Assembly (NCBI RefSeq): GCF_001042595.1
Contig: NZ_AP012326.1
Location: 2,232,001 to 2,296,000 of the forward strand
DNA from: Bifidobacterium dentium JCM 1195 = DSM 20436
Lineage (GTDB): Bacteria; Actinomycetota; Actinomycetes; Actinomycetales; Bifidobacteriaceae
DNA: 64,000 bases
Direction: 5' to 3'
Every line of letters begins with the position of its first letter. Position 1 is the first letter of the stretch. The notes beneath the pieces were generated by a model. The model did no database searches and was not told the DNA's origin. It was given only the letters and a program-made list of their open reading frames with translations. A program made the position numbers and the translations under genes. This document shows, in pieces, positions 1-64,000 of this stretch.

Positions 1-2024
1 TCAATGTCATGGATATCACCCCGGCCGCCGACAACGGCCTGTTCCCCGCTAGGGTGGAGCTCGGGGAAGCATTCACGGTGACTGCCCAGGTATTCATCGA
101 AGGCCGCACCAAGGCCGGCGCCACCGTGTCGGTACGCAGCGCCCGCGGCCGTGAAGTGAGCCGCACCCCGATGATCTGCTCGAACCCTGGTCTGGACCGT
201 TGGACCGCGATGGTCAGCATCGGTGAACACAGTGACCTTAAGCCTTGGGACGCCGACTACGCGTCCGTCAAACGCCAGCTGGGCGATTGGAATGTCGTGA
301 TCGAAGGCTGGGAGGACACGTATCAGTCCTGGCTGCATGACGCCGCCATCAAGGTCGAGGTGGGCGATGATGTGGAGAACGCGCTGGAAAGCGGCGCGCA
401 ACTGCTCGCCCGTTGGGCCGGCGCCAAGGATTCCAAACTCTCTGCGGCCGACAAGAAGATTCTGCAGGCGGCCGCCAAGACCATAGCCGACAAGTCACTG
501 TCTCCGGCCGACCGTCTCGCCGCCGCCGAAACAGCTGATATCCAGCGCCTGCATGAGACCAATCCGCTACGAGACGGCCTGTCCGAATCGAATCCGCAGC
601 GGTTCCGCGTGGAACGTCCGAAGTCCAGCTTCGCCGCATGGTACCAGTTCTTCCCGCGTTCGGAAGGCGCCTACTACGGCGAAGACGGCAAAATCGTGCA
701 GGGTAATCTCAAGACCTCTCTGGCCGGCTTGGAGCGTGCGGCCGCCGAAGGGTTCAACATCGTGTATCTGCCACCGATCTTCCCCATCGGTGTGACCAAT
801 CGCAAGGGACGCAACAATTCGCTGATCGCAGGCCCGAACGATCCGGGCTCCCCGTTCGGCATCGGTTCCGAATTGGGTGGCCACGACACCGTGGATCCGT
901 TGCTCGGCACCATGGATGATTTCAAGGCGTTCTGCGAGCGCGCCCATGAGTTGGGCCTTGAGATCGCGCTTGATTTCGCTCTGCAGTGCTCGCCGGACCA
1001 CCCGTGGGTCAAGCAACATCCGAACTGGTTCCGCACCAAGCCCGACGGCACCATCGCGTTCGCCGAAAACCCGCCGAAGAAGTATCAGGACATCTACCCG
1101 ATCGACTTCAACGCCGACATGGAAGGCATCGAGAAGGAAGTCGAACGCATCATGAACCTGTGGATCGAGGCGGGCGTGACCATCTTCCGCGTCGACAATC
1201 CACACACCAAGCCGGTACGTTTCTGGCAGGATGTGATTGCCGCCGTGACCAAAAAGCATCCGGAGGTGCTGTTCCTGGCCGAGGCATTCACCCGTCCGGG
1301 CATGATGCGCGCCCTGAGCTACGTCGGATTCACCCAGTCGCACTGCTACTTCCCATGGCGTAACGGCAAGGGCGAACTTGAGGAGTACCTCGAGGAGACC
1401 AACGGCGACGGCGGTTTCTACCAGCACAACACCTTCTGGCCCACCACGCCCGACATTCTTACCGCCTACGTGCGGGACAACGGCATCGCCGGTCATGCGG
1501 TGCGTGCGGTGCTCGCCGCGATGGGAAGCCCAAGCTGGGGCATCTACAACGGCTTTGAGCTGATCGAGAACAAGCAGCGCCCGGGCTTCGAGGAGCAGAT
1601 CGACAACGAGAAGTACGAAATCAAGGTTCGTGATTGGGCCGAAACCGACAAGTACGGCATTGCGGAGCTGCTGGGTTCGCTCAACAAGATCCGCGGCGAG
1701 CACCCGGCGTGCCGCAGCTATCACAATCTGCATGTTCTGCCGAGCGACGATGCGAACATCATCGCATTCCTGCGCCAGACCCCGGCCGAACTGACCGGCA
1801 CCGGCAAGGCGGATACCGTGATCGTGGTGGTCAATCTTGACGGACACAACGCACATCAGGCCATCGTGCACTTGGAGCGTGGCGAATTCGGTCTGCCGAC
1901 CGACAAGCCGGTGAAGGTACGCGACGAACTGACCGGCCGCGAGTTCGAGTGGGGTTGGGACAACTTCGTCTCACTCGCACCGTGGGCCGACGTGGCGCAC
2001 GTGCTGACGGTGGTCGAGGACTGA
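1..2024 (+). CDS. glgE: Alpha-1,4-glucan:maltose-1-phosphate maltosyltransferase GlgE (5' end cut by window)
   Basis: GlgE transfers maltosyl units from maltose-1-phosphate to alpha-1,4-glucans in the cytoplasm (GH13_3). The visible chain begins with the N-terminal beta-sandwich domain (about residues 1-115 from the ATG at 9), then a helical insert. The GH13 barrel begins near residue 205. The nucleophile is seen in FRVDNPHTKP (Asp about 396) and the acid/base in LAEAFTRP (Glu about 425). The frame stays open upstream of the ATG at 9, and family members usually have a few residues before this point, so the true start probably lies outside the window. An imperfect hairpin follows the stop. GlgE is well established in actinobacteria; its partner genes (treS, pep2, glgB) are not in this window. 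Confidence 0.93.
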   Translation, partial: NVMDITPAADNGLFPARVELGEAFTVTAQVFIEGRTKAGATVSVRSARGREVSRTPMICSNPGLDRWTAMVSIGEHSDLKPWDADYASVKRQLGDWNVVIEGWEDTYQSWLHDAAIKVEVGDDVENALESGAQLLARWAGAKDSKLSAADKKILQAAAKTIADKSLSPADRLAAAETADIQRLHETNPLRDGLSESNPQRFRVERPKSSFAAWYQFFPRSEGAYYGEDGKIVQGNLKTSLAGLERAAAEGFNIVYLPPIFPIGVTNRKGRNNSLIAGPNDPGSPFGIGSELGGHDTVDPLLGTMDDFKAFCERAHELGLEIALDFALQCSPDHPWVKQHPNWFRTKPDGTIAFAENPPKKYQDIYPIDFNADMEGIEKEVERIMNLWIEAGVTIFRVDNPHTKPVRFWQDVIAAVTKKHPEVLFLAEAFTRPGMMRALSYVGFTQSHCYFPWRNGKGELEEYLEETNGDGGFYQHNTFWPTTPDILTAYVRDNGIAGHAVRAVLAAMGSPSWGIYNGFELIENKQRPGFEEQIDNEKYEIKVRDWAETDKYGIAELLGSLNKIRGEHPACRSYHNLHVLPSDDANIIAFLRQTPAELTGTGKADTVIVVVNLDGHNAHQAIVHLERGEFGLPTDKPVKVRDELTGREFEWGWDNFVSLAPWADVAHVLTVVED

Positions 2025-2090
2025 TTCCGCTCAGCCCGTCGCACCTGATTGAACAAGGTCCCCCAAGCGAAAGGCGTCGTGGTACGTTCA

Positions 2091-2123
2091 GCATCGGAGA
2101 GGCCGGCAGGCCGTCCGAGATGC
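2091..2123 (+). terminator. Possible imperfect hairpin terminator after glgE
   Basis: GCATC and GATGC arms enclose GGA/TCC and GGCC/GGCC pairings with a GGCA tip. There is no T-run, so this is a weak candidate. Confidence 0.3.
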
Positions 2124-2240
2124 CGATTGCAGCAACAAACTCCATTACGCAACATATCGAATGAACAACACCGATGATGCCCGGAAGCGGGTATCCTAAG
2201 TAACGAACTACTGCTGATCACACCGATCAAGGAGAAAACA

Positions 2241-2735
2241 ATGGCAGAAACTTTCAACGTCGTGGTGGAAATCCCGCGTGGATCCAAGAACAAGTACGAA
2301 GTGGATCACGAGACCGGTCGCGTGTTCCTGGACCGCACCCTGTTCACCTCTATGGGTTATCCGGATGATTACGGCTACATCGAGGGCACTCTGGGCGAGG
2401 ACGGCGACCCGCTCGACGCCTTGGTCATGATTCCGAATTCCGTGTTCCCGGGCTGCGTGGTCGAGTGCCGCGCCGTCGGTCTGTACCACATGGTTGACGA
2501 AGCCGGTGGAGATGACAAGGTGCTGTGTGTGCCGGCCGATGTGCGTTTCGATGACATCAAGGACGTTGATGACGTTTCCGAGTACCACAAGGCTGAAATC
2601 AAGCACTTCTTCGAGCAGTACAAGGCTCTGGAGCCGGGCAAGGAGGTCCTGCCGGGCGATTACTGGACCGGTGTCGCCAAGGCCGAGGAAGAGATCGTGG
2701 CCGCCCGCAAGCGCCTCGAAGAATCCGAGAAGTGA
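2241..2735 (+). CDS. ppa: Inorganic pyrophosphatase, family I
   Basis: This cytoplasmic Mg-dependent enzyme hydrolyses pyrophosphate to two phosphates and so pulls biosynthetic reactions forward. The 164-aa length is typical of bacterial family I enzymes. The metal-binding signature DGDPLDALV is present near residue 55, and the N-terminal [11 protein letters not shown] substrate-site segment is intact. The ATG is preceded by AAGGAG at 7-nt spacing. The gene stands alone and ends in a perfect intrinsic terminator. Confidence 0.97.
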
Positions 2736-2755
2736 TTCTTTTCCACAATGAGTAA

Positions 2756-2789
2756 GGCTCGCCGATATCAATCGGCGAGCCTTTTCTGT
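2756..2789 (+). terminator. Rho-independent terminator of ppa
   Basis: Perfect 11-bp stem, GGCTCGCCGAT / ATCGGCGAGCC, with an ATCA loop, followed directly by CTTTTCTGTT. Confidence 0.93.
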
Positions 2790-2809
2790 TCCCATAGCGG
2801 CCCAAAACC

Positions 2810-3103
2810 TCCATACACTGGAGGAATCACCCCGCTCAAGGCCCTTTCAGCGGCCCAAATCAGCCAGCCACTGGAACAATCCACCCGTTCAAGGCCCACT
2901 CAGCAACTAGATTCATCCAGTCACTGGAGGAATTATCCCACTCAAAGCCCTCCCAGTGACTCAAAACCTCCAGCCGGTGGATGAATCACCCCGCTCAGGC
3001 CTCTCCAAACGGGATGATTCATCCAGTCACTGGAGGAATCACCCCGCTCAGAACCCATGCAACGACCCGAATCATCCAGCGACTGGAGGATTCGCCCCGC
3101 CAC
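2810..3103. repeat. 53-bp tandem repeat array 1 (six units)
   Basis: Units begin at 2810, 2863, 2916, 2969, 3022 and 3075, an exact 53-bp period. Each begins with a 13-bp near-palindrome (TCCAGTCACTGGA in the best copies) followed by GGAATCACCCCGCTCA, giving about 29 conserved bases, then 24 less conserved bases. The last unit is truncated. The same unit forms a second array at 25742-25982. Frames through the array give spurious peptides rich in HWRNHP, so nothing here is called coding. Confidence 0.93.
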
Positions 3104-3114
3104 ATGGCCATATT

Positions 3115-3307
3115 TTCGCGAGATGCGCTATAGTGGGGTCTTGTAATTCACGGCATGCGAACAGTATTCGCTGAATTCAAAGCCCGCTGGAAGCCATTGG
3201 CCCGCGTGCGGCAGTTCTATGTCGGTACCCCTAGGCGTAGGCGGAAATAACGAACCGTCGAGGCCCATCCCGTGGGGAGACCGGCGGGATGAACCTATTT
3301 ACCAGCT
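3115..3307 (+). promoter_or_regulatory. Promoter and long structured leader of mntP; possible Mn-responsive element
   Basis: A TATAGT -10 box lies at about 3129-3134. A transcript from there would have a leader of about 165 nt. The leader contains the inverted repeat CATCCCG...CGGGATG (about 3266-3291) enclosing GGGGAGACCGG. yybP-ykoY manganese riboswitches carry a conserved GAGACC near their 3' side and often control mntP homologues. The usual 5' GGGGAGTAG element is not visible, so a riboswitch is inference only. No clear Shine-Dalgarno precedes the mntP ATG. Confidence 0.35.
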
Positions 3308-3877
3308 ATGTTGATTCAAACCCTACTTATCGCCGTTTCCGTGTCCATGGACGCTTTTGCCGTCTCCATCGGCAAAGGCCTGACCGTCAAGAAGCTGCGC
3401 GGCATCGACGCATGCAAAACCGCGCTGTGGTTCGGCGGATTCCAAGCGCTTTTCCCTCTACTCGGCTATTTTGCGGCCTCCACCTTCAGTAAATACGTAA
3501 CCGCCGTGGACCATTGGATCATTTTCGGACTGCTCGCCCTGATTGGCGGCAACATGGTGCGCGAAGCGTTCGGCGAGGATGAAGAGAACGCCAAGGAGAC
3601 TGCGGAATTCGATTGGCGCCACATGCTGCCGCTCGCCGTGGCATGCAGCATCGACGCGTTTGCGGTCGGCGTGAGCTTCGCCTTCATGACGCTCAACATT
3701 TGGATTTCCGTAATCATCATTGGCGTGACCACCGGCCTGTTCTCCGCCGCGGGACTGTATATCGGCCGTGCATTCGGATTGCGTTGGCAGAAGCCGGCGC
3801 AGATCGCAGGCGGCGTAGTGCTGATTCTGATTGGCGTGAAGGTGCTGCTGGAACATCTGGGAATGCTGGCATTCTAA
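3308..3877 (+). CDS. mntP: Manganese efflux pump MntP
   Basis: MntP is an inner-membrane Mn(II) exporter that protects against manganese excess. The 189-aa protein has six predicted membrane segments in two repeats. Each repeat carries the family's Asp signature: SMDAFAVSIGKG at about residues 14-25 and SIDAFAVGVSFAF at about 114-126. The cytosolic loop between repeats is acidic (EDEENAKETAEF). The start is chosen by homology with other MntP N-termini; an upstream ATG at 3289 is in another frame. The unusually long leader suggests post-transcriptional control. A strong bidirectional hairpin separates it from the convergent next gene. Confidence 0.93.
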   Translation: MLIQTLLIAVSVSMDAFAVSIGKGLTVKKLRGIDACKTALWFGGFQALFPLLGYFAASTFSKYVTAVDHWIIFGLLALIGGNMVREAFGEDEENAKETAEFDWRHMLPLAVACSIDAFAVGVSFAFMTLNIWISVIIIGVTTGLFSAAGLYIGRAFGLRWQKPAQIAGGVVLILIGVKVLLEHLGMLAF

Positions 3878-3928
3878 GGGCATCCTTCCTCGGATGCGTT
3901 TCCCACGACGGCTAGCTCACCGGCACTC

Positions 3929-3975
3929 ATGGTGAAGGGGTCCGCAATCGCAATAATTGCGGACCCCTTCACCAT
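3929..3975. terminator. Bidirectional terminator between mntP and the convergent membrane protein
   Basis: Perfect 20-bp inverted repeat (3929-3948 and 3956-3975) with a 7-nt loop CGCAATA. It lies between two convergent genes. Confidence 0.9.
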
Positions 3976-3997
3976 GTATTCGGCTTCAGAACATATT

Positions 3998-4759
3998 TCA
4001 GAACATGACGGTGGCGAGAGAAGCGATGCCCACCGCAGCACCGGCAAGCATGACCGGCACCAGCGCAAGTCCGATCCATGGTTTGTTGGCTTTCGGATCG
4101 GGATCCGCATCGCGCCGCCACAAATAGGAGCACACGCCGAACGCTACGATGACGGCCAACGTCACCACCGAGGCGATCACCCATGCCAACATCGACCCAT
4201 ATTCGGTGGAGGCGGCATTCTCACCGGTATGCACCAACGGCAATATCGTCGGCAGGAAGCACCAGCCGGCGGACGAAATCATCGCAACGCCTTCGAGCAC
4301 ATTATGCGACAACGAACGAATCAGATGCGTACGGTTCTCGCGCGCCATCTGACGGCCAAACACAATCACGATCAGCAGCACCAACAGTCCTCCGACGCCG
4401 GCGATCCAACCCTCCTGCATCCAGAACGTGTCACGGTGAGCGATGTCGGCAGGGAAAATCGCGCGCCCCAGCATCATCGTCGTGGCGCACACCACCGACA
4501 GCAAACCTGCGATCACGGAGATCACATGCCCGACGGTGCCGTCACGGAACGGACTGAACACCGTAAGCAGCACGATCATCACGACCGAGGCGACGACCGT
4601 GTACGAGACGATAGCGGGATTATCGGGGTTTCCATAGGAGATACCGGGAATCAACGCCAACACGACCAATACGACGTAAGCGACGATCTGGATCGCCAGG
4701 ACCTTGCCGAAGGATCCCCTCGAATCATGCGGACGAGTCGCGGCATCAGTTGCGGACAT
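3998..4759 (-). CDS. Multi-pass membrane protein of unknown function
   Basis: I do not recognise the family. The 253-aa protein has about seven hydrophobic segments (about residues 18-40, 50-70, 78-98, 115-135, 155-178, 190-212 and 228-252), with short charged loops and no visible catalytic motif. The start is the ATG at 4759, preceded by AAAGGGGG. It is convergent with mntP and divergent from glnR, so it is probably a single-gene unit. No signal peptide beyond the first membrane segment was seen. Confidence 0.8.
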   Translation of the reverse strand: MSATDAATRPHDSRGSFGKVLAIQIVAYVVLVVLALIPGISYGNPDNPAIVSYTVVASVVMIVLLTVFSPFRDGTVGHVISVIAGLLSVVCATTMMLGRAIFPADIAHRDTFWMQEGWIAGVGGLLVLLIVIVFGRQMARENRTHLIRSLSHNVLEGVAMISSAGWCFLPTILPLVHTGENAASTEYGSMLAWVIASVVTLAVIVAFGVCSYLWRRDADPDPKANKPWIGLALVPVMLAGAAVGIASLATVMF

Positions 4760-4909
4760 CTCAGCCCCCTTTTCATAATGTGGTCAAACCGTATGTGCTA
4801 GGAACCAATGTAGCCGTAAGTGTCCACATCATGCGTCTACAATCATGAAACACCGGTAACACTGCAAGAGTACAATCGCGGCATCAGCAACAAACCAAAG
4901 GGGACTAAC

Positions 4910-5671
4910 GTGACGGACCTTACGCTTATGACGTTCGCTAGCGACCCCGCCACCGTACTTCCCTCCCTCGCCCTGCTTTCGCATCGCGTGCGCGTATTGC
5001 CGATGGATGCGGCGAGTTTGGTGAAGATGCCGGAAAACACGATTCTCTTTCTTGACGCACGTGACGATCTAGCCACCGCGAAGACGCTGTGCCGTCTGAT
5101 TCACGCCTCCGGACTGTCCACGCCGATTGTGCTGATTCTCACCGAGGGCGGCTTCACCGTGGTCAATTCCCAGTGGGGCATCGCCGACGTGGTGGTTTCC
5201 ACCGCCTCCCCGGCCGAGGTCGAGGGGCGCCTGCGTCTGGTGTCGGAACGTGGCAACGCTCCGACGGGATCCGCAGCCGGAGCCGCCGAAACCGGCGTAC
5301 AGAACGAGGACGGTCTCATCCGTTCCGGCGATCTGGTCGTGGACACCAATGGCTATACGGCAAGCCTGCGCAGCCATCCGATCGACCTTGCCTACAAGGA
5401 ATTCGAGTTGCTCAAGTATCTTGTGCAGCATCCGGGACGCGTATTCACCCGTGCGCAGCTGCTGCAGGAAGTATGGGGCTACGATTATTACGGCGGCACT
5501 CGTACCGTCGACGTGCATATCCGTAGGCTCCGCGCCAAGCTGGGCGGAGAATATGAGCATGTGATCGGCACCGTGCGTAATGTCGGATACCGTTTCGACC
5601 CGCCGGAGGAAGAGGAAGGCGAGAACGCCGCCAAGGCAAGCGCCGCACATGCCGATGCAAGCGAGGCGTAG
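4910..5671 (+). CDS. glnR: GlnR-type orphan response regulator (OmpR family)
   Basis: GlnR-like proteins are DNA-binding regulators of nitrogen metabolism in actinobacteria. The N-terminal receiver-like domain (about residues 1-115) keeps an Asp in LFLDARDDL but lacks the usual conserved Lys and acidic cluster, as in phosphorylation-independent GlnR. The C-terminal winged helix (about 140-230) is strongly conserved: KEFELLKYLVQHPGRVFTRAQ, VWGYDY, and GTVRNVGYRF. A Glu/Ala-rich tail follows. I chose the GTG at 4910 (preceded by AAAGGGGAC) over an upstream ATG at 4820 because homologues begin with a similar LTLMTFASDP segment. No histidine kinase is adjacent. Confidence 0.85.
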   Translation: MTDLTLMTFASDPATVLPSLALLSHRVRVLPMDAASLVKMPENTILFLDARDDLATAKTLCRLIHASGLSTPIVLILTEGGFTVVNSQWGIADVVVSTASPAEVEGRLRLVSERGNAPTGSAAGAAETGVQNEDGLIRSGDLVVDTNGYTASLRSHPIDLAYKEFELLKYLVQHPGRVFTRAQLLQEVWGYDYYGGTRTVDVHIRRLRAKLGGEYEHVIGTVRNVGYRFDPPEEEEGENAAKASAAHADASEA

Positions 5672-5705
5672 CGCGTAAAGCATCGCAATCGCACGATCGC
5701 CTGAG

Positions 5706-5719
5706 TAGAATCATGGGCA
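5706..5719 (+). promoter_or_regulatory. Candidate -10 box for a leaderless nth mRNA
   Basis: TAGAAT at 5706-5711 lies 8 nt before the ATG at 5720. No Shine-Dalgarno is present, so transcription could start at or next to the A of the start codon. Confidence 0.45.
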
Positions 5720-6385
5720 ATGCCACGAGAGTCCAAAGCAGCGCGCCTGAAACGCATGCACCATGAATACGAGGAATTGTGCGAGACGATTCCCGAGCCG
5801 AAGTGCGCGCTGAATTTCACCAATCCCTTTGAGTTACTGGTGGCGACCGTGCTCAGCGCCCAGACCACCGACAAGCGCGTGAATATGGTCACGCCCGTGC
5901 TGTTCGGCCGGTTTCCGGGACCCGCCGACCTGCAGGCCGCCGATCCCGAACAGGTTGAGGACATCATCCATTCCATCGGCTTCCACCGCACCAAAACGAA
6001 GAACATCATCAGACTCTCGCACGACCTGTGCGAACGATATGACGGCACAGTGCCCGATTCGATGGAGGAACTGACCGCATTGCCCGGAGTCGGCCGCAAA
6101 ACCGCGAACGTGGTATTGGGCAACGCCTTCGACAAACCAGGATTTCCCGTCGACACGCATGTGATTCGTGTGACCGGACGTCTGCACTGGCGTAGTGACT
6201 GGGCTTCGCCCACTCCGGATCCGGTGGCCATTGAACGCGAAATCACCGCATGCTTCCCACCCTCGGAATGGACGGACCTGTCTCACCGGCTGATCATGCA
6301 TGGCAGAACCACCTGTCACGCCCGCAAACCGAACTGCCTCGACTGCCCGTTGAACGATACCTGCCCGAGTGCGTTCAAGGTGTAG
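5720..6385 (+). CDS. nth: Endonuclease III (DNA glycosylase/AP lyase)
   Basis: Endonuclease III removes oxidised pyrimidines and nicks the abasic site in base-excision repair. The 221-aa length fits. The helix-hairpin-helix carries LPGVGRKTANVV with the catalytic Lys (about residue 130). The catalytic Asp is in FPVDTHVIRV. The C-terminal [4Fe-4S] loop has the expected cysteines: CHARKPNCLDCPLNDTC (C-x6-C-x2-C-x5-C). The gene follows glnR by 48 bp. It lacks a Shine-Dalgarno and has a TAGAAT box 8 nt before the start, consistent with leaderless translation. Confidence 0.96.
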   Translation: MPRESKAARLKRMHHEYEELCETIPEPKCALNFTNPFELLVATVLSAQTTDKRVNMVTPVLFGRFPGPADLQAADPEQVEDIIHSIGFHRTKTKNIIRLSHDLCERYDGTVPDSMEELTALPGVGRKTANVVLGNAFDKPGFPVDTHVIRVTGRLHWRSDWASPTPDPVAIEREITACFPPSEWTDLSHRLIMHGRTTCHARKPNCLDCPLNDTCPSAFKV

Positions 6386-6407
6386 ATACCGCATGGGAAC
6401 CAAGCCC

Positions 6408-6437
6408 GTGTAGTATGCGTCCACTACACTCGGGCAT
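6408..6437 (+). promoter_or_regulatory. Candidate -10 box and overlapping operator before the peptide-binding protein gene
   Basis: The inverted repeat GTGTAGT-N8-ACTACAC (6408-6429) overlaps a TACACT -10 box at 6425-6430. The box lies 7 nt before the ATG at 6438 and no Shine-Dalgarno is visible. A repressor-type operator is inference. Confidence 0.45.
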
Positions 6438-7982
6438 ATGCAGAAGAACGGGAAGAAGCAGCGCGATTGGCACGACGCGGCTACACGGTGGCTGATTTTC
6501 TTTGGCGTCGCCATCGTATTGAGCGTGATGCTGTGGCTGGGATGCTCGCTGACGAACCGACGCAACCCGATTCCCGTATTCGGCACGCTCACCACGGATT
6601 CCACCGTGTCGATCGGCCTGCGCGACGCTCCCGAATCCCTCGACATCCGCACCCAGCAGGGCCATGCCGTGGAACAGGCGCTACTCGGCAACGTTTACGA
6701 AACGTTGGTGTCCCGCAGCGAGACCAACAAGCTCCAACCCGGACTGGCCTCATCATGGCAGATCTCCGACGACGGACTGACCTACACCTTCACCCTGCGC
6801 AGCGGCGTGAAATTTTCCAACGGCCACTCACTTGACTCGGCCGACGCGGTCTGGTCGTTGCAGAACGCGGTCAACAATCATTATGTCGACGCCGACCAGC
6901 TCGACGGATTGCAGCAGGTCGACAATCCCGACGCACATACGCTCGTCATCACCCTGTCCAAACCGAATCCGCGGCTGCTACGCGCACTCAGCGGACGGGC
7001 CGGCATCGTATACGATGAGGAAAGCGACAATGACTATGCGAAAACCGCCGTCGGGTCCGGCCCCTTCACCGTGGCGCGTGCGTCGAAATCCGAAATCGTG
7101 CTTCAACGCAACGATTCGTACTGGGGCACCAAGGCTGCTTCCTCGCAAATCACCCTATACTATTACTCCTCCGAAAGCTCGCTGACCAGCGCCATGGAAG
7201 GCGGCAAAATCAGCATGGCGCTGCCGCTCAGCGCCGACGCCGCCGAAACGCTCAACGCAACGCGCGGCATCAGCGCGGATTCCGGCATCAGCTTCGACAA
7301 GGTGATGCTGGCGTTCAACAATGCGAACGAATCCATCCTCGTCGACCAGCAGATGCGCAAGGTCATGCGCTACGCCATCGACGCACGATCAATCGCGAAG
7401 ACCGCCAATGACTCCTACGGGGCGCTCGGAGGGCCGATCAGCCCTCTGGAAGACGGTTATGAGGATCTGACGGAACTGTTCCCCCACGACCTTACGCAGG
7501 CGCAACAGCTGCGCTCCTACTTCGGCACCGGTTACATCGGCACCATCGACCTGCTCATCCCCCAGCAGTACGAAACCATCGGCAACACCGTCAAAGAACA
7601 GATCGAACAGCTCGGCGTCTCCGTCAACATGGAGGTCCTTGACACCGCCACCGTGCAACAGCGCGTCAACGACGGCAGCTACACCATCGCGTTGATCACC
7701 ATGAGCGGCGAGAACGACGCTTCCGTCTTCACCGACGGTCAATCGGTGTTCCATTTCGAAAACGGTGACTGCCAGCGAGCCTATGCGGATGCGCTCGCAG
7801 CGACGAACGACGACGATTATCAGGAAAGAATGCGCACCTATGCGCGCACCGTCAGCGAGAACGCGGCCTGCGACTGGCTGTACACGCGCAAGAACTTCAT
7901 GGCGGTTTCCGACCGGCTGCAGGGATATCCGAAGAATCTGACCGACCGTCTGTTGCCGCTGAGCAGGGTCGCATTGCACTGA
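6438..7982 (+). CDS. Orphan ABC transporter substrate-binding protein, family 5 (peptide type)
   Basis: Family 5 solute-binding proteins (OppA/DppA type) deliver oligopeptides or similar ligands to an ABC importer. The N-terminus has a basic stretch and one hydrophobic segment (about residues 18-36) ending in LWLGCS. This may be a lipobox, though the Trp at -3 is atypical, so a plain membrane anchor is possible. The domain starts near residue 55 and holds family-typical segments: GNVYETLVSRS, LASSWQISDDGLTYTFTLRSGVKFSNG, and GSGPF. No permease or ATPase gene is adjacent, so it either feeds a distant importer or has a sensory role. Confidence 0.85.
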   Translation: MQKNGKKQRDWHDAATRWLIFFGVAIVLSVMLWLGCSLTNRRNPIPVFGTLTTDSTVSIGLRDAPESLDIRTQQGHAVEQALLGNVYETLVSRSETNKLQPGLASSWQISDDGLTYTFTLRSGVKFSNGHSLDSADAVWSLQNAVNNHYVDADQLDGLQQVDNPDAHTLVITLSKPNPRLLRALSGRAGIVYDEESDNDYAKTAVGSGPFTVARASKSEIVLQRNDSYWGTKAASSQITLYYYSSESSLTSAMEGGKISMALPLSADAAETLNATRGISADSGISFDKVMLAFNNANESILVDQQMRKVMRYAIDARSIAKTANDSYGALGGPISPLEDGYEDLTELFPHDLTQAQQLRSYFGTGYIGTIDLLIPQQYETIGNTVKEQIEQLGVSVNMEVLDTATVQQRVNDGSYTIALITMSGENDASVFTDGQSVFHFENGDCQRAYADALAATNDDDYQERMRTYARTVSENAACDWLYTRKNFMAVSDRLQGYPKNLTDRLLPLSRVALH

Positions 7983-8050
7983 TTTTTCCGTGTCATTCCG
8001 GCGATTGACGAGAATCGTCCGTATTGACGCCAGTTGTCACAATCGCTTTC

Positions 8051-8063
8051 TAGACTAACGCTT
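8051..8063 (+). promoter_or_regulatory. Candidate -10 box for a leaderless valS mRNA
   Basis: TAGACT at 8051-8056 is followed by exactly 7 nt and then the ATG at 8064. No Shine-Dalgarno was found. A TTGACG at 8024-8029 has a 21-nt spacer, longer than ideal. Confidence 0.4.
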
Positions 8064-10853
8064 ATGACTGAAAGCCAAGCTAATACCATCAATGCGAACC
8101 TCACGCCGCTGCCCGACAAGGTCGGCGTGGACGGTCTCGAAGACAAGTGGCGCGGCGTCTGGGACGAAGGCGGAGTCTACAAGTTCCGGAACACCCGCGA
8201 CCGTAAGGCCGTCTATTCCATCGACACCCCGCCGCCCACCGTTTCCGGCCATCTGCACGTCGGCCACGTGTTCTCCTACACGCACACCGATATAATCGCC
8301 CGTTTCAAGCGCATGAACGGCTTCGACGTGTTCTATCCGATGGGCTGGGACGACAACGGCCTGCCGACCGAACGCCGTGTGCAGAACTACTATGGCGTGC
8401 GCGTGGACACCTCCCTGAAGTACGATCCGAATTTCGTGCCGCCGTTCGAAGGCACCGACGGCAAGAAGATCGATGCCAAGGATCAGGTGCCGATCAGCCG
8501 CAAGAACTTCATCGAACTATGCGAGAAGCTCACCGCCCAGGATGAGAAGCAGTTCGAGGCGCTGTGGCGCTCCCTCGGCCTGTCCATCGACTGGTCGCAG
8601 ACCTACCACACCATCGGTGAGCATCCGCAGCGCGTGGCCCAGAAGGCGTTCCTGCGCAATCTGGCCCGTGGCGAGGCCTACCAGAAGGACGCTCCGGGCC
8701 TGTGGGACGTGACCTTCCAGACCGCAGTGGCCCAGGCCGAGCTGGAATCGCGCGAATATCCGGGCTTCTACCACAAGATAGCCTTCCGTTTCGAAGATGG
8801 CACCCCGATCTATATCGAAACCACCCGTCCGGAACTGCTGGCGGCCTGCGGCGCGCTGATTGCGCACCCGGATGACGACCGTTACAAGAAGTATTTCGGC
8901 CAGTACGTCTACTCCCCTCTGTTCCGTGTGAAGGTGCCGATTCTGGCGCACAAGGCCGCGGAGATGGACAAGGGCGCCGGCATCGCCATGTGCTGTACGT
9001 TCGGCGATGTGACCGATGTCGAATGGTGGCGTGATCTGAATCTGCCGCTGCGTTCCATCATCCAGCGTAACGGCCGTATCGTCATGGATACCCCGGACTG
9101 GATCGAAGACGGCAAGGGCCGCGAGATCTTCCAGGAGACGGCCGGCAAGACCACGTTCTCCGCACGTAAGATCATCGTCGATGCACTGCGTGAATCCGGC
9201 GATCTGGACGGCGAGCCGACGCCGACCAAACGTATGACGAACTTCTACGAGAAGGGCGATAAGCCGCTCGAAATCGTCACCTCCCGCCAGTGGTATCTCA
9301 AGAACGGCGGCACCGACCAGCAACTGAACGCCGAGTTGATCGAGCGTGGCAAGGAGCTGAACTTCCATCCGGACTTCATGCGCGTGCGCTATGAGAATTG
9401 GGTGCATGGCCTCAACGGCGACTGGCTGATCTCCCGCCAGCGCTTCTTCGGCGTGCCGTTCCCGCTGTGGTACCCGGTGAAGGAGGACGGCACCGCCGAC
9501 TACGATCACCCGATCGTGCCGAGCGAGGACATTCTGCCGATCGATCCGACCGACGACGTGCCGGAAGGCTACAGCGAGGACCAGCGTGACGTGCCGGGCG
9601 GCTTCACTGCCGAACAGGACATCATGGACACCTGGGCCACCTCGTCGCTCACCCCGCAGATCGTGACCCGCTGGGAGGAGCCGGGCGAAGAGAACCGGGC
9701 CATCTTCAACGCCACCTTCCCGATGGATCTGCGCCCGCAGGGCCAGGACATCATCCGTACATGGCTGTTCTCCAGCGTGGATCGCGCGCATCTCGAAAAC
9801 AAGTGCCTGCCGTGGGCCAGCGCCACGCTGTCGGGCTGGATTCTCGATCCGGACCATAAGAAGATGTCGAAGTCCAAGGGCAACGTGGTCGTGCCGGACA
9901 AGCCGATCAAGCAGTTCGGCGCCGACGCGGTGCGCTATTGGGCTGCGGCGGCCCGTTTGGGCTTGGACGCCACCTACGACGAAGGTCAGATGAAGATCGG
10001 CCGCCGTCTGGCCATCAAGCTGCTCAACGCCACCAAGTTCGCGCTGGCCATCGGCCGCGAGGACGAGAACCATCATGTGGGCGCTGCGGCCACCGCAAGC
10101 TGGAATCCGGCCGACGTGACCGAGCCGCTGGATCGTGCCGCCATGGCCAAGATGGCCCATGTGGTGAGCGAAGCCACCAAGAATCTCAACAACTATGAGC
10201 ATTCCAAGGCTCTTGAGGTCATCGAGAACTACTTCTGGCAGTTCTGCGACGATTACATCGAGCTGGTCAAGAACCGCGCCTACGGTACCGCCGATTCCAC
10301 CGGCCATGTGCCGAGCGAGAAGGCCGTGAAGTCCGCACGCACGGCTCTGGGCCTGGGTCTGGACGCATTCACCCGCCTGCTGGCCCCGTACCTGCCGTAC
10401 GCCACTGAAGAAGTGTGGAGCTGGATGCATGAGGGCGAGGGTTCCGTGCATCGCGCCGCATGGCCGAAGGCCGAGACGTATGCCGCCGCCGCGTTCAAGG
10501 CGTCTCCGGAGCTGCTCACCCATGCCGGTGAGGCGCTGGCCGCGCTGCGTGGCATCAAGTCGAAGGCCAAGGTTTCGATGAAGACCCCGATTCTGTCGGT
10601 GAAGCTGGGCGTCTCCGACGAGGTGCGCGGCTCCATCGAGAGCGCACTGGCCGATATCGCCGAAGCGGGTCGCGTGGTGGGCCGCATCTCCTTCGTGGGC
10701 GCCGCAGCGGCGGCCAAGGCCATCAAGGAGACCGCTGAAGCCGCCAAGGATGCCGCGGCGGAGGCCAAGGCCGAGGCAGAGGCCGCGATCGATGTGATCG
10801 TGGCTGACAGCGAACTCGGTGAGCCACCGGCCAAGAAGCCGAAGAACCAGTAA
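8064..10853 (+). CDS. valS: Valyl-tRNA synthetase
   Basis: ValS charges tRNA-Val. The HIGH motif is HLHVGH in PPPTVSGHLHVGH (about residue 60) and the KMSKS loop is KKMSKSKGNVV (about residue 608). The segment FYPMGWDDNGLPTERRVQ identifies ValRS rather than IleRS or LeuRS. The editing domain lies between about 200 and 390. The C-terminus is an Ala/Glu/Lys-rich helical tail (last about 60 residues) ending in a basic PAKKPKNQ. The start is the ATG at 8064, ten codons inside a longer frame. There is no Shine-Dalgarno, and a TAGACT box lies 7 nt upstream. Confidence 0.96.
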   Translation: MTESQANTINANLTPLPDKVGVDGLEDKWRGVWDEGGVYKFRNTRDRKAVYSIDTPPPTVSGHLHVGHVFSYTHTDIIARFKRMNGFDVFYPMGWDDNGLPTERRVQNYYGVRVDTSLKYDPNFVPPFEGTDGKKIDAKDQVPISRKNFIELCEKLTAQDEKQFEALWRSLGLSIDWSQTYHTIGEHPQRVAQKAFLRNLARGEAYQKDAPGLWDVTFQTAVAQAELESREYPGFYHKIAFRFEDGTPIYIETTRPELLAACGALIAHPDDDRYKKYFGQYVYSPLFRVKVPILAHKAAEMDKGAGIAMCCTFGDVTDVEWWRDLNLPLRSIIQRNGRIVMDTPDWIEDGKGREIFQETAGKTTFSARKIIVDALRESGDLDGEPTPTKRMTNFYEKGDKPLEIVTSRQWYLKNGGTDQQLNAELIERGKELNFHPDFMRVRYENWVHGLNGDWLISRQRFFGVPFPLWYPVKEDGTADYDHPIVPSEDILPIDPTDDVPEGYSEDQRDVPGGFTAEQDIMDTWATSSLTPQIVTRWEEPGEENRAIFNATFPMDLRPQGQDIIRTWLFSSVDRAHLENKCLPWASATLSGWILDPDHKKMSKSKGNVVVPDKPIKQFGADAVRYWAAAARLGLDATYDEGQMKIGRRLAIKLLNATKFALAIGREDENHHVGAAATASWNPADVTEPLDRAAMAKMAHVVSEATKNLNNYEHSKALEVIENYFWQFCDDYIELVKNRAYGTADSTGHVPSEKAVKSARTALGLGLDAFTRLLAPYLPYATEEVWSWMHEGEGSVHRAAWPKAETYAAAAFKASPELLTHAGEALAALRGIKSKAKVSMKTPILSVKLGVSDEVRGSIESALADIAEAGRVVGRISFVGAAAAAKAIKETAEAAKDAAAEAKAEAEAAIDVIVADSELGEPPAKKPKNQ

Positions 10854-10874
10854 GCCGGAAAGACCCTGGTCGTT

Positions 10875-10907
10875 GGGCCCTTCTCCCCGTCAGAGGGAGG
10901 AGGGCCC
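10875..10907. terminator. Hairpin between valS and the convergent secreted-protein gene
   Basis: GGGCCCTTCTCCC pairs with GGGAGGAGGGCCC over 13 bp with one G-T wobble and an 8-nt loop. It lies between convergent stops and probably serves both. Confidence 0.8.
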
Positions 10908-10910
10908 GAT

Positions 10911-12974
10911 TCATAGCACGGGAACGGAAAGCAGATACTGGGTGTCGTGACCGGTCGCACCGACCGTGCCACCTGTGATATGACGACTGCCGAGATGTTG
11001 GACGGCTTCCTGCAGCATTTCCGCGGCGGAGGCCAGTTCGACGGTCTCATCGATCAGATCGCTGGAATCAGCCTCGATCGGCGCACGCGAACTGACGATG
11101 CTGTATGCGCTGATCGGCAGCGACCCCGCACCGGCGGATGCCGCACCCGAAGCACCCGAAACAGCGTCACCTGACGTTGCGGAGTCCTTTGCGTCGCTTT
11201 CCGACGAACCGTCCACTCCCCCGACCTTCGCCATGTTCTTCGACGTAGTGTCGGCGGCGGCACCGAACGATGAACGCAATCCGCCGGCGTAGCTCATCAC
11301 ATCATCCATGCTGATGGCGTTCCGGTCGTCCACCAAGCTGTCCGTGGCACCGTCCTCGCTCTGCTGACGAATCGCCTTGGCCTGCGCATGCTCAACCTTG
11401 CGTTTGGCCTTCTGTCGGGCCTTCTCGGCTTTTGCGGGCAACGTCGTACCGTCGGACAAGGTGTGGCCGCTGTGCAGGGAGGCAATCCGCACCGTGCCGC
11501 GCGTGGTCGTCGCGGAATCCTGGGACGAGGTGCTGGAAGCGTTGGAATCATTGCCGGCGGCATCATCGGTTTCCAACTGATCGGCGAAGCGTACCGCAAT
11601 CTGATGGAAGGCGCTGGCCTGACCGGTATGTTCGCTGGCATCCGCCAGTGCGTTCATGGCGTCGGCCACGTTGCCGGCGGCCGCGGCAAGTTTCCTGTTC
11701 GTGTCGATGCCGCTGCGCACGTCCGCAATCGCCTGACGTTCGTAATGCGAGGCCGTTGCGGCCGTGGCTCCGAGCTCTTTCAAGCGTGCGGTGTAGGCAT
11801 CGGTGAAATCCATGGAATAGGGGATCATCGCGCTCGATAGCTGCGATTGCCCTGCACTGTAATCCTTGGCGCCCCGTTGCTGTTCCTCGCCGGCGCGTCT
11901 GCCCAATTCGCCAAGCAGTCCCGACGTGCCGCGCCGTTCGATGGTACGAATCACGTCGTCCACGGCGTCGGCGGCACCGGCATGCCGGTAGGCGGCGCTC
12001 ACATCGTTCACCGCGTTGGCGAGATCGACCACGGATCGTGCCACGTCAGTATCGCCGTTGAGTTCGGCGGCGGTGCCTAGAATGGCGGAAAGTTGCGTGG
12101 AATCGCCGATCGAACCGGAAAGATGGGTCGTATATGAGCCGACATACGCATCGATATAGCCGTCGAAGGCCTGCTGATGCGTGGCCGTCCGCTCGGCGAT
12201 GGTCTGCGTGGCCAGTTCCTTTTCCCGGTCGCGCAGTGTTTTCAGCTGTTCGATGAGCTGATGATTGCTTTGCGAGCCGACATTCGTCAGACCATCCACC
12301 AGGTTGGAGGCACGGTCCGTCAGATTGTTGAGATTATCGGCAAAATCATCATCGTCTTCGGCCCGCACGGCAGCGACGGCCAATGAACTCATCGTGAAAT
12401 GCCTGGCATCGACATATGTGGTGAAGGTCAGTTCCTCACCCGGCTCGCCAATGGCGGCGATCAATGTGGAGGAATTGCCGGATATCACGCTCACGCCATC
12501 GTCGGATACGACGTCGCTGCCGACGCGGCTGGGAATGGTGAAGGCGACCACAGGTACGAGATCGCGTGCATCGTCGGTAATCGTTTGGGTGGCGCCGTCG
12601 ACGGCCTTGACCGTCAGACGGATACCGACCATGCCGGTGGCGCCGTTCACCTGCTGCACGCTCACGTCCGGGCCATTCAACGTGAACGTGGCGCTCACGG
12701 ACCATGGCAGCGATACCGTACCGGCGGCGATGCGTTGGGAAGCCGTGGAGCCGCTGTCCGTCAGATACAGCCGCCCGGGCCGGTCGGCCGCCGTATAGGA
12801 ACTCATCACGTCATGCGAGGCCACGTCGACGGCATAGCGTCCATCCTGGCGTATCCGGCCTACGATGTCGGATACGCCTACGCCGACCACGGGCAACCCG
12901 CACAGTACGACCATCGCGATGGCGGCGGCGCATGCGCGACGCATCGTGCGAACGTTGCGATGACGAATGCACAT
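10911..12974 (-). CDS. Secreted or membrane-anchored coiled-coil protein of unknown function
   Basis: I do not recognise this 687-aa family. A basic N-terminus and a hydrophobic segment (about residues 12-35) form a signal peptide or anchor. Residues about 40-205 look like extracellular beta-rich domains. Residues about 210-470 are Ala-rich and helical with heptad-like spacing. A Ser/Thr/Asp linker (about 475-500) precedes a basic coiled coil (KAEKARQKAKRKVEHAQAKA). The last 150 residues are low-complexity Gly/Ala/Ser. There is no sortase motif and no C-terminal membrane segment. The start at 12974 has AGAAGG upstream. It lies downstream of the chorismate mutase gene but seems functionally unrelated. 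Confidence 0.75.
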   Translation of the reverse strand: MCIRHRNVRTMRRACAAAIAMVVLCGLPVVGVGVSDIVGRIRQDGRYAVDVASHDVMSSYTAADRPGRLYLTDSGSTASQRIAAGTVSLPWSVSATFTLNGPDVSVQQVNGATGMVGIRLTVKAVDGATQTITDDARDLVPVVAFTIPSRVGSDVVSDDGVSVISGNSSTLIAAIGEPGEELTFTTYVDARHFTMSSLAVAAVRAEDDDDFADNLNNLTDRASNLVDGLTNVGSQSNHQLIEQLKTLRDREKELATQTIAERTATHQQAFDGYIDAYVGSYTTHLSGSIGDSTQLSAILGTAAELNGDTDVARSVVDLANAVNDVSAAYRHAGAADAVDDVIRTIERRGTSGLLGELGRRAGEEQQRGAKDYSAGQSQLSSAMIPYSMDFTDAYTARLKELGATAATASHYERQAIADVRSGIDTNRKLAAAAGNVADAMNALADASEHTGQASAFHQIAVRFADQLETDDAAGNDSNASSTSSQDSATTTRGTVRIASLHSGHTLSDGTTLPAKAEKARQKAKRKVEHAQAKAIRQQSEDGATDSLVDDRNAISMDDVMSYAGGLRSSFGAAADTTSKNMAKVGGVDGSSESDAKDSATSGDAVSGASGAASAGAGSLPISAYSIVSSRAPIEADSSDLIDETVELASAAEMLQEAVQHLGSRHITGGTVGATGHDTQYLLSVPVL

Positions 12975-13075
12975 GCCGGACCTTCTTAGCAGTCAGAATA
13001 TTGTTCCACAACAAATTGTTCCAAAACAAACAATCTACTGCGCGGTATGCCCGCAGAGTCCGGAAAATGGGCAGA

Positions 13076-13489
13076 TCAGGCGAACACGTCGAGTACGCCC
13101 GGATCGCCTCCCGCATCGGCGATGCGCTTATGACGGCGCTTGGCCTCGGTTACCACGAATTCGCGGTACATTTCGGCGATATCGGGGTCAAGACCGGCAT
13201 CGACGGCAATGCGATGCAACCGTTCGATCTGGTAGTCCTCACGCTTGTAGTCGGCCGGGGCGAAGCCGGCACGCGCCTTGAGCACGCCCACCTGGGACGT
13301 GTACTTGAATCGTTCCGCCAACAGCGACACGATGGCCGTGTCGACATTGTCGATTGACTGACGCAACGACTTGATCTTCGCCACGGTTTCGGCGACCTGG
13401 GGATCGCCTTGGGCGGTATCCGCATCGATGACGGTTTCGGTTTCGTCCGGTTCTGCTGGCCGAAGCCAGTCGTGTTCGCTATCGCTCAT
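13076..13489 (-). CDS. Chorismate mutase, AroQ type II
   Basis: This enzyme converts chorismate to prephenate for Phe/Tyr synthesis. The AroQ domain covers about residues 35-128. It shows the N-terminal helix KIKSLRQSIDNVDTAIVSLLAERF, the middle YKREDYQIERL region and the C-terminal EFVVTEAKRRHKRI helix. The acidic N-terminal 30 residues are an extension. A GTG two codons upstream opens the frame, but I chose the ATG at 13489 because TACTCT lies exactly 7 nt upstream. It follows the Lrp-type regulator by 16 bp, so it may also be read from that promoter, hinting at control by amino acids. Confidence 0.9.
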   Translation of the reverse strand: MSDSEHDWLRPAEPDETETVIDADTAQGDPQVAETVAKIKSLRQSIDNVDTAIVSLLAERFKYTSQVGVLKARAGFAPADYKREDYQIERLHRIAVDAGLDPDIAEMYREFVVTEAKRRHKRIADAGGDPGVLDVFA

Positions 13490-13505
13490 GGTCACCAGAG
13501 TACCG

Positions 13506-13982
13506 CTACTTTGCGAAGTAACGCTGCAGCACGATCGTGGTTTCGGTGCTTACCGGAACGGTTTGGTGAATGACGTTGAGCAGCTCTTCGAGCTTGCTTG
13601 GCGATTCCGCACGCACGGTGAGCATGTAGCTGGGCGAGCCGGCCACGGAATCGCACGACATGATGCCATCGACATCGTGCAGTTTTCCCGGAATTTCGGA
13701 TTCGCACGCATAATCGGTGGGGGTGACCGCGATGTAGGCGCTGACCGGCAGACCTCGCTTCTCATCATCGATGATCGCCTTGTATCCGCTGATCACGCCG
13801 CGGCGTTCCAGCTTCTGTACGCGCGACTGCACCGCCGACACCGACAGTCCGGTCGCCTCCGAAAGCTGGGCCAGTGTCGCACGGCCATCCTTCTCCAACA
13901 TGTTCAGGATGCACGTGTCGATGCCGTCGATCTGGCATGCGATCGATCGCGCGCTCTCCGCAGTGGTGCCACTACTTGTCAT
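13506..13982 (-). CDS. Lrp/AsnC family transcriptional regulator
   Basis: Lrp/AsnC proteins sense amino acids and bind DNA as dimers to octamers. The N-terminal helix-turn-helix (about residues 18-78) shows LDGIDTCILNMLEKDGR-like sequence (here QIDGIDTCILNMLEKDGR), then LAQLSEATGLSVSAVQSRVQKLERRGVI. The C-terminal RAM ligand domain (about 85-155) ends in VSTETTIVLQRYF. The start at 13982 has GAGGAGG at 8-nt spacing; an upstream in-frame codon at 14048 lacks one. A perfect 17-bp palindrome sits 36 bp upstream and may be an autoregulatory site. The chorismate mutase gene directly downstream suggests an aromatic amino-acid link, but this is inference. Confidence 0.92.
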   Translation of the reverse strand: MTSSGTTAESARSIACQIDGIDTCILNMLEKDGRATLAQLSEATGLSVSAVQSRVQKLERRGVISGYKAIIDDEKRGLPVSAYIAVTPTDYACESEIPGKLHDVDGIMSCDSVAGSPSYMLTVRAESPSKLEELLNVIHQTVPVSTETTIVLQRYFAK

Positions 13983-14018
13983 AAACGGTCCCTCCTCATA
14001 CCAAGCCCATGTATCCAA

Positions 14019-14065
14019 TATCGGCAATGCCGATACCCCTAGCGACAATCGGCGTAATACCCCTA
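14019..14065 (-). promoter_or_regulatory. Palindrome and paired TAGGGGTAT motifs upstream of the Lrp-type regulator
   Basis: TATCGGCA-A-TGCCGATA (14019-14035) is a perfect 17-bp palindrome. Overlapping and beyond it are two copies of TAGGGGTAT on the minus strand (14033-14041 and 14057-14065), 24 bp apart. This suits an operator for the regulator itself, but no binding data exist here. Confidence 0.5.
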
Positions 14066-14304
14066 ACCATACCTATTTCAGTGCACATCACCACGCATCA
14101 TTTTCGCTACAAGAGTGCCGTCTTTTTGCAGACGCAGCGTTTCACACTGATTATTTCCACCATCACCCTTCTATATATTGCAATATTTACTAATATCAGT
14201 TTCAGAAAACGTATTTTTTATTCTTTTTGAAAAATACGAAAATCCTGTTTATATAGTGGCCACGGATCGGAACGCCGCAACGAAGGTGCCGTCAACGCAA
14301 CACG
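14066..14304. other. AT-rich intergenic stretch with no gene
   Basis: The rest of the 13983-14414 gap is AT-rich with long T and A tracts around 14160-14250. I see no coding signal, RNA gene or repeat; upstream regulatory DNA for the Lrp-type gene is likely. Confidence 0.6.
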
Positions 14305-14338
14305 AAGGGGCATGCAACCCGTTCGTTGCATGCCCCTT
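14305..14338 (-). terminator. Rho gene terminator hairpin
   Basis: Perfect 14-bp stem AAGGGGCATGCAAC / GTTGCATGCCCCTT with a 6-nt loop, about 75 bp beyond the rho stop codon. Confidence 0.8.
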
Positions 14339-14414
14339 GATGGATATCGCACATCAGCCGATGGCCAAGTGTTTCGGCCACGCCCGCAATTGGCGCGGAC
14401 GGACGTCGGCGCTA

Positions 14415-16463
14415 TCAGTTGCCGCTGGTCACGTTACCGCTCTGCTGAATCAGCGAAGCCATGAAGTCGCGGTTGGTCGCGGTCTTCTTCAGACGCGGCA
14501 CAAGCGTCTGGTAGGCCTGCTCCGGCTCGAGACCGCCGAGCAGACGGCGCAGACGGTAGATGATCGGCAATTCCTGCGGATCGGTGATGAGCTCCTCGCG
14601 ACGGGTGCCGGAGGCATTCACGTCGATGGCCGGGAACAGGCGCTTGTCGGCAAGCTCGCGGCTCAGACGCAGCTCCATGTTGCCGGTGCCCTTGAATTCC
14701 TCGAAGATCACCTCGTCCATCTTGGAACCGGTTTCCACCAGTGCGGAGGAGATGATGGTCAGGGAGCCACCGTTTTCGATGTTGCGGGCGGCACCGAAGA
14801 ACTTCTTCGGCGGGTACAGGGCCTGGGCGTCCACGCCACCGGACAGGATACGGCCGGAAGCCGGTGCGGCGATGTTGTAGGCGCGGGCGAGGCGGGTCAT
14901 GGAATCGAGCAGCACGACCACGTCCTGACCGAGCTCCACGAGGCGCTTGGCACGTTCGATGGCGAGTTCGGCGACGGTGGTGTGGTCGGAGGCCGGGCGG
15001 TCGAAGGTCGAGGAGATGACCTCGCCCTGCACGGTACGCTCCATGTCGGTGACCTCTTCCGGACGTTCGTCCACGAGCACGACCATCAAGTGGACTTCCG
15101 GATTGTTGGTGGCGATCGCGTTGGCGATGTTCTGCAGGGTGATGGTCTTGCCGGCCTTCGGCGGAGAGACGATCAGGCCGCGCTGGCCCTTGCCGATCGG
15201 CGCCACGATGTCGACGAGACGGCCGGTGAGCTTGTTCGGCGTGGTCTCCTGCTTCAAACGCTCCTGCGGATACAGCGGGGTCAGCTTGTTGAACTGCGGA
15301 CGATTCATCGCCTCTTCCACGGACAGCCCGTTGATGGAGTCGATGGACTGCAGCGGCACGAACTTCTGGCGCTGGTTGCGACGGTCGCCCTCACGCGGAG
15401 TACGGATGGAACCGTGCACGGCGTCGCCCTTGCGCAGACCGTACTTCTTGACCTGACCCATGGAAACGTATACGTCATTCGGTCCCGGCAAGTAGCCGGA
15501 GGTGCGCACGAATGCGTAGGATTCGAGCACGTCGACGATGCCGGCGACCGGTACGAGGTCTTCCTTCGGCTCCTCGCGACGCTGCTCACGCTCGGCATGG
15601 TCGTTGTTGCGATCGTTACGCTCGTTGCGATCGACATCACGGCCACTATCGCGGCCGCGACGATCCTCACGGTCGTCGAAGTCGCGGTCGCGTCCACGCA
15701 TGCGGCGTCCGCGGCGGTCGGTGCGATCGTTGTTGCGATCGCGCTCATTGCGGCCACGGCCATGACGGGCGTACTCGCCATCCTCGGCATTGGCGTGGTG
15801 ATTGTCTTCGGCATCGTTCTGCGCGGGCAGAGCGGCGAGAATGTCATCGAGATCGCGCACGACATCCTCATCCTTCGTCTCTTCCACGGGAGTACGGCGG
15901 CGACGGCGGGGCTCGTTGTCGAAATCGTCCTTGCGACGGCGACGACGATCCTCCTGCTTCGGTTGGGCACCATCGATATCGAGTTCGGCAAGCAGGTCGG
16001 CTCCGCCTTCGGCATCACGACGCTTGCGACGCTCGCGACGCTGTTTCGGGGCTCCGCCCAATGCGTCAAGCGCCTCCACTGCGGCCTTGGCCTCGGCGGA
16101 ATCCGCCGGAGATTCATCGGCTGCGGGTTCAGTCGAAGCCTTTACGGCCTTCTTACGGCGGCCAGCGGGCTTGTCCGCCGGCATCTCTGCGTGCGCCTGT
16201 TCGGCGGGTTCCGTGGATTCGGCGGGCTTGACGTCCAACTCATCGACGGCGGCATCGGCGTCGACTGCGGGCTTTGCCGCTCGAGTGCCCTTCGGCGTAC
16301 GTACGGTAACGCCGGCCGGCGCTTCGCCGCCGGAACGGGCGGCCCGAAGCGTTGCGAGGAGCTCGGGCTTACGCATGGTGGAGGTACCGCGAAGTCCCAT
16401 CTGCTTGGCGAGCTCTTTGAGCTCAGGCAATTTCATATCTTCAAGATTTGGGCTTGTTGCCAC
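14415..16463 (-). CDS. rho: Transcription termination factor Rho
   Basis: Rho is a hexameric RNA helicase that terminates transcription. The protein is about 682 aa. It has an N-terminal Rho-N/SAP-like domain ([25 protein letters not shown]), then a long low-complexity insert of about 200 residues including Arg/Asp/Asn-rich repeats, typical of high-GC actinobacteria. The RNA-binding cold-shock domain follows ([19 protein letters not shown]). The ATPase core has the Walker A motif [15 protein letters not shown] chose the GTG at 16463, preceded by AAGGAAAGG, over the longer open frame to 16643 because homologues begin close to the SAP-like domain. Confidence 0.95.
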
Positions 16464-16649
16464 TGGTTTATGCCTTTCCTTGGCTTCACAGGCACACGCC
16501 TGCAACAGCTTAAAAAAGAATTGCGGAAAATCCGCCGTATGAAAGGTTCGCCGCGAATCATCACGGTTTTCGAACTTCGTCAACCATACAACGCAATCCA
16601 GACCAACGCAAAAACCATGCGCACGTCGCGCGGCCGACGGCAACGAAAA

Positions 16650-16677
16650 AGCCCGTCGAGCCGAAGCTCAGCGGGCT
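16650..16677 (-). terminator. Intrinsic terminator of the flavoprotein gene
   Basis: On the minus strand AGCCCGCTGAGC-TTCG-GCTCGACGGGCT is followed by TTTTTCG. It lies just after the stop of the gene at 16697-18286. Confidence 0.9.
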
Positions 16678-16696
16678 GGAGAGGACTCTTCGTCTT

Positions 16697-18286
16697 CTAC
16701 TTTTCTTCGTGGTAACTCTTATCGGTGTTGACCGACCACACATTCTTCTTGGAGGTCTTGCCGTTCCTGATGTTGCCGACGGCCTCGATGGCGGTGGCCA
16801 TGGAGTGGTCCATGTTGTTGTAGCGGTGCTGGCCGTTACGTCCGACGCAGTAGAGGTTGCCGAAGGAGTCGAGGTATTCGACGAGTTCCGGCATGCGATC
16901 GTAGGTGTCGAAGTAGGCCGGATACGCCTTCTTGACGCGTTCGCGATGGGAGTCGAGCACGTCTTGCGGACCGTTGATGATCTGCATGCGGGTGAGCTCC
17001 TGGATGGCGAACTTGGTGGCTTCCTCGTCGGACATGTTCCAGAAGGAGTCGCCTTCCTCGCAGAAGTATTCGAGACCGATCCACACGGTGTCGTCGACGT
17101 CCTTGACCAGATACGGGCTCCAGTTGTTGAAGATCTGCAGACGGCCGACCTTATAGCCCGGATCCTGCACGTAGATCCAGCAATCCGGCACGATCGGCGG
17201 ATTGCCGAGGGTCGGGATGTCGGTGGTGTTCTTCAAACGCAGATGCTTGACGAGCAGGCCGACGGTCACGAAATCGCGGTACGGCAGGCCGTTGGCGATT
17301 TCCGTCATATCGTTCGGAGCGGGCTTGTCGGAGGCGTCCACGGCATTGACGAGATCCTTGACCGGCATGGACGAGATGAAATTATCGGCGGTCATTTCGG
17401 TGCGGTTGCCTTCGGAATCCTCATACACGACGGAGGCGATCCTGCCGTTGGCCTGACGGATCTCGACCACATTGGCGTCGGTGATGACCTTCACACCGGC
17501 GGCTTCGCAGTTGGCTTCGACGGTTTCCCACAGCTGGCCCGGACCATACTTCGGGTACCAGAACTCTTCGATGAGGGAGGTTTCGACCTCGGAATTATCG
17601 CGCTTCTTCGGCATGAGCTTGGCGAAGGCGTTCTTCAGCACGCCCATGATGCTCAGGCCCTTGACGCGCTGCGCACCCCAATCGGCGGAGATCTGCGATG
17701 GGTGGCGGCCCCACAGCTTCTCGGTATAGCCCTCGAAGAACATGGAGTAGAGCTTGCGACCGAAACGGTTGATGTAGAAGTTCTCCAGATTGGTTTCCGG
17801 CAGCTTGTGCACCATGGACTTCAGATAGCTGAAGCCAGCGACCAGGGTCAATTTCGGACCCATGGCCTTCAACGTGTTGGCGCTCAGCGAGATCGGATAG
17901 TCAAAGAAGTGACGGTTCCAGTAGATCCGGGACACACGATGACGCTTGAGCATCACCTTGTCTTCGACTTCCGGATCCGGTCCGCCTGGCTCCATGTCGT
18001 GCTCACGGCCGAGTTTCCTGTCGTCATAGCTGGGAGCGCCCTGCAGCGGCAGGACTTCCTTCCACCAGTCCATGATGCGCTCGTCCTTCGAAAAGAACCG
18101 GTGACCGCCGATATCCATACGGTTGCCGTCGTGCTTGACGGTGCGGGAGATGCCGCCGAATTCGCGGGTCGCCTCCAACACGGTCACATCGTAGTTTTCG
18201 GAGCCACCGTCCTTTGCGAGCTCCCAGGCAGCGGTCAGGCCGGCAGGGCCACCGCCAATAATCACCACGGATTGCTTTTGCGTCAC
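16697..18286 (-). CDS. FAD-dependent oxidoreductase, amine-oxidase/UDP-galactopyranose-mutase-like
   Basis: The 529-aa protein opens with a dinucleotide-binding fold, VVIIGGGPAGLTAAWELA (about residues 7-24), and a second FAD motif, EFGGISRTV...MDIGGHRFFS. The C-terminus has YCVGRNGQHRYNNMDHSMATAIEA, the FAD-contact segment of the HemY/Glf-like superfamily. Relatives are often annotated as UDP-galactopyranose mutase or protoporphyrinogen oxidase, but at about 530 aa it is longer than classical Glf (about 380 aa). The substrate is unknown; cell-surface polysaccharide modification is one possibility. GTG start at 18286 preceded by AAGGAG. It is transcribed alone with its own terminator. Confidence 0.82.
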   Translation of the reverse strand: MTQKQSVVIIGGGPAGLTAAWELAKDGGSENYDVTVLEATREFGGISRTVKHDGNRMDIGGHRFFSKDERIMDWWKEVLPLQGAPSYDDRKLGREHDMEPGGPDPEVEDKVMLKRHRVSRIYWNRHFFDYPISLSANTLKAMGPKLTLVAGFSYLKSMVHKLPETNLENFYINRFGRKLYSMFFEGYTEKLWGRHPSQISADWGAQRVKGLSIMGVLKNAFAKLMPKKRDNSEVETSLIEEFWYPKYGPGQLWETVEANCEAAGVKVITDANVVEIRQANGRIASVVYEDSEGNRTEMTADNFISSMPVKDLVNAVDASDKPAPNDMTEIANGLPYRDFVTVGLLVKHLRLKNTTDIPTLGNPPIVPDCWIYVQDPGYKVGRLQIFNNWSPYLVKDVDDTVWIGLEYFCEEGDSFWNMSDEEATKFAIQELTRMQIINGPQDVLDSHRERVKKAYPAYFDTYDRMPELVEYLDSFGNLYCVGRNGQHRYNNMDHSMATAIEAVGNIRNGKTSKKNVWSVNTDKSYHEEK

Positions 18287-18429
18287 TTTGAGGTCTCCTT
18301 ATAAAAACAAAATCAGACACAGTCTACTAGAAGGTAAGGAAACGCACATTGCGACATGTGCGGATGCACACAAAATTATTCCCTGAGCCAAACCCATAAT
18401 CACCCGTACATATCCCCTTGCACATGTCT

Positions 18430-18464
18430 GATGCCGTCTTCCGATTCATACGGAAGACGGCATC
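18430..18464 (-). terminator. Terminator of the surface phytase gene
   Basis: Perfect 14-bp stem GATGCCGTCTTCCG / CGGAAGACGGCATC with loop ATTCATA, 26 bp beyond the phytase stop. Confidence 0.85.
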
Positions 18465-18489
18465 GGGCGATCGTCACAAGCGATCGGCA

Positions 18490-20421
18490 TCAACGACGCA
18501 TGCGCCACACGCTCAGCGAAACACCGGCCAGCGTCAGCCCGACCGCCAGTACGGCGAGCACCGCAATCGCGCTTCCGGTACGCCCCAGCGACACCGACTG
18601 GCCGTTCGTCGCAGACGTCGTCTTACCGGCATCATCGGTCTTACCGGCATCATCCGTCGCCACATCGGTGTCCGTCGTCGTATCGGTGCCAGTCGCCGTA
18701 TCGGTGTCCGTCGTCGGATCGGTGCCAGTCGTGGGATTGCCGGACGGCTCCGGCGTCGGCTCCACGTCGACCTGTTCGACGATGCGGGCATCCTGTCCGA
18801 GCGTCTTATGATCAGCCGCCAGGCAACTCTTCAGCTCGGTCAGCTTGTACCACGTCGAACCATCGGCGATCGGCGTGCATTCGGAACGGAACGCGATCTC
18901 GTTCTCGTTGTACAGCATGCGCACAATGGGCGTGTATGCGCTGCCGGTGGCCGGATCCTCACCCTGTTTGGCGTACACATCCCACTGCACGTTCGTAGCC
19001 ATCGGCGTCACCGATTCGCCACGCCACTCGTTGTTGTCGTAGGTGTACACGTCGGTGGTGGAGGCCGGGGCCTGCTGCGTGGAACCGGGCAATCCAAGCA
19101 ATGCGGCGAACGGCATCATGGTCTCGGCATGGGCGAACCGGAAGGTCGCCACCGTGGACCCTCCGTTCACCCTCTCGTCGATGGCATCGAAGAAATCATC
19201 CAGCAGAGGCTGCGCGATGGAGTAGGTCTCGCTCTGACCGGCGTAGCTCGGCCCCTTCTCGTAAAAATCTTCGGCATCCAACGCCCAGGCGAACAATTTG
19301 GCGTCCTGTGCATATTCACCCTGGAAATACTGGTTGAAATCGAAGGTGTGGTCACCGGTGTTCTCGTTCTGCATGTCGGCGGCGATGATATACAGGTTGT
19401 ACAGGTTCATTGCGGCGTTGTACTCGCTCTTGATCTTCTTGGAGCCTTCGCCGCACGCATTGGCGTCCTTGGACGCGTCGGCGCCCGGCGCGCAGTTCTC
19501 GGCACCCTTCTTGGTGCCATCGGCGGTGTTGTACCACGTGTATTCGCCGTTCTCGAGTTTGGCAAGGAATTCGTCGGTGAAGATCTGCGACAGCAGGTCA
19601 TGCGAGGCCCGTTTGATGTCGGCATTGTCGCCGATGGTCTCCTCGGCACCGGCGATGATCTCATCGTTGGCCACGAAATTCTGATAATCATTCGCGATGT
19701 CGTATGCCTTGGTACCCGGCGTCTTTTCCGTACCGTCGGGATTCTGCACCTTATGGAAGTACAAGGTGTCGGGATTCTTCTGGAAATCCTTGCCGTCGCC
19801 GGAATCGGCGGGATCCGTCGGCTTGACGACGCTGTCGGTCAGCTTGCCGCCGGAAGCCGCATTGAACCCCTTCTCGAAGTTTTCGCCGGATTCGGTGGCA
19901 CGCGCCTCGCCGGAGGACTGGTAGGAAATCGTACCGCCATCGACTGCAGCCTGGTCGAACAGCGACTGATTGCGCTGGTACGCGCGCTCGCCGATGCCGT
20001 AATGCTGATCCGCACCCTGTCCGGTCAGCATGCCGTAGCCGTTTTCGACGTTGGCCGCGGTGATGTCGTTCAGGTTTTTCATGAACTCGGTTTTGATGGC
20101 GTCCGACTTGAATCCACCATCCCGCTCGGCCGCTTCGGCCATCTTCATCAGCAGTGCATCATACTTGTAGCTGGACAGGCCGCGTGATCCGTGACGGGCC
20201 ATGCTTTCGGTATAGATCGGCTCGTACCCTTCCGGAGCTTTGCTATAGGATGCCACGGTTGCGGCGCTTGGTGCCACATACGGCTGCTTGCTGCTGTAGT
20301 ATTGGCCATCGGATTCCAGGGCCAGGGCCGGGCAGACCGTTCCCGGCATCAGCATGGCGGCCGCAGCGACGCATGCAACGGAACCGACGATCCTCTTCAT
20401 CATTCGTGTCGACATCAACAT
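18490..20421 (-). CDS. Cell-surface histidine acid phosphatase of the MINPP type (phytase)
   Basis: MINPP enzymes remove phosphates from phytate and other inositol polyphosphates. MINPP-type phytases have been characterised from bifidobacteria. The 643-aa protein has a signal peptide (about residues 8-35). The catalytic motif is ESMARHGSR (His about 77) and the proton donor is RFAHAETMMP (about residue 430). HAE in place of HD is typical of MINPP. A Thr/Asp-rich stalk of TDTDT-like repeats follows (about 555-605). The end is SLGRTGS, a hydrophobic segment, then WRMRR. This matches a sortase-anchor layout, with LGRTG as a degenerate LPXTG. Several in-frame ATGs lie near the start; the first is used. 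Phosphate scavenging from dietary phytate at the cell surface is the likely role. Confidence 0.88.
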   Translation of the reverse strand: MLMSTRMMKRIVGSVACVAAAAMLMPGTVCPALALESDGQYYSSKQPYVAPSAATVASYSKAPEGYEPIYTESMARHGSRGLSSYKYDALLMKMAEAAERDGGFKSDAIKTEFMKNLNDITAANVENGYGMLTGQGADQHYGIGERAYQRNQSLFDQAAVDGGTISYQSSGEARATESGENFEKGFNAASGGKLTDSVVKPTDPADSGDGKDFQKNPDTLYFHKVQNPDGTEKTPGTKAYDIANDYQNFVANDEIIAGAEETIGDNADIKRASHDLLSQIFTDEFLAKLENGEYTWYNTADGTKKGAENCAPGADASKDANACGEGSKKIKSEYNAAMNLYNLYIIAADMQNENTGDHTFDFNQYFQGEYAQDAKLFAWALDAEDFYEKGPSYAGQSETYSIAQPLLDDFFDAIDERVNGGSTVATFRFAHAETMMPFAALLGLPGSTQQAPASTTDVYTYDNNEWRGESVTPMATNVQWDVYAKQGEDPATGSAYTPIVRMLYNENEIAFRSECTPIADGSTWYKLTELKSCLAADHKTLGQDARIVEQVDVEPTPEPSGNPTTGTDPTTDTDTATGTDTTTDTDVATDDAGKTDDAGKTTSATNGQSVSLGRTGSAIAVLAVLAVGLTLAGVSLSVWRMRR

Positions 20422-20582
20422 TCACTCTCATCTCATAGGCGGATGGGCGGGCCCGCGGTTCGGACACGCCATGAATGTTGTATGCGCACGAATCAAACAC
20501 GACATGCGCATCAGGTGACATTCCGGCAAACTGTGGCCGCACAATCGGTGAACGGCCGACATGCGACAGCGAGACCGGCGGA

Positions 20583-20897
20583 TCAGTGAATGTCGTCGGG
20601 GATGTCGATGTCGGTTTTCTGCACCTCTTCGACGTTCACGTCCTTGAAAGTGACGATGCGCACGTTTTTGACGAAGCGGCTGGAACGATACACGTCCCAC
20701 ACCCACGCGTCGGTAAGCTGTACGTCGAAATAGACGTCCTGGCCGGCGGAACGTACGTTGAAATCGACCTTGTTGGCCAAGTAGAAGCGACGCTCGGTCT
20801 CCACCACATAGGTGAACAGTTTGATGACGTCGCGATATTCCTTGTACAGTGCCAGCTCAGCGTCGGTTTCGTAGTTGTCGAGATCCTCGGCGCTCAT
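20583..20897 (-). CDS. DUF2469 family protein
   Basis: The 104-aa protein matches the DUF2469 family, small cytoplasmic actinobacterial proteins of unknown biochemical role, often found near rnhB and DNA-processing genes. Recognisable segments are SAEDLDNYETDAELALYKEY, VVETERRFYLANKVDF and DAWVWDVYRSSRFVKNVRIVTFKDVNVEE. The start is the ATG at 20897, whose A is shared with the TGA of the upstream acetyltransferase gene, implying translational coupling. A GTG one codon earlier is also possible. The 160-bp gap to the phytase gene shows no strong hairpin. Confidence 0.88.
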   Translation of the reverse strand: MSAEDLDNYETDAELALYKEYRDVIKLFTYVVETERRFYLANKVDFNVRSAGQDVYFDVQLTDAWVWDVYRSSRFVKNVRIVTFKDVNVEEVQKTDIDIPDDIH

Positions 20898-21970
20898 CAC
20901 TTGTCTTCCATGTCACGTTTACGGCCGCGGCCCAATGTACGCCACCAAGCCTCCTTGGAGGTCTTACGTTCGGAAGAACCATACGGCCAGTTGTTGTCGG
21001 CATCGGCATCGCCGTTGACCGACTTGTCGGAATCATCGCTGGCTGATATCTCGTCGGGCTTGGTCTCGACGGCATCGGCCTTGCCGGGTTCCACGCCGAT
21101 ATGCTCGTAGGCCTCCTCACGGGTCATGCCCTGATTCCCGTCGGGCTGGCCGCCGGCCTCGGCTTCCTTCCGTTCATTGATGCGAATGGCGATGGAATGC
21201 TCACGAGCGCTCAACGCTTCCTTGACGCCGGGATTGTCTTCGATCACATGCATGCCGAACGCGTCGAGGGAGCGAATCGGGTCGAATTCGTCAACCAACG
21301 TGTCCATGACGATCAGATCCTGATACCGGTTTTGCGAGGCGTTCCATAGCGCATCGCGGGAACGGCCGGACGGCACGAATCCCAAGGACTGGTATACGGA
21401 GACGGAACGCGTGTTCTGTTCGGGGACGGCCACCCAAATCCTATGCATGCCAAGGCCTGCCGGTTCCGGCGCAAAGCCGTACGTCATCACACGCGGCATG
21501 ATGTCACGCGAATATCCGCGTCCACGGAAGTCCTGCCCCAAGATCACCTGAATACGGGAGGAACGGGCCCATCCGTCGATGTCGATCAGGAAAATCATGC
21601 CGATCACATTGTCGGAGGCCGCCGCATCGATCTCACCATCCCCGTCATGATCGGATTCCGTGATGATCGACCATGCTACGGTACGTCGGGATTCCGGATC
21701 GCCCACACCGGATTCGGTCGGCGTCTCGCCGTTGGCCCAGGCCACGGAACGACGCACCCATGCATGCACGGCGGCGCGTTCGGCGACACGATCCTTGCCA
21801 GTGATGCCGGAAGCTCCCGGATATGCGTCAATGGCGTCCATGCGATCGAGATCAGCGACGGTCGCCGGACGCAGATGCACCATTTCACCACGAATCGGCG
21901 GTATGGTGATCCGTGCCGGCAGTTCGCGGGATTCAACGCTCACTATCGACGACTCAGCATTCTCTGGCAT
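20897..21970 (-). CDS. GNAT family acetyltransferase with long acidic C-terminal extension
   Basis: The GNAT fold covers about residues 25-240. It begins at MVHLRPATVADLDRMDAID, includes an acetyl-CoA loop QDFRGRGYSRDIMPRVMTYGF, and ends in NTRSVSVYQSLGFVPSGRSRDA. The layout resembles RimJ/RimL-type N-acetyltransferases. A C-terminal extension of about 115 residues is acidic and low-complexity, ending with a basic cluster (WWRTLGRGRKRDMEDK). The ATG at 21970 has GAGGGA upstream; the longer frame to 22105 lacks one. A TACAAT box lies about 60 bp upstream. It overlaps the DUF2469 start by one base. The acceptor substrate is unknown. Confidence 0.8.
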   Translation of the reverse strand: MPENAESSIVSVESRELPARITIPPIRGEMVHLRPATVADLDRMDAIDAYPGASGITGKDRVAERAAVHAWVRRSVAWANGETPTESGVGDPESRRTVAWSIITESDHDGDGEIDAAASDNVIGMIFLIDIDGWARSSRIQVILGQDFRGRGYSRDIMPRVMTYGFAPEPAGLGMHRIWVAVPEQNTRSVSVYQSLGFVPSGRSRDALWNASQNRYQDLIVMDTLVDEFDPIRSLDAFGMHVIEDNPGVKEALSAREHSIAIRINERKEAEAGGQPDGNQGMTREEAYEHIGVEPGKADAVETKPDEISASDDSDKSVNGDADADNNWPYGSSERKTSKEAWWRTLGRGRKRDMEDK

Positions 21971-22061
21971 GTCTTCGTCCCTCGTATCGTTACAGGTGCG
22001 GCCTATGCCACAACCATTCCGACGGTATTGTACTCGACTGGAGGATAGCTGGGAATCGAAA

Positions 22062-22089
22062 GGGGGAGATTCCCGATGAAATCTCCCCC
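22062..22089. terminator. Perfect GC-rich hairpin in the gatB-GNAT gap
   Basis: GGGGGAGATT / AATCTCCCCC, a 10-bp perfect stem with an 8-nt loop. It follows the stronger gatB terminator and precedes the acetyltransferase gene, so it could be a second terminator. Confidence 0.5.
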
Positions 22090-22098
22090 GATACGGTA

Positions 22099-22142
22099 AA
22101 AACACGCCGGAAATCCGTTTTTAGGGGATTCCGACGTGTCCT
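22099..22142 (-). terminator. Intrinsic terminator of the gatCAB operon
   Basis: On the minus strand ACACGTCGGAATCC pairs with GGATTTCCGGCGTGT (one bulge, one mismatch), followed by TTTTTACC. It lies about 75 bp beyond the gatB stop. Confidence 0.8.
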
Positions 22143-22213
22143 TCGACCCGCTGATGGACTGAGCAGTGAAGCACAGACCGGGAAAGACCGTAGTCGACCT
22201 CTCCCCCTTCGCC

Positions 22214-23710
22214 TTACTTGATCTTACCCATCACGATCTTGGTGACGGCCTTCGCGTCGGCCTGACCGCGGGTGGCGCGCATGACGGCACCGATGATCGC
22301 GCCCATCGGCTTCATGTTGCCGCCCTTGAGCTTCTCGACGATGTCCGGATTAGCGGCCAGAGCCTCGTCGACGGCCTTTTCCAGCGCGCCATCATCGGAG
22401 ACGACCTGGAAGCCGTGCTTCTTGACGACCTCGGCCGGGGCACCCTCACCGGTAAGCACGCCGGCGACGGTCTGCTTGGCGAGTTTGTCGTTGAGCTTGC
22501 CGTCGGCGATCAGCTTCTCAACCTCAGCCACGTCGGACGGAGCGATCGGCAGCTCCTCAAGGCTCACACCCTTGGCATTGGCCTCGCGGGACAGCTCGCC
22601 CAGCCACCACTTCTTGGCACCTGCGGCGCTCGCACCGGCCTTGACGGTCTCCTCAAGCAGATCCAAGGCATCGGCGTTGAGCACGTCGCGCATCTCCAGA
22701 TCGTTGAAGCCCCACTCGCCCTTCAGACGATTGCGGCGCTCGCGCGGCATTTCCGGCATCTGGGCCTTCATCTCTTCGATGTGCTCCTTGGTGATGTGCA
22801 GCATCACCAAATCCGGATCCGGGAAGTAACGATAATCGTCGGCGTCGGACTTCACACGGCCGCCTGCGGTGGTCTGCGAAGCCTCATCCCAGTGGCGGGT
22901 CTCCTGCAGGATCTCGCCGCCTTCGGAAAGAATCTGCGCCTGACGGCGAATCTCATACTGCACGGTCTTCTCGATGCCACGGAACGAGTTCACGTTCTTG
23001 GTCTCGGAGCGGGTTCCGAACGGATCGGACGGGCTGTTGCGCAGCGACACGTTCACGTCGGCACGCATATTGCCCTGCTCCATGCGGGCATGGGAGATGT
23101 TCAACGCACGCACGATGTCGCGAATGGCACGCACATAGGCGCCCGCGATTTCCGGAGCGCGCTCGCCCGCACCCTCGATCGGCTTGGTCACGATCTCAAT
23201 CAACGGCACGCCGGCACGGTTGTAGTCGACCAAGGAGTGGTTGGCGCCTTCGATACGGCCGTCGGCACCGCCGACGTGGGTGTTCTTGCCGGCGTCATCC
23301 TCAATGTGCGCGCGTTCGATCAGCACACGGAAGACGGTGCCATCCTCAAGTTCCACATCCAAGTAGCCATTGCCGTTGGTCGGCTTGTCGTACTGCGAGA
23401 TCTGGTAGTCACGCGGCATGTCCGGATAGAAGTAGTTCTTGCGGGAGAACTGGCTCCACTCGGCGATTTCGCAGTGCAGAGCCAGACCCAGCTTGATCGC
23501 GTAGTCGACGGCGGTCTTGTTCAGCACCGGCAGGGAGCCCGGCAGTCCCAGACTCACCGGGGTGAGCTGGGAGTTCGGGGCACCGCCGAAGGAGACTTCG
23601 GCCGGGCAGAACAGCTTGGTGGTGGTGGACAACTCCACGTGGGTTTCCAAGCCGATGACCGGATCGAACTTCTTGACGGCATCGGCGTACTTCATCAACT
23701 TTTCAGCCAT
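22214..23710 (-). CDS. gatB: Asp/Glu-tRNA amidotransferase subunit B
   Basis: GatB is the kinase/amidotransferase subunit of GatCAB, which converts Glu-tRNA(Gln) and Asp-tRNA(Asn) to their amide forms where GlnRS or AsnRS is missing. The 498-aa length is standard. Family signatures are [27 protein letters not shown] and [17 protein letters not shown]. The C-terminal YqeY-like tail domain ends near [10 protein letters not shown]. The start at 23710 follows GGAAAGAAA. It is the third gene of a gatC-gatA-gatB operon, 25 bp after gatA. Confidence 0.97.
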
Positions 23711-23735
23711 TGTGTTTTCTTTCCTCCGATGCTTT

Positions 23736-25271
23736 CTACTTGCTCAGGCCGTCGAGCCACGGGGTGTTCAGGGACTGCCAGATCGGGCCGTTCCAATCCT
23801 CCTCAAGGGCGGCTTCGAGAGCTGCGGCCGGCTTGTACATGGCTTCGTCACGCTGCTGCGGGGCGAGGAACTGGAAGCCGACCGGCAGGCCGTCATCACT
23901 CAGGCCGGCCGGGATGCTCATGGCCGGGACTCCGGCGAGGTTGGCCGGAATGGTGGTGATGTCGATGGCGTACATGGCCATCGGGTCTTCGGTCTTCTCA
24001 CCGAACTTGAAGGCGGTGACCGGGCTGGTCGGACCGACGAGCACGTCAACCTTCTCGAAGGCCTTCTTGAAGTCGTCGATGATCAGGGTGCGAACCTTTT
24101 GCGCGGAGCCGTACCAGGCATCGTAATAGCCGGCCGACAGAGCGTAGGTGCCTAGGATGATACGGCGCTTGACTTCGTCACCGAAGCCGGCCTCACGGGT
24201 GTAGGCCATCATGTTGGCGGCGGTCTGCGGAACGCCCGCCGGCGGCATGACGCGCAGGCCGTAGCGCATGCCGTCGTAGCGGGCCAGGTTGGAGCTGACC
24301 TCGGACGGCATGATGATGTAGTAGGCGCCCAAGGAATATGGCGAGTGTGGCAGGGACACTTCGGTGACTTCCGCACCCATCTCTTCGAGCTTCTTGACGC
24401 CTTCGTTGAAGCGGGCCATGACGCCCGGCTGGAAGCCTTCGCCGCCAAGTTCCTTGATCAGACCGACCTTGAGGCCCTTCAGATCACGCTTCATGCCTTC
24501 GCGGGCGGCCGCCACCATCGGGCGCGGACCTTCCGGAATGGAGGTGGAATCGCGCTTGTCATGGCCGCCGATCACTTCCTGCAACAAGGCCGCATCGAGT
24601 ACGGTGCGGGAGCACGGGCCAATCTGGTCAAGCGAGGAGGCCATGGCGATCGCACCGAAACGGGATACGCCGCCGTAGGTCGGCTTAACACCGACGGTAC
24701 CGGTCAGCGAGCCCGGCTGACGAATGGAGCCGCCAGTGTCGGTTCCCAAGGCGAGCGGGGCCTCGAACGCGGCCACCGCAGCTGCGGAACCGCCGCCGGA
24801 ACCGCCCGGCACACGCTCGGTATCCCACGGATTGTGGGTGGTCTGGTAGGCGGAGTGCTCGGTGGATGAGCCCTGCGCGAATTCGTCGAGGTTGGTTTTG
24901 CCCAGCAGCGGCATGCCCGCGGCCTTGAGCTTCTCGATGACGGTGGCATCGTATGGCGGCACCCAACCTTCGAGGATCTTGGACGCGGCGGTGGTTTCGA
25001 TGCCCTTGGTGACGATCATGTCCTTGATGGCGATCGGCACGCCGGCAAGTTCCGGCAGCTGGGCCTTCTCGTCGTCGGATTTGGCATCGAAGGCGTCGGC
25101 CTGTTCAAGAGCCTGTTCGCCGGAGACCTTCAGGAAGGCCTTGACGCTCGGCTCAGCGGCTTCGATGACGTCGAGATGGGCCTCGACCAGTTCACGGCTG
25201 GAGACCTCCTTGGCCTTGACCTTGGCCGCCATCTCGGCGGCGGACAGCTTGACGAGTTCAGTGGTGCTCAT
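23736..25271 (-). CDS. gatA: Asp/Glu-tRNA amidotransferase subunit A
   Basis: GatA is the amidase that supplies ammonia from glutamine to the misacylated tRNA. The 511-aa chain carries the amidase-signature triad: Lys in IKDMIVTKG (about residue 80), cis-Ser in [14 protein letters not shown] (about 157-170), and the nucleophile Ser in [13 protein letters not shown] (about 176-188). The N-terminal segment [25 protein letters not shown] is typical of the subunit. It begins one base after the gatC stop, so the genes are translationally coupled. Confidence 0.97.
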
Positions 25272-25272
25272 A

Positions 25273-25569
25273 TCACTCCTCCCCCAAAATGCGTGGTGCG
25301 ACGAACATGCCGGCCTCGGAGACCGGAGCGCCTGCGGTCGCTTCTTCCTGGGTCAGTGGAGTCTGCGGAACATCCGGACGCAGATAGGCCTCCAGTGGAA
25401 TCGGGTTGGCGGTCGGCGGTACGTCATCAGTGGCGATTTCCTGCACCTTGTTGATGGATTCGGCGATGACGTTCAGATCGCCCTGCAGACGGGTGATTTC
25501 CTCATCGGTGAGTGCGATTCGGGCCAAATCGCCCAAATGCACGATTTCTTCTTTGGTGAAAGTAGGCAT
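25273..25569 (-). CDS. gatC: Asp/Glu-tRNA amidotransferase subunit C
   Basis: GatC is the small belt-like subunit that stabilises GatA-GatB. The 98-aa protein shows the family pattern [21 protein letters not shown], a helix from about residue 5 to 22, and [15 protein letters not shown] at the C-terminal half. The ATG at 25569 is chosen over upstream in-frame codons because homologues begin this way and because TACTGT lies exactly 7 nt before it, suggesting a leaderless start for the whole operon. Confidence 0.94.
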
Positions 25570-25582
25570 GCCCCTAACAGTA
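25570..25582 (-). promoter_or_regulatory. Candidate -10 box for a leaderless gatCAB mRNA
   Basis: On the minus strand TACTGT is followed by TAGGGGC (7 nt) and then the gatC ATG. The GGGG is too close to the ATG to act as a normal Shine-Dalgarno. Confidence 0.4.
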
Positions 25583-25622
25583 ACGCGTCTGTGTGACGAG
25601 CACACGTCTTTTCATTCGCCAG

Positions 25623-25744
25623 CCCAATGCAGTCCGCGGCGGCTCCTCCCCTGCCTGTTGCAGTCCCGCATCGGCCTCTTCGCCAACCCAATGCAATCCA
25701 CATGGCGGATTATTCCCCAGCCTTTGCATATGGCGGATTATTCC
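25623..25744. repeat. Short direct repeats bordering 53-bp array 2
   Basis: CCCAATGCA-like segments occur at about 25623 and 25687. ATGGCGGATTATTCC occurs twice (25702-25716 and 25730-25744), the second copy running into the first 53-bp unit. No coding signal was seen. Confidence 0.7.
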
Positions 25745-25982
25745 AGTCACTGGAGGAATCACCCCGCTCAGACGCCCATCAGAAACCCAATCCCTCCAGT
25801 CACTGGAGGAATCACCCCGCTAAGACACCCATCAGCGGGATAAAACACCCAGTGACTGGAAGAAATACCTCGCTCAGAAGCCCCGTAACGACCATATCCA
25901 TCCAGCGACTGGAAGAATCACCCCGCAATATGACCTCTCGGCATGCGGATTCATCCAGCAGCTGGAGGAATCGGACGATGCG
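25742..25982. repeat. 53-bp tandem repeat array 2 (five units)
   Basis: Units begin at 25742, 25795, 25848, 25901 and 25954, again an exact 53-bp period. The first two are near-consensus (TCCAGTCACTGGA, then GGAATCACCCCGCT) and later ones decay (AGAAATACCTCGC, then AGAATCACCCCGC). The 24-nt inter-repeat parts differ but keep a weak shared pattern. It lies between gatC and the AbiEi-like gene. Confidence 0.93.
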
Positions 25983-26092
25983 TTACCGTATCGACGGCAG
26001 AGTTATGCACAGACACGCCGAGAGACCTTTGAGTTATCCACATTTGCCCATCGCGCTTCCCTCGGCACCAAGCTACAGGGTAGCGCCGAATT

Positions 26093-27046
26093 ATGAAAGC
26101 GTATCCTCAGATTGACAGGCTTCTTGATCAAGCCGAAAGCGCACAACGATGTGCGCACAGTAGCAAGCCCTTGATGCAGAAAGGGCTCTATCGCAGATAC
26201 CTCGCGGGGGATCTGGTCAAGCCGTATCCCGGACTGTTCGCACGTTCGGCATACTGGAATCGTCTGAATGCCGCGGAACAGTCGTTGCACGCAGCCCGTA
26301 CGCTCAAGGATCTCCACGGCAATTGGATCTTCGCGGGAATCACCGCAGCGGCAGCGTATGGTTTTGAACACCAATGGCTCCTGCATCATCAGGGATTGAC
26401 CATCACCCTGCCCACACGCGGCTCATATCGTTCACATGACAAGCTCAATGTCATCTACAGTCCATTCCCGAAAGACAACGCGGTCATCGTGAATGGCATA
26501 CCGGTCACCAATCCGGCGCGTACGCTTCTTGATTGCGGCCACATGCTGGAATTCCGGTTCGCCTTGCCGATTTTCGATTCCGCCGCCGAAGGGGTCGGCA
26601 ACGATCGGGTATTGCAGGAATGCGTCCGTACCACGCGTGACTGCACGACGATCTTCAGACTTATGCAGCATGCGGATTCGAGTAGCGAGAACGGCGGCGA
26701 ATCCTTGGCACGCGGAACCATGATCGAAGCCGGCTTTTCGATTCCTCAGCTTCAGATACCCTTCACTGATCCCACAACCGGAGAGCGGTTCCGTGTGGAT
26801 TTCTTGTGGCGTGCGGATGATGGCAGGATCATCGTAGGCGAATTCGATGGCACGGCGAAGTATGTGGATCCGGAAATGACCGGTCGGAAGAGCATACAGG
26901 AAACCGTCCAAACGGAACGTAATCGTGAGCAGGCCTTACGTCGTGCCGGAGTCACGGAAGTCGTCCGATTCACCTTCGATGACGTCCTGCAACGCAACCC
27001 GCTGATAGCGAAGTTGCGCCGCGCGGGAGTCCCGACCGTACCATGA
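26093..27046 (+). CDS. AbiEi-like / DUF559-type protein of unknown function
   Basis: The 317-aa protein resembles a common bifidobacterial family that combines an AbiEi antitoxin-like N-terminal half with a C-terminal nuclease-like fold. Visible features are a DNA-binding-like start (QKGLYRRYLAGDLVKPYPGLFAR), the central NPARTLLDCG motif typical of AbiEi-like proteins, and the C-terminal FRVDFLWRADDGRIIVGEFDGTAKY, then ERNREQALRRAGVTEVVRFTFDDV. The latter resembles DUF559/Vsr-type segments with Asp and Glu in the right order. No AbiEii toxin gene is adjacent. Start at 26093 lacks a clear Shine-Dalgarno. A defence or DNA-processing role is only a suggestion. Confidence 0.72.
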   Translation: MKAYPQIDRLLDQAESAQRCAHSSKPLMQKGLYRRYLAGDLVKPYPGLFARSAYWNRLNAAEQSLHAARTLKDLHGNWIFAGITAAAAYGFEHQWLLHHQGLTITLPTRGSYRSHDKLNVIYSPFPKDNAVIVNGIPVTNPARTLLDCGHMLEFRFALPIFDSAAEGVGNDRVLQECVRTTRDCTTIFRLMQHADSSSENGGESLARGTMIEAGFSIPQLQIPFTDPTTGERFRVDFLWRADDGRIIVGEFDGTAKYVDPEMTGRKSIQETVQTERNREQALRRAGVTEVVRFTFDDVLQRNPLIAKLRRAGVPTVP

Positions 27047-27087
27047 TGCGTTCATTTCCAGTCGCCGGAAGCATCAACCGCAGCCCG

Positions 27088-28050
27088 TCAAGACCGGGGA
27101 ACGGCATGCTGAGCAATCCAGGCGTGCATGGAGACTGCGGCCGCAGCACCTGCATTGATGGAGCGAACCGAACCGAATTGGGAGATGTAGACCACATCGT
27201 CGGCCAGCTCGAGTGCCTTCTCGGACAGACCCGGGCCTTCCGCGCCGAAGAGCATGAGGCAACGCTTGGGGAAATGATAGGTTTCCATCGGCACGGCACC
27301 GGGAATAATGTCAAGAGCAATGATGCGTGCGGTCTGCAGGTCGGCGATTTTCGACTCTAATTCAGCCAGTTGCGCCAGCTGCTCTGTGTTTTTTTGAGCG
27401 TCATATGTAGCCAAAGTATTCGATACGGTGCCGGATGATTGGGGTTCGGCACCGGTATCGGCAATGTCAGAGACATCGGTTTGCGGCGGTACGAAGACGC
27501 AGGCATCGTCGGGACGTGGTCCGGCCGCGGTTCCACGCATGCGGCATGCGATGGCCGCAGCCTGCGATTGCGCCGCGGCGATTTCACCTGAAATGCGGTA
27601 TTTCCAGCATTCGACGAGTTCAGCGATGGATGGATGGTTTTCGACGTGTTGGTACAGTTCCGTCATGAGTGCGCCCTTGCGATTCCATTTGTGCGGCCCG
27701 ACGATGTGTACGCGGGATGCTTGGAATGCATTGGCCGTGCGCACCATGGATCCGATGTTGAAGTCATGCGTCCAGTTCTCCACGGCGACTTCGAACTCAT
27801 GACGGCCATGCGCGTCAAGATCGGCCTTGATGGCCGCGACGGACCAATAGCGGTAGCGGTCAAGCACATTGCGACGATCGCCTGCATCAAGCAAGGATGA
27901 ATCGAATCGCATATCGAAATTCGGGGATTGCGGATTGTCCGGACGCGGCTCTCCCGGATGGGTTTCGGCCCACGGGCCTACGCCCACCTCACGGAATACC
28001 GGTTCGCCGGACGCTTTCGCCGCGACATCGATAGGGTTGGGTGCGTGCAT
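27088..28050 (-). CDS. TrmH/SpoU-family RNA 2'-O-methyltransferase
   Basis: SPOUT enzymes methylate ribose in tRNA or rRNA using S-adenosylmethionine bound in a trefoil knot. Motif 1 is HDFNIGSMVRTANAF (about residues 94-108), motif 2 is LMLFGAEGPGLS (about 268-279) and motif 3 is SQFGSVRSINAGAAAAVSMHAW (about 291-312). Between motifs 1 and 2 is an insertion of about 80 residues (about 160-240) that is Ala/Gln-rich and appears disordered. The start at 28050 has GGAAGG upstream. The RNA target cannot be deduced. Confidence 0.9.
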   Translation of the reverse strand: MHAPNPIDVAAKASGEPVFREVGVGPWAETHPGEPRPDNPQSPNFDMRFDSSLLDAGDRRNVLDRYRYWSVAAIKADLDAHGRHEFEVAVENWTHDFNIGSMVRTANAFQASRVHIVGPHKWNRKGALMTELYQHVENHPSIAELVECWKYRISGEIAAAQSQAAAIACRMRGTAAGPRPDDACVFVPPQTDVSDIADTGAEPQSSGTVSNTLATYDAQKNTEQLAQLAELESKIADLQTARIIALDIIPGAVPMETYHFPKRCLMLFGAEGPGLSEKALELADDVVYISQFGSVRSINAGAAAAVSMHAWIAQHAVPRS

Positions 28051-28139
28051 GGTTCCTTCCGATTTTCATCCCGTACGCGTCAGCATCAGGCAGGGCCTAG
28101 GTTTTTCCGCCCTCTGATGCAGGTGAGCAACGAGCCGAC

Positions 28140-28802
28140 TCAGTGAAGCTCGGACTCCTTGTACACTTCGATGAATGGCAACTCGGACTCATCGCCGGAG
28201 ACCGGATTGACGACCTTGATGGTCGGATGGGTCATATCCACGCCACCAATCAACGACGCCACGGCGAGCACTTCGGCCCCTTCCCTCTCCACGACGGAAA
28301 AGTCGAGACTCAGTTCGTTGCCATTACGCAAGGTGACAAGCGAGGAGGTTTGCACATACGACTTTTCGGACAGCCAGGAGTCGAGCAGCACCACGCGCTT
28401 GCCCGTGATGGACGGTCCCTTGATGGACGGGTACACGAAATCCATGACGAATCCGTTCAAGTCTTCACCACGGGAGGCCGCAGCCTGGATCATGGCGGAG
28501 ACCAACGGCACCGCAGCGGCGGTCAACGCGCCGACGGCATCGACATCATCAACGGAATAGCCGGCTTCCTCCAACGTATCAAGCAAGATATGCCCGACGA
28601 CGGAGGCCCCGCGATGATCGAACGTCACGGATGCAAGCTCTGAGAACGGCTTGTCCTTCATCTCGGCCTGCAGCAGGGTCTTGAGCTGATCGCGCGGCTC
28701 GAGCATGGCGAAATCGACGGTGGACGGCTCAGTGGCGGTGGCGGTCGATGCGACCTCGGTGGCGGCCGGCACGGTCTTACGGAAAGTCTTCTCGTCAGTC
28801 AT
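28140..28802 (-). CDS. Phosphoribosyltransferase-like protein
   Basis: Residues about 30-220 resemble an orotate phosphoribosyltransferase-type PRTase fold: VDAVGALTAAAVPLVSAM, KGPSITGKRVVLLDSWLSEKS, LSLDFSVVEREGAEVL. In active enzymes the PRPP loop has two acidic residues followed by a TGGS-type turn. Here the equivalent segment is VVLLDSWLSEKSYV, so the loop is altered and catalysis is doubtful. The N-terminal 30 residues are a Thr/Ala-rich extension. It may be a divergent PyrE-like or regulatory PRTase. It is followed by the methyltransferase gene on the same strand and preceded by rmuC. Confidence 0.6.
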   Translation of the reverse strand: MTDEKTFRKTVPAATEVASTATATEPSTVDFAMLEPRDQLKTLLQAEMKDKPFSELASVTFDHRGASVVGHILLDTLEEAGYSVDDVDAVGALTAAAVPLVSAMIQAAASRGEDLNGFVMDFVYPSIKGPSITGKRVVLLDSWLSEKSYVQTSSLVTLRNGNELSLDFSVVEREGAEVLAVASLIGGVDMTHPTIKVVNPVSGDESELPFIEVYKESELH

Positions 28803-28827
28803 GGCTCCAGCCTATCCTTTCGGCTCG

Positions 28828-30171
28828 TCAATCCCTCGCATCATCTACGGTTTCGGGCGCCGTCAGCTCACGGATATCCGCCTTCTCGGATGGAATGATT
28901 TCCACGGATTCGATGACCTTGCCCTGATCCACGCGTTGCAGTTTGCGAGCGGTGACCAGCACGCGGGACTCCAATGACGAGGCGAACGCATTATAGGCGC
29001 CAACCGTTCTGGTAATCGCCGTACCGAGTTTGGTGGCGCGCTCCCCCAGCACCGCGAAACGCTCATACAGTTCACGTGACAGGTCGAACAGCATTTTCGC
29101 GTCATCGGTAAGGCTCTGCTGTTGCCAGGCGTAAGCCACCGATTTCAACACCGCCCACAACGTAATCGGTGAGGTCAAAGCCACCTTACGGGCGAATGCG
29201 TCGTCCATCAGCGTCGGATCGGTCTCCAAGGCGGCCTGCAGCAGCGACTCGTTCGGGATGAAGGCGATCACGAAATCCGGCGCGTCCGAGAACGCGTTCC
29301 AGTAGGCCTTGTCCCCCAGCACCTTCACATGCTCGCGCACTGCCTTGGCATGGGCCCTCAGCAGATCCGCCTTGCGCGTCAGCTCTTCCTGCGAAGCGGT
29401 GTCGGGAATCTCGCAGGCACGTTGATAGTCGGCATATGGTGCCTTTGCGTCGATCGGAATGGTTTTACCACCAGGCATGTGGATCACCATGTCCGGACGC
29501 TGGGTATGCCCGTCCGCGTCGGTGACGACCACCTGCGTATCAAAATCGACATGTTCCAGCAGACCCGCCGATTCGACGATGTTACGCAATTGCGCCTCGC
29601 CCCAGGCGCCACGTACCCTGTTGTTGCGCAATGCAGCCGACAGCGAGCTCGTCTCACGGTCGAGCCGCGCCTGCTGTTCCCCCAAACCCTTGAGTTGCTC
29701 GCCGAGCGCACCCATTTCACGCTTGCGCCCCTCTTCGATTTGGGAAACCTTCTCCTGAAGGGCGTCAAGATTCTTCTGCACAGGAGCCAGAGCGGAGAGC
29801 ACCTTGCTCTGCTCCCGCAACTGCCGCTCGCTTTCGGTCTGCCGACGTTCCGCCTCCGCGGCGGCCTTTTCACGCTCACGCTCGATTCTCGTCTGCTCGG
29901 CGCTTTGCGCCTGCGCCAGCTGGGATTTGAGATATGTCAGCTGCTGATTCAATCCTTCGGACTGCGTGCGGTACTGTGCCACGGATGTGGTCAGATCGCC
30001 GATCCGTCGCCGACCGTCCTCGATCTGAGCCTTCGCCTCGTTCAAGTCGGCGGTACGCGCATCCCGCGCCATGTCCTGCCCTCTGGATCGCCCCGCGAAA
30101 AAGCCCGCGGCCGCTCCAAGCGCGGCCACGATCACCATCAGCACCATTACAAACACAGGATTGTCGAACAT
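28828..30171 (-). CDS. rmuC: DNA recombination protein RmuC
   Basis: RmuC proteins are predicted nucleases that limit inversions at short repeats. The ATG at 30171 gives 447 aa. A membrane segment occupies about residues 5-25 (FVMVLMVIVAALGAAAGFFAG), a coiled coil rich in Glu, Gln and Arg occupies about 35-175, and the RmuC domain follows: NNRVRGAWGEAQLRNIVE, IPIDAKAPYADYQRA, DFVIAFIPNESLLQAAL and TSPITLWAVLKSVAYAWQQQ. The upstream part of the open frame to 30261 lacks homology and is left out. It is divergent from the small P1B-like membrane protein gene. Confidence 0.92.
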   Translation of the reverse strand: MFDNPVFVMVLMVIVAALGAAAGFFAGRSRGQDMARDARTADLNEAKAQIEDGRRRIGDLTTSVAQYRTQSEGLNQQLTYLKSQLAQAQSAEQTRIEREREKAAAEAERRQTESERQLREQSKVLSALAPVQKNLDALQEKVSQIEEGRKREMGALGEQLKGLGEQQARLDRETSSLSAALRNNRVRGAWGEAQLRNIVESAGLLEHVDFDTQVVVTDADGHTQRPDMVIHMPGGKTIPIDAKAPYADYQRACEIPDTASQEELTRKADLLRAHAKAVREHVKVLGDKAYWNAFSDAPDFVIAFIPNESLLQAALETDPTLMDDAFARKVALTSPITLWAVLKSVAYAWQQQSLTDDAKMLFDLSRELYERFAVLGERATKLGTAITRTVGAYNAFASSLESRVLVTARKLQRVDQGKVIESVEIIPSEKADIRELTAPETVDDARD

Positions 30172-30328
30172 ATGTTCTAGTAAACAGCATGCGGTGGACC
30201 ACGTGTCGCAGCCACGCCCGAATCCACTCGACGAACCGCATTCATCCGTACGAACGACCACCCGATACCCCGCGCTGGATTATGCTGGGGAGCAGTCGTA
30301 CGAGAGCGAAGGAACACAAGAGGCTGGT

Positions 30329-31318
30329 ATGGGATTCGATTTGTTCATGGCCGCAGTCGCCATCGTGGTCGCCTCCATTGCGACATGGGGCATTCTCAGG
30401 TTCTTCCTCGGCCAATCGCCGACCGACGGCAGATCGTCGACGCCACCAACGCCGGACGATCGCAAGGAACCCCCGGCAACCGAAACATCGGCGGACCATG
30501 TGCGGAACCATTCCAGCCCCAGCACCGATCCACCATCATCGGAAGCCGAACGGTCCGCCAACAAGCGGCCCGAAGCCGCCCCTGCCGCCAACTCCGCGGA
30601 ATCCGCCGATGACGACCAACGCATCGTTCCGCTGCTCGTCATCGCCACGATTCTTACGATTCCAACGTTCGTCGTCACCATGCTCATGCTCGGCAGCGTA
30701 ACCATGCCCGACTGGCTGACCAATCCATGGCTGCATGCCATCGTGATCACGCCGGTCATGTTCTATTGCGGTGCGCCGATTCATCGCCACGGCATGCCCG
30801 CCCTGCATCAACGCACGCCGAATGCGGATTCGCTGATTTCGCTTGGCATGTCAATCGTCTATGTCTACAGTCTGCTGCTATGCGTGGTGTCTTGGATTTT
30901 TCCGGTCGGCTCACGCGATCCGTATTTCGCGTTCGTCGGTGTGGTCGTGATGCTGGCATTGATCATTCGCCTGATTCGCCGGAAGCTGGTGATCGTGCGG
31001 TTCCCGATCGAACATCCCGAAGATTTTGAGCAGGCGCTGAAGATTCGCGCAACCAATGCGTCGGCACAGCCGACACAGTCAACACATGGAAAAAGCGCGG
31101 AAGAGGTTGTCTTCCGCGCCAGAATAGGCCATGTGATCCACACTCGCGTACTACAGATCACCACTGCAGTGACGATGGTCGTCGCCGTGTGGACGTTCGC
31201 GCTATGGCTGGTGTTCGGCATGCAGCCGAAGCTTGCGGTTGCGGTGCTTATCGCCGCTACCGTGTTATCGGTCGCCGGCCTGGTGCTTGAGGTCGGCGAC
31301 CGCGTTTCCTCCCTCTGA
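30329..31318 (+). CDS. Membrane protein resembling the transmembrane half of a P1B-type ATPase, without catalytic domains
   Basis: The 329-aa protein has one N-terminal membrane segment (about residues 3-26), a Pro/Ser/Ala linker to about 95, then about five more segments. LTIPTFVVTMLMLGSVTMP, NPWLHAIVITPVMFYCGAPIHR and ALHQRTPNADSLISLGMSIVYVYSLLL closely follow the M1-M4 pattern of heavy-metal P-type ATPases such as CopA. A later segment, VLQITTAVTMVVAVWTFALW, resembles the stretch before the CPC motif, but VLSVAGLVLEVGDRVSSL stands where CPCALGLA would be and the protein then stops. The DKTG and nucleotide-binding domains are absent. GAGG lies 5 nt before the ATG at 30329. Function unknown. 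Confidence 0.7.
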   Translation: MGFDLFMAAVAIVVASIATWGILRFFLGQSPTDGRSSTPPTPDDRKEPPATETSADHVRNHSSPSTDPPSSEAERSANKRPEAAPAANSAESADDDQRIVPLLVIATILTIPTFVVTMLMLGSVTMPDWLTNPWLHAIVITPVMFYCGAPIHRHGMPALHQRTPNADSLISLGMSIVYVYSLLLCVVSWIFPVGSRDPYFAFVGVVVMLALIIRLIRRKLVIVRFPIEHPEDFEQALKIRATNASAQPTQSTHGKSAEEVVFRARIGHVIHTRVLQITTAVTMVVAVWTFALWLVFGMQPKLAVAVLIAATVLSVAGLVLEVGDRVSSL

Positions 31319-31343
31319 CAAGGGAGGAAACGGTAGGGTCGAT

Positions 31344-31372
31344 GCCGGCGGACCTCACTGAGGTTCGCCGGC
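31344..31372. terminator. Hairpin between the P1B-like gene and clpB
   Basis: GCCGGCGGACCTCA pairs with TGAGGTTCGCCGGC over 14 positions with one wobble. It lies between convergent genes and probably serves both. Confidence 0.8.
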
Positions 31373-31404
31373 AGCCTCTTGTTCCCGCAGGGGAACGGCC
31401 CGGC

Positions 31405-34041
31405 TTACTTGCCCATGTCCGCCAGTTGATCGCTCGCCCATGCGGACAGTTCGAGATGATCGCCGCCGGTCTGATCCACCAACACGGTGTCGCCGTCATG
31501 CACCTGGCCAGCCAGCAGCATGCGCGCCAGCTGATCGCCGACCTCGGTCTGCACCAGGCGACGCAGCGGGCGAGCGCCATACGCCGGATCGTAGCCGGTG
31601 TTGGCCAGCCATTCGCGTGCCGAATCGGTCACATCGAGCGTGATGCGACGCTCGGTCAGGCGAGCGGAGACCTGCGCCACCTGGATGTCCACGATGCCGC
31701 CCAGTTCCTCACGGGTGAGCGGGTGGAACATGACCAGCTCGTCCAAGCGGTTGATGAATTCCGGCTTGAACTGCATGTGCACGGCATCCATCACGGCCTT
31801 CTTCTTGGCGTCCGCATCCAAGTCCGGATTGACGAGGAATTGCGACCCCAAATTGGAGGTCATGATCAGAATCGTGTTCTTGAAGTCCACGGTACGGCCC
31901 TGACCATCGGTCAGACGGCCATCGTCGAGCACTTGCAGCAGCACGTCGAATACTTCCGGATTGGCTTTCTCCACCTCGTCGAACAGCACCACCGAGTATG
32001 GACGGCGGCGTACGGCCTCGGTGAGCTGGCCGCCCTCCTCGTAGCCGATGTAGCCCGGCGCGGCGCCGATCAGGCGAGACACGGAGGCCTTTTCCATGTA
32101 TTCGCTCATGTCGATGCGCACCATGGCCTTCTCGTCGTCGAACAGGAAGTCCGCGAGCGCCTTGGCCAGTTCGGTCTTGCCCACGCCGGTGGGGCCTAGG
32201 AACAGGAACGAGCCGGTCGGACGATTCGGGTCGGAGATGCCGGCACGCGAGCGCCGCACGGCGTCCGAAACCGCTGCGATGGCTTCCTTCTGGCCGATCA
32301 CACGCTTGCCGAGATACTCCTCCATGTGCAGGAGCTTTTCATTCTCGCCTTGCATGAGGCGGCCGACCGGGATGCCGGTCCATTCGGATACGATGCCGGC
32401 CACGGAATCGGCATCGACGTGGTCGGGCACCATCGGTTCGGTTTCGGCGACCGCGGTGCCGTTCGCGTCATTGTTGTCGGCGGCGGCTTCCGCTGCGGCC
32501 AGTTCCTTCTGAATCGCGGGGATCTCGCCGTACGAGATGCGGCTGGCCTTCTCCAGGTCGCCTTCGCGCATGGCCTTGTCGGCTTCTACGCGCAGGTCGT
32601 CGAGCTTGGCTCGCAAATCGCCGACCTTGTTGTGGCCGGCCTTTTCCGCATCCCAACGTGCCTTGAGGCCGCTCAGCTTTTCGCGGGCGTCCGCCAGATC
32701 GGCCTGCAGCTTCTCGAGGCGGTCCTTCGAAGCGGGGTCTTCGGCCTTCTTGAGCTGCATCTCCTCCATTTCGTAGCGGGTCACCTTGCGTTGCAGTTCG
32801 TCGATTTCCTCCGGCGAGGAGTCGAGTTCCATACGCAGGTGCGCGGCTGCCTCGTCGACCAGGTCGATGGCCTTGTCGGGCAGCTGGCGGCCGGAGATAT
32901 ACCGGTTCGACAGGGTTGCGGCGGCGACCAGCGCATCGTCGCCGATCGTCACCTTGTGGTGCGCCTCGTAACGTTGCTTCAGACCACGCAGGATCGCAAT
33001 CGTGTCTTCCACGCTCGGTTCGCCGACGAAGACCTGTTGGAAGCGGCGTTCCAGTGCCGGATCCTTTTCGACGTTCTCTCGATATTCGTCGAGCGTGGTC
33101 GCACCGATCAGGCGTAGTTCGCCGCGGGCCAGCATGGGCTTGAGCATATTGCCTGCGTCCATGGAGCCTTCGGCGGCGCCCGCACCGACGATGGTGTGGA
33201 TTTCGTCGATGAAGGTGATGATCTGCCCGTCAGACTTCTTGATCTCCTCGAGCACGCTCTTCAGTCGTTCCTCGAATTCGCCGCGATACTTGGAGCCCGC
33301 GACCATGGAGCCGAGGTCGAGCGAGATCAGCTTCTTGTTCTGCAGGGTGGTCGGCACGTCACCGGCGACGATGCGCTGCGCCAGACCTTCCACGACGGCG
33401 GTTTTGCCGACGCCCGGCTCGCCGATGAGCACCGGATTGTTCTTGGTGCGCCGGCTCAGGATCTGGATGACGCGGCGGATCTCTTGATCGCGGCCGATCA
33501 CGGGGTCGAGCTTGCCGTCTTTCGCGGCGGCCGTCAGGTCGGTGGAATACTTTTCGAGCGCCTTGTACGATCTTTCCGCGTCGGGGCTGGTCACTTTCGC
33601 GCCGCCACGCACGCCCGGCACCGCCTTGCGCAGCGCTTCGGCGGTCACGCCGTTCTTTTCAAGGATTTCCGCGGATTGGTTCGGCTTGCTTGCCGCGATG
33701 CCGATGAGCAGGTGTTCGGTGGAGACGTATTCGTCGCCCATCGCCTGCATTTCCTTTTCGGCCTGCGCGATCGCGGCGGTCAGCTGACGGCTTGCCTGCG
33801 GCTGCGATGTGGTCGAACCGCTGGCAGCCGGCAACGCGACCAAGGCGTTGCGCACCGCAGCGCCGATGGCTTGCACGTCGCCGCCGGCAGCCTGGATGAG
33901 GCCGCGGATCACACCGTTTTCCTGGCGCAGCAACGCATCCATCACATGCAACGTGTCGACTTGCGCGTTACCTGCCGCGGACGCGCTTTGAATGGCGTCT
34001 CCGATGGCTTCCTGCGCCATCGTGGTGAACTTTTGTTCCAT
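31405..34041 (-). CDS. clpB: ATP-dependent disaggregase ClpB
   Basis: ClpB is a hexameric AAA+ chaperone that, with DnaK, rescues aggregated proteins. The 878-aa chain has the N-domain (about residues 1-145), NBD1 with Walker [14 protein letters not shown], the middle coiled-coil domain (about 400-520) and NBD2 with Walker [14 protein letters not shown] and Walker [11 protein letters not shown]. The open frame extends to 34266, but I chose the ATG at 34041 ([16 protein letters not shown]) because GGAGG lies 5 nt upstream and homologues begin this way. A HAIR operator upstream indicates HspR repression released by heat shock. Confidence 0.96.
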
Positions 34042-34171
34042 ATCATCCTCCATGATTCGCGCCGCTCGCGTATCGTCTTCGTAGCTCACTTGCCGCGAAT
34101 CGACCGCAATCCGGCGCATATGTCGTTGTCTGATATGCTCAACCGACTTCACCGCCATTCTATTCCCAAAA

Positions 34172-34192
34172 CTTGAGTCATCAACACTCAAC
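34172..34192 (-). promoter_or_regulatory. HAIR operator (HspR-binding inverted repeat) for clpB
   Basis: CTTGAGT-N7-ACTCAAC matches the actinobacterial HAIR consensus CTTGAGT-N7-ACTCAAG except for the last base. It lies about 130 bp upstream of the clpB ATG. HspR repression of clpB through HAIR is established in actinobacteria. Confidence 0.85.
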
Positions 34193-34232
34193 TTTTGTTT
34201 TTCTTTTCCAGCGAATAGTGATCCAGATACAC

Positions 34233-34282
34233 AAAAACCGGCTGATTCATGACGGAAAAATGTCATGAATCAGCCGGTTTTT
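34233..34282. terminator. Perfect bidirectional terminator between the FAH gene and the clpB regulatory region
   Basis: Two perfect 21-bp arms (34233-34253 and 34262-34282) with an 8-nt A-rich loop. Five A and five T residues at the ends give T-runs on both strands. It ends the FAH-family gene and insulates the clpB promoter. Confidence 0.92.
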
Positions 34283-34311
34283 ATGGAAATAAGCTCTTTG
34301 TCGGCCAGCAA

Positions 34312-35133
34312 TCAGCCACGCAACACCACATTGCGCAGCGAACCGATGCCCTCGACGTGCACGACGGCCTCATCACCCGGATCAAGATGTCCGGAAGCGT
34401 TCGGCGTGCCGGTCATGATCACATCGCCCGGCAGCAGCGTGGTGAAGCTCGAAATCGCGGCGATCTGCTCCGGAATGCCATGAATCAGGTTCGCCGTGGT
34501 ACCTGACGCCATCTCAACATCCTCACCGTTGAGCGTGAACGAGATCTTCGCGTCCTTCCAGTCCAGGTCATCACGCGTCACAATCCACGGACCGAGCGGA
34601 CAGGCGGTATCGAAACCCTTCGCACGTGTCCACGTCGGATCGAGTCCCTGCAGGTCACGCAGCGTCACGTCGTTCACGCAGGTGAAGCCAAGCACATAAT
34701 CCATGGCCCGCTCCACCGGCACGTTCTTGGCGATGCGCCCCATCACCACGGCGACCTCCGGCTCGAAATTCATGTCGTTGGAGCACGGCGGAATCACAAT
34801 CGGATCGTCCGGGCCAATCACGGAAGTGCTCGGCTTGGTAAAGATCACCATATCCTCCGGCGCATGCTTGATTTCGGAGTGACCGGCCTCATGCATGAAC
34901 TGCGCATGCGCCTCGTAGTTTTTGGCCAGACCGTACACCTTCGACGGAATCACCGGCGCAAGCAGACGGATGCCGTCACCGTCGACCGGAAAGCGCTCGC
35001 CGGTCGGCTGGACGGCGGCGCCGGACAGTGGATAACCGTCCAATGCCACCAGATAATCCTTGCCGTCGCTCTCGTCGGTCTGCACGAAAGCGTACTGCGG
35101 TACATCATTATGCGAAAAACGTGCGATTCTCAT
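34312..35133 (-). CDS. Fumarylacetoacetate hydrolase (FAH) family protein
   Basis: FAH-family enzymes hydrolyse or decarboxylate 2,4-dioxo acids; bacterial members include oxaloacetate decarboxylases and hydratase/isomerases of aromatic breakdown. The 273-aa protein has the N-terminal small domain (about residues 1-60). The catalytic domain has KVYGLAKNYEAHAQFM, the metal-binding MNFEPEVAVVMGR (Glu-x-Glu) and FTCVNDVTLRDLQ, and ends with LLPGDVIMTGTPNASGHLDPGDE. The exact substrate cannot be told; oxaloacetate or acylpyruvate hydrolysis is plausible. No Shine-Dalgarno is present, and TAGACT lies exactly 7 nt before the ATG. Confidence 0.9.
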   Translation of the reverse strand: MRIARFSHNDVPQYAFVQTDESDGKDYLVALDGYPLSGAAVQPTGERFPVDGDGIRLLAPVIPSKVYGLAKNYEAHAQFMHEAGHSEIKHAPEDMVIFTKPSTSVIGPDDPIVIPPCSNDMNFEPEVAVVMGRIAKNVPVERAMDYVLGFTCVNDVTLRDLQGLDPTWTRAKGFDTACPLGPWIVTRDDLDWKDAKISFTLNGEDVEMASGTTANLIHGIPEQIAAISSFTTLLPGDVIMTGTPNASGHLDPGDEAVVHVEGIGSLRNVVLRG

Positions 35134-35146
35134 GCCCTTTAGTCTA
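35134..35146 (-). promoter_or_regulatory. Candidate -10 box for a leaderless FAH-family mRNA
   Basis: TAGACT, then AAAGGGC (7 nt), then the ATG at 35133. It lies in the 20-bp gap after the HTH gene stop. Confidence 0.4.
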
Positions 35147-35153
35147 CGCCGGT

Positions 35154-35678
35154 TCAGACGGCCCGCTCGACTTCGGTGCGCGCCTGGAGATTGAGTCGCA
35201 TACGCAGGGTGCCGACCTCCTGCTCCAATTCGTCGATTCGCCGCACCTGCTGGTAGATCATCAGGTCACGTACATCGACGCTGCCGTCACGCGAGGCAGC
35301 CGGAAAGGTGATTGCGCGAAGAGGCGCCTGCGATTGCGAAGGGGACCGGTCCGAAGTCACGGTCTGCATCGACGCGAGCACGTGCGCACTGGCAGCATCC
35401 AATCGATCATCATATCGCGGACCGGCCATCGCATCGCCCGAGCTCTTACGCCACCTCGCAAAGCAACGCTCGATGCGCTTGTAACCGATCAGCGCCGGGT
35501 CGAGCCCCGCCTCACGGAACAGTTTGACCGGTGATTCGCCGGCATGATACCGCCGCATGCACGATTGCTTGAACGCCTCGGAATAGGTGATTCTTCTCGC
35601 CGTGGCCTCGGCCACCGCAGGCAATGTCTTCAGATAGGCGACCTCTTCAGGACTGAACATTCCTCCGCCGTTAGACAT
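35154..35678 (-). CDS. HTH DNA-binding protein, pilus-flanking paralogue 1
   Basis: The 174-aa protein shares one pattern with the protein at 43384-43791: F[ST]..EV.YL..LPAV, RITYS..F..SCM.RY..GE.P, and G.KR.ER..ARW. This resembles a helix-turn-helix family of unknown role in low- and high-GC Gram-positives that has a DNA-binding N-terminus and a C-terminal coiled coil. Here the coiled coil is VRRIDELEQEVGTLRMRLNLQ (about residues 144-164), after a Ser/Gln-rich linker. The ATG at 35678 follows GGAGGAGGG. It sits immediately downstream of the pilin end of the pilus cluster on the same strand. Confidence 0.8.
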   Translation of the reverse strand: MSNGGGMFSPEEVAYLKTLPAVAEATARRITYSEAFKQSCMRRYHAGESPVKLFREAGLDPALIGYKRIERCFARWRKSSGDAMAGPRYDDRLDAASAHVLASMQTVTSDRSPSQSQAPLRAITFPAASRDGSVDVRDLMIYQQVRRIDELEQEVGTLRMRLNLQARTEVERAV

Positions 35679-36030
35679 GACGACCCTCCTCCGTGCTACA
35701 TGTGTTCACACCCGGGATCAACGTCGAAAACCGCCTCCGTCTTACCGCCTCGATTATTGCCCGATGGAGTTTATGGTAGATGAAAACAAGTCTCATCTCA
35801 AGCGCAATTAACTTATACCCCTAACTCCCTCCTTGTTGCTACCAATTCACCTTATTTTTGTTGATTTTTTCAACGACTCACCCACCCTAGTCATCAGCAT
35901 ATATAAAACACCCTAATTCATCACCCTTTCTTAAGATATTTATGTAAATCAATTGACTTATTTACCGTATTCCATATCACTGTGGAACCTAACGGGAAAA
36001 ACCTTCCCGCACCTTGCCGAACGACATGCA
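35679..36030. other. AT-rich intergenic island, no gene found
   Basis: The gap between the pilin and HTH genes is clearly more AT-rich than its surroundings (about 35800-35970). It contains one TAGGGGTAT motif on the minus strand (35815-35823) and a small GTTGATTTTTTCAAC hairpin (about 35854-35868). I see no ORF with coding character. It probably holds the promoter of the HTH gene, and its composition could reflect acquired DNA. Confidence 0.55.
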
Positions 36031-36031
36031 A

Positions 36032-36064
36032 AGGTGCCGCCCGCGGTTTTCGCAAGCGGCACCT
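36032..36064 (-). terminator. Terminator of the pilus operon
   Basis: AGGTGCCGC / GCGGCACCT (9 bp) with a loop that can pair further (CGCGG...TTCGCAA), about 75 bp beyond the pilin stop. Confidence 0.7.
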
Positions 36065-36138
36065 GATCCGGATTTTCGCCCGGAGTTTTCCGGTCAAGGC
36101 GTTCCGGCAATACCCCCTTCAGTCACATCGTTCGGACG

Positions 36139-37743
36139 TCAGGACTCGACCAGCGTGTTCCGGGACTTGAGCGCCACGGCCGCGCCGGCACCGGCCAGCA
36201 GCAACGCCACGATGGTGAACAGCACGGTTCCCGCGGCACCGGTAAGCGGCAGCTGGGTGATGGACTTCACGTTCTTCACCGTAATCGCACCGTCAGCACC
36301 GGAGGTGGCCAGTCCCAGCACGTTGCTGCCGTCAGCCAACGCAAAGGTCGCCTTCTTGGCGTTCTGGTTGATAGAGACCTTGATGTTGAATTCCGCCAGG
36401 AACTGCTTGGAATAGTTCAGATCTTCGCGGGTCGCGGTTTCCTTGACGGTGTAGGTGCCTTCCGGCAGGGCGAACACCTTGACCTTGCCGTTTGCGTCGG
36501 ACTTGATGTCGGCGGAGGCGGAGGCGGCGGTGCTCAGCATGTAGCCGTTGTCGGTAGGCACGAACGTAAGGGTGTTGCCTCGCGCGTCCTTCACATTGAA
36601 GGTCACGCCTTCCAGAGCGTTCTCTTCATCGCCGACGCCGATCTTGGTGAATTCGAACTTACCGGTGATGAGTTCGACCTCATCGCCGTCCGTCGAGGTG
36701 TCCGGGTCGGTGGCCACGGTTGGCGTATTGGTCACCGTCTCGCTTTCCTTGACTTCTTCGTTGATTACGCCGGTGTACTGCACGTAGATGGTCTTGCCCG
36801 CATTCGCGAGGCCGGCCTCGCTGGCCGCATAGTTGCTCAGATCGACCGTGAACTGGTCCGTGCCGTTGCCCTTGAGCTCGTTAGCGGTGAAACCACTGAC
36901 CACGTAGTTGTTGTCAGCCGGGATCTCGGTTACGTTAACCGTCTCGCCATCGACGGTGATCGTGGAGGAACCGCCTTCGACGTACACCTTGATGTCATTA
37001 TTGACGGTCAGGCCCACGCCCGGCTTATCCATGATCTTGAACATCGGATCGGTCTTACCCAGCATGTTCGGCAGCTTGACCTGGATGGTGTAGTTCGCGA
37101 CACTGCCGACGCCCATGGCCTGGGCCTTCTCTTCGGCGGTCTTTCCCGGGGTCGGCGGCGTGTTCGACTTCGCCACGACGGTACCGAGGGTCAGCGGATC
37201 ACCAGACTTGCGGACGAACTTGGTGTAGGTTGCGCCGTTGGCGGTCACCTGCGTGGCCACGACCGTAGGCACGCCGTTCGTGTCGGTAATCAGATACCAG
37301 CCTTCGGTCACGTTCAAGGTAACCGTCGACGCTTCAAGCGCAGCGGTCTTCGTATCGGTCGGGGTCAGTCCGGAAACGACCAAGGCGTCAGCGAATGCGC
37401 GCAGTTGTGCGTCGGTGAATGTCGCCACGTACGCGGCCGGATTGTCCTTGTACGGGTCCGGAATCTCACTCACGCCGCCCGCACTCTTCGCCGCAGCCTC
37501 AACGGCGGTCTTCGCCGCATCGACGGTGTTGACCTGCACCTTGCTCATGGTCGGCGCGGTACCCTGCGGATCGGCGAATTCGGCGAACTTGTATGCCTTG
37601 AACTCGGAACCCGCGGCCGCGTTCGTCACGGTGATTTCGGCTGCGGTCGTCGGATCGGCCTGTGCGCTCGCAGCGCCTAGGGCCATGCCGGCCAGCAGCG
37701 TCGCCGCGGCGGCCACGCTTGCAAAAAGCTTCCTCGCGTTCAT
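36139..37743 (-). CDS. SpaA-type major pilin with LPLTG anchor
   Basis: This is the probable backbone pilin of a sortase-assembled pilus. The 534-aa protein has a signal peptide (about residues 1-29, ending AQA), an N-terminal pilin domain, and a C-terminal isopeptide-forming CnaB/SpaA domain with an E-box (GTYTVKETA). The cell-wall sorting signal at the end is LPLTG (about 498), a hydrophobic stretch and a short polar tail. The lysine used for polymerisation cannot be named with confidence. The ATG at 37743 has AAGAGAGG upstream. It is the last gene after sortase and VWA adhesin, and a hairpin precedes it. Confidence 0.9.
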   Translation of the reverse strand: MNARKLFASVAAAATLLAGMALGAASAQADPTTAAEITVTNAAAGSEFKAYKFAEFADPQGTAPTMSKVQVNTVDAAKTAVEAAAKSAGGVSEIPDPYKDNPAAYVATFTDAQLRAFADALVVSGLTPTDTKTAALEASTVTLNVTEGWYLITDTNGVPTVVATQVTANGATYTKFVRKSGDPLTLGTVVAKSNTPPTPGKTAEEKAQAMGVGSVANYTIQVKLPNMLGKTDPMFKIMDKPGVGLTVNNDIKVYVEGGSSTITVDGETVNVTEIPADNNYVVSGFTANELKGNGTDQFTVDLSNYAASEAGLANAGKTIYVQYTGVINEEVKESETVTNTPTVATDPDTSTDGDEVELITGKFEFTKIGVGDEENALEGVTFNVKDARGNTLTFVPTDNGYMLSTAASASADIKSDANGKVKVFALPEGTYTVKETATREDLNYSKQFLAEFNIKVSINQNAKKATFALADGSNVLGLATSGADGAITVKNVKSITQLPLTGAAGTVLFTIVALLLAGAGAAVALKSRNTLVES

Positions 37744-37823
37744 GATGAGAAACCTCTCTTCCTTGTAATTGTTGCTTGGGTGTTCACCATTGATTCGAAT
37801 GTTGTGCGTTATCAGGATTCGTG

Positions 37824-37853
37824 TCCGGCCGGGGCACCATCGGCTCGGCCGGA
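37824..37853 (-). terminator. Hairpin between VWA adhesin and major pilin genes
   Basis: TCCGGCCG / CGGCCGGA, a perfect 8-bp stem with a 14-nt loop in the 150-bp gap. It could attenuate read-through or stabilise the pilin mRNA; there is no T-run. Confidence 0.4.
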
Positions 37854-37891
37854 TGCGTCCGTTCAGTCATTGGTTGCTGCCATCACCCCCA

Positions 37892-40795
37892 TCAGTACAA
37901 CCGTTTCTTGCTGCTCCAGATGGAGACGATGATTCCCGCCACGACGGCGATCAGACCGAAACAGCCACCAATGAGCAGCCACTGTCGACCGGTGAGGTCA
38001 CCTGCCGCGGGGAGCGTCGCAACCGAGATATAGCGATTGACGAACGCAGCCGTCAGATCGTCGGCCGGCTGTTGTTTGTCGGCTGCGATGTCCCGGCCAT
38101 CGCGATCCTTGACCTGCACGACCTGCGTCACCTTCGCCTCGTATTGGCCGGCCGCATTCTTGGCGACGGTGACGGTGACGTGATATTCGGACTTGTCAAA
38201 ACGCCAACCGTGCCTGGCCGCAGGCTGTACTTCCACCACCTTGAAGGTGTAGGTGTCGGCACCGTCGTTCAGCGGAGTCGAGAATGTCAACGGATCACCT
38301 GCGGAATCGACGGTGAATGCACCCGGCTTGGAGATATTCGCTTGCAGGTTGCCGATCGAAGTCGTCTGCTTGCCGCCTTCGAGACCTTTCAGCATGGCAC
38401 CGGTGTTCTGCGCCTTCTGCGTATCCGACGTGATGTCGGTCAGTTCGAAGTCGAAGGATTCCGCATAGTCGTTGCCCTGGGTCTTCTTGCTGAGCTTCAC
38501 GCCGTCCTGCAGCGTAACCGTGTTGCGTTGATTCCGTACCGTGCATTCGTAGGTTTTCAGCGGCTTCTGCAGGTCGGCGTTCTTGTCGGCGAGCGCCCAC
38601 AGCTCATTCTTATCGATCGTCACCGTGACGTTCGCGTCGCCGACTTGGGTGTAGCCGTCGACCGCGTCTTCGGTAAGCGTGTATTCGCCTGGCGCAAGTT
38701 TGACGAAACCGTCGTTCCATTGATTGTCGGCGTTCAACGTCACTGTGAGGTCGACCGCATCGTCGTAGCCTTTGAGGTGCATCTGCACTTCCGTACCGTC
38801 GACAGGTTGCACATCGGGCCATTCCTTGGTCACTGCGACGTTGGCGACCGGTATCTGCAGTACCGGATGCCGGTAATTCGCGCAACTCGACCTGTCGTCG
38901 GTGGTGTAGCAGACTTGGGCCGTCTTGTTGGACCTGAAGCCGGCCTTGCCCGCCGAAGTGGCTCCGGTATCGGCATCGCCCGTCGCGTCATAGCCGGTCT
39001 TCGCATATGTCTGATAGGCGGAGTCGGTCGGTTCCACGTTGTACGACAGCGTATATGTCATGCCGTCCTTGAGCTCGTACGATTCGTTGAATTCGGCCCT
39101 GACGATGCCGTTGCCGTCTTCGCTGTACCACAACGCGTAATCCGTATCGAGTACCGGAGCGGTTTCGCCGGCCTTGCCACCGGTGACGTTCAGCGTAACA
39201 CCGCTCGTTACCTTGTAGAACGTCTTGCCATCGAACGTTCTCGCAGTGGATTTGTCGTAGGCGATGCCGCTCTGCTTGGCATACTCCGACAGTTCGTCGG
39301 TGATGGAGACGCCCGTATACACGTGCTTTTCGGTGATGGTCTTCTGGATATCGTTGAAGATCTGTGCCAGCTGCGTGGCGCTGGAGGCCGAATAGTAGTA
39401 GTCGCCGGAGGCTCGGTCGCCCAGATTCCAATACCCGGTGGCATTCGGATAATTGCTCGAGATGCCGTGCATGAACTTATTGGCGTTGCTGGCGGACGAT
39501 ACGCTCGCCGACGGATTCGCGCCATCGAAAATGCCGATGGAGTACACCGTGGTGCCGGCATTCTTCAGTTCCTGGGATTTTTTAATGGCGGCATTCGCAA
39601 CGTCGCCATCAAAACCACTCCAATGATTAGGCTCGCCATCAGTGAAGAAAATCACGTATTTCTTCGCTCCGGCACGGCCGCCGGCAAGCGCCTGTTGTGC
39701 AACCTCCATTGCAGCATCGGCATACGTTGCGCCAGCCGCCTGCAAACCATTGACGCTTGTCTTCAGCAAGCCAGCATCCGTCGTAAGCTCCTGTACAATC
39801 TGTGTGCAGTTACCCGTGTCAGATTGCCTGGAATTGCTTATTCGACAACCATCAGCGCCTGTCGCGGTCCCGATTTGGTTGGCATATTTCACTAGGGCAA
39901 CTTTTACTTTATCGTTATCGTCCTCAATCGTGTCGTTGGTCTTGGCTGTCTCATCCAGAAAAGAATTCACAGCCGTCTTCAAAGCGCTAATCTTCGATGG
40001 AGAGCCTCTACCGCCAAAATCATCGTTCATGGAACCGGACACATCCAGCACCAAGGCGATGTCTATCGGGGTGGTGTCCGTGGTGGAGGTGGAGGCGTCC
40101 TTGCCGATTACGTTAAGTTTGAGTATGTAGGCGCCATTGCCTTGGTATTCGATGCTCTTGGTATGCTCCGGCGTCGACAATCCCGAGGAAGCGGACTTCA
40201 GCATGCCCCGGTACGACGCAATACCAAGACGTACCGTCTTATCGGCATTATTCTTAGTTTCGTCGTCTTTCGCTTCGTTCTGATTCGCCACGGTATCGGC
40301 ATCATCGTCATCCGATTGAACCGACCGCTCAACGGTCGTAGGGTTCTCGGTTCCCGTTGGTTTCTGGGTTGGCGTTGCGGAGGCCGTCGCGGGTTGCGCT
40401 TCCGACGGAGTGGCAAGTTCTATAACAGGCTCGTCGGCTGATCCGGCCTTCTGCTCTTCAGATTGTTTCACGAGCTGTTCCACAGGCTGTTCCGTGGATT
40501 GCTCCGCGGGTGCGCCCTCAGCCGCAGGATTTTCGGACCCTTCGGATACATTCTCGGACGGGGTGGATTCCGCTACCGGAGCAGCCTCGGATACATCGTT
40601 CGATGCACTGCTCGCGGAAGCCGTCGCGACCTGTTCGGCCGCCGCCGCATCGGCATCATCGGCCAATGCCATCGTACTTGCACCGGCCATGCCACCCAGC
40701 ATTGCGAGGGTAGCCGCCATGGCCATGAGCTTCTTTCCAAGATCCTTGCGATGTCGGTCGCTCAAGCCGGCAAGCAGATCCTTGATTCTCTTCAT
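37892..40795 (-). CDS. Large VWA-domain surface adhesin, probable pilus tip, with LPAAG anchor
   Basis: The 967-aa protein has an N-terminal signal segment (about residues 20-46), a Ser/Glu/Thr-rich region to about 190, then a von Willebrand A domain with a complete MIDAS start, IDIALVLDVSGSMND (D251-x-S253-x-S255). Further beta-rich CnaB-like domains follow to about 920 (NVAVTKEWPDV, GVKLSKKTQGND). The end is LPAAG (about 928), a membrane segment and SKKRLY. LPAAG is a variant sorting signal. VWA tip pilins bind host or matrix ligands in related Gram-positive pili. It is transcribed between the class C sortase gene and the major pilin gene. Confidence 0.87.
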   Translation of the reverse strand: MKRIKDLLAGLSDRHRKDLGKKLMAMAATLAMLGGMAGASTMALADDADAAAAEQVATASASSASNDVSEAAPVAESTPSENVSEGSENPAAEGAPAEQSTEQPVEQLVKQSEEQKAGSADEPVIELATPSEAQPATASATPTQKPTGTENPTTVERSVQSDDDDADTVANQNEAKDDETKNNADKTVRLGIASYRGMLKSASSGLSTPEHTKSIEYQGNGAYILKLNVIGKDASTSTTDTTPIDIALVLDVSGSMNDDFGGRGSPSKISALKTAVNSFLDETAKTNDTIEDDNDKVKVALVKYANQIGTATGADGCRISNSRQSDTGNCTQIVQELTTDAGLLKTSVNGLQAAGATYADAAMEVAQQALAGGRAGAKKYVIFFTDGEPNHWSGFDGDVANAAIKKSQELKNAGTTVYSIGIFDGANPSASVSSASNANKFMHGISSNYPNATGYWNLGDRASGDYYYSASSATQLAQIFNDIQKTITEKHVYTGVSITDELSEYAKQSGIAYDKSTARTFDGKTFYKVTSGVTLNVTGGKAGETAPVLDTDYALWYSEDGNGIVRAEFNESYELKDGMTYTLSYNVEPTDSAYQTYAKTGYDATGDADTGATSAGKAGFRSNKTAQVCYTTDDRSSCANYRHPVLQIPVANVAVTKEWPDVQPVDGTEVQMHLKGYDDAVDLTVTLNADNQWNDGFVKLAPGEYTLTEDAVDGYTQVGDANVTVTIDKNELWALADKNADLQKPLKTYECTVRNQRNTVTLQDGVKLSKKTQGNDYAESFDFELTDITSDTQKAQNTGAMLKGLEGGKQTTSIGNLQANISKPGAFTVDSAGDPLTFSTPLNDGADTYTFKVVEVQPAARHGWRFDKSEYHVTVTVAKNAAGQYEAKVTQVVQVKDRDGRDIAADKQQPADDLTAAFVNRYISVATLPAAGDLTGRQWLLIGGCFGLIAVVAGIIVSIWSSKKRLY

Positions 40796-41076
40796 AGCAT
40801 GTCCATCTCTTCGTCTCGACGCGTAAGGCCGGCTCCGTCACGTGCCTTATGAAACGGACTGTAGGGAAGAAAGCCCTGCGGCGCATACACCCTCCTAGGG
40901 GGAGCCTCCAACCACTTGCATCATCGAAAATCGTTGGAATTCCAACAAGACCATACCCTCTTCGGCAACCTCTTCAAGACGTGAAAACATCCTCTTTCAA
41001 GGAGGCGCGCAAAAGCCCCATGCCGGTTGCGACGCATCGAAACCACCATGGTCGCGACATGATGATCATCCGCCGC
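40796..41076. other. Gap between sortase and VWA adhesin genes
   Basis: A 281-bp non-coding gap that could hold a separate promoter for the adhesin and pilin genes. A GC-rich partial palindrome around CCTCCTAGGGGGAG lies near 40890-40905. No small ORF with a ribosome-binding site was seen. Confidence 0.45.
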
Positions 41077-42114
41077 TCAACCACGAGACGGCCAGCATTC
41101 GGCATGACGCATGATCCTACGCTTCGGACGAATCAGTCTGAGCACGATGAAGCACAACACCATGCCGCCAACCAGAACGCCGACGCCCACCCACAGTCCG
41201 ATGCTGCGCGCATCATGCAGGTCGGTCGGGTCGGGTGCGGGCATGGGAATCGACACACGATGCCCCGAAACCAGCAGCCGCTGGGTATTGATGCCATACG
41301 GCGTGCAAGTCATCAAGGTCAGACGATCCTCCCCCGGCTCGATTGTGAGACGTGATGTGTCATTCGGATCAATCACGCCGATGCGATCCACCTGGTAGCC
41401 AAGGGTTTCACCCATCACCTCGACATACATGAAATCACCCTGCTTCATCTCGTCAAGGCGGGTGAACATCATCGCCTCGACCAGACCACGATGCCCGGTG
41501 ATCACCGCATGCGTGTTCGTGCCACCGACCGGCAGGCTCGTACCATACAAATGCCCGGCACCCTTGGCGAGCGCCTGCTCCGACGTACCATGATAAATCG
41601 GCAGTTTCACGCTGATTTTGGGAATCGACACGGTTCCCATAATGCCGGAGCCGGAATCAAGCAGACCCTGATACTCCTCATCCTGACTGGAGACGGAATC
41701 CCCGTTACCGGAACTCTGCGAAACGCCCGCGGCCGACGCGAAAGGATCCACGGCCTCACCAAGAATCGGCTGCCCTTCCTTGGCAAGACGTGCGTTATAG
41801 GCGCGGGCATCGGCAAGCCGGTCCTCAGCCTGCGGGTACGGCCAGCCCGCAACCGTTTTCGCCACCGCATCGGAAGTATTCGACAGACTCCGCGCCGATC
41901 GCACCTGCATGACCACCGGAAACAAGCCTACGCATAAGGCCGATGCGATCAACAGCGCCGCAAGCGCACGCATCACCACGAACTGCACGAGCCGCATGCG
42001 ACGCCGACGCACCACATCCGATACGTCAACCACCTCAGCAAACGCCACAGGCTCCCACCGGAGGGCAACGGCCCGAGACACCTCCCGCCGCACGCTGACT
42101 CTGCGAAGCATCAT
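41077..42114 (-). CDS. Class C (pilus) sortase
   Basis: Class C sortases link pilin subunits and act at the membrane. The 345-aa protein has an N-terminal membrane segment (about residues 48-68), a lid motif DPF in EAVDPFAS, and the catalytic His in AVITGHRG. The Cys and Arg are in LMTCTPYGINTQRLLVSGHR. A C-terminal membrane segment (about 305-328) and basic tail are typical of this class. The ATG at 42114 follows AAGGAG. It is the first gene of the sortase-adhesin-pilin set, where many pilus operons place the sortase last. Confidence 0.94.
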   Translation of the reverse strand: MMLRRVSVRREVSRAVALRWEPVAFAEVVDVSDVVRRRRMRLVQFVVMRALAALLIASALCVGLFPVVMQVRSARSLSNTSDAVAKTVAGWPYPQAEDRLADARAYNARLAKEGQPILGEAVDPFASAAGVSQSSGNGDSVSSQDEEYQGLLDSGSGIMGTVSIPKISVKLPIYHGTSEQALAKGAGHLYGTSLPVGGTNTHAVITGHRGLVEAMMFTRLDEMKQGDFMYVEVMGETLGYQVDRIGVIDPNDTSRLTIEPGEDRLTLMTCTPYGINTQRLLVSGHRVSIPMPAPDPTDLHDARSIGLWVGVGVLVGGMVLCFIVLRLIRPKRRIMRHAECWPSRG

Positions 42115-42221
42115 GCATCTCCTTCGAACGCAACAATCTTCGCATCACCACCCCTGCAATCCATGCCCCCTATTGGAGGGGTCCATGATCATTCCCGCAG
42201 GCAGGAACGTATGGGCCGACG

Positions 42222-43064
42222 CTAGATGAACGCACGCTCGCCGAAGATGGCGGTGCCGACGCGCACAATGGTAGAGCCTTCGGCGATGGCGAGCTCCATA
42301 TCGCCGGTCATGCCCATCGACAGTTCCAGGCAGCGTTCGGTTCCCGGCGTCTTGGACGCAAGGATCAGATCGCGTGTCTTGCGCAGATGCGCGAAGCATT
42401 TGCGAATCGTGGTCTCATTGTCGACATGCGCGCCAATCGTCATCAGACCTTGCAATTCGAGGCCATCCAACGTGCCTATCTTCTGTGCGATGCGGATGGC
42501 GTGTGCCGGATCGCAACCTGACTTCGACGCCTCGCCGGACTCATTCACCTCCAGCAGCACGCCGACCGTAATGCCGCGCGCGACGGCCCTGCGCGAAATC
42601 TTCTCCGCCAAATCGACCGAATCCACCGACTCGATCGTGTTGATCACCGGTAACACTTTGCCGATCTTGTTGCTTTGCAGTTGACCGATCAGATGGAACG
42701 GAATATGCGTACCGTCCGCATCGCCGGCAACCGCGCCGCCGGCAACCGCCTCGGCAGTGGCCGCCCCCAACGTAAAGCCGCGTTGCGCGCACTGCTTCAG
42801 CAATCCTTCGGCCTTTGCCATCACTTCCTGCGGACGATTCTCTCCGATCATGCGCACCCCGGCGTCGATCGCGGTCATGATTTCGCCGACGTCACGCGTC
42901 TTCGTGGCTGCCAGCAGTTTCACCGAACCGACTTCGCGACCGGCTTGGGCTTCGGCGGTGGCGACACGGTCCAGCACACGATGCACGCCGTCCGTAATCT
43001 CTTGTGCGCGCGCCGCATCGATCACCTCATTGGCAAGGTTTTTGTGGTCCATATAAGCAGTCAT
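42222..43064 (-). CDS. PLP-binding protein, YggS/PROSC family
   Basis: YggS-family proteins bind pyridoxal phosphate and help vitamin B6 and amino-acid homeostasis; they have an alanine-racemase-like barrel but little known catalytic activity. The PLP lysine is expected in VKLLAATKTRDV, and the family motifs IGENRPQEVMAK, HLIGQLQSNKIGKVL and LSMGMTGDMELAIAEGSTIVRVGTAIFG are present. The ATG at 43064 has AAGGGG 8 nt upstream; the open frame to 43238 is not used. An insertion of about 20 residues (TLGAATAEAVAGGAVAGDAD) follows the GENR motif. In bacteria the gene often lies near cell-division genes, but here it borders the pilus cluster. Confidence 0.92.
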   Translation of the reverse strand: MTAYMDHKNLANEVIDAARAQEITDGVHRVLDRVATAEAQAGREVGSVKLLAATKTRDVGEIMTAIDAGVRMIGENRPQEVMAKAEGLLKQCAQRGFTLGAATAEAVAGGAVAGDADGTHIPFHLIGQLQSNKIGKVLPVINTIESVDSVDLAEKISRRAVARGITVGVLLEVNESGEASKSGCDPAHAIRIAQKIGTLDGLELQGLMTIGAHVDNETTIRKCFAHLRKTRDLILASKTPGTERCLELSMGMTGDMELAIAEGSTIVRVGTAIFGERAFI

Positions 43065-43116
43065 CTCATCGCCCCTTAACGTCGGATTCCCGATCCCTTT
43101 CCCTAGGGTATGAAGA

Positions 43117-43176
43117 AGCCCGTACGAGCCGGCCTGAAGTGAAGCGATAAAGCGGTCGGCAATAGTCGTACGGGCT
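43117..43176. other. Large structured hairpin upstream of yggS
   Basis: Perfect 11-bp outer arms AGCCCGTACGA / TCGTACGGGCT enclose a 38-nt loop with a second GCCGGCC/GGTCGGC pairing. On the minus strand it is followed by TCTTCAT, so it may be a terminator for the HTH gene or part of the yggS leader. The rest of the 43065-43383 gap is AT-rich with a short GGGGTTAACCCC palindrome near 43298-43309. Confidence 0.5.
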
Positions 43177-43383
43177 AACATCAGACGACAGTAGAAGGGG
43201 GACTTCAAGACTCCGTCTGTAGTTTCTTTATGACTCAAAATGCCTTGATTGTTATGGCATATTCCATAATTTGAGACATTTCGAGGAAAATTTCGAGGGG
43301 TTAACCCCCTTGGGTTTCTGATTGTCTAGTAGGCACTCAGTCCTTGTCAGCATGTTGCTGCATTGCACGAATGTTTCCACGAC

Positions 43384-43791
43384 TCAGGATTTGATGGTTT
43401 CGAACCGTTGCTCAAGCTCCCCGACACGCTGCCTCAACGCGATCACCTGGCAGGTCAGCGACTGGATCTGCCCCATTTGCATGGTGATGAAGCGGTTACG
43501 CGCATCGGTCGGCATCACGGCCATCGCATCCGGCCGTTTGGCCTCGTTCATGATCTCATCATCATGCTTCCAACGCGCGATATTGCGTTCCACACGCTTA
43601 TGCCCGACGATCATGGGGCTCAGGCCGGCCGACGTAAAAATCACGCTCGGTCGCTCACCCTGTAGATAACGACTCATGCAACTGACTTGGAAATCATGCG
43701 AATACGTGATGCGATTTTCCGTAACCGCCTCGACCGCCGGCAGCGACCGTAGGTATTCGACTTCCGTCTGACTGAATCGTCTTCTCGTCAT
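43384..43791 (-). CDS. HTH DNA-binding protein, pilus-flanking paralogue 2
   Basis: The 135-aa protein is a paralogue of the one at 35154-35678. Shared features are RFSQTEVEYLRSLPAV, RITYSHDF, SCMSRYLQGERPS, a GHKRVERNIARW segment and a C-terminal coiled coil (QIQSLTCQVIALRQRVGELEQRFE, about residues 107-130). The HTH is predicted in about residues 25-65. The linker is shorter than in paralogue 1. Together the two copies bracket sortase, adhesin, pilin and yggS on the same strand. Regulation of pilus expression is a reasonable guess, but a remnant of a mobile element's DNA-binding protein is possible. Confidence 0.78.
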   Translation of the reverse strand: MTRRRFSQTEVEYLRSLPAVEAVTENRITYSHDFQVSCMSRYLQGERPSVIFTSAGLSPMIVGHKRVERNIARWKHDDEIMNEAKRPDAMAVMPTDARNRFITMQMGQIQSLTCQVIALRQRVGELEQRFETIKS

Positions 43792-44075
43792 GTTCCACCC
43801 ACTTTCACATTGTCATTACCGTTGACTCCGCTTACGCGCCGCGCGACATGGATACGGCTTACGTGCTCTGGACGGTTCACCCTATCATCAGAAACTCGAA
43901 AATGACGGGGGCAAAACCACCCGTATCGCTACGCGCTAAACCTCGTGTAAGCTATATCACACAATCGATTCAACGCTTTATCATACAATTCACCCCATCT
44001 CACCCCTTATGTGAATCGCTTCCTTTCCGGAGGAGAAGGTAGAGTCCTGTATGACCAACCACTCAAGGAGGTACG

Positions 44076-45101
44076 ATGCCAGGCCGTTTCGCTCCGACGC
44101 CGTCAGGCCGCATGCACATCGGCAACATCTACGCGATGCTGGGTGCATGGCTTTCCGCACGCAGCAGCAACGACGCGATCTACCTGCGCATCGAAGACAT
44201 CGACGAACCACGCGTCGTCCCCGGAGCGGCCGACCTCATCATGGACGACCTGCAATGGCTCGGCCTTGACTGGGACGGCGCGCCCGTATATCAATCCGCC
44301 CGACACCCTCTGTATGAAGATGCCCTGCGCACCTTGCAGCGTCTCACCATCGACGATTCGGGAGCCGTCACCGCAGATGCCACCGGAAACGCAACGCCGT
44401 TGATCTACCCCTGCTTCTGCTCACGCGCGGACATTCGCGCGGCTTCAGCACCGCAGGAAGGCGACCGTTTCATGATCTACCCCGGCACCTGCCGCAGGCT
44501 CGCCGAGACGAATCCGGACGAAGTACGCGCACGGCTTGCGCAGGGCAGGCGGCATTCCCTACGTATCGCCATGCCCGCTTCGAATTCGACGATTGCGTTT
44601 GAAGACCGTGTATTCGGCCATCAGGAATTCAATGTGACCCACGAGATCAGCGACTCGGTCGTTCGCCGGGCCGACGGCCTGTTCTCCTACCAGCTGGTGG
44701 TCGTCGTAGACGATCTTGCCATGGGCGTCGACGACATCGTTCGTGGACGTGATCTGCTACGCTCCAACGCCCTGCAGATATGGATCCGGCAAGCCCTCAC
44801 CGGCTCCACCGACTACTCTTACGCCCATCTCCCCCTCATCGACAATGCGAGCGGGCAACGACTTGCCAAGCGCGAAAAATCACTGGACATGGGCATCCTT
44901 CGCAAGCATGGCGTCACACCCGAACGAGTCATCGGATACTGCGCCTGGCTGCTCGGGCTCCAAGGCGATCCGCATTCCACGCATCCGCAACCCATGAGCG
45001 TCCAAGAGGCCCTGACCGAATTCAGCTGGGCCAAGGTCAGAACCGACACCGCCGACCGTTCCCTTGACCCGCAGGCATTCAACACCTATTTCGGTCTCTA
45101 A
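44076..45101 (+). CDS. gluQ: Glutamyl-Q tRNA(Asp) synthetase GluQ
   Basis: GluQ attaches glutamate to the queuosine base of tRNA-Asp and is a truncated GluRS-like protein without the anticodon-binding domain. The 341-aa length fits. The HIGH-type motif is GRMHIGN (about residue 13), the zinc site is near PCFCSRADI...YPGTCRRL, and the KMSKS-type motif is [11 protein letters not shown]. The catalytic LRIEDID and [11 protein letters not shown] segments are conserved. The ATG follows AAGGAGG at 6-nt spacing. It is unclear whether the host makes queuosine, which would decide its physiological use. Confidence 0.92.
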
Positions 45102-45115
45102 CGGCACGATGGTCG

Positions 45116-45997
45116 CTATCTGATCCACAGCTCATTATCGAGCGGATATTCGTTGGTCGTGCATCCGTCCAGATGCATGGACTGTTCCTGCATCAGCGGC
45201 GCAGACTGCCCGGCACCGGCGCACGGCGTCTCATTATCGGTATGACCAAGTCGATGCCCCACTTCATGATTGATCACCATTACGCGGTATCTCGCCATGT
45301 TCCCGCCTGCGGAAAGCCAGGCATCCGTGCCGCCATTCCAGCGATCGTCGTTGATGATCACGTTCTCGCCCACACGGCAACTGTATTCGGTGGAGCAACC
45401 CGACGAAAACGTGGTCATATATTGCGCTTCGGAAAGCACGATATTGAAGTCACAGTTTCCTTCCGCGCCCTGCACGAACGTAGCACCGGCACGCGGCCAT
45501 CCGCGCTCATCGTTGAGAATACGGTAGACGGCATTGGAGAAGTCATCGAGCGAACCGACATCACCCTTCTCCGCTACGCAATAGGTGTACTGCGTGGGTT
45601 CATGGCCGTTATCCCGTGCCGTCTGCTGGGCCTTGGCGAGAATCTCGTTCCTCTGGTCATCGGTCAGCGGTGCCGATTGATGCTGCAACTCAGCCTGTAC
45701 CGAATCCTCAGCATTGTCATCGTCTTGCGATTCGTTCGACTGTTCGGCAGTCGCATCGTTCTTGGAATGCTGCCGTTTCGCCGTCGTCTTACCGGTCGTC
45801 GCCGACTGCGAGGCCTGCGCAGCCCGTTGCGCATGTGCCTTCATCCCGTGCACACTGCAGGACACCATCGCAATGACCAGAATCGCAAGCACGCAGGCCA
45901 CCGTCCAGCGGCGAATGCGAAACACCTGCCGCGAATCCATCGTCACGGCCGTCTTCGGATTCAGCGCACGTAGCACATACCGTATGAATCGCACCAT
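45116..45997 (-). CDS. DUF3152 protein with metalloprotease-like HExxH-type motif
   Basis: The protein is about 293 aa. A membrane segment (about residues 35-55) anchors it, followed by a Gln/Ser/Asp-rich linker (about 58-110) and the extracellular DUF3152 domain (about 125-293). That domain carries INHEVGHRLGHTDNETPCAGAG, a zinc-protease-like HEVGH-x5-D motif, and several cysteines. DUF3152 is an actinobacterial family of predicted secreted proteases without known substrates. The start is uncertain: the ATG at 45997 has AAGGAG only 2-3 nt away, while the GTG next to it is better spaced. Its stop faces gluQ with a 14-bp gap. Confidence 0.83.
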   Translation of the reverse strand: MVRFIRYVLRALNPKTAVTMDSRQVFRIRRWTVACVLAILVIAMVSCSVHGMKAHAQRAAQASQSATTGKTTAKRQHSKNDATAEQSNESQDDDNAEDSVQAELQHQSAPLTDDQRNEILAKAQQTARDNGHEPTQYTYCVAEKGDVGSLDDFSNAVYRILNDERGWPRAGATFVQGAEGNCDFNIVLSEAQYMTTFSSGCSTEYSCRVGENVIINDDRWNGGTDAWLSAGGNMARYRVMVINHEVGHRLGHTDNETPCAGAGQSAPLMQEQSMHLDGCTTNEYPLDNELWIR

Positions 45998-46062
45998 GGC
46001 TCCTTCCCACAATATGCGAAGGTCCGCGGAAAATATCCACGGACCTCAAGCATAGCTGTACA

Positions 46063-46794
46063 TCAGGCGAACAGCGACTTAAAGAGGAATGCGCCTACGA
46101 TCGCACCGGCAATCGGAGCCACAACCGGAATCCAGGCCTCACCCCAACGGGAGGATCCCTTGTGCGGAATCGGCAGAATGGCGTGCAGCAGTCGAGGCAT
46201 AAGATCGCGGGCCGGGTTCAGACCAGGGCCGGTCGGGCCACCCATGGAGGTGACAAGGCCCCACACGATGAAGCCGACCACGATGGCTGCGGCGGCGTGA
46301 TCTTCCTTGCCCCATGGCATTTCGAGGCAGCACAGTGCGCCAAGCACCAGCATGAGGGTGCCGAAGAACTCGTTGACGAAGTAGTTGACGCGGTCGTTGT
46401 GAGCATCGGTGGTGCAGAAGGTGCCGAGAATGGCGTTGGCATCTTCAGTATCCTTGTAATGCGGCCAGTAGGTGATGTACACGATGAGCTGACCGACAAC
46501 GGCACCTAGCAGCTGGGCGATGATGTACGGCAGCACCTGGCCCCACGGGAACATGCCGTTGATGGCCTGGGCGAGGGTCATGGCCGGGTTGATGTGCGCA
46601 CCGGAAACGCCGCCGAACATCAGCACCGGGAACATGACGCCGAAACCGTAGCCCATCGCGATGTTCAGCCAGCCGGCATGATAGCCCTTGGTGTTCTTCA
46701 GCTCCGCATTGGCGACAGCGCCGTTACCGAAGACCATCAGTACGGCGGTACCGACGAATTCAGCGGCGAGTTTGATAAAGAGTGAGTATTCCAC
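46063..46794 (-). CDS. MIP-family aquaglyceroporin (GlpF-like)
   Basis: MIP channels let glycerol, water or small neutral solutes cross the inner membrane. The 243-aa protein has six membrane segments and both NPA half-helices: GAHINPAMTLA (about residue 68) and GPGLNPARDLMPR (about residue 194). The Asp after the second NPAR is typical of glyceroporins such as GlpF. The start codon is GTG at 46794, with AGAGGAAG upstream. No glycerol kinase or dehydrogenase gene is adjacent. A long intergenic region lies upstream. Confidence 0.9.
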   Translation of the reverse strand: MEYSLFIKLAAEFVGTAVLMVFGNGAVANAELKNTKGYHAGWLNIAMGYGFGVMFPVLMFGGVSGAHINPAMTLAQAINGMFPWGQVLPYIIAQLLGAVVGQLIVYITYWPHYKDTEDANAILGTFCTTDAHNDRVNYFVNEFFGTLMLVLGALCCLEMPWGKEDHAAAAIVVGFIVWGLVTSMGGPTGPGLNPARDLMPRLLHAILPIPHKGSSRWGEAWIPVVAPIAGAIVGAFLFKSLFA

Positions 46795-47165
46795 TTCGTC
46801 TTCCTCTTATTGCTTCTTCTCGTATTGACACAAGATTAAATTGCGATTCCGCTCTAAGCGGACAACAGGGCAAGATACTACTCCCACCCATGTCTTTTCG
46901 ATCCGGAGACCACTGATATATATGAGACGGCATAGATAAAGGAGCGGCCTGCAAGAAGAGCGGTCACGAATTGAACGAAGAATTATAGGAATACCGCTTT
47001 CGATACGACGGGCCGTATGATACCCCTAAACATCCCTGTACAAAGAACCTCTTGCACCGCTCCGACGCTGGGGAGAAGCTTCGCCGACGACCCAATCGGT
47101 TTGTATAGGTCGATGACCGAACGTAGTCGGCATACAATCAGTCTTTCACTGCTTTTCCTCACACG
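46795..47165. other. Regulatory-type gap between glpF-like and adhesin genes
   Basis: The divergent 590-bp gap contains a TAGGGGTAT motif on the minus strand (47020-47028) and no convincing ORF. A short ATACG/CGTAT inverted repeat lies near 47003-47018. It probably holds promoters for both genes. Confidence 0.5.
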
Positions 47166-47204
47166 GAAATTCTTGACAGATAGAAGGAATCTGTCAGGAA
47201 TTTC
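47166..47204. promoter_or_regulatory. 16-bp near-perfect inverted repeat upstream of the thioester adhesin
   Basis: GAAATTCTTGACAGAT / ATCTGTCAGGAATTTC pair at 15 of 16 positions around AGAAGGA. It could be an operator or an RNA hairpin in the adhesin leader; a TTGACA is embedded in it. Function is inference. Confidence 0.55.
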
Positions 47205-47381
47205 ATCCGGTACCTGATACAACCTTTCAGCTCGCGTTCACAAAACAGGGGCTCGGGGGAGAAATTGTACACATATGTACCCTGAGAAAGGCGAGAGATG
47301 CGAGATTATCTCGTTGGTTTAGGAAAAAATCCGATTCAACGGCTTCCCGCACCGCTCGCGATTGAATCAAGAGAGGGTACC

Positions 47382-48572
47382 ATGAGAACAACCAACAATC
47401 GAATACACATCCCATCCGCTCTATCGGCTCTGATTGCAACAGTAGCGATTATGGTCGTGAGCGTATTCCCCTCGGCTCTGGCATATGCGGATGGCGGCTC
47501 CGCCCCGACCGTGCCGGTACAAGTGTCGAAGGTCGACGCCGACGGCACCGCGCTCAAGGGCGCGCAACTGCGCATCTCCCATAAGGACGCCAATGGCGCG
47601 GACGTCATCGACGCCGAATGGACCTCAGACGGCACCGTGCACACCGCCAACCTGCCCGCAGGCGACTACACGCTTACGGAGACCACAGCCCCTGAAGGAT
47701 ACGACAAGGCGGCCGACCAGACGTTCACCGTCAAGGCTCCCGAAGATCCCACCCCGACGGACTATTCCTTCACTACACAAAGCTCGTTGACTTCGGGCGC
47801 GCTCGTGTCGAAGGACGCCTCCAAGACGGTCTCCCCCGTGTACTGCTTCAACCTGCGGAAGTCCAGCCCGACGACCGGACTGGACTACACGAGGATCGAA
47901 GGCTCAGCCACCGCGTTCAGCCAGCTCGCCCAGCGCGCACGCCCCGGCACCAACCTGTATCAGGACGTGCTGCGCGTGCTGTACAACGGCTATCCGAACA
48001 ACAAAGCAGGTATCCAACAGAAGTACAATCTGAGCGATCTGGAGTTCGCGGAGGCGACTCAGTATGCGATCTGGTACTACACCGACTCCCGTCCGGTCGT
48101 GCCGCATCCTTATTCCGACGCCGTTCAAGCGCTGGTTGACAGCACGGCGAACATTCCTTCGGGACAGACCCTGGACATCTACAAGACATCCAACGATCAA
48201 TATCAGAATCTGCTGGCTACCGAATTCCATCAGGCCACCCCGCCGGTCAGCCTGATCATGGTCGGCCAGAAGACCCAGGCCCCGACGCCGACGCCGTCTC
48301 AGCCGACGACTCCGACTCAGCCGAGCACTCCGAGCACGCCGAGCACGCCGAGCACGCCGAGCACGCCGTCTCAGCCGAGCACACCTGCGCAGAACGCTCC
48401 GGTGAAGCCTCTGGAGAAGACGCCGCAGAAGCCGTCCAAGGTGACCACCACCCAACCACAGGTCAAGAACCTGTCGAATACCGGCAGCAACGTCACCATC
48501 CTCGCAATCGTGGCCGTAATCGCCCTTGTGGCAGGCGGAGCCCTTGTTCTCGTGCGCCGTCGCATGAACTGA
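47382..48572 (+). CDS. Sortase-anchored thioester-domain (TQXA) surface adhesin
   Basis: The 396-aa protein has a signal peptide (about residues 1-36), a CnaB-type domain (about 42-120; likely isopeptide partners Lys50 and Glu100 in GDYTLTETTAPEGYD), then a thioester domain. The thioester signature is YCFN (Cys155) with TQYAIW (Gln227). In known domains of this kind these form an internal Cys-Gln thioester that bonds covalently to host amines. A Pro/Ser/Thr stalk of TPS repeats (about 305-340) follows. The sorting signal is LSNTG (about 364), a hydrophobic helix and RRRMN. I chose the ATG at 47382 with AGAGAGGG upstream over the earlier frame start. Confidence 0.86.
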   Translation: MRTTNNRIHIPSALSALIATVAIMVVSVFPSALAYADGGSAPTVPVQVSKVDADGTALKGAQLRISHKDANGADVIDAEWTSDGTVHTANLPAGDYTLTETTAPEGYDKAADQTFTVKAPEDPTPTDYSFTTQSSLTSGALVSKDASKTVSPVYCFNLRKSSPTTGLDYTRIEGSATAFSQLAQRARPGTNLYQDVLRVLYNGYPNNKAGIQQKYNLSDLEFAEATQYAIWYYTDSRPVVPHPYSDAVQALVDSTANIPSGQTLDIYKTSNDQYQNLLATEFHQATPPVSLIMVGQKTQAPTPTPSQPTTPTQPSTPSTPSTPSTPSTPSQPSTPAQNAPVKPLEKTPQKPSKVTTTQPQVKNLSNTGSNVTILAIVAVIALVAGGALVLVRRRMN

Positions 48573-48592
48573 ACACCATACGCTCCTCATCC

Positions 48593-48634
48593 GTTGTGGG
48601 GGTGTGCCCGCGTACGCGGACACACCCCCACAAC
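48593..48634. terminator. Strong terminator hairpin after the thioester adhesin
   Basis: GTTGTGGGGGTGTG..CCGCG / CGCGG..CACACCCCCACAAC, about 20 bp with one mismatch and a two-base tip. There is no T-run. It is followed by the convergent ABC gene. Confidence 0.75.
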
Positions 48635-48771
48635 GCATGTAAGGACCGGCCGTGGGACATCGAAGAGCATCAAGGACCAGGGAAGCGAGTGAACGCCCAA
48701 CATGCTCATCCACTGTTACCGGTGCGTTACGGAGATCTCGGTCCCGGATGCAAAAGAAATCATTCTTCGCT

Positions 48772-50205
48772 TCACGCCATCTGGCGTTCCAGTCCGAAGT
48801 CGACGGTTCGCCGATCATGCCCCAGCGTGGCGATATGGGTGAACGTCTCATAATCGGGAATATCGGCGAGCATGACATCCCCGGCGATGCAGCGGTCGTC
48901 AAGGATGACGGCACGGTCCATGGTCTTCCAGCAGTATTCCAAGTCGTGCGTAACGGTCAGGATGGTTCGCCCACAGGCATGCAGCCGGTTGACGTAGTCG
49001 ATCAGCAGATCCCGGGTGATCGGATCGATCGAATTGGTCGGCTCGTCCAGCATGATGACGTGAGGGTCGAACAGCATGCCCGCCACCAGACCGGCACGCC
49101 CGCGCATGCCGCTGGACAGCCTGGACACCCTCGTATCGAGGAACGGGTCCAGTTCGAACGCCCGCACCAACGGTTCCCCGCCGAGCCGGGAGGGATCCAT
49201 GCCTCCCGTGCCATCCGGATCGAACAGCAGGCCACGGAACCTGATATTGTCCCGGACGCTCATCGCACTGATGAGATTCGCATGCTCCGTCATCAGGAGC
49301 ACATCCCGCATCGACGGTACGAGCATGCCGTTGATGACGCAGCGTCCGCTTCGTGGACGCAACAGTCCCGTAATGAGTTTGAACAACGTCGTCTTGCCCA
49401 CGCCGTTATAGCCGAGGATGGCCACCGACTGGCCTTGGGGAACCGTGAAGGAAACGTCATCCAGCACGGTTTGGCGCCTGCCGTACCCGAACGTGACATG
49501 TTCCACCGCGACGGACATACCCTCCAACGCCATCCCATGGCCGTATCGTCCCGCATCCGACCGCAAGGTCGGGATGAACCTGCCACGGAGCACGCGCGTC
49601 GTGATGGCGAAAGCGCCCGCGCCGCATAATGCGGCCACGATGGACGAGACCGTCAGGGCGAGCACCGGATCCACGAGATGCCACAGGGCGACATTGGCGA
49701 ACACGGGCAGGGCGAGTGCCAGCGGCGTAAGGTACAACGCCGAATCCGGGTTCAGCAGACGTAGGCATATCGCCAGTTGCGTACCCAACGCGGCCCACGC
49801 CCCGTTCAGCACGAACGCCATAACAAGCTGCATCACCGTCACGGGCATGTCGGATGGCTGCCAATGGTCCACGGCCAGTCCCGCCACCAGGGATACCAGC
49901 AGGAACGCCGATGAGACCGCCTCATAGAACCAGAGTTTCGCGGTCAGATATTCGCGCAGCGGCAGGCCGGCCTGCACGATCAGCTCGAACACCCCTGACC
50001 GGTAGTCGTCGTACGTGGTGTAATCCACGCAGAGCGAGAAAAGCAGGGCGAACCCGGGCGCGTCGATCATCGCGGTGGACAACGACTCCCCCGCCTCCAA
50101 GAAGAGCGGGTTCAGGGCCAATATGAACGGCCAGATCAGCGCACACCACAGAGCCCTGTCAAACGACGTGTACAGGCGGAACTCCTTGAACCAGATGGCC
50201 TTCAT
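48772..50205 (-). CDS. ABC transporter, permease and ATPase fused in one chain
   Basis: The 477-aa protein has an ABC-2-like permease in the N-terminal half (about residues 1-205, with five or six membrane segments, no signal peptide) and a complete ATPase in the C-terminal half. Walker A is GYNGVGKTT (about 265-273), the signature is SSGMRGRAG, Walker B is VIMLDEPTNSID and the H-loop is VTHD. Its ATPase part resembles the separate ATPase at 53835-54545 (FGYGRR segments in both). Permease-first half-transporters that dimerise are known mainly as exporters. The start has a clear AAGGAG-like site lacking; ATG at 50205 is used by frame. It is probably the last gene of a small operon with two membrane proteins. 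Confidence 0.8.
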   Translation of the reverse strand: MKAIWFKEFRLYTSFDRALWCALIWPFILALNPLFLEAGESLSTAMIDAPGFALLFSLCVDYTTYDDYRSGVFELIVQAGLPLREYLTAKLWFYEAVSSAFLLVSLVAGLAVDHWQPSDMPVTVMQLVMAFVLNGAWAALGTQLAICLRLLNPDSALYLTPLALALPVFANVALWHLVDPVLALTVSSIVAALCGAGAFAITTRVLRGRFIPTLRSDAGRYGHGMALEGMSVAVEHVTFGYGRRQTVLDDVSFTVPQGQSVAILGYNGVGKTTLFKLITGLLRPRSGRCVINGMLVPSMRDVLLMTEHANLISAMSVRDNIRFRGLLFDPDGTGGMDPSRLGGEPLVRAFELDPFLDTRVSRLSSGMRGRAGLVAGMLFDPHVIMLDEPTNSIDPITRDLLIDYVNRLHACGRTILTVTHDLEYCWKTMDRAVILDDRCIAGDVMLADIPDYETFTHIATLGHDRRTVDFGLERQMA

Positions 50206-50280
50206 AATCGCTACCCCACAATCTGCAGAGAAAAAGACGACCCCAAGTCCGTCGCCAATCAGTTCCCTGCCATGTCGGCA

Positions 50281-50674
50281 TCAGGGGCGGAAAGACCCGG
50301 ATGGCGTCTTCCATCCTACGCCCGGGTCCTTCCGCCATGCGGCCGCGAGAATGACCACGTAGACGAGACAGAGGGCATCCTGGACCCATCCCAGCGTCCG
50401 TGGGTTCAGCCAGCCGCCCATAAGCCACCCATGCCTGCCCATCCCTAGGGAAAGCCAGACCAGCAGGTGCGTGACGACCGACACGACGATGCTCCAGAAC
50501 GGGTAATAGCGCACCACATGCACCAGCGGGACCGCACACAGCCCCAGCATGATCCACATGACCATCCAGGCCGCGCCGCCGGCCGGCATCAGCCAGACCG
50601 CCGCGACCGAATCCGACCGCCACAACGGTGTAGACGAACCATTCAAGCATGTACAACGCCGTCTGCCTTTTCAT
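50281..50674 (-). pseudogene. Small membrane protein gene with an apparent frameshift
   Basis: A strong ribosome-binding site (AAGGAAGGA, 7 nt) precedes the ATG at 50674, whose frame reads MKRQTALYMLEWFVYTVVAV and then turns to Arg/Gly-rich sequence unlike a protein. From about 50646 the neighbouring frame encodes a convincing membrane protein: AAWMVMWIMLGLCAVPLVHVV, SIVVSVVTHLLVWLSLG and DALCLVYVVILAAAW, ending at 50281. The simplest reading is one gene of about 130 aa with a frameshift around 50600-50640, from mutation, sequencing error or programmed shifting. If instead the short 121-aa frame starts on its own at 50646, it lacks a ribosome-binding site. Confidence 0.55.
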
Positions 50675-50753
50675 GATGAGTCCTTCCTTTCATGGAATCA
50701 TCGATTGCGGATTTGTTGCGGAACGCCCTCGACGAGGCGTCCCACAACGGTTT

Positions 50754-51083
50754 TCAATGCAGGACGAGGCAAATCAAGACGACGAGCATGATGAGGGCGA
50801 GTGCCAGCAACACGCAGGAGACACGCCTGCGGCCGGCTCTCGTCAGGGCGGGATCCGTGACGCGGTACAGGCCGTATTCCGAGGCCAGGAGGATCGCGAA
50901 CGCCACCAGCAACGACGCCGCCAGCATGACGAGGTCCTTTTCACGGATGGACTGGAACACCATCCCGCTCCCATAGATGACCGTAAGCATCGCGCTCAGG
51001 CCGTGCCCGTTGAACGACGAGTTCCCGACCGGCTTACGGTTCGCCTCGCCGACCCTGCGGACCAGTTCGCGTATGCGACCCAT
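50754..51083 (-). CDS. Small membrane protein of unknown function
   Basis: I do not recognise this 109-aa protein. It has a basic N-terminal part (GRIRELVRRVGEANRKP) and about three hydrophobic segments (about residues 30-46, 52-68 and 88-108). AAGGAG precedes the ATG at 51083. It is the first gene of the minus-strand group that leads to the fused ABC transporter and is paired with the frameshifted small membrane protein, so an accessory role in that transporter is likely. No catalytic motif. Confidence 0.72.
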   Translation of the reverse strand: MGRIRELVRRVGEANRKPVGNSSFNGHGLSAMLTVIYGSGMVFQSIREKDLVMLAASLLVAFAILLASEYGLYRVTDPALTRAGRRRVSCVLLALALIMLVVLICLVLH

Positions 51084-51528
51084 ATCAACTCCTTAGCATG
51101 ACATATGACGGCTATAATCACCACCATTACCGTGACAAGCTCCCTCATTCCTTTTCATGATTGCTTGCCTTTCCCAACCCCATGCCGTGATGCCACACAA
51201 CACCGTATGACGTCACGACATGCCTTTCCAGCTCTCTTCATCATTGAAAACGAAGTACCCCCAATGATAGATACCGGTCATGGGCGTCGCAAATCACCGT
51301 CCCCAAAAATGAGGACGAAAGCCAGCGACGACCCATTATCCGGCGATATGCCCGGCATCGGTACCTCGCATACAGTGACGGAACGGAATTCCGTCTGCGA
51401 GGTCAGGATGCATGCATCAGAGGGGGCGGTCCGACGAACCGCTCATCGTTCCACATACAATTAGACATAAGAAGATCACAGCAGATCCCGTTCTCTCGCA
51501 TTATGCAAAACGGTGAAAGGCGGTAGTC
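51084..51528. other. Divergent intergenic region between small membrane protein genes
   Basis: TATAAT is present on the plus strand at 51113-51118. Two short minus-strand ORFs of 21 and 29 codons exist, but neither has a convincing Shine-Dalgarno, so they are not called. Composition is more AT-rich than surrounding coding DNA. Confidence 0.5.
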
Positions 51529-51888
51529 ATGGATACCATTCATCAGATATTATCTTGGGCCGGTATGACGGGAATCATCCTAGCGGTGGTGATTTCGGCA
51601 TACTTGGCGTTCGTCCGCCATGAACATACATCGGATATCTCGGTCAGGCTCAACGGCATACTGATGGCGCTTTCCACGGTCCTGTTCGTCGCTGGCCGGC
51701 TTCATGGCACATCGCAGTCCGCCACGGTGCTGTGGTGGATCGCAATCGCATTGGTTGCCGTCTCGATCGTGTTGCTCGTCATCGCTGCTTGCCGTCCCTC
51801 GGGCAACGGGTCGACGACGACGCTCATTCGGATCTTATTCGTCCTGTACATCGTGGCGATGGCCGTCCTGCTGTTCAGCCTGCTCTGA
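51529..51888 (+). CDS. Four-segment small membrane protein of unknown function
   Basis: The 119-aa protein has four hydrophobic segments (about residues 8-28, 41-56, 66-86 and 98-118) separated by short loops, with no recognised motif. A GAAAGGCGG sequence lies 5-12 nt before the ATG at 51529. It is the only plus-strand gene between the two ABC modules, so it may be a later insertion or a sensor/immunity component. The 226-bp stretch after it has no clear gene; a minus-strand frame with a HELVH motif overlaps its end and is rejected. Confidence 0.72.
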   Translation: MDTIHQILSWAGMTGIILAVVISAYLAFVRHEHTSDISVRLNGILMALSTVLFVAGRLHGTSQSATVLWWIAIALVAVSIVLLVIAACRPSGNGSTTTLIRILFVLYIVAMAVLLFSLL

Positions 51889-52115
51889 GGGAAAAGCGAC
51901 ACCGCCAATCATCACTGTCCGGACGAAGGATGGGCCATATAATCCCGTCAGGCACATGGCCCGCGCACGGTCCAAGCACGGCGCATGCAAGAAGCCTGGA
52001 GCATCGGCAGCAGGGCTTTCCTGTAGGCCATCACGTAACCAGTCCGTCGAAATGGACACCCGCATGTCCGGATTACGCCAGGACAACAGGCATGCATGCA
52101 CCAGTTCATGAATGG

Positions 52116-52406
52116 TCATGCATGCCCTTTGATGGAGAGCCTCACGATCAGACCTGCCACGGCGCATACCGCAAGGCACGCGAGTAGCAGCATCAGGGCG
52201 GATCGCGGGCTGCCCAATCCGAATTGCATCATGATCCCGTTCGTCGAGGGTCTCGTTTCGAAGTAGACAGCCCCCCAGAGTGCGTCCGTATGCTGCTGTC
52301 TGCCTGGCGTGGAGAGCATCGCCCAGACAAGCCCTCCCACCAGCATCATGAGCCAGAGGACGGTGCCCGCGCAGATCGTCATGAGGATATGTTTAGCGAT
52401 GCTCAT
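52116..52406 (-). CDS. Small two-to-three-segment membrane protein, end of the split ABC operon
   Basis: The 96-aa protein has hydrophobic segments at about residues 7-30 and 68-88 and no known motif. Its ATG at 52406 lies inside the end of the permease gene (overlap of 14 nt), with AGGAG upstream, so it is translationally coupled. Position and size suggest an accessory subunit of the ABC module. Compare the small membrane proteins beside the fused ABC transporter. Confidence 0.72.
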   Translation of the reverse strand: MSIAKHILMTICAGTVLWLMMLVGGLVWAMLSTPGRQQHTDALWGAVYFETRPSTNGIMMQFGLGSPRSALMLLLACLAVCAVAGLIVRLSIKGHA

Positions 52407-53838
52407 ATCGCATGCTCCTTTGATGGGTTTGTATGCCGAGGATGGAGTAAAGGATCATCGCCGCCAGTATCGCGACGAGCACGACGGCAAGGATCGGCCC
52501 ACGCAGATCGAGCAGACCTATGGCGAACAGCAGGAGGGTTCCGGCAAGCGCGAAGGATCCGAGCCCCACGATGGCGGTGAGTGGATTGTGTTTCGTCATC
52601 GGGAAGACGATTCCCAGCATCGTGCAGACGATGGAGCCCGCGACGATGCCGGCAAGCGAGTAGAGGCAGCCAAGCGGGGTCGGCCCACCCCATGGCAGGG
52701 TGGGCAGGCTTATGGCCAGCCATATCGGAACGTATACGGCCAATTGCGAGCAGATCATGCACAGATACGTGTATGCGGCCGATCCGCGGTGCAGGTTCCA
52801 TATCGCCACAATGCCGTTGGCGAACTGGGACAGGCCCGTGAACGTGACGATGCATGCGGGCAGTGTGGCGAATCCGGTATCACCCCGCACGCATAGCACG
52901 ATGGCCAGGGCGGCGGCAAGGATGCTTTCTAGGAACGTGTCCTTGGACCGAAGCACGTACGCGGCGAACATGGTGATATCACCCCGTCCGGCCGCAGGGC
53001 AGTGGATGGGCAGATAGTCCGCCTGCTCGCGGTATCGGGGCGGTGAGACCGCCACGTCCGCAAGCGTGACGGCCAGGAGCAGTGCCGATGCGCCGATTCC
53101 CGTGGGCAGTCCGCCGATCCGGACGGCTAGGTCACCGACCACCGTGGCCCATAGGATGGCATCATCCCCACCCAGCCAGCGTTCCTGGATGTCCATCACC
53201 AAAGGCAGCACGAGCATCGCATAGCCGACCAGCATGGCCACCAAGCCGCAGATCGCCGTCACCGACGCGAACTGCGGCAGTCCGAGCATGCGCATCGCAC
53301 GACCGATCAGATCCCATGCCAGGCTCAGCATGGCGTACAGCAGCAGGGCCGGTAGCAGGAGATGCAAACAGGCCAGGCCGATCGCATCGACCCCGGTTGA
53401 CAATAGCAGTGAGACGGATATGGATAACACCGACACCGTCACGGCGGCCAGCACCACACCCATCTCGCTCGCCTTGATCGTCAGCCCACGCAATATGCCC
53501 GTGACGGGCAGACCGCTGACGATCCTGAGCGCGCCGTCGGCTTTGGAGAACAGCATCTTCACCAAGAGGAACACGCCGATGACCCATGGGATCGTGGAAA
53601 CCCATGACAGGTCGAGCATCATCGACCATTTGTCCCGATCGGCGCCCAACGGTCGGAGGAAGAAATACGCCACGACGCAACTGAACACCATCCAGGCGGC
53701 GGCCAAAGCCGTCAGCGACCAACGGACCATCCCGCTGCGCAACGCCCCGTACTGGATCAGCGTACGCCGGAAGAACCTCATCAGCAGCGTGGACACGACC
53801 ATGAACCGGATGATTCCGGCACGGGCCTTTCCCGTCAT
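52393..53838 (-). CDS. ABC transporter permease (multi-pass)
   Basis: The 481-aa protein has about 12 hydrophobic segments. It begins with a basic segment (MTGKARAGIIRF...RFFRRTLIQYG) and continues with YFFLRPLGADRD, then repeated membrane helices to the end. It is an ABC-2-like or fused double-length permease without extracellular domains. The ATG at 53838 overlaps the ATPase stop by 4 nt (ATGA) and follows GGAGG, so it pairs with the ATPase at 53835-54545. The long open frame to 54276 reads into the ATPase gene and is not used. The substrate is unknown; a peptide is possible from context. Confidence 0.85.
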   Translation of the reverse strand: MTGKARAGIIRFMVVSTLLMRFFRRTLIQYGALRSGMVRWSLTALAAAWMVFSCVVAYFFLRPLGADRDKWSMMLDLSWVSTIPWVIGVFLLVKMLFSKADGALRIVSGLPVTGILRGLTIKASEMGVVLAAVTVSVLSISVSLLLSTGVDAIGLACLHLLLPALLLYAMLSLAWDLIGRAMRMLGLPQFASVTAICGLVAMLVGYAMLVLPLVMDIQERWLGGDDAILWATVVGDLAVRIGGLPTGIGASALLLAVTLADVAVSPPRYREQADYLPIHCPAAGRGDITMFAAYVLRSKDTFLESILAAALAIVLCVRGDTGFATLPACIVTFTGLSQFANGIVAIWNLHRGSAAYTYLCMICSQLAVYVPIWLAISLPTLPWGGPTPLGCLYSLAGIVAGSIVCTMLGIVFPMTKHNPLTAIVGLGSFALAGTLLLFAIGLLDLRGPILAVVLVAILAAMILYSILGIQTHQRSMRYEHR

Positions 53839-54545
53839 GGTTCGGCCTCCAATGTCCTGACACGGTACCATTCGGCGATTCCGCCGTACCCGTCGATTAT
53901 CGACCGTGTGGGCAGGGGCGCGCTCATACGCCCGTTGCGCAACAGCACGATCTGGTCCGTGGTCCGTTCGAGCAATGCGAAATCGTGGCTGCATATCAGC
54001 ATCGACAGACCCCTCCCACGCATGCGAAGGAATTGTTCGACGCACAGGTACCAGGCGTCTATGTCGATGCCGTTGAGCGTCTCGTCCACGATGGTCAACG
54101 GACAGTGCAATAGGAACGCGCAGCACAGCTGGGTCTTCTTCCTCATGCCATGCGAATATGAGTCGATGAGCCTGTCCTGCACGCCCTCCATGCCGAACAG
54201 GGCGAACATGCGGCCCACCTCGGAGCGATCCGCACGCACGCCGTACAGCCGTGCGAGGGTGGACACATACTCCCATCCGGTCAGGAACGCTGGCACATCA
54301 TCGTTGCCTCCCACATGCATGATGCCGGTTTTGGCCTCTGCGGAGGTATGCTTCCGGCCGAGCATGGTGATGCTCCCCTCCCGCAGGTCGAGCACGTCGC
54401 ATACCAGATTGATCAGGGTCGTTTTCCCGGAGCCGTTGGAACCGATCATTCCCACGATTCTCGCCTGCGGGACGTGCAGGGACACGGATCGCAACACCTC
54501 GCCGCGACGCCCGTAGCCGAATGAAACGTCACGTATGTCCAGCAT
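53835..54545 (-). CDS. ABC transporter ATP-binding protein with non-canonical signature and Walker B
   Basis: The 236-aa protein is a stand-alone ATPase. Walker A is GSNGSGKTT (about residues 35-43), the Q-loop region is HVGGNDDVPAF, and the H-loop is ICSHD. The signature is SHGMRKK rather than LSGGQ, and Walker B reads LTIVDETLNGID where most have LLDEPTxGLD. The catalytic Glu is therefore preserved while the Pro is replaced by Thr. Similar variants occur in transporters for lantibiotics and other peptides, though the match is loose. AGGAGGG lies upstream of the ATG at 54545. It is followed by the permease with a 4-nt overlap and preceded by the short Trp-rich ORF. Confidence 0.86.
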   Translation of the reverse strand: MLDIRDVSFGYGRRGEVLRSVSLHVPQARIVGMIGSNGSGKTTLINLVCDVLDLREGSITMLGRKHTSAEAKTGIMHVGGNDDVPAFLTGWEYVSTLARLYGVRADRSEVGRMFALFGMEGVQDRLIDSYSHGMRKKTQLCCAFLLHCPLTIVDETLNGIDIDAWYLCVEQFLRMRGRGLSMLICSHDFALLERTTDQIVLLRNGRMSAPLPTRSIIDGYGGIAEWYRVRTLEAEP

Positions 54546-54563
54546 GATTCCCTCCTATGCATG

Positions 54564-54598
54564 CGTCCCTACCCGCTTCGAATCCGCGGACAGGGACG
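54564..54598 (-). promoter_or_regulatory. Hairpin between the short peptide ORF and the ABC operon
   Basis: CGTCCCT / AGGGACG arms enclose a 21-nt loop in which CCGC and GCGG can also pair. It lies in the 66-bp gap between the peptide stop and the ATPase start. It may be an attenuator or sequester the ATPase ribosome-binding site. Confidence 0.5.
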
Positions 54599-54611
54599 TT
54601 TTGGCAAACCG

Positions 54612-54671
54612 TCAGGTCCTGCATTCGACGACGGCCTCGATTCCCCACTGCACCCAATACCAATCGAGCAT
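54612..54671 (-). CDS. 19-aa Trp-rich peptide ORF at the head of the ABC operon
   Basis: The ORF reads MLDWYWVQWGIEAVVECRT and then stops. It has a near-perfect AAGGAGG Shine-Dalgarno 8 nt before the ATG. The peptide holds three Trp and one Tyr in nine residues and one Cys near the end. It matches no motif I know. A possible promoter (TTGCGC-18 bp-TACTCT) lies just upstream. An in-frame ATG ten codons earlier would give 29 residues but lies too close to the -10 box. It precedes the split ABC operon and faces the response-regulator/kinase pair. It may be a secreted or sensed peptide, or a Trp-rich leader controlling the operon through the downstream hairpin. Confidence 0.55.
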   Translation of the reverse strand: MLDWYWVQWGIEAVVECRT

Positions 54672-54819
54672 CAGTCTCACCTCCTTCGGCCGGCTCGTCA
54701 TGGTGAGAGTATGCGCCCGGAGCATGCCCGCGCAAACGGGTGTCATATGAAATCAGACGAGGCGCATCGGTCTCTTGTCTCACGGCGTACACCGGGTCCC
54801 GCTGCTATCATCGGTTGGA

Positions 54820-54833
54820 TACGATCGGGAGGT
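54820..54833 (+). promoter_or_regulatory. Candidate -10 box before the response regulator gene
   Basis: TACGAT at 54820-54825 lies 8 nt before the ATG at 54834. The intervening CGGGAGGT could also serve as a Shine-Dalgarno for in-frame ATGs at 54846 or 54858, so the start remains uncertain. Confidence 0.35.
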
Positions 54834-55505
54834 ATGTTCGAGGCAATGGGCATACGCATGAAGACCCTTGGCGTCGTGGACAACGACAGGTTCGCCCTGT
54901 GCGCCCTGAAAGCGTACCTGGATCAGACGCTCGACGGCATCACGCTGGCGTGGATGACGGAACACGCGAACACGGCGATCGCACGATGCGTGACGGGCGA
55001 ACGGCCCGACGTGCTGCTGGTCGACATGTCCATGGGCGATATCGATGGCGTCTCCGTCATACGGACGATACGCGAAAGGGACCGTCATACGAGCCTGGTG
55101 GCCATGACCTCGTTCCCTCTTGACGAGTATGCGGCCGACGCCGCCACGGCCGGAGCCCAAGCGATCGTAAGCAAGAACGATCTCCAGGGCCTGCAGGACA
55201 CGATCAGGCTCGCCGCCACGGGAGGCACGGGATCTTTCGAGGGGCTTCGTTTCCCGACCGCCGCCCAGGCATTCGCACGGATCCTCCGGGAGCCGAAAAC
55301 GGGAATCGCCCGTCTTAGCGGCAGGGAGATCGAAATCATCGAACTATGCCGGCAGGGCAACACGTCCACACTCATCGCCGAACGGACCGGGCTCACCGTG
55401 GCGAGCGTCAACACCTACCTGCAGCGTGCCTGCGAGAAGCTCGGGGCCAGGAACCGTGTCCAGCTGGTGTCGATGTGGCTCGAACTGAGCAGGCCGAGGC
55501 ACTGA
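54834..55505 (+). CDS. NarL/LuxR-family response regulator
   Basis: The 223-aa protein has a receiver domain (about residues 10-130) and a LuxR-type helix-turn-helix (about 158-215). The phospho-acceptor is Asp64 in DVLLVDMSMGDIDG; Thr/Ser in AMTSF and Lys in IVSKND complete the site. The HTH reads LSGREIEIIELCRQGNTSTLIAE, VASVNTYLQRACEKLGARNRVQLV. It is followed two bases later by the histidine kinase gene. The divergent ABC operon and peptide ORF are its probable targets. Start by the TACGAT box is tentative. Confidence 0.88.
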   Translation: MFEAMGIRMKTLGVVDNDRFALCALKAYLDQTLDGITLAWMTEHANTAIARCVTGERPDVLLVDMSMGDIDGVSVIRTIRERDRHTSLVAMTSFPLDEYAADAATAGAQAIVSKNDLQGLQDTIRLAATGGTGSFEGLRFPTAAQAFARILREPKTGIARLSGREIEIIELCRQGNTSTLIAERTGLTVASVNTYLQRACEKLGARNRVQLVSMWLELSRPRH

Positions 55506-55507
55506 CC

Positions 55508-56665
55508 ATGACGGGGCGAGACATGGACGGCGCTGTAGGCGCGCCCGGCAGGAGATTCATGCTGACGGCCTGCTGCTGCGCCATGCTCGCAGACCTGTAC
55601 TTCACGGCCGTCGGCGGGAATCTGGCGGATGGTCGGTCATGGATCCCGCTCATCCCATACGTCCTGCTGTGCGGCGCATTGCCCTTCAGACCAAAAACGG
55701 CGGGCCTGCTGCTCATCGTCTACTGGTGGATACTCGTCTGGTTACCGACCGGTTCGGCCTCCGACCTGCTGTTCAGCTCCTGCCTGGTCTGGGGCGTGCT
55801 CTCTTTCCTGCTGTCTCCGTGGATGACGCTGCTGGCGCAGTCCTGCAACGTGCTGCTCCTATCCCTGACGGTCCTGCGGGATACAAGCGAGCCACGCGCG
55901 GTCATCGCGGTGCTCGTCATGCAGATCGCGGCCACGGTCGCGGGATACGCGCTCAGAAGGCACCGGCTTGACGATACCGCACGCGAACAGCGACTCCGCC
56001 TGCGGACCACCCAGGAGCGCATCGCGATATTGGAACGCAACATGCGTCTCGCCAGACGTTTGCACGATGATCTGACCAATAACCTCGCATCGATCGGCAT
56101 GCTTTGCGAGGCGCACCTCCTGTCGTGCAGCGACCCCGACGAGCGCCTGCTACTGACATCCATCCGGGACAAGACCTGTGAATCGGTCTCCTGCGCGCAC
56201 GAGGTCATCGACATACTCCGGGGGCAAACCGGACCGGATCCCGCCTCCCGTGCGAGACCGGGCGGGTGGGGGCGGACGATCCGCGGCTTGGTCGAGGCCA
56301 GGCAGGCCGAACTGCGCAGGCATGGCTTCGAGGGTTCCGCCAGCGTCACCATCGATCCGGATGCCGTGCTCCCAATGGCGGTGGCGGACGAGATCGTCTC
56401 GCTGCTCGCCGAGGTGTATTCCAACATCCGGGCCCATGCCTCGCCGACCGACGGGGGATTCTCCCTTGAGCTCGCCGTCAGCGATGACGGAATCCGTCTG
56501 GTGCAGATGAACATGTGCCGTCCCGACGACCGTACGGTATCAGGACGTGGCCTGCAGCTCCACCGTCATATCATCGCCACCCTTGGCGGCACGCTGTCGA
56601 CCAGCCTGGAGGACGACGTATGGACGTTGAAGGCACACATCCCGAAGCATTCCCCGCAAGCGTGA
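55508..56665 (+). CDS. Histidine kinase of the HisKA_3/NarX type
   Basis: The 385-aa protein has five or six membrane segments in the first 150 residues, a short coiled linker and a dimerisation/phosphotransfer region with RLARRLHDDLTNNLASIGML (His186). The ATPase domain has an N-box-like EVYSNIRAHA and a G-box SGRGLQLHRHIIATLGG, and the C-terminal end is short and degenerate. There is no large extracellular domain, so ligands must be sensed in or near the membrane. GAGG lies 8 nt before the ATG. It is the partner of the response regulator just upstream. A strong terminator follows. Confidence 0.86.
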   Translation: MTGRDMDGAVGAPGRRFMLTACCCAMLADLYFTAVGGNLADGRSWIPLIPYVLLCGALPFRPKTAGLLLIVYWWILVWLPTGSASDLLFSSCLVWGVLSFLLSPWMTLLAQSCNVLLLSLTVLRDTSEPRAVIAVLVMQIAATVAGYALRRHRLDDTAREQRLRLRTTQERIAILERNMRLARRLHDDLTNNLASIGMLCEAHLLSCSDPDERLLLTSIRDKTCESVSCAHEVIDILRGQTGPDPASRARPGGWGRTIRGLVEARQAELRRHGFEGSASVTIDPDAVLPMAVADEIVSLLAEVYSNIRAHASPTDGGFSLELAVSDDGIRLVQMNMCRPDDRTVSGRGLQLHRHIIATLGGTLSTSLEDDVWTLKAHIPKHSPQA

Positions 56666-56699
56666 ACACTAAGAGCAAGCCAAGACCAATGGAAAACAA

Positions 56700-56733
56700 A
56701 AAACCCTTGGAACCTAACGATTCCAAGGGTTTT
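56700..56733. terminator. Bidirectional terminator between the kinase gene and tRNA-Lys
   Basis: Perfect 13-bp stem AAAACCCTTGGAA / TTCCAAGGGTTTT with an 8-nt loop; T-run on the plus strand and A-run arms on the other. Confidence 0.9.
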
Positions 56734-56737
56734 GCTG

Positions 56738-56811
56738 TGCCCCCTCAGGGATTCGAACCCTGGACACGCTGATTAAGAGTCAGCTGCTCTAACCAACTGA
56801 GCTAAAGGGGC
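56738..56811 (-). tRNA. tRNA-Lys (anticodon CTT)
   Basis: On the minus strand the acceptor GCCCCTT pairs with AGGGGGC plus discriminator A. The D-arm holds AGCTCAGTTGGTTAGAGC, the anticodon loop CTCTTAA has anticodon CTT, and the T-arm is GGTTCGAATCC. Length is 74 nt with no encoded CCA. Confidence 0.95.
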
Positions 56812-57041
56812 GTTGGTCTGGCGAGGTTTTGTTCTCGCTGAGCACGAGAAGTAAATATACTCAGATTCGAATCAAATGCAACTCACGGCGTGTCGCGGAC
56901 ATAAAACCGCGGAATTCCGGTGATCATCGGCAATTTCGCCGTGACGGATAATCTCGCAAGTTTCATGGATGAAACCGCCTCTACCGGTCCCCCGACTTCA
57001 TCAATTACAATTTCTCCACAAATTAGGTGTTGACCCTAATG
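56812..57041. other. Intergenic stretch between tRNA-Lys and rplI, no gene found
   Basis: About 230 bp of mixed composition upstream of the rplI terminator region. It may contain the tRNA-Lys promoter; no ORF or repeat was found. Confidence 0.5.
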
Positions 57042-57078
57042 AGAATCCCCCTACGCCACAACGGTGCAGGGGGATTCT
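57042..57078 (-). terminator. Terminator of the rpsF-ssb-rpsR-rplI operon
   Basis: Perfect 11-bp stem AGAATCCCCCT / AGGGGGATTCT with a 15-nt loop, about 80 bp beyond the rplI stop. Confidence 0.85.
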
Positions 57079-57160
57079 TGATGCTTAAGCTCAGACGTGC
57101 AGTCTGAAGTCATTCACCGCGGTCGGACACTCGTCCGGATCGTAGCGAATGGGACCGAAA

Positions 57161-57607
57161 TCACTCAGCGACGACCTTCACGAAGAAGGAAGCGGTGATT
57201 TCCGGATGCAGAGCGACGGTCGCCGGGAAGTCACCGGTGGTCTTGATCGGCTCAACGGTGATGTTCTTCGGGTTGACCTCGACCTTGGAAGACAGCGCAA
57301 TGGCGATCTTCTCGGCGGAGATGCCACCGAACAGCTTGCCGGATTCGGAGACCTTGGCAGCGATTTCGACGGTGGTACCCTCGATCAGTTCCTTGGCGGC
57401 AACGGCCTCTTCACGGGTGGCGACGGCCTTAGCCAGACGAGCGCGCTTCATGGCCTCGATCTGAGCGGCGGCACCCTTGGTCCAGGCGAAGCCCAGGCCC
57501 TGCGGGAGCAGGTAGTTACGAGCGTAACCAGCCTTGACGGTCACGACATCGCCCGGGTGACCCAGGTTAGCGACGGACTTGGTAAGAATAACCTTAGTTT
57601 CAGCCAT
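57161..57607 (-). CDS. rplI: 50S ribosomal protein L9
   Basis: L9 binds 23S rRNA through its N-terminal domain. The 148-aa protein has [18 protein letters not shown] (the rRNA-binding segment, about residues 26-43), a long central helix and a C-terminal domain. The length is standard. It is the last gene of the rpsF-ssb-rpsR-rplI operon, 19 bp after rpsR. Confidence 0.97.
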
Positions 57608-57626
57608 TGTTCAAACCTCTCTAAGA

Positions 57627-57875
57627 TCAGCGGCCGGAAGTGGCGTACGGCAGCAGAGCCATCTCGCGGGCGTTCTTGATCGCCTTCGAGATCTTGCGCT
57701 GTTCCTGCACGGTCACACCGGTGATACGACGGGAGCGGATCTTACCGCGATCGGAAATGAACTTGCGCAGCAGGGCGACGTCCTTGTAATCGATCTCGGT
57801 GATCTTGGCAGCCTTCAGTGGATTCGGCTTCTTCTTAAACGGCTTGACCGGCGGCTGCGGCCTCTTGCGTGACAT
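57627..57875 (-). CDS. rpsR: 30S ribosomal protein S18
   Basis: S18 pairs with S6 in the 30S platform. The 82-aa protein has a basic proline-rich N-terminus and the typical [27 protein letters not shown] and LPYATSGR segments. No zinc-binding cysteine motif is visible, so it is the zinc-free form. It lies between ssb and rplI. Confidence 0.97.
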
Positions 57876-57913
57876 CTTGATGTTCTCCTTACAATCTGGG
57901 ATTGCTTTTCAGC

Positions 57914-58570
57914 TTAGAATTCCGGTTCGCCGTCATTGCCTCCGAATTCGGAGGAGCTGGCACCGAAAGATCCGAAGGACGCGGCGGAGGAATCCGCGTT
58001 GCCCCACGGGTCGGCAGCCGGTGCTGCGGCAGGTGCGGCGTTGGCGGGAGCGGAGGCCCCACCCTGATAGCCCGCGCCACCGGAATATCCGGCACCGCCC
58101 TGGTAGCCGCCGGCGTTGCCGCCGAAGCCACCATTGTTGTTCGCATAGCCTCCGTTGTTACCGGTGAAGCCATTGCCGCCACGATTGCCGGCATAGCCAC
58201 TGGCACTGGAGGTACGCGTAACTTGGGCGGTTGCGTAACGCAGGGACGGGCCGATTTCATCGACCTGCATCTCAACGACGGTACGCTGGGAACCATCCTG
58301 CGCTTGGTAGGAACGCTGCTGCAGACGACCCTGTGCGATTACGCGCATGCCCTTCGACAGGCTCTGCGCACAATGCTCGGCCATGTCACGCCACGCGGAG
58401 CAGCGCATGAACAGGGCCTGACCGTCTTCGAACTGGTTCGAATTACGGTTCCAGGTGCGCGGAGTGGAGGCAATCGTGAAGCTGGCCACGGATGCACCGT
58501 TGCCAGTGGTACGGATTTCAGGATCAGCCGTGAGGTTACCCACCACGGTGATAATCGTTTCGCCTGCCAT
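57914..58570 (-). CDS. ssb: Single-stranded DNA-binding protein
   Basis: SSB coats single-stranded DNA in replication and repair. The 218-aa chain has the OB fold in about residues 1-112 ([22 protein letters not shown] and [18 protein letters not shown]). A long Gly/Asn/Ala-rich linker follows (about 125-195), and the acidic tail ends NDGEPEF, a variant of the usual DDDIPF. Its position between rpsF and rpsR is the conserved bacterial arrangement. Confidence 0.96.
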
Positions 58571-58614
58571 GACGTTACCTACTTACTTATGCAGCTTGAA
58601 AAGCTTGAAATTAC

Positions 58615-58902
58615 TTACTTGCGAAGAATCTTCGTGCGGATGACGGATTCGTTCAGGTTCAGCAGACGATCGAGTTCGTCGCTGGTGGCCGGCTCGGCGG
58701 AGTAGTTGACCACGACGTAGTTGCCTTCGGTCTTGTCGGCGATTTCGTAGGCAAGCTTACGACGGCCCCAGATGTCGATGTTCTCGACGGCACCGCCTTC
58801 CTTGGTGACGAGTTCCAGATACTGCTCGGTCAGCTTCTTCAGACCACGCTCATCCAGCTCAGGATCGGCAATGAACATCAGTTCGTACTTATGCGCAGAC
58901 AT
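58615..58902 (-). CDS. rpsF: 30S ribosomal protein S6
   Basis: The 95-aa S6 protein starts MSAHKYELMFIADPELDERG, with WGRRKLAYEIADKTEGNYVVVNYS in the middle. The ATG at 58902 has AAGGAGG; the longer frame to 58971 has no homology. It heads the operon with ssb, rpsR and rplI. Confidence 0.96.
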   Translation of the reverse strand: MSAHKYELMFIADPELDERGLKKLTEQYLELVTKEGGAVENIDIWGRRKLAYEIADKTEGNYVVVNYSAEPATSDELDRLLNLNESVIRTKILRK

Positions 58903-59095
58903 CACCCACCTCCTTCGGACTATCGGCCATGGACTTTCCATGGCAGGAGTGTGTATGCGTACTGCCTTCACGCATCTATATATAAGGTATAAAGATACAA
59001 TTCAGACAACCTGTTCAGCATATCCCGACACCCAGACGAGTTCTTTCCGTTCACTCTCTCGGCGAAGGGGCCCGCACCCAAGTCCGCCGTCAATC

Positions 59096-59123
59096 AAAAA
59101 GCCCCGCCGCATGGGCGAGGCTC
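59096..59123 (-). terminator. Intrinsic terminator of prs
   Basis: On the minus strand GCCTCGCC-CATG-CGGCGGGGC is followed by TTTTTGATT. It lies about 35 bp beyond the prs stop. Confidence 0.9.
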
Positions 59124-59158
59124 CATCATACGAATCGCACATTCACGAATCGCACAGA

Positions 59159-60172
59159 TCACGCATAGATATTGCGCGGGCGCATATCATCAGGCAATCC
59201 ATTGAGCAACGTGGAGACCGAACCGGACTCGAACACGGAACGGATGCCGGCGGCCAGCAATGGCGCGGCGGACAGTACGGTCATGTTCGGCAGACGCTTC
59301 TCTTCCGGAACCGGCACGGTGTCCGTAAGCACGATTTCCCTGGCACCGCAATCGCGCAGGCGTTCCACGGCCGGGCCGGAAAGCAGGCCGTGCGTGGCGA
59401 CCAAGGTCACCGACTTCGCGCCGGCTTCACGCAGGGTGCGCACGGCCTCGCAGATGGTGCCGGCGGTGTCGATGATGTCATCGACGACCACGCATTCGCG
59501 CCCTTCGACCTCTCCGATGATGCCGTGCGCCACCGCATGATTAGGACGCGTGGTGTCGCGGGTCTTGTGGATGAATGCGAGCGGCAGACCGCCGAGCTTG
59601 GCGGCCCACTGTTCGGAAACCTTGATGCGGCCGGCGTCCGGGGACACGATGGTGGTGTTTGCCAATGGCATGTTGTTACGCACGTAGTCGAGCAGCACCG
59701 GCATGGCGGTGAGATGGTCGACCGGACCGTCGAAGAAACCCTGTTCCTGGGCGGCATGCAGGTCGACCGTCATGATGCGGTCAGCGCCGGCGGCCTGGAA
59801 CAGGTCAAAGATAAGCCGTGCGGTGATGGGTTCGCGCCCCTGGTGTTTCTTGTCCTGACGAGAGTAACCGAGGAACGGCGCGACCACGGTGATGGAACGG
59901 GCGGAAGCGCGCTTCAGCGCATCGACCATGATGAGCTGTTCCATAATCCACTTGTTGATCGGCACGGTGTGTGCCTGCATCACGAACACGTCGGCGCCGC
60001 GCACCGGCTCGGTGTAGCGCACGTACATCTCCCCGTTGGCGAAATCGTATGAGGTGGTCTCGAGCACATGGGTGCCAAGGTACTTCGCGGTTTCCTCGGC
60101 TTGTTCGGGGTACGCACGACCCGTCACCAACGCCAGTTTTTTATCCGGGGTGCCTTCGAGAATCGCCGACAT
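59159..60172 (-). CDS. prs: Ribose-phosphate diphosphokinase (PRPP synthetase)
   Basis: Prs makes phosphoribosyl pyrophosphate from ribose-5-phosphate and ATP for nucleotide, His and Trp synthesis. The 337-aa protein has the class I motifs DVFVMQAHT, APFLGYSRQDKKHQGREPITARL, the PRPP loop CVVVDDIIDTAGTICEAV and the catalytic flexible loop with the SPDAGRIK-type segment VSPDAGRIKVSEQWA. The ATG at 60172 has GGAAGG upstream. No glmU is adjacent, unlike in many other bacteria. Confidence 0.97.
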   Translation of the reverse strand: MSAILEGTPDKKLALVTGRAYPEQAEETAKYLGTHVLETTSYDFANGEMYVRYTEPVRGADVFVMQAHTVPINKWIMEQLIMVDALKRASARSITVVAPFLGYSRQDKKHQGREPITARLIFDLFQAAGADRIMTVDLHAAQEQGFFDGPVDHLTAMPVLLDYVRNNMPLANTTIVSPDAGRIKVSEQWAAKLGGLPLAFIHKTRDTTRPNHAVAHGIIGEVEGRECVVVDDIIDTAGTICEAVRTLREAGAKSVTLVATHGLLSGPAVERLRDCGAREIVLTDTVPVPEEKRLPNMTVLSAAPLLAAGIRSVFESGSVSTLLNGLPDDMRPRNIYA

Positions 60173-60625
60173 GCTTCGCCTTCCAATATACGGGTGCGTG
60201 AAATTAAGCCAAACTCAAATATAACAATGCGGGTGCCCACGCCGCGCGGAAACGATGCGGCCCGTCACGCGGTCTTCAAAGATACGGATGCCGTGAGGGT
60301 GAATCACTTGCGATCGTCACCCGGCTCAAGAAGAGAAGATGCCTCACCGCAAGAACGTCATATTGTCTCAGGAAGATACGGGTCGGATGTGCACTCAGGT
60401 TGCGCACAGTCACACAAAAAATTCCTGATACTGCGATGACGGCCATCCTTCCGTCCGGATTGGACCGCGCACGATCGGATAAAAAAGACCTTTTCGAAGA
60501 TAGTGCGTTCAGATTCCGTACCGCATGGGCTCAATTCACGTCTCAGACGACTTATCCATACCCCCTTACCTCACGATTGCCTTCAGTATGCGGCCTTATG
60601 GAGTCATTGAAGGGTATATGAAAAG
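60173..60625. other. Intergenic stretch upstream of prs, no gene found
   Basis: About 450 bp. It should contain the prs promoter (TATATT lies near 60188-60193 on the minus strand). I saw no ORF with coding character, repeat or RNA gene. Confidence 0.5.
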
Positions 60626-60661
60626 CACGATTTGCCAAAACAGCCGTCTTGACAAATCGTG
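60626..60661 (-). terminator. Terminator after the ribokinase gene
   Basis: CACGATTTG / CAAATCGTG, a perfect 9-bp stem around an 18-nt loop, in the gap downstream of the ribokinase stop. Confidence 0.65.
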
Positions 60662-60714
60662 TTTGCACATCCAATTTCACCGAACCGCACCGCCGCTATG
60701 CCGGCCGTCTCGGA

Positions 60715-61692
60715 TTACTCGGCGAATGCCTCGCGAATCTGCGCGGCATTGCCATAAGAAGCCTGCGCACCGTAACCCGTGGCCGCATAGGCGGACACGT
60801 ACGCGGCAAGTTGCGCGGACTCGGACAGCGACATGCCGGAGGCGAGACCGGCCAGCACGGTACCCATGAAGGAATCGCCGCAACCGGTGGTGTCGACGGC
60901 CTTCACGCGAACCGGTGCAATGCGCTGAATCGGCTCTTCCGCGGTGGCGTCGAGCACCACGGAACCGTCGCCTCCCAATGTCACGATCGCCTGATCAAAA
61001 CCGAACGACCGCATTTCGTCCAGAACATGACCCCAGTCGAAAGCGTCCCAGTCATCATCCTCAGGCTCGTCAATGCCGAGCAACTGCGCCATCTCATGCT
61101 CATTGACGAGCAGGATGTCGGAGGCTGCCACCAGTTCCGCAGGCAACGACGGCGTGAACGGCGAATCGTTGAGCAGCACCTTCACACCCGCCTCATGGCA
61201 GATGCGCGCGGCGGCGGTCACCGTCTCGATCGGACTTTCGAGGCACAAGCCGAGCACGGAAGAACGCACCAGCGCCTCGCGTACGGATTCCACATAATCC
61301 ACGGTCACCTGTGCGTTGGAGCCCGGAGAATACACGATGGTGTTCTCGCCGGCCGCGTCCACGGTGATCACTGTGGTTCCGCTCGGACCGAGCACGCGGC
61401 GCACATGCGTGGTGTTCACACCGGCCTCGGCCAGAGCGCCGAGTAGGAATTCGGCATTGCTGTCGGAGCCAACCGCGCCGAACATCTGCACGGTGGCGCC
61501 GATTCGCGCGGCCGCAGCGGCCTGATTGCCTGATTTACCACCCGGCAGCAGCTGCAACGGGCCACCGGTGATGGTCTCCCCCGGCCCTGGCAGTCGTTGC
61601 GCGGTAACGGTGTAGTCCGCGTTCATGGAGCCGATCACCGACACCGTGCCGTGAATTCGATCCAATGCAGAGAGCACTTCGATCGCGCCCAT
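60715..61692 (-). CDS. rbsK: PfkB-family sugar kinase, probable ribokinase
   Basis: Ribokinase phosphorylates D-ribose to ribose-5-phosphate. The 325-aa protein has the N-terminal PfkB signature PGGKSGNQAAAAARIGA (about residues 50-66) and the C-terminal anion-hole/catalytic motif DTTGCGDSFMGTVLAG (about 269-284; Cys where most have Ala). The start has AAGGAGA upstream of ATG 61692. It follows a nucleoside hydrolase and MFS transporter on the same strand, so it may act on ribose released from nucleosides and feed prs. Confidence 0.9.
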   Translation of the reverse strand: MGAIEVLSALDRIHGTVSVIGSMNADYTVTAQRLPGPGETITGGPLQLLPGGKSGNQAAAAARIGATVQMFGAVGSDSNAEFLLGALAEAGVNTTHVRRVLGPSGTTVITVDAAGENTIVYSPGSNAQVTVDYVESVREALVRSSVLGLCLESPIETVTAAARICHEAGVKVLLNDSPFTPSLPAELVAASDILLVNEHEMAQLLGIDEPEDDDWDAFDWGHVLDEMRSFGFDQAIVTLGGDGSVVLDATAEEPIQRIAPVRVKAVDTTGCGDSFMGTVLAGLASGMSLSESAQLAAYVSAYAATGYGAQASYGNAAQIREAFAE

Positions 61693-61752
61693 CCTTGTCT
61701 CCTTAAGATGTTGTGTTCCGATGATTGTCAGTTATCGAAGATTCGGATTGCC

Positions 61753-61784
61753 GGTGGGCGGTTCAGTCATCCATACCGCCCACC
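61753..61784 (-). terminator. Hairpin between MFS transporter and ribokinase genes
   Basis: Perfect 10-bp stem GGTGGGCGGT / ACCGCCCACC with a 12-nt loop. It lacks a T-run and may only partly terminate. Confidence 0.5.
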
Positions 61785-61807
61785 GTCCGTGAAACATTCC
61801 GTGAAAC

Positions 61808-63283
61808 TTACTGTTCGGCCTGTTCGGCCTGTCCGGCCTGTCCGGCTTTTCCGGCCTGTTCGGTTTCCAGCGCATGATTGCCTTCGTAGATCTTCTTCTT
61901 GAACACGAAGAACACGATCAGGCCCAGCAGCGCGGTGACGGAGCCGATAAGCAGCAGATTGGAGAAGCCTGCGGCATCGCCGGTGGTGCCGACGATGGAG
62001 GAGCCGGCCATCGCGTTGGAGCCGAGCAGGCTGCCGATGATGGCGATGCCGATGGACGGCGAGACGTTCATGGCCAGATCGTTCATGCCCACGCCACGAC
62101 CGGACTCATCCTTTTCGATGGTGCCCAGCACGGTGGAGACGACCGGCGAGTACATCAGACCGCAGCCGGCGTAGAACACGCAGGCGAACAGGGTGAGCAC
62201 CAGGAAGCCGGAATTCACGCAGAACGCGGCACCCGTCCATCCGACGAACATCAGCGTACCGGCGGTCACGAGTCCCGCCCTGATGCCGATCTTACCGACG
62301 ATGAGTCCGGAGCAAGTGCCCACGATGGCGGCGACCACGTACGCCCACACGATGTACAGCGACACCTGCGTGGTGGTCATACCGTACAGCTTGGTGCCGA
62401 TGGCGTTGAAGATGGGCGACAGTGCGTAGTTCACGAAGTAGAACACGAGGATCAGGCTGATCGCGCGCAGCCAGCGGGTGTTCTTGAAGAACGCCGGGGT
62501 GATGAACGGGTTGGAGGCCTTGTTGATGTACACGCCGAACGCCGCGTACAGCAGTACGGACACCACGAGCATCCACCATGCCATGTACGAGAAGAACAGG
62601 GTCAGGAACGCGGTTGCGAAGCCGAAGATCACGAAGCCGAGCGCGTCGACCTTCTGGCCGTTGCCGCTCTTGGCCGGCAAGGTCTTGAGCAGGATCGGCA
62701 GGAACAGAATGGTCACCGCCGGAATCAGGAACAGATACTGCCATGCGATGGAGCTCAACATACCCGCCGCGAACACGCCGATGGATGCGGACAGCTGATA
62801 TGCGGCGGTGAACAGGCCGAAGAAAATCACCTTCAGATCATTGCGCAGATATTTGGTCGCGACCACCAGGAAGGCGGAGCCCGCCACCTGTTCGCCGGCG
62901 GTCTGCAGCACTCGTGCGATGATGACGGTCCACAGATTGGCGGCAAAGAAGAAGTTGGCGATGAAGCCGAACAGCGATCCCACGAAAAGGGTGATAAGAC
63001 CGACCGTCACGAGGCGGCGCAGGGAGACGAAGTCACCCAGAGAACCGTAGATGAAGCACACGATGCCAAGCACGATGCTCGGGAACGCGGTGATCAGGGA
63101 AGCTTGATTCGGCGCACCCACATCGGCGCCGACCTGCTGGAACACAAGGTTGAAGCCCTGCAGGCACAGGGTGCCGAGTACGAAGGTGATGAGCAGCGGA
63201 ATCAGGGCACGGATGGCCATCTTGTTGCTGGTGACCGGATCGTCGAACGGATCGGCGGATACGTTTACATTGTTATGAGTCAT
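61808..63283 (-). CDS. MFS transporter, possibly for nucleosides
   Basis: The 491-aa protein (from the ATG at 63283) has 12-14 membrane segments and an MFS core: IYGSLGDFVSLRRLV matches the conserved loop 2-3 motif. Substrate cannot be read from sequence. Position between a nucleoside hydrolase and a ribokinase suggests uptake of nucleosides or ribose. The C-terminus is a hydrophilic tail of short repeats (AGKAGQAGQAEQAEQ) from a 9-bp tandem DNA repeat. The start has only a weak ribosome-binding site; an earlier non-ATG start at 63301 remains possible. Confidence 0.82.
   Translation of the reverse strand: MTHNNVNVSADPFDDPVTSNKMAIRALIPLLITFVLGTLCLQGFNLVFQQVGADVGAPNQASLITAFPSIVLGIVCFIYGSLGDFVSLRRLVTVGLITLFVGSLFGFIANFFFAANLWTVIIARVLQTAGEQVAGSAFLVVATKYLRNDLKVIFFGLFTAAYQLSASIGVFAAGMLSSIAWQYLFLIPAVTILFLPILLKTLPAKSGNGQKVDALGFVIFGFATAFLTLFFSYMAWWMLVVSVLLYAAFGVYINKASNPFITPAFFKNTRWLRAISLILVFYFVNYALSPIFNAIGTKLYGMTTTQVSLYIVWAYVVAAIVGTCSGLIVGKIGIRAGLVTAGTLMFVGWTGAAFCVNSGFLVLTLFACVFYAGCGLMYSPVVSTVLGTIEKDESGRGVGMNDLAMNVSPSIGIAIIGSLLGSNAMAGSSIVGTTGDAAGFSNLLLIGSVTALLGLIVFFVFKKKIYEGNHALETEQAGKAGQAGQAEQAEQ
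61811..61865. repeat. 9-bp tandem repeat in the MFS gene 3' end
   Basis: Units like GGCCTGTTC and GGCCTGTCC repeat six times and encode the Gln/Ala/Gly tail of the transporter. It is a likely site of slipped-strand length change. Confidence 0.75.
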
Positions 63284-63350
63284 ATGATCGACTACTTTCA
63301 AATTTCACATTCAATAGGGAAACGGAACGCGCAATCTAGGGCGCGCAACC

Positions 63351-64000
63351 TTATTTCGCGCCCTTGGCAAGCCCGGAAATACGCGTCATGAACTCGTTCA
63401 AGAACCTCGGCACATCCACGCCCACGGCCACCTTCATGGTCTTGTTCGCATCGTTGAGTCTGGTTTCGTCGCCGATGGTGCGGCCACGGGTCGGGCCGTC
63501 CACATCGACCTTCATGTTGATGTCGAGCATGGTCACGAGCGTCGGATCGACCGCCACGCCCACGGCGAGCGGATCATGCAGGCCGCAACCGCCAAGATGC
63601 GGCGCGGTGGTCTCGTAGGCCTTGATGTAGTAGTCGGTCATGTCGGCCAGGAACGTACCCGCCTTGGTGCCGAGCTCACGCCACTGCTGGGTTTCTTTGT
63701 AGGTGAGCAGGGTTTGCAGGGTTACGTCGAGGCCGATCATGGTCACGGGTGCGCCGGAGCGGAACAGACGGTCGGCTGCGTCTGGATCCTGTGAAATATT
63801 GGCTTCGGTCCACGCGTTCACGTTGCCCGGAACGGTCAGAGCACCGCCCATAAGTACGATTTCGCCGATTTCATCCTTGATTTCCGGCGCCTTGTCGAGT
63901 GCGGCCGCGATGTTGGTCATCGGACCGGTCGGTACGTAGACGAGGTCCTTGCCGTACGTTTTGACGGCGTCGATGATGAAGTCGACTGCGGATTCGGTTT
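63351..64000 (-). CDS. Nucleoside hydrolase (5' end cut by window)
   Basis: Inosine-uridine-preferring nucleoside hydrolases split ribonucleosides into base and ribose. The visible part is the C-terminal two-thirds: VPTGPMTNIAAALDKAP, EIVLMGGAL, NAWTEANISQDPDAADRLFRSGAPVTMIGLDVTLQTL and the HDPLAVGVAVDPTLVTM segment with the Ca-binding/catalytic His-Asp. The reading frame is open to the window edge, so the ATG at 63920 is internal. It is followed by the MFS transporter and ribokinase on the same strand. Confidence 0.9.
   Translation of the reverse strand, partial: TESAVDFIIDAVKTYGKDLVYVPTGPMTNIAAALDKAPEIKDEIGEIVLMGGALTVPGNVNAWTEANISQDPDAADRLFRSGAPVTMIGLDVTLQTLLTYKETQQWRELGTKAGTFLADMTDYYIKAYETTAPHLGGCGLHDPLAVGVAVDPTLVTMLDINMKVDVDGPTRGRTIGDETRLNDANKTMKVAVGVDVPRFLNEFMTRISGLAKGAK

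Follow-up and report, generated by a model that had tools for sequence, protein, structure and literature searches.

The window, by which we mean the whole 64-kb stretch of DNA that was analysed, carries on its minus strand a short open reading frame (ORF) placed ahead of genes for an ATPase, a permease and a small membrane protein, with a response regulator and a histidine kinase in the divergent direction. This arrangement had been put forward in a preliminary description of the locus and is confirmed here, as are the length of the ORF (19 residues), its strand and the spacing of its ribosome-binding site. The features to which we refer are the following.

51959-52122, minus strand: fifth gene of the operon, a broken remnant of a site-2-protease-like metalloprotease (tblastn on 1 kb, two frames)
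52116-52406, minus strand: small membrane protein, the fourth operon gene in relatives
52393-53838, minus strand: membrane permease of 481 aa, with relatives in scattered Actinomycetales and no Pfam or NCBIfam cut-off reached
53835-54545, minus strand: ABC transporter ATPase (Pfam ABC_tran)
54564-54598, minus strand: hairpin in the interval between the short ORF and the ATPase, with no T-run and not resembling an intrinsic terminator
54612-54671, minus strand: 19-codon ORF, homologous to the C-terminal tail of the 76-96 aa one-helix membrane protein of relatives
54680-54686, minus strand: AAGGAGG ribosome-binding site, 8 nt before the ATG
54834-55505, plus strand: NarL/LuxR-type response regulator, divergent, not a conserved operon partner
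55508-56665, plus strand: histidine kinase, divergent, likewise not a conserved operon partner

The 19-codon ORF reads MLDWYWVQWGIEAVVECRT and runs on the minus strand from 54671 to 54612 (ATG 54671-54669, TGA 54614-54612), with its AAGGAGG Shine-Dalgarno sequence (54686-54680) 8 nt ahead of the ATG. That heptamer occurs nine times in the 64-kb window, both strands considered, and is followed 3-12 nt later by an ATG in three of the nine; the other two such pairs open frames of 341 and 95 codons. Three more pairs are formed with GTG, one of which gives that 95-codon frame another possible start, while the remaining two open frames of 21 and 8 codons. The 19-mer has a single match within its own genome (2,635,669 bp), and a direct search of 112 genomes of the genus returned, beyond that genome, just three weak matches (best E 0.27).

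It had been suggested that a short conserved frame be sought upstream of homologues of the ATPase, and such a frame does exist, but it is longer than 19 codons. In four related operons, namely two in B. dolichotidis (G028; genomes and loci are given by G and L numbers), one in B. choloepi (G023) and one in a member of another genus (G173), a one-helix protein of 76-96 aa is encoded directly upstream of the ABC ATPase, and its C-terminus matches the 19-mer. The three Bifidobacterium genes encode 76, 85 or 96 aa as read, each containing a single hydrophobic segment and ending in a tail like HGTFTGGFVWVDFGFELRVHCTN; the G173 member has 79 aa from the start chosen. With the 16-residue tail of the window ORF registered on the last Cys and scored against these four relatives, a value of 34.25 is obtained, the next best among 1508 window ORF C-termini being 12.25 and the best unrelated C-terminus among 5734 (window plus eleven loci) 19.75. 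The latter, at L075, was rejected as a candidate, its frame being on the strand opposite to the L075 kinase gene. Furthermore, tblastn of the full-length relatives on 54501-55000 recovered the tail (best E 5e-4) and found no helix piece on the operon strand. The ORF carries the family tail pattern W-x-[WF]...G...C in syntenic position, directly upstream of the ATPase, and lacks the helix, the first Cys and the FTG motif of the full-length relatives; its maximum Kyte-Doolittle value over a 19-residue span is 0.18, as against 2.43-2.86 in five of them. As such, the earlier proposal of a novel peptide survives in part: a coding origin, membership of the ABC operon and the position of a peptide gene all stand, whereas a stand-alone 19-mer does not, since the 19-mer matches just the tail of proteins of 76-96 aa.

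The L040 full-length peptide, used as a query within the genus, finds itself, the G023 gene (E 1.9e-13) and the second G028 copy (E 1.1e-8). The remaining matches are weak, and the best of them (E 4.7e-4) contains four stops; a match in G087 was rejected as well, having no FTG tail and lying upstream of what by eye is a surface-protein-like gene. Twelve more full-length members were found in other Actinomycetales beyond the first four. These 16 were picked by eye or by the tail pattern before a profile was built from them, their own profile matches being by construction, and to this profile the window ORF is just a weak match (E 0.26). In their alignment, counted by eye, FTG and a C-terminal Cys are present in all 16, and a second Cys at the helix end in 15 of the 16, situated 25 residues before the last Cys in the four Bifidobacteriaceae members.

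An intact operon would thus appear to encode, in order, a one-helix precursor, an ABC ATPase, an ABC permease, a small membrane protein and a site-2-protease-like metalloprotease. The 25 loci examined comprise 16 with a full-length precursor, two with a short one (the window and G386, which belongs to another family) and seven in which no precursor was recognised (L052, L125, L126, L132, L138, L139 and L140). All four partners, the protease with its HExxH motif among them, accompany 13 of the 16 full-length precursors, so that the complete set is found in 13 of the 25 loci; of the other three, two are damaged (L103 and L106) and one, L128, is cut off by the end of its contig. At L125 and L138 (G504 and G818) the ATPase, permease and protease have matches and no precursor of the family was recognised upstream, where a divergent one may exist, and at L139, also without a recognised peptide, the gene order differs; these three loci do not count as supportive. 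The distribution is patchy within the actinobacteria. ATPase matches at E<=1e-40 occur in 3 of 112 genus genomes, that of the window included, with two copies in G028 and one in G023. The permease profiles have matches in 5 of 189 family genomes and 7 of 297 order genomes, and in four further family draws in 9 of 213, 5 of 186, 1 of 13 and 4 of 229, the searches overlapping in their starting genomes and the counts including broken copies; no plasmid match was found for the permease. What was found of the operon in the 14 kb read of G025 (L052, 5829-6507, minus strand) is limited to the C-terminus of the permease and the small membrane protein, and this remnant lies near a gene that by eye is cas3-like.

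Known families provide little by which to classify these proteins. No Pfam or NCBIfam match above cut-off was obtained for the window permease, the small membrane protein, three peptides or three proteases, and the window permease has no NCBIfam family even at E<=0.1. When the ATPase, permease, small membrane protein and four proteases were searched against PADLOC, the ATPase gave general matches only and the others no family at E<=0.01. The window ATPase is of the same broad type as the lantibiotic-protection (TIGR03740) and phenol-soluble-modulin export (PmtA) ATPases, but its scores of 75.3 of 309.75 bits and 69.2 of 350, respectively, are far below the cut-offs. In the open-access literature searched, no description of the five-gene operon was found. 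The family is distinguished by a compact membrane protease and by a precursor, in the three members checked below all Pfam and NCBIfam cut-offs, whose conserved tail carries FTG and, except in one of 16 members, two cysteines; the intact operons of B. dolichotidis and B. choloepi make its function testable in those species.

The fifth gene shares with the site-2/M50 and DUF3267 proteases an HExxH motif, a G-P motif and a C-terminal L-x-P-x3-D-G (mostly LLPxFGDG), found with few exceptions in the 11 relatives aligned; the proteins have just 145-201 aa as read. Across the alignment H, E, H, P and D are invariant, and the G of P-x3-D-G is kept in 10 of 11. Hits at E<=0.05 were obtained to Pfam DUF3267 with 3 of the 11 (best 8.7e-5) and to Peptidase_M50 with one (3.9e-5), and at that threshold no more than 5 of 11 match any Pfam family. 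In the window this gene is broken. By tblastn on 1 kb, the L045 protease matches an HExxH piece at 52122-51997 (E 7e-7), and LACAVLGPCAG is recognisable in another frame at 51991-51959 (E 0.003). Nothing convincing was found of the N-terminal part, which would be expected where the small membrane protein gene ends (52116). The ATPase, permease and small membrane protein genes of the window are intact.

Judging from these comparisons, we consider it fairly probable that the 19-codon ORF arose by deletion from the gene that heads a five-gene peptide-processing operon now in decay, and that it is probably vestigial. An internal deletion would have taken out the N-terminal region, the helix, the first Cys and the FTG motif, so that a start region came to lie in frame with the final 17 codons or so. 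The undeleted gene was seen in no close relative of the window, and for this reason the deletion in the window is one that we infer. A functional frame for the intact operons is offered by yydFGHIJ of Bacillus subtilis, which encodes an epipeptide precursor with a 17-residue mature product, a membrane-bound putative protease thought to release the peptide, and an ABC transporter for which a role in immunity is proposed (PMC7026026). In gene make-up, both systems combine a small precursor, a putative membrane protease and ABC proteins in one operon; yyd, however, includes a radical-SAM epimerase, whereas none was noticed by eye among the listed ORFs of L039-L041 and the window, and the precursors considered here carry a membrane helix and are accompanied by an extra small membrane protein. 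By analogy with the scheme proposed for yydFGHIJ, the membrane protease of intact operons may cut the membrane-anchored precursor, and the ABC proteins and small membrane protein may export the freed tail or protect the producer. An arrangement like that of yyd, with a membrane protease and an ABC pair beside a small precursor, is found in 13 of the 25 loci but not in the window, whose protease is not intact. There, the processing enzyme and most of its presumed substrate would be gone, and because protease and helix are lost the ORF is most likely vestigial, although it may be translated. As a general caution, what looks like a short ORF behind a strong ribosome-binding site may be all that is left of a longer gene.

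A comparable deletion can be seen directly in G386, where comparison with its congener G687 reveals a 177-nt in-frame internal deletion in the peptide gene. The short form retains the upstream region, the Shine-Dalgarno sequence, 12 codons with the ATG and, at the other end, the final 20. An ISL3-type transposase gene (L102, 3221-4654, minus strand; Pfam DDE_Tnp_ISL3, E 4.6e-45) breaks into the permease gene of G386 some 26-36 codons from its start, and the G386 protease is in one frame. Short forms are found in damaged operons in 2 of 2 cases and full-length forms in 2 of 15 (one-sided Fisher p 0.044, from small numbers, L128 at its contig end and the seven loci without recognised peptide being left out). 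Those two full-length genes, at L103 and L106, count against the deletion reading, since they survive in damaged operons. The damage at L103 is a permease frameshift that could be a sequencing error; at L106 (G316, 4800-6301) an apparent deletion joins the permease (residues 1-372) and protease (56-177) regions, no small membrane protein was found, and the precursor gene is full length. Also against the deletion reading are the near-perfect ribosome-binding site, the weak match to the 16-member profile, the three intact operon genes and a tail that has not drifted: the window tail has a mean fit of 34.25 to the four relatives, while each of these fits the others at 14.7-29.7. As the tail fits the relatives better than they fit each other, one of two things should hold: the deletion happened recently, or the tail remains in use.

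The same observations lend themselves to another reading, namely that the short ORF is active and yields, without any cutting, the tail which relatives free by proteolysis; the protease would then have become dispensable, and the ABC proteins would handle or sense a pre-trimmed peptide. Leaderless bacteriocins are peptides made without an N-terminal leader, and the window ORF, if active, would work likewise, except that its leader seems to have been lost from a longer ancestor. Besides the strong Shine-Dalgarno-ATG pair and the undrifted tail, such activity would be consistent with the loss of the protease along with the helix while the ATPase, permease and small membrane protein stayed intact, and with the frame kept in the G386 short form. 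The G386 tail differs from that of G687 at eight codons, five of which look lineage-specific by comparison with G807 and G808, one of them amino-acid-changing and four silent, a pattern that mixes, inseparably, the time before and after the deletion. On the other hand, the parts missing from the window ORF are the most conserved of the family (FTG in all 16 full-length members, the first Cys in 15 of 16), both short forms sit in damaged operons, and G386, with its protease in one frame and its permease interrupted, presents the reverse of what pre-trimming predicts. Furthermore, a 19-mer lacking any membrane segment would begin on the cytoplasmic side, unlike the tail of the relatives, which presumably lies outside. 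We therefore regard an active pre-trimmed peptide as unlikely. The wider proposition, that the intact operon is a new peptide signalling or antagonism system (a one-helix membrane precursor with two conserved Cys, a miniature site-2 protease that releases it and an ABC exporter that handles it) and that independent deletions in the window and in G386 have each yielded a leaderless peptide that is still made and active, seems to us distinctly doubtful on present comparisons.

Returning to the preferred reading, a vestige of a longer gene, three further explanations must be set against it. The preliminary description had considered that the ORF might be a Trp/Tyr-rich leader whose translation attenuates the operon through the hairpin at 54564-54598, and there are indeed three Trp codons and one Tyr codon near the start, with the hairpin just downstream. 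The hairpin itself is present, with 12 pairs in the predicted fold, but it has a z-score of just -2.18 (5 of 200 shuffles fold equally well), and the search of 54500-54900 returned 0 terminator-like sites. In the relatives the homologous aromatic residues sit, conserved, within a long protein. A stable fold follows the peptide gene in two of the three relatives folded (z-scores of -2.59 at L041 and -3.68 at L039, against -0.14 at L040, where it is absent), and at L053 only about 18 nt separate the peptide gene from the first possible ATPase start. Control of the operon by such a leader is accordingly very unlikely.

A comparably low probability attaches to a view of the ORF as an independent, novel micro-peptide that is secreted or signals and has the two-component system as its partner; this view draws on the proximity of the ORF to the divergent kinase and regulator genes. 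Each of the two closest homologues of the kinase (36-37% identity) shares its locus with an ABC ATPase and a large membrane protein, and in one case the kinase is followed by a small protein that looks secreted; in B. choloepi a LuxR-type response regulator (L041, 9070-9717), 25% identical to that of the window (blastp E 4e-12), lies downstream of the intact operon, with no kinase match within 14 kb. Against this, the tail is homologous to a longer gene, and the kinase, for which 87 of 112 genus genomes give a match at E<=1e-8, has none at that threshold in G023, G025 or G028, the other genus members with the operon or a piece of it; neither kinase nor regulator has a tblastn match at E<=1e-3 in L039, L040, L041 or L053. 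A conserved partnership with the two-component pair is not borne out, a result partly offset by the L041 regulator, and a regulatory link to the operon in a single species is conceivable. Those two kinase homologues are at L075 (7539-9273, G008) and L074 (G100); the small protein that follows the L075 kinase has no Pfam family at E<=0.001, though it seems to resemble lactococcin 972.

Last, a chance ORF with a chance ribosome-binding site, for which 19 codons are short enough on general grounds, is in effect refuted by the syntenic homology of a tail whose score (34.25) is far above those of the other 1507 window C-termini (12.25 or less). Also on the minus strand of the window, a single 477-aa ORF (48772-50205) appears by eye to be a fused ABC permease half and ATPase, and is adjoined by two small membrane-protein-like ORFs (50281-50646 and 50754-51083).
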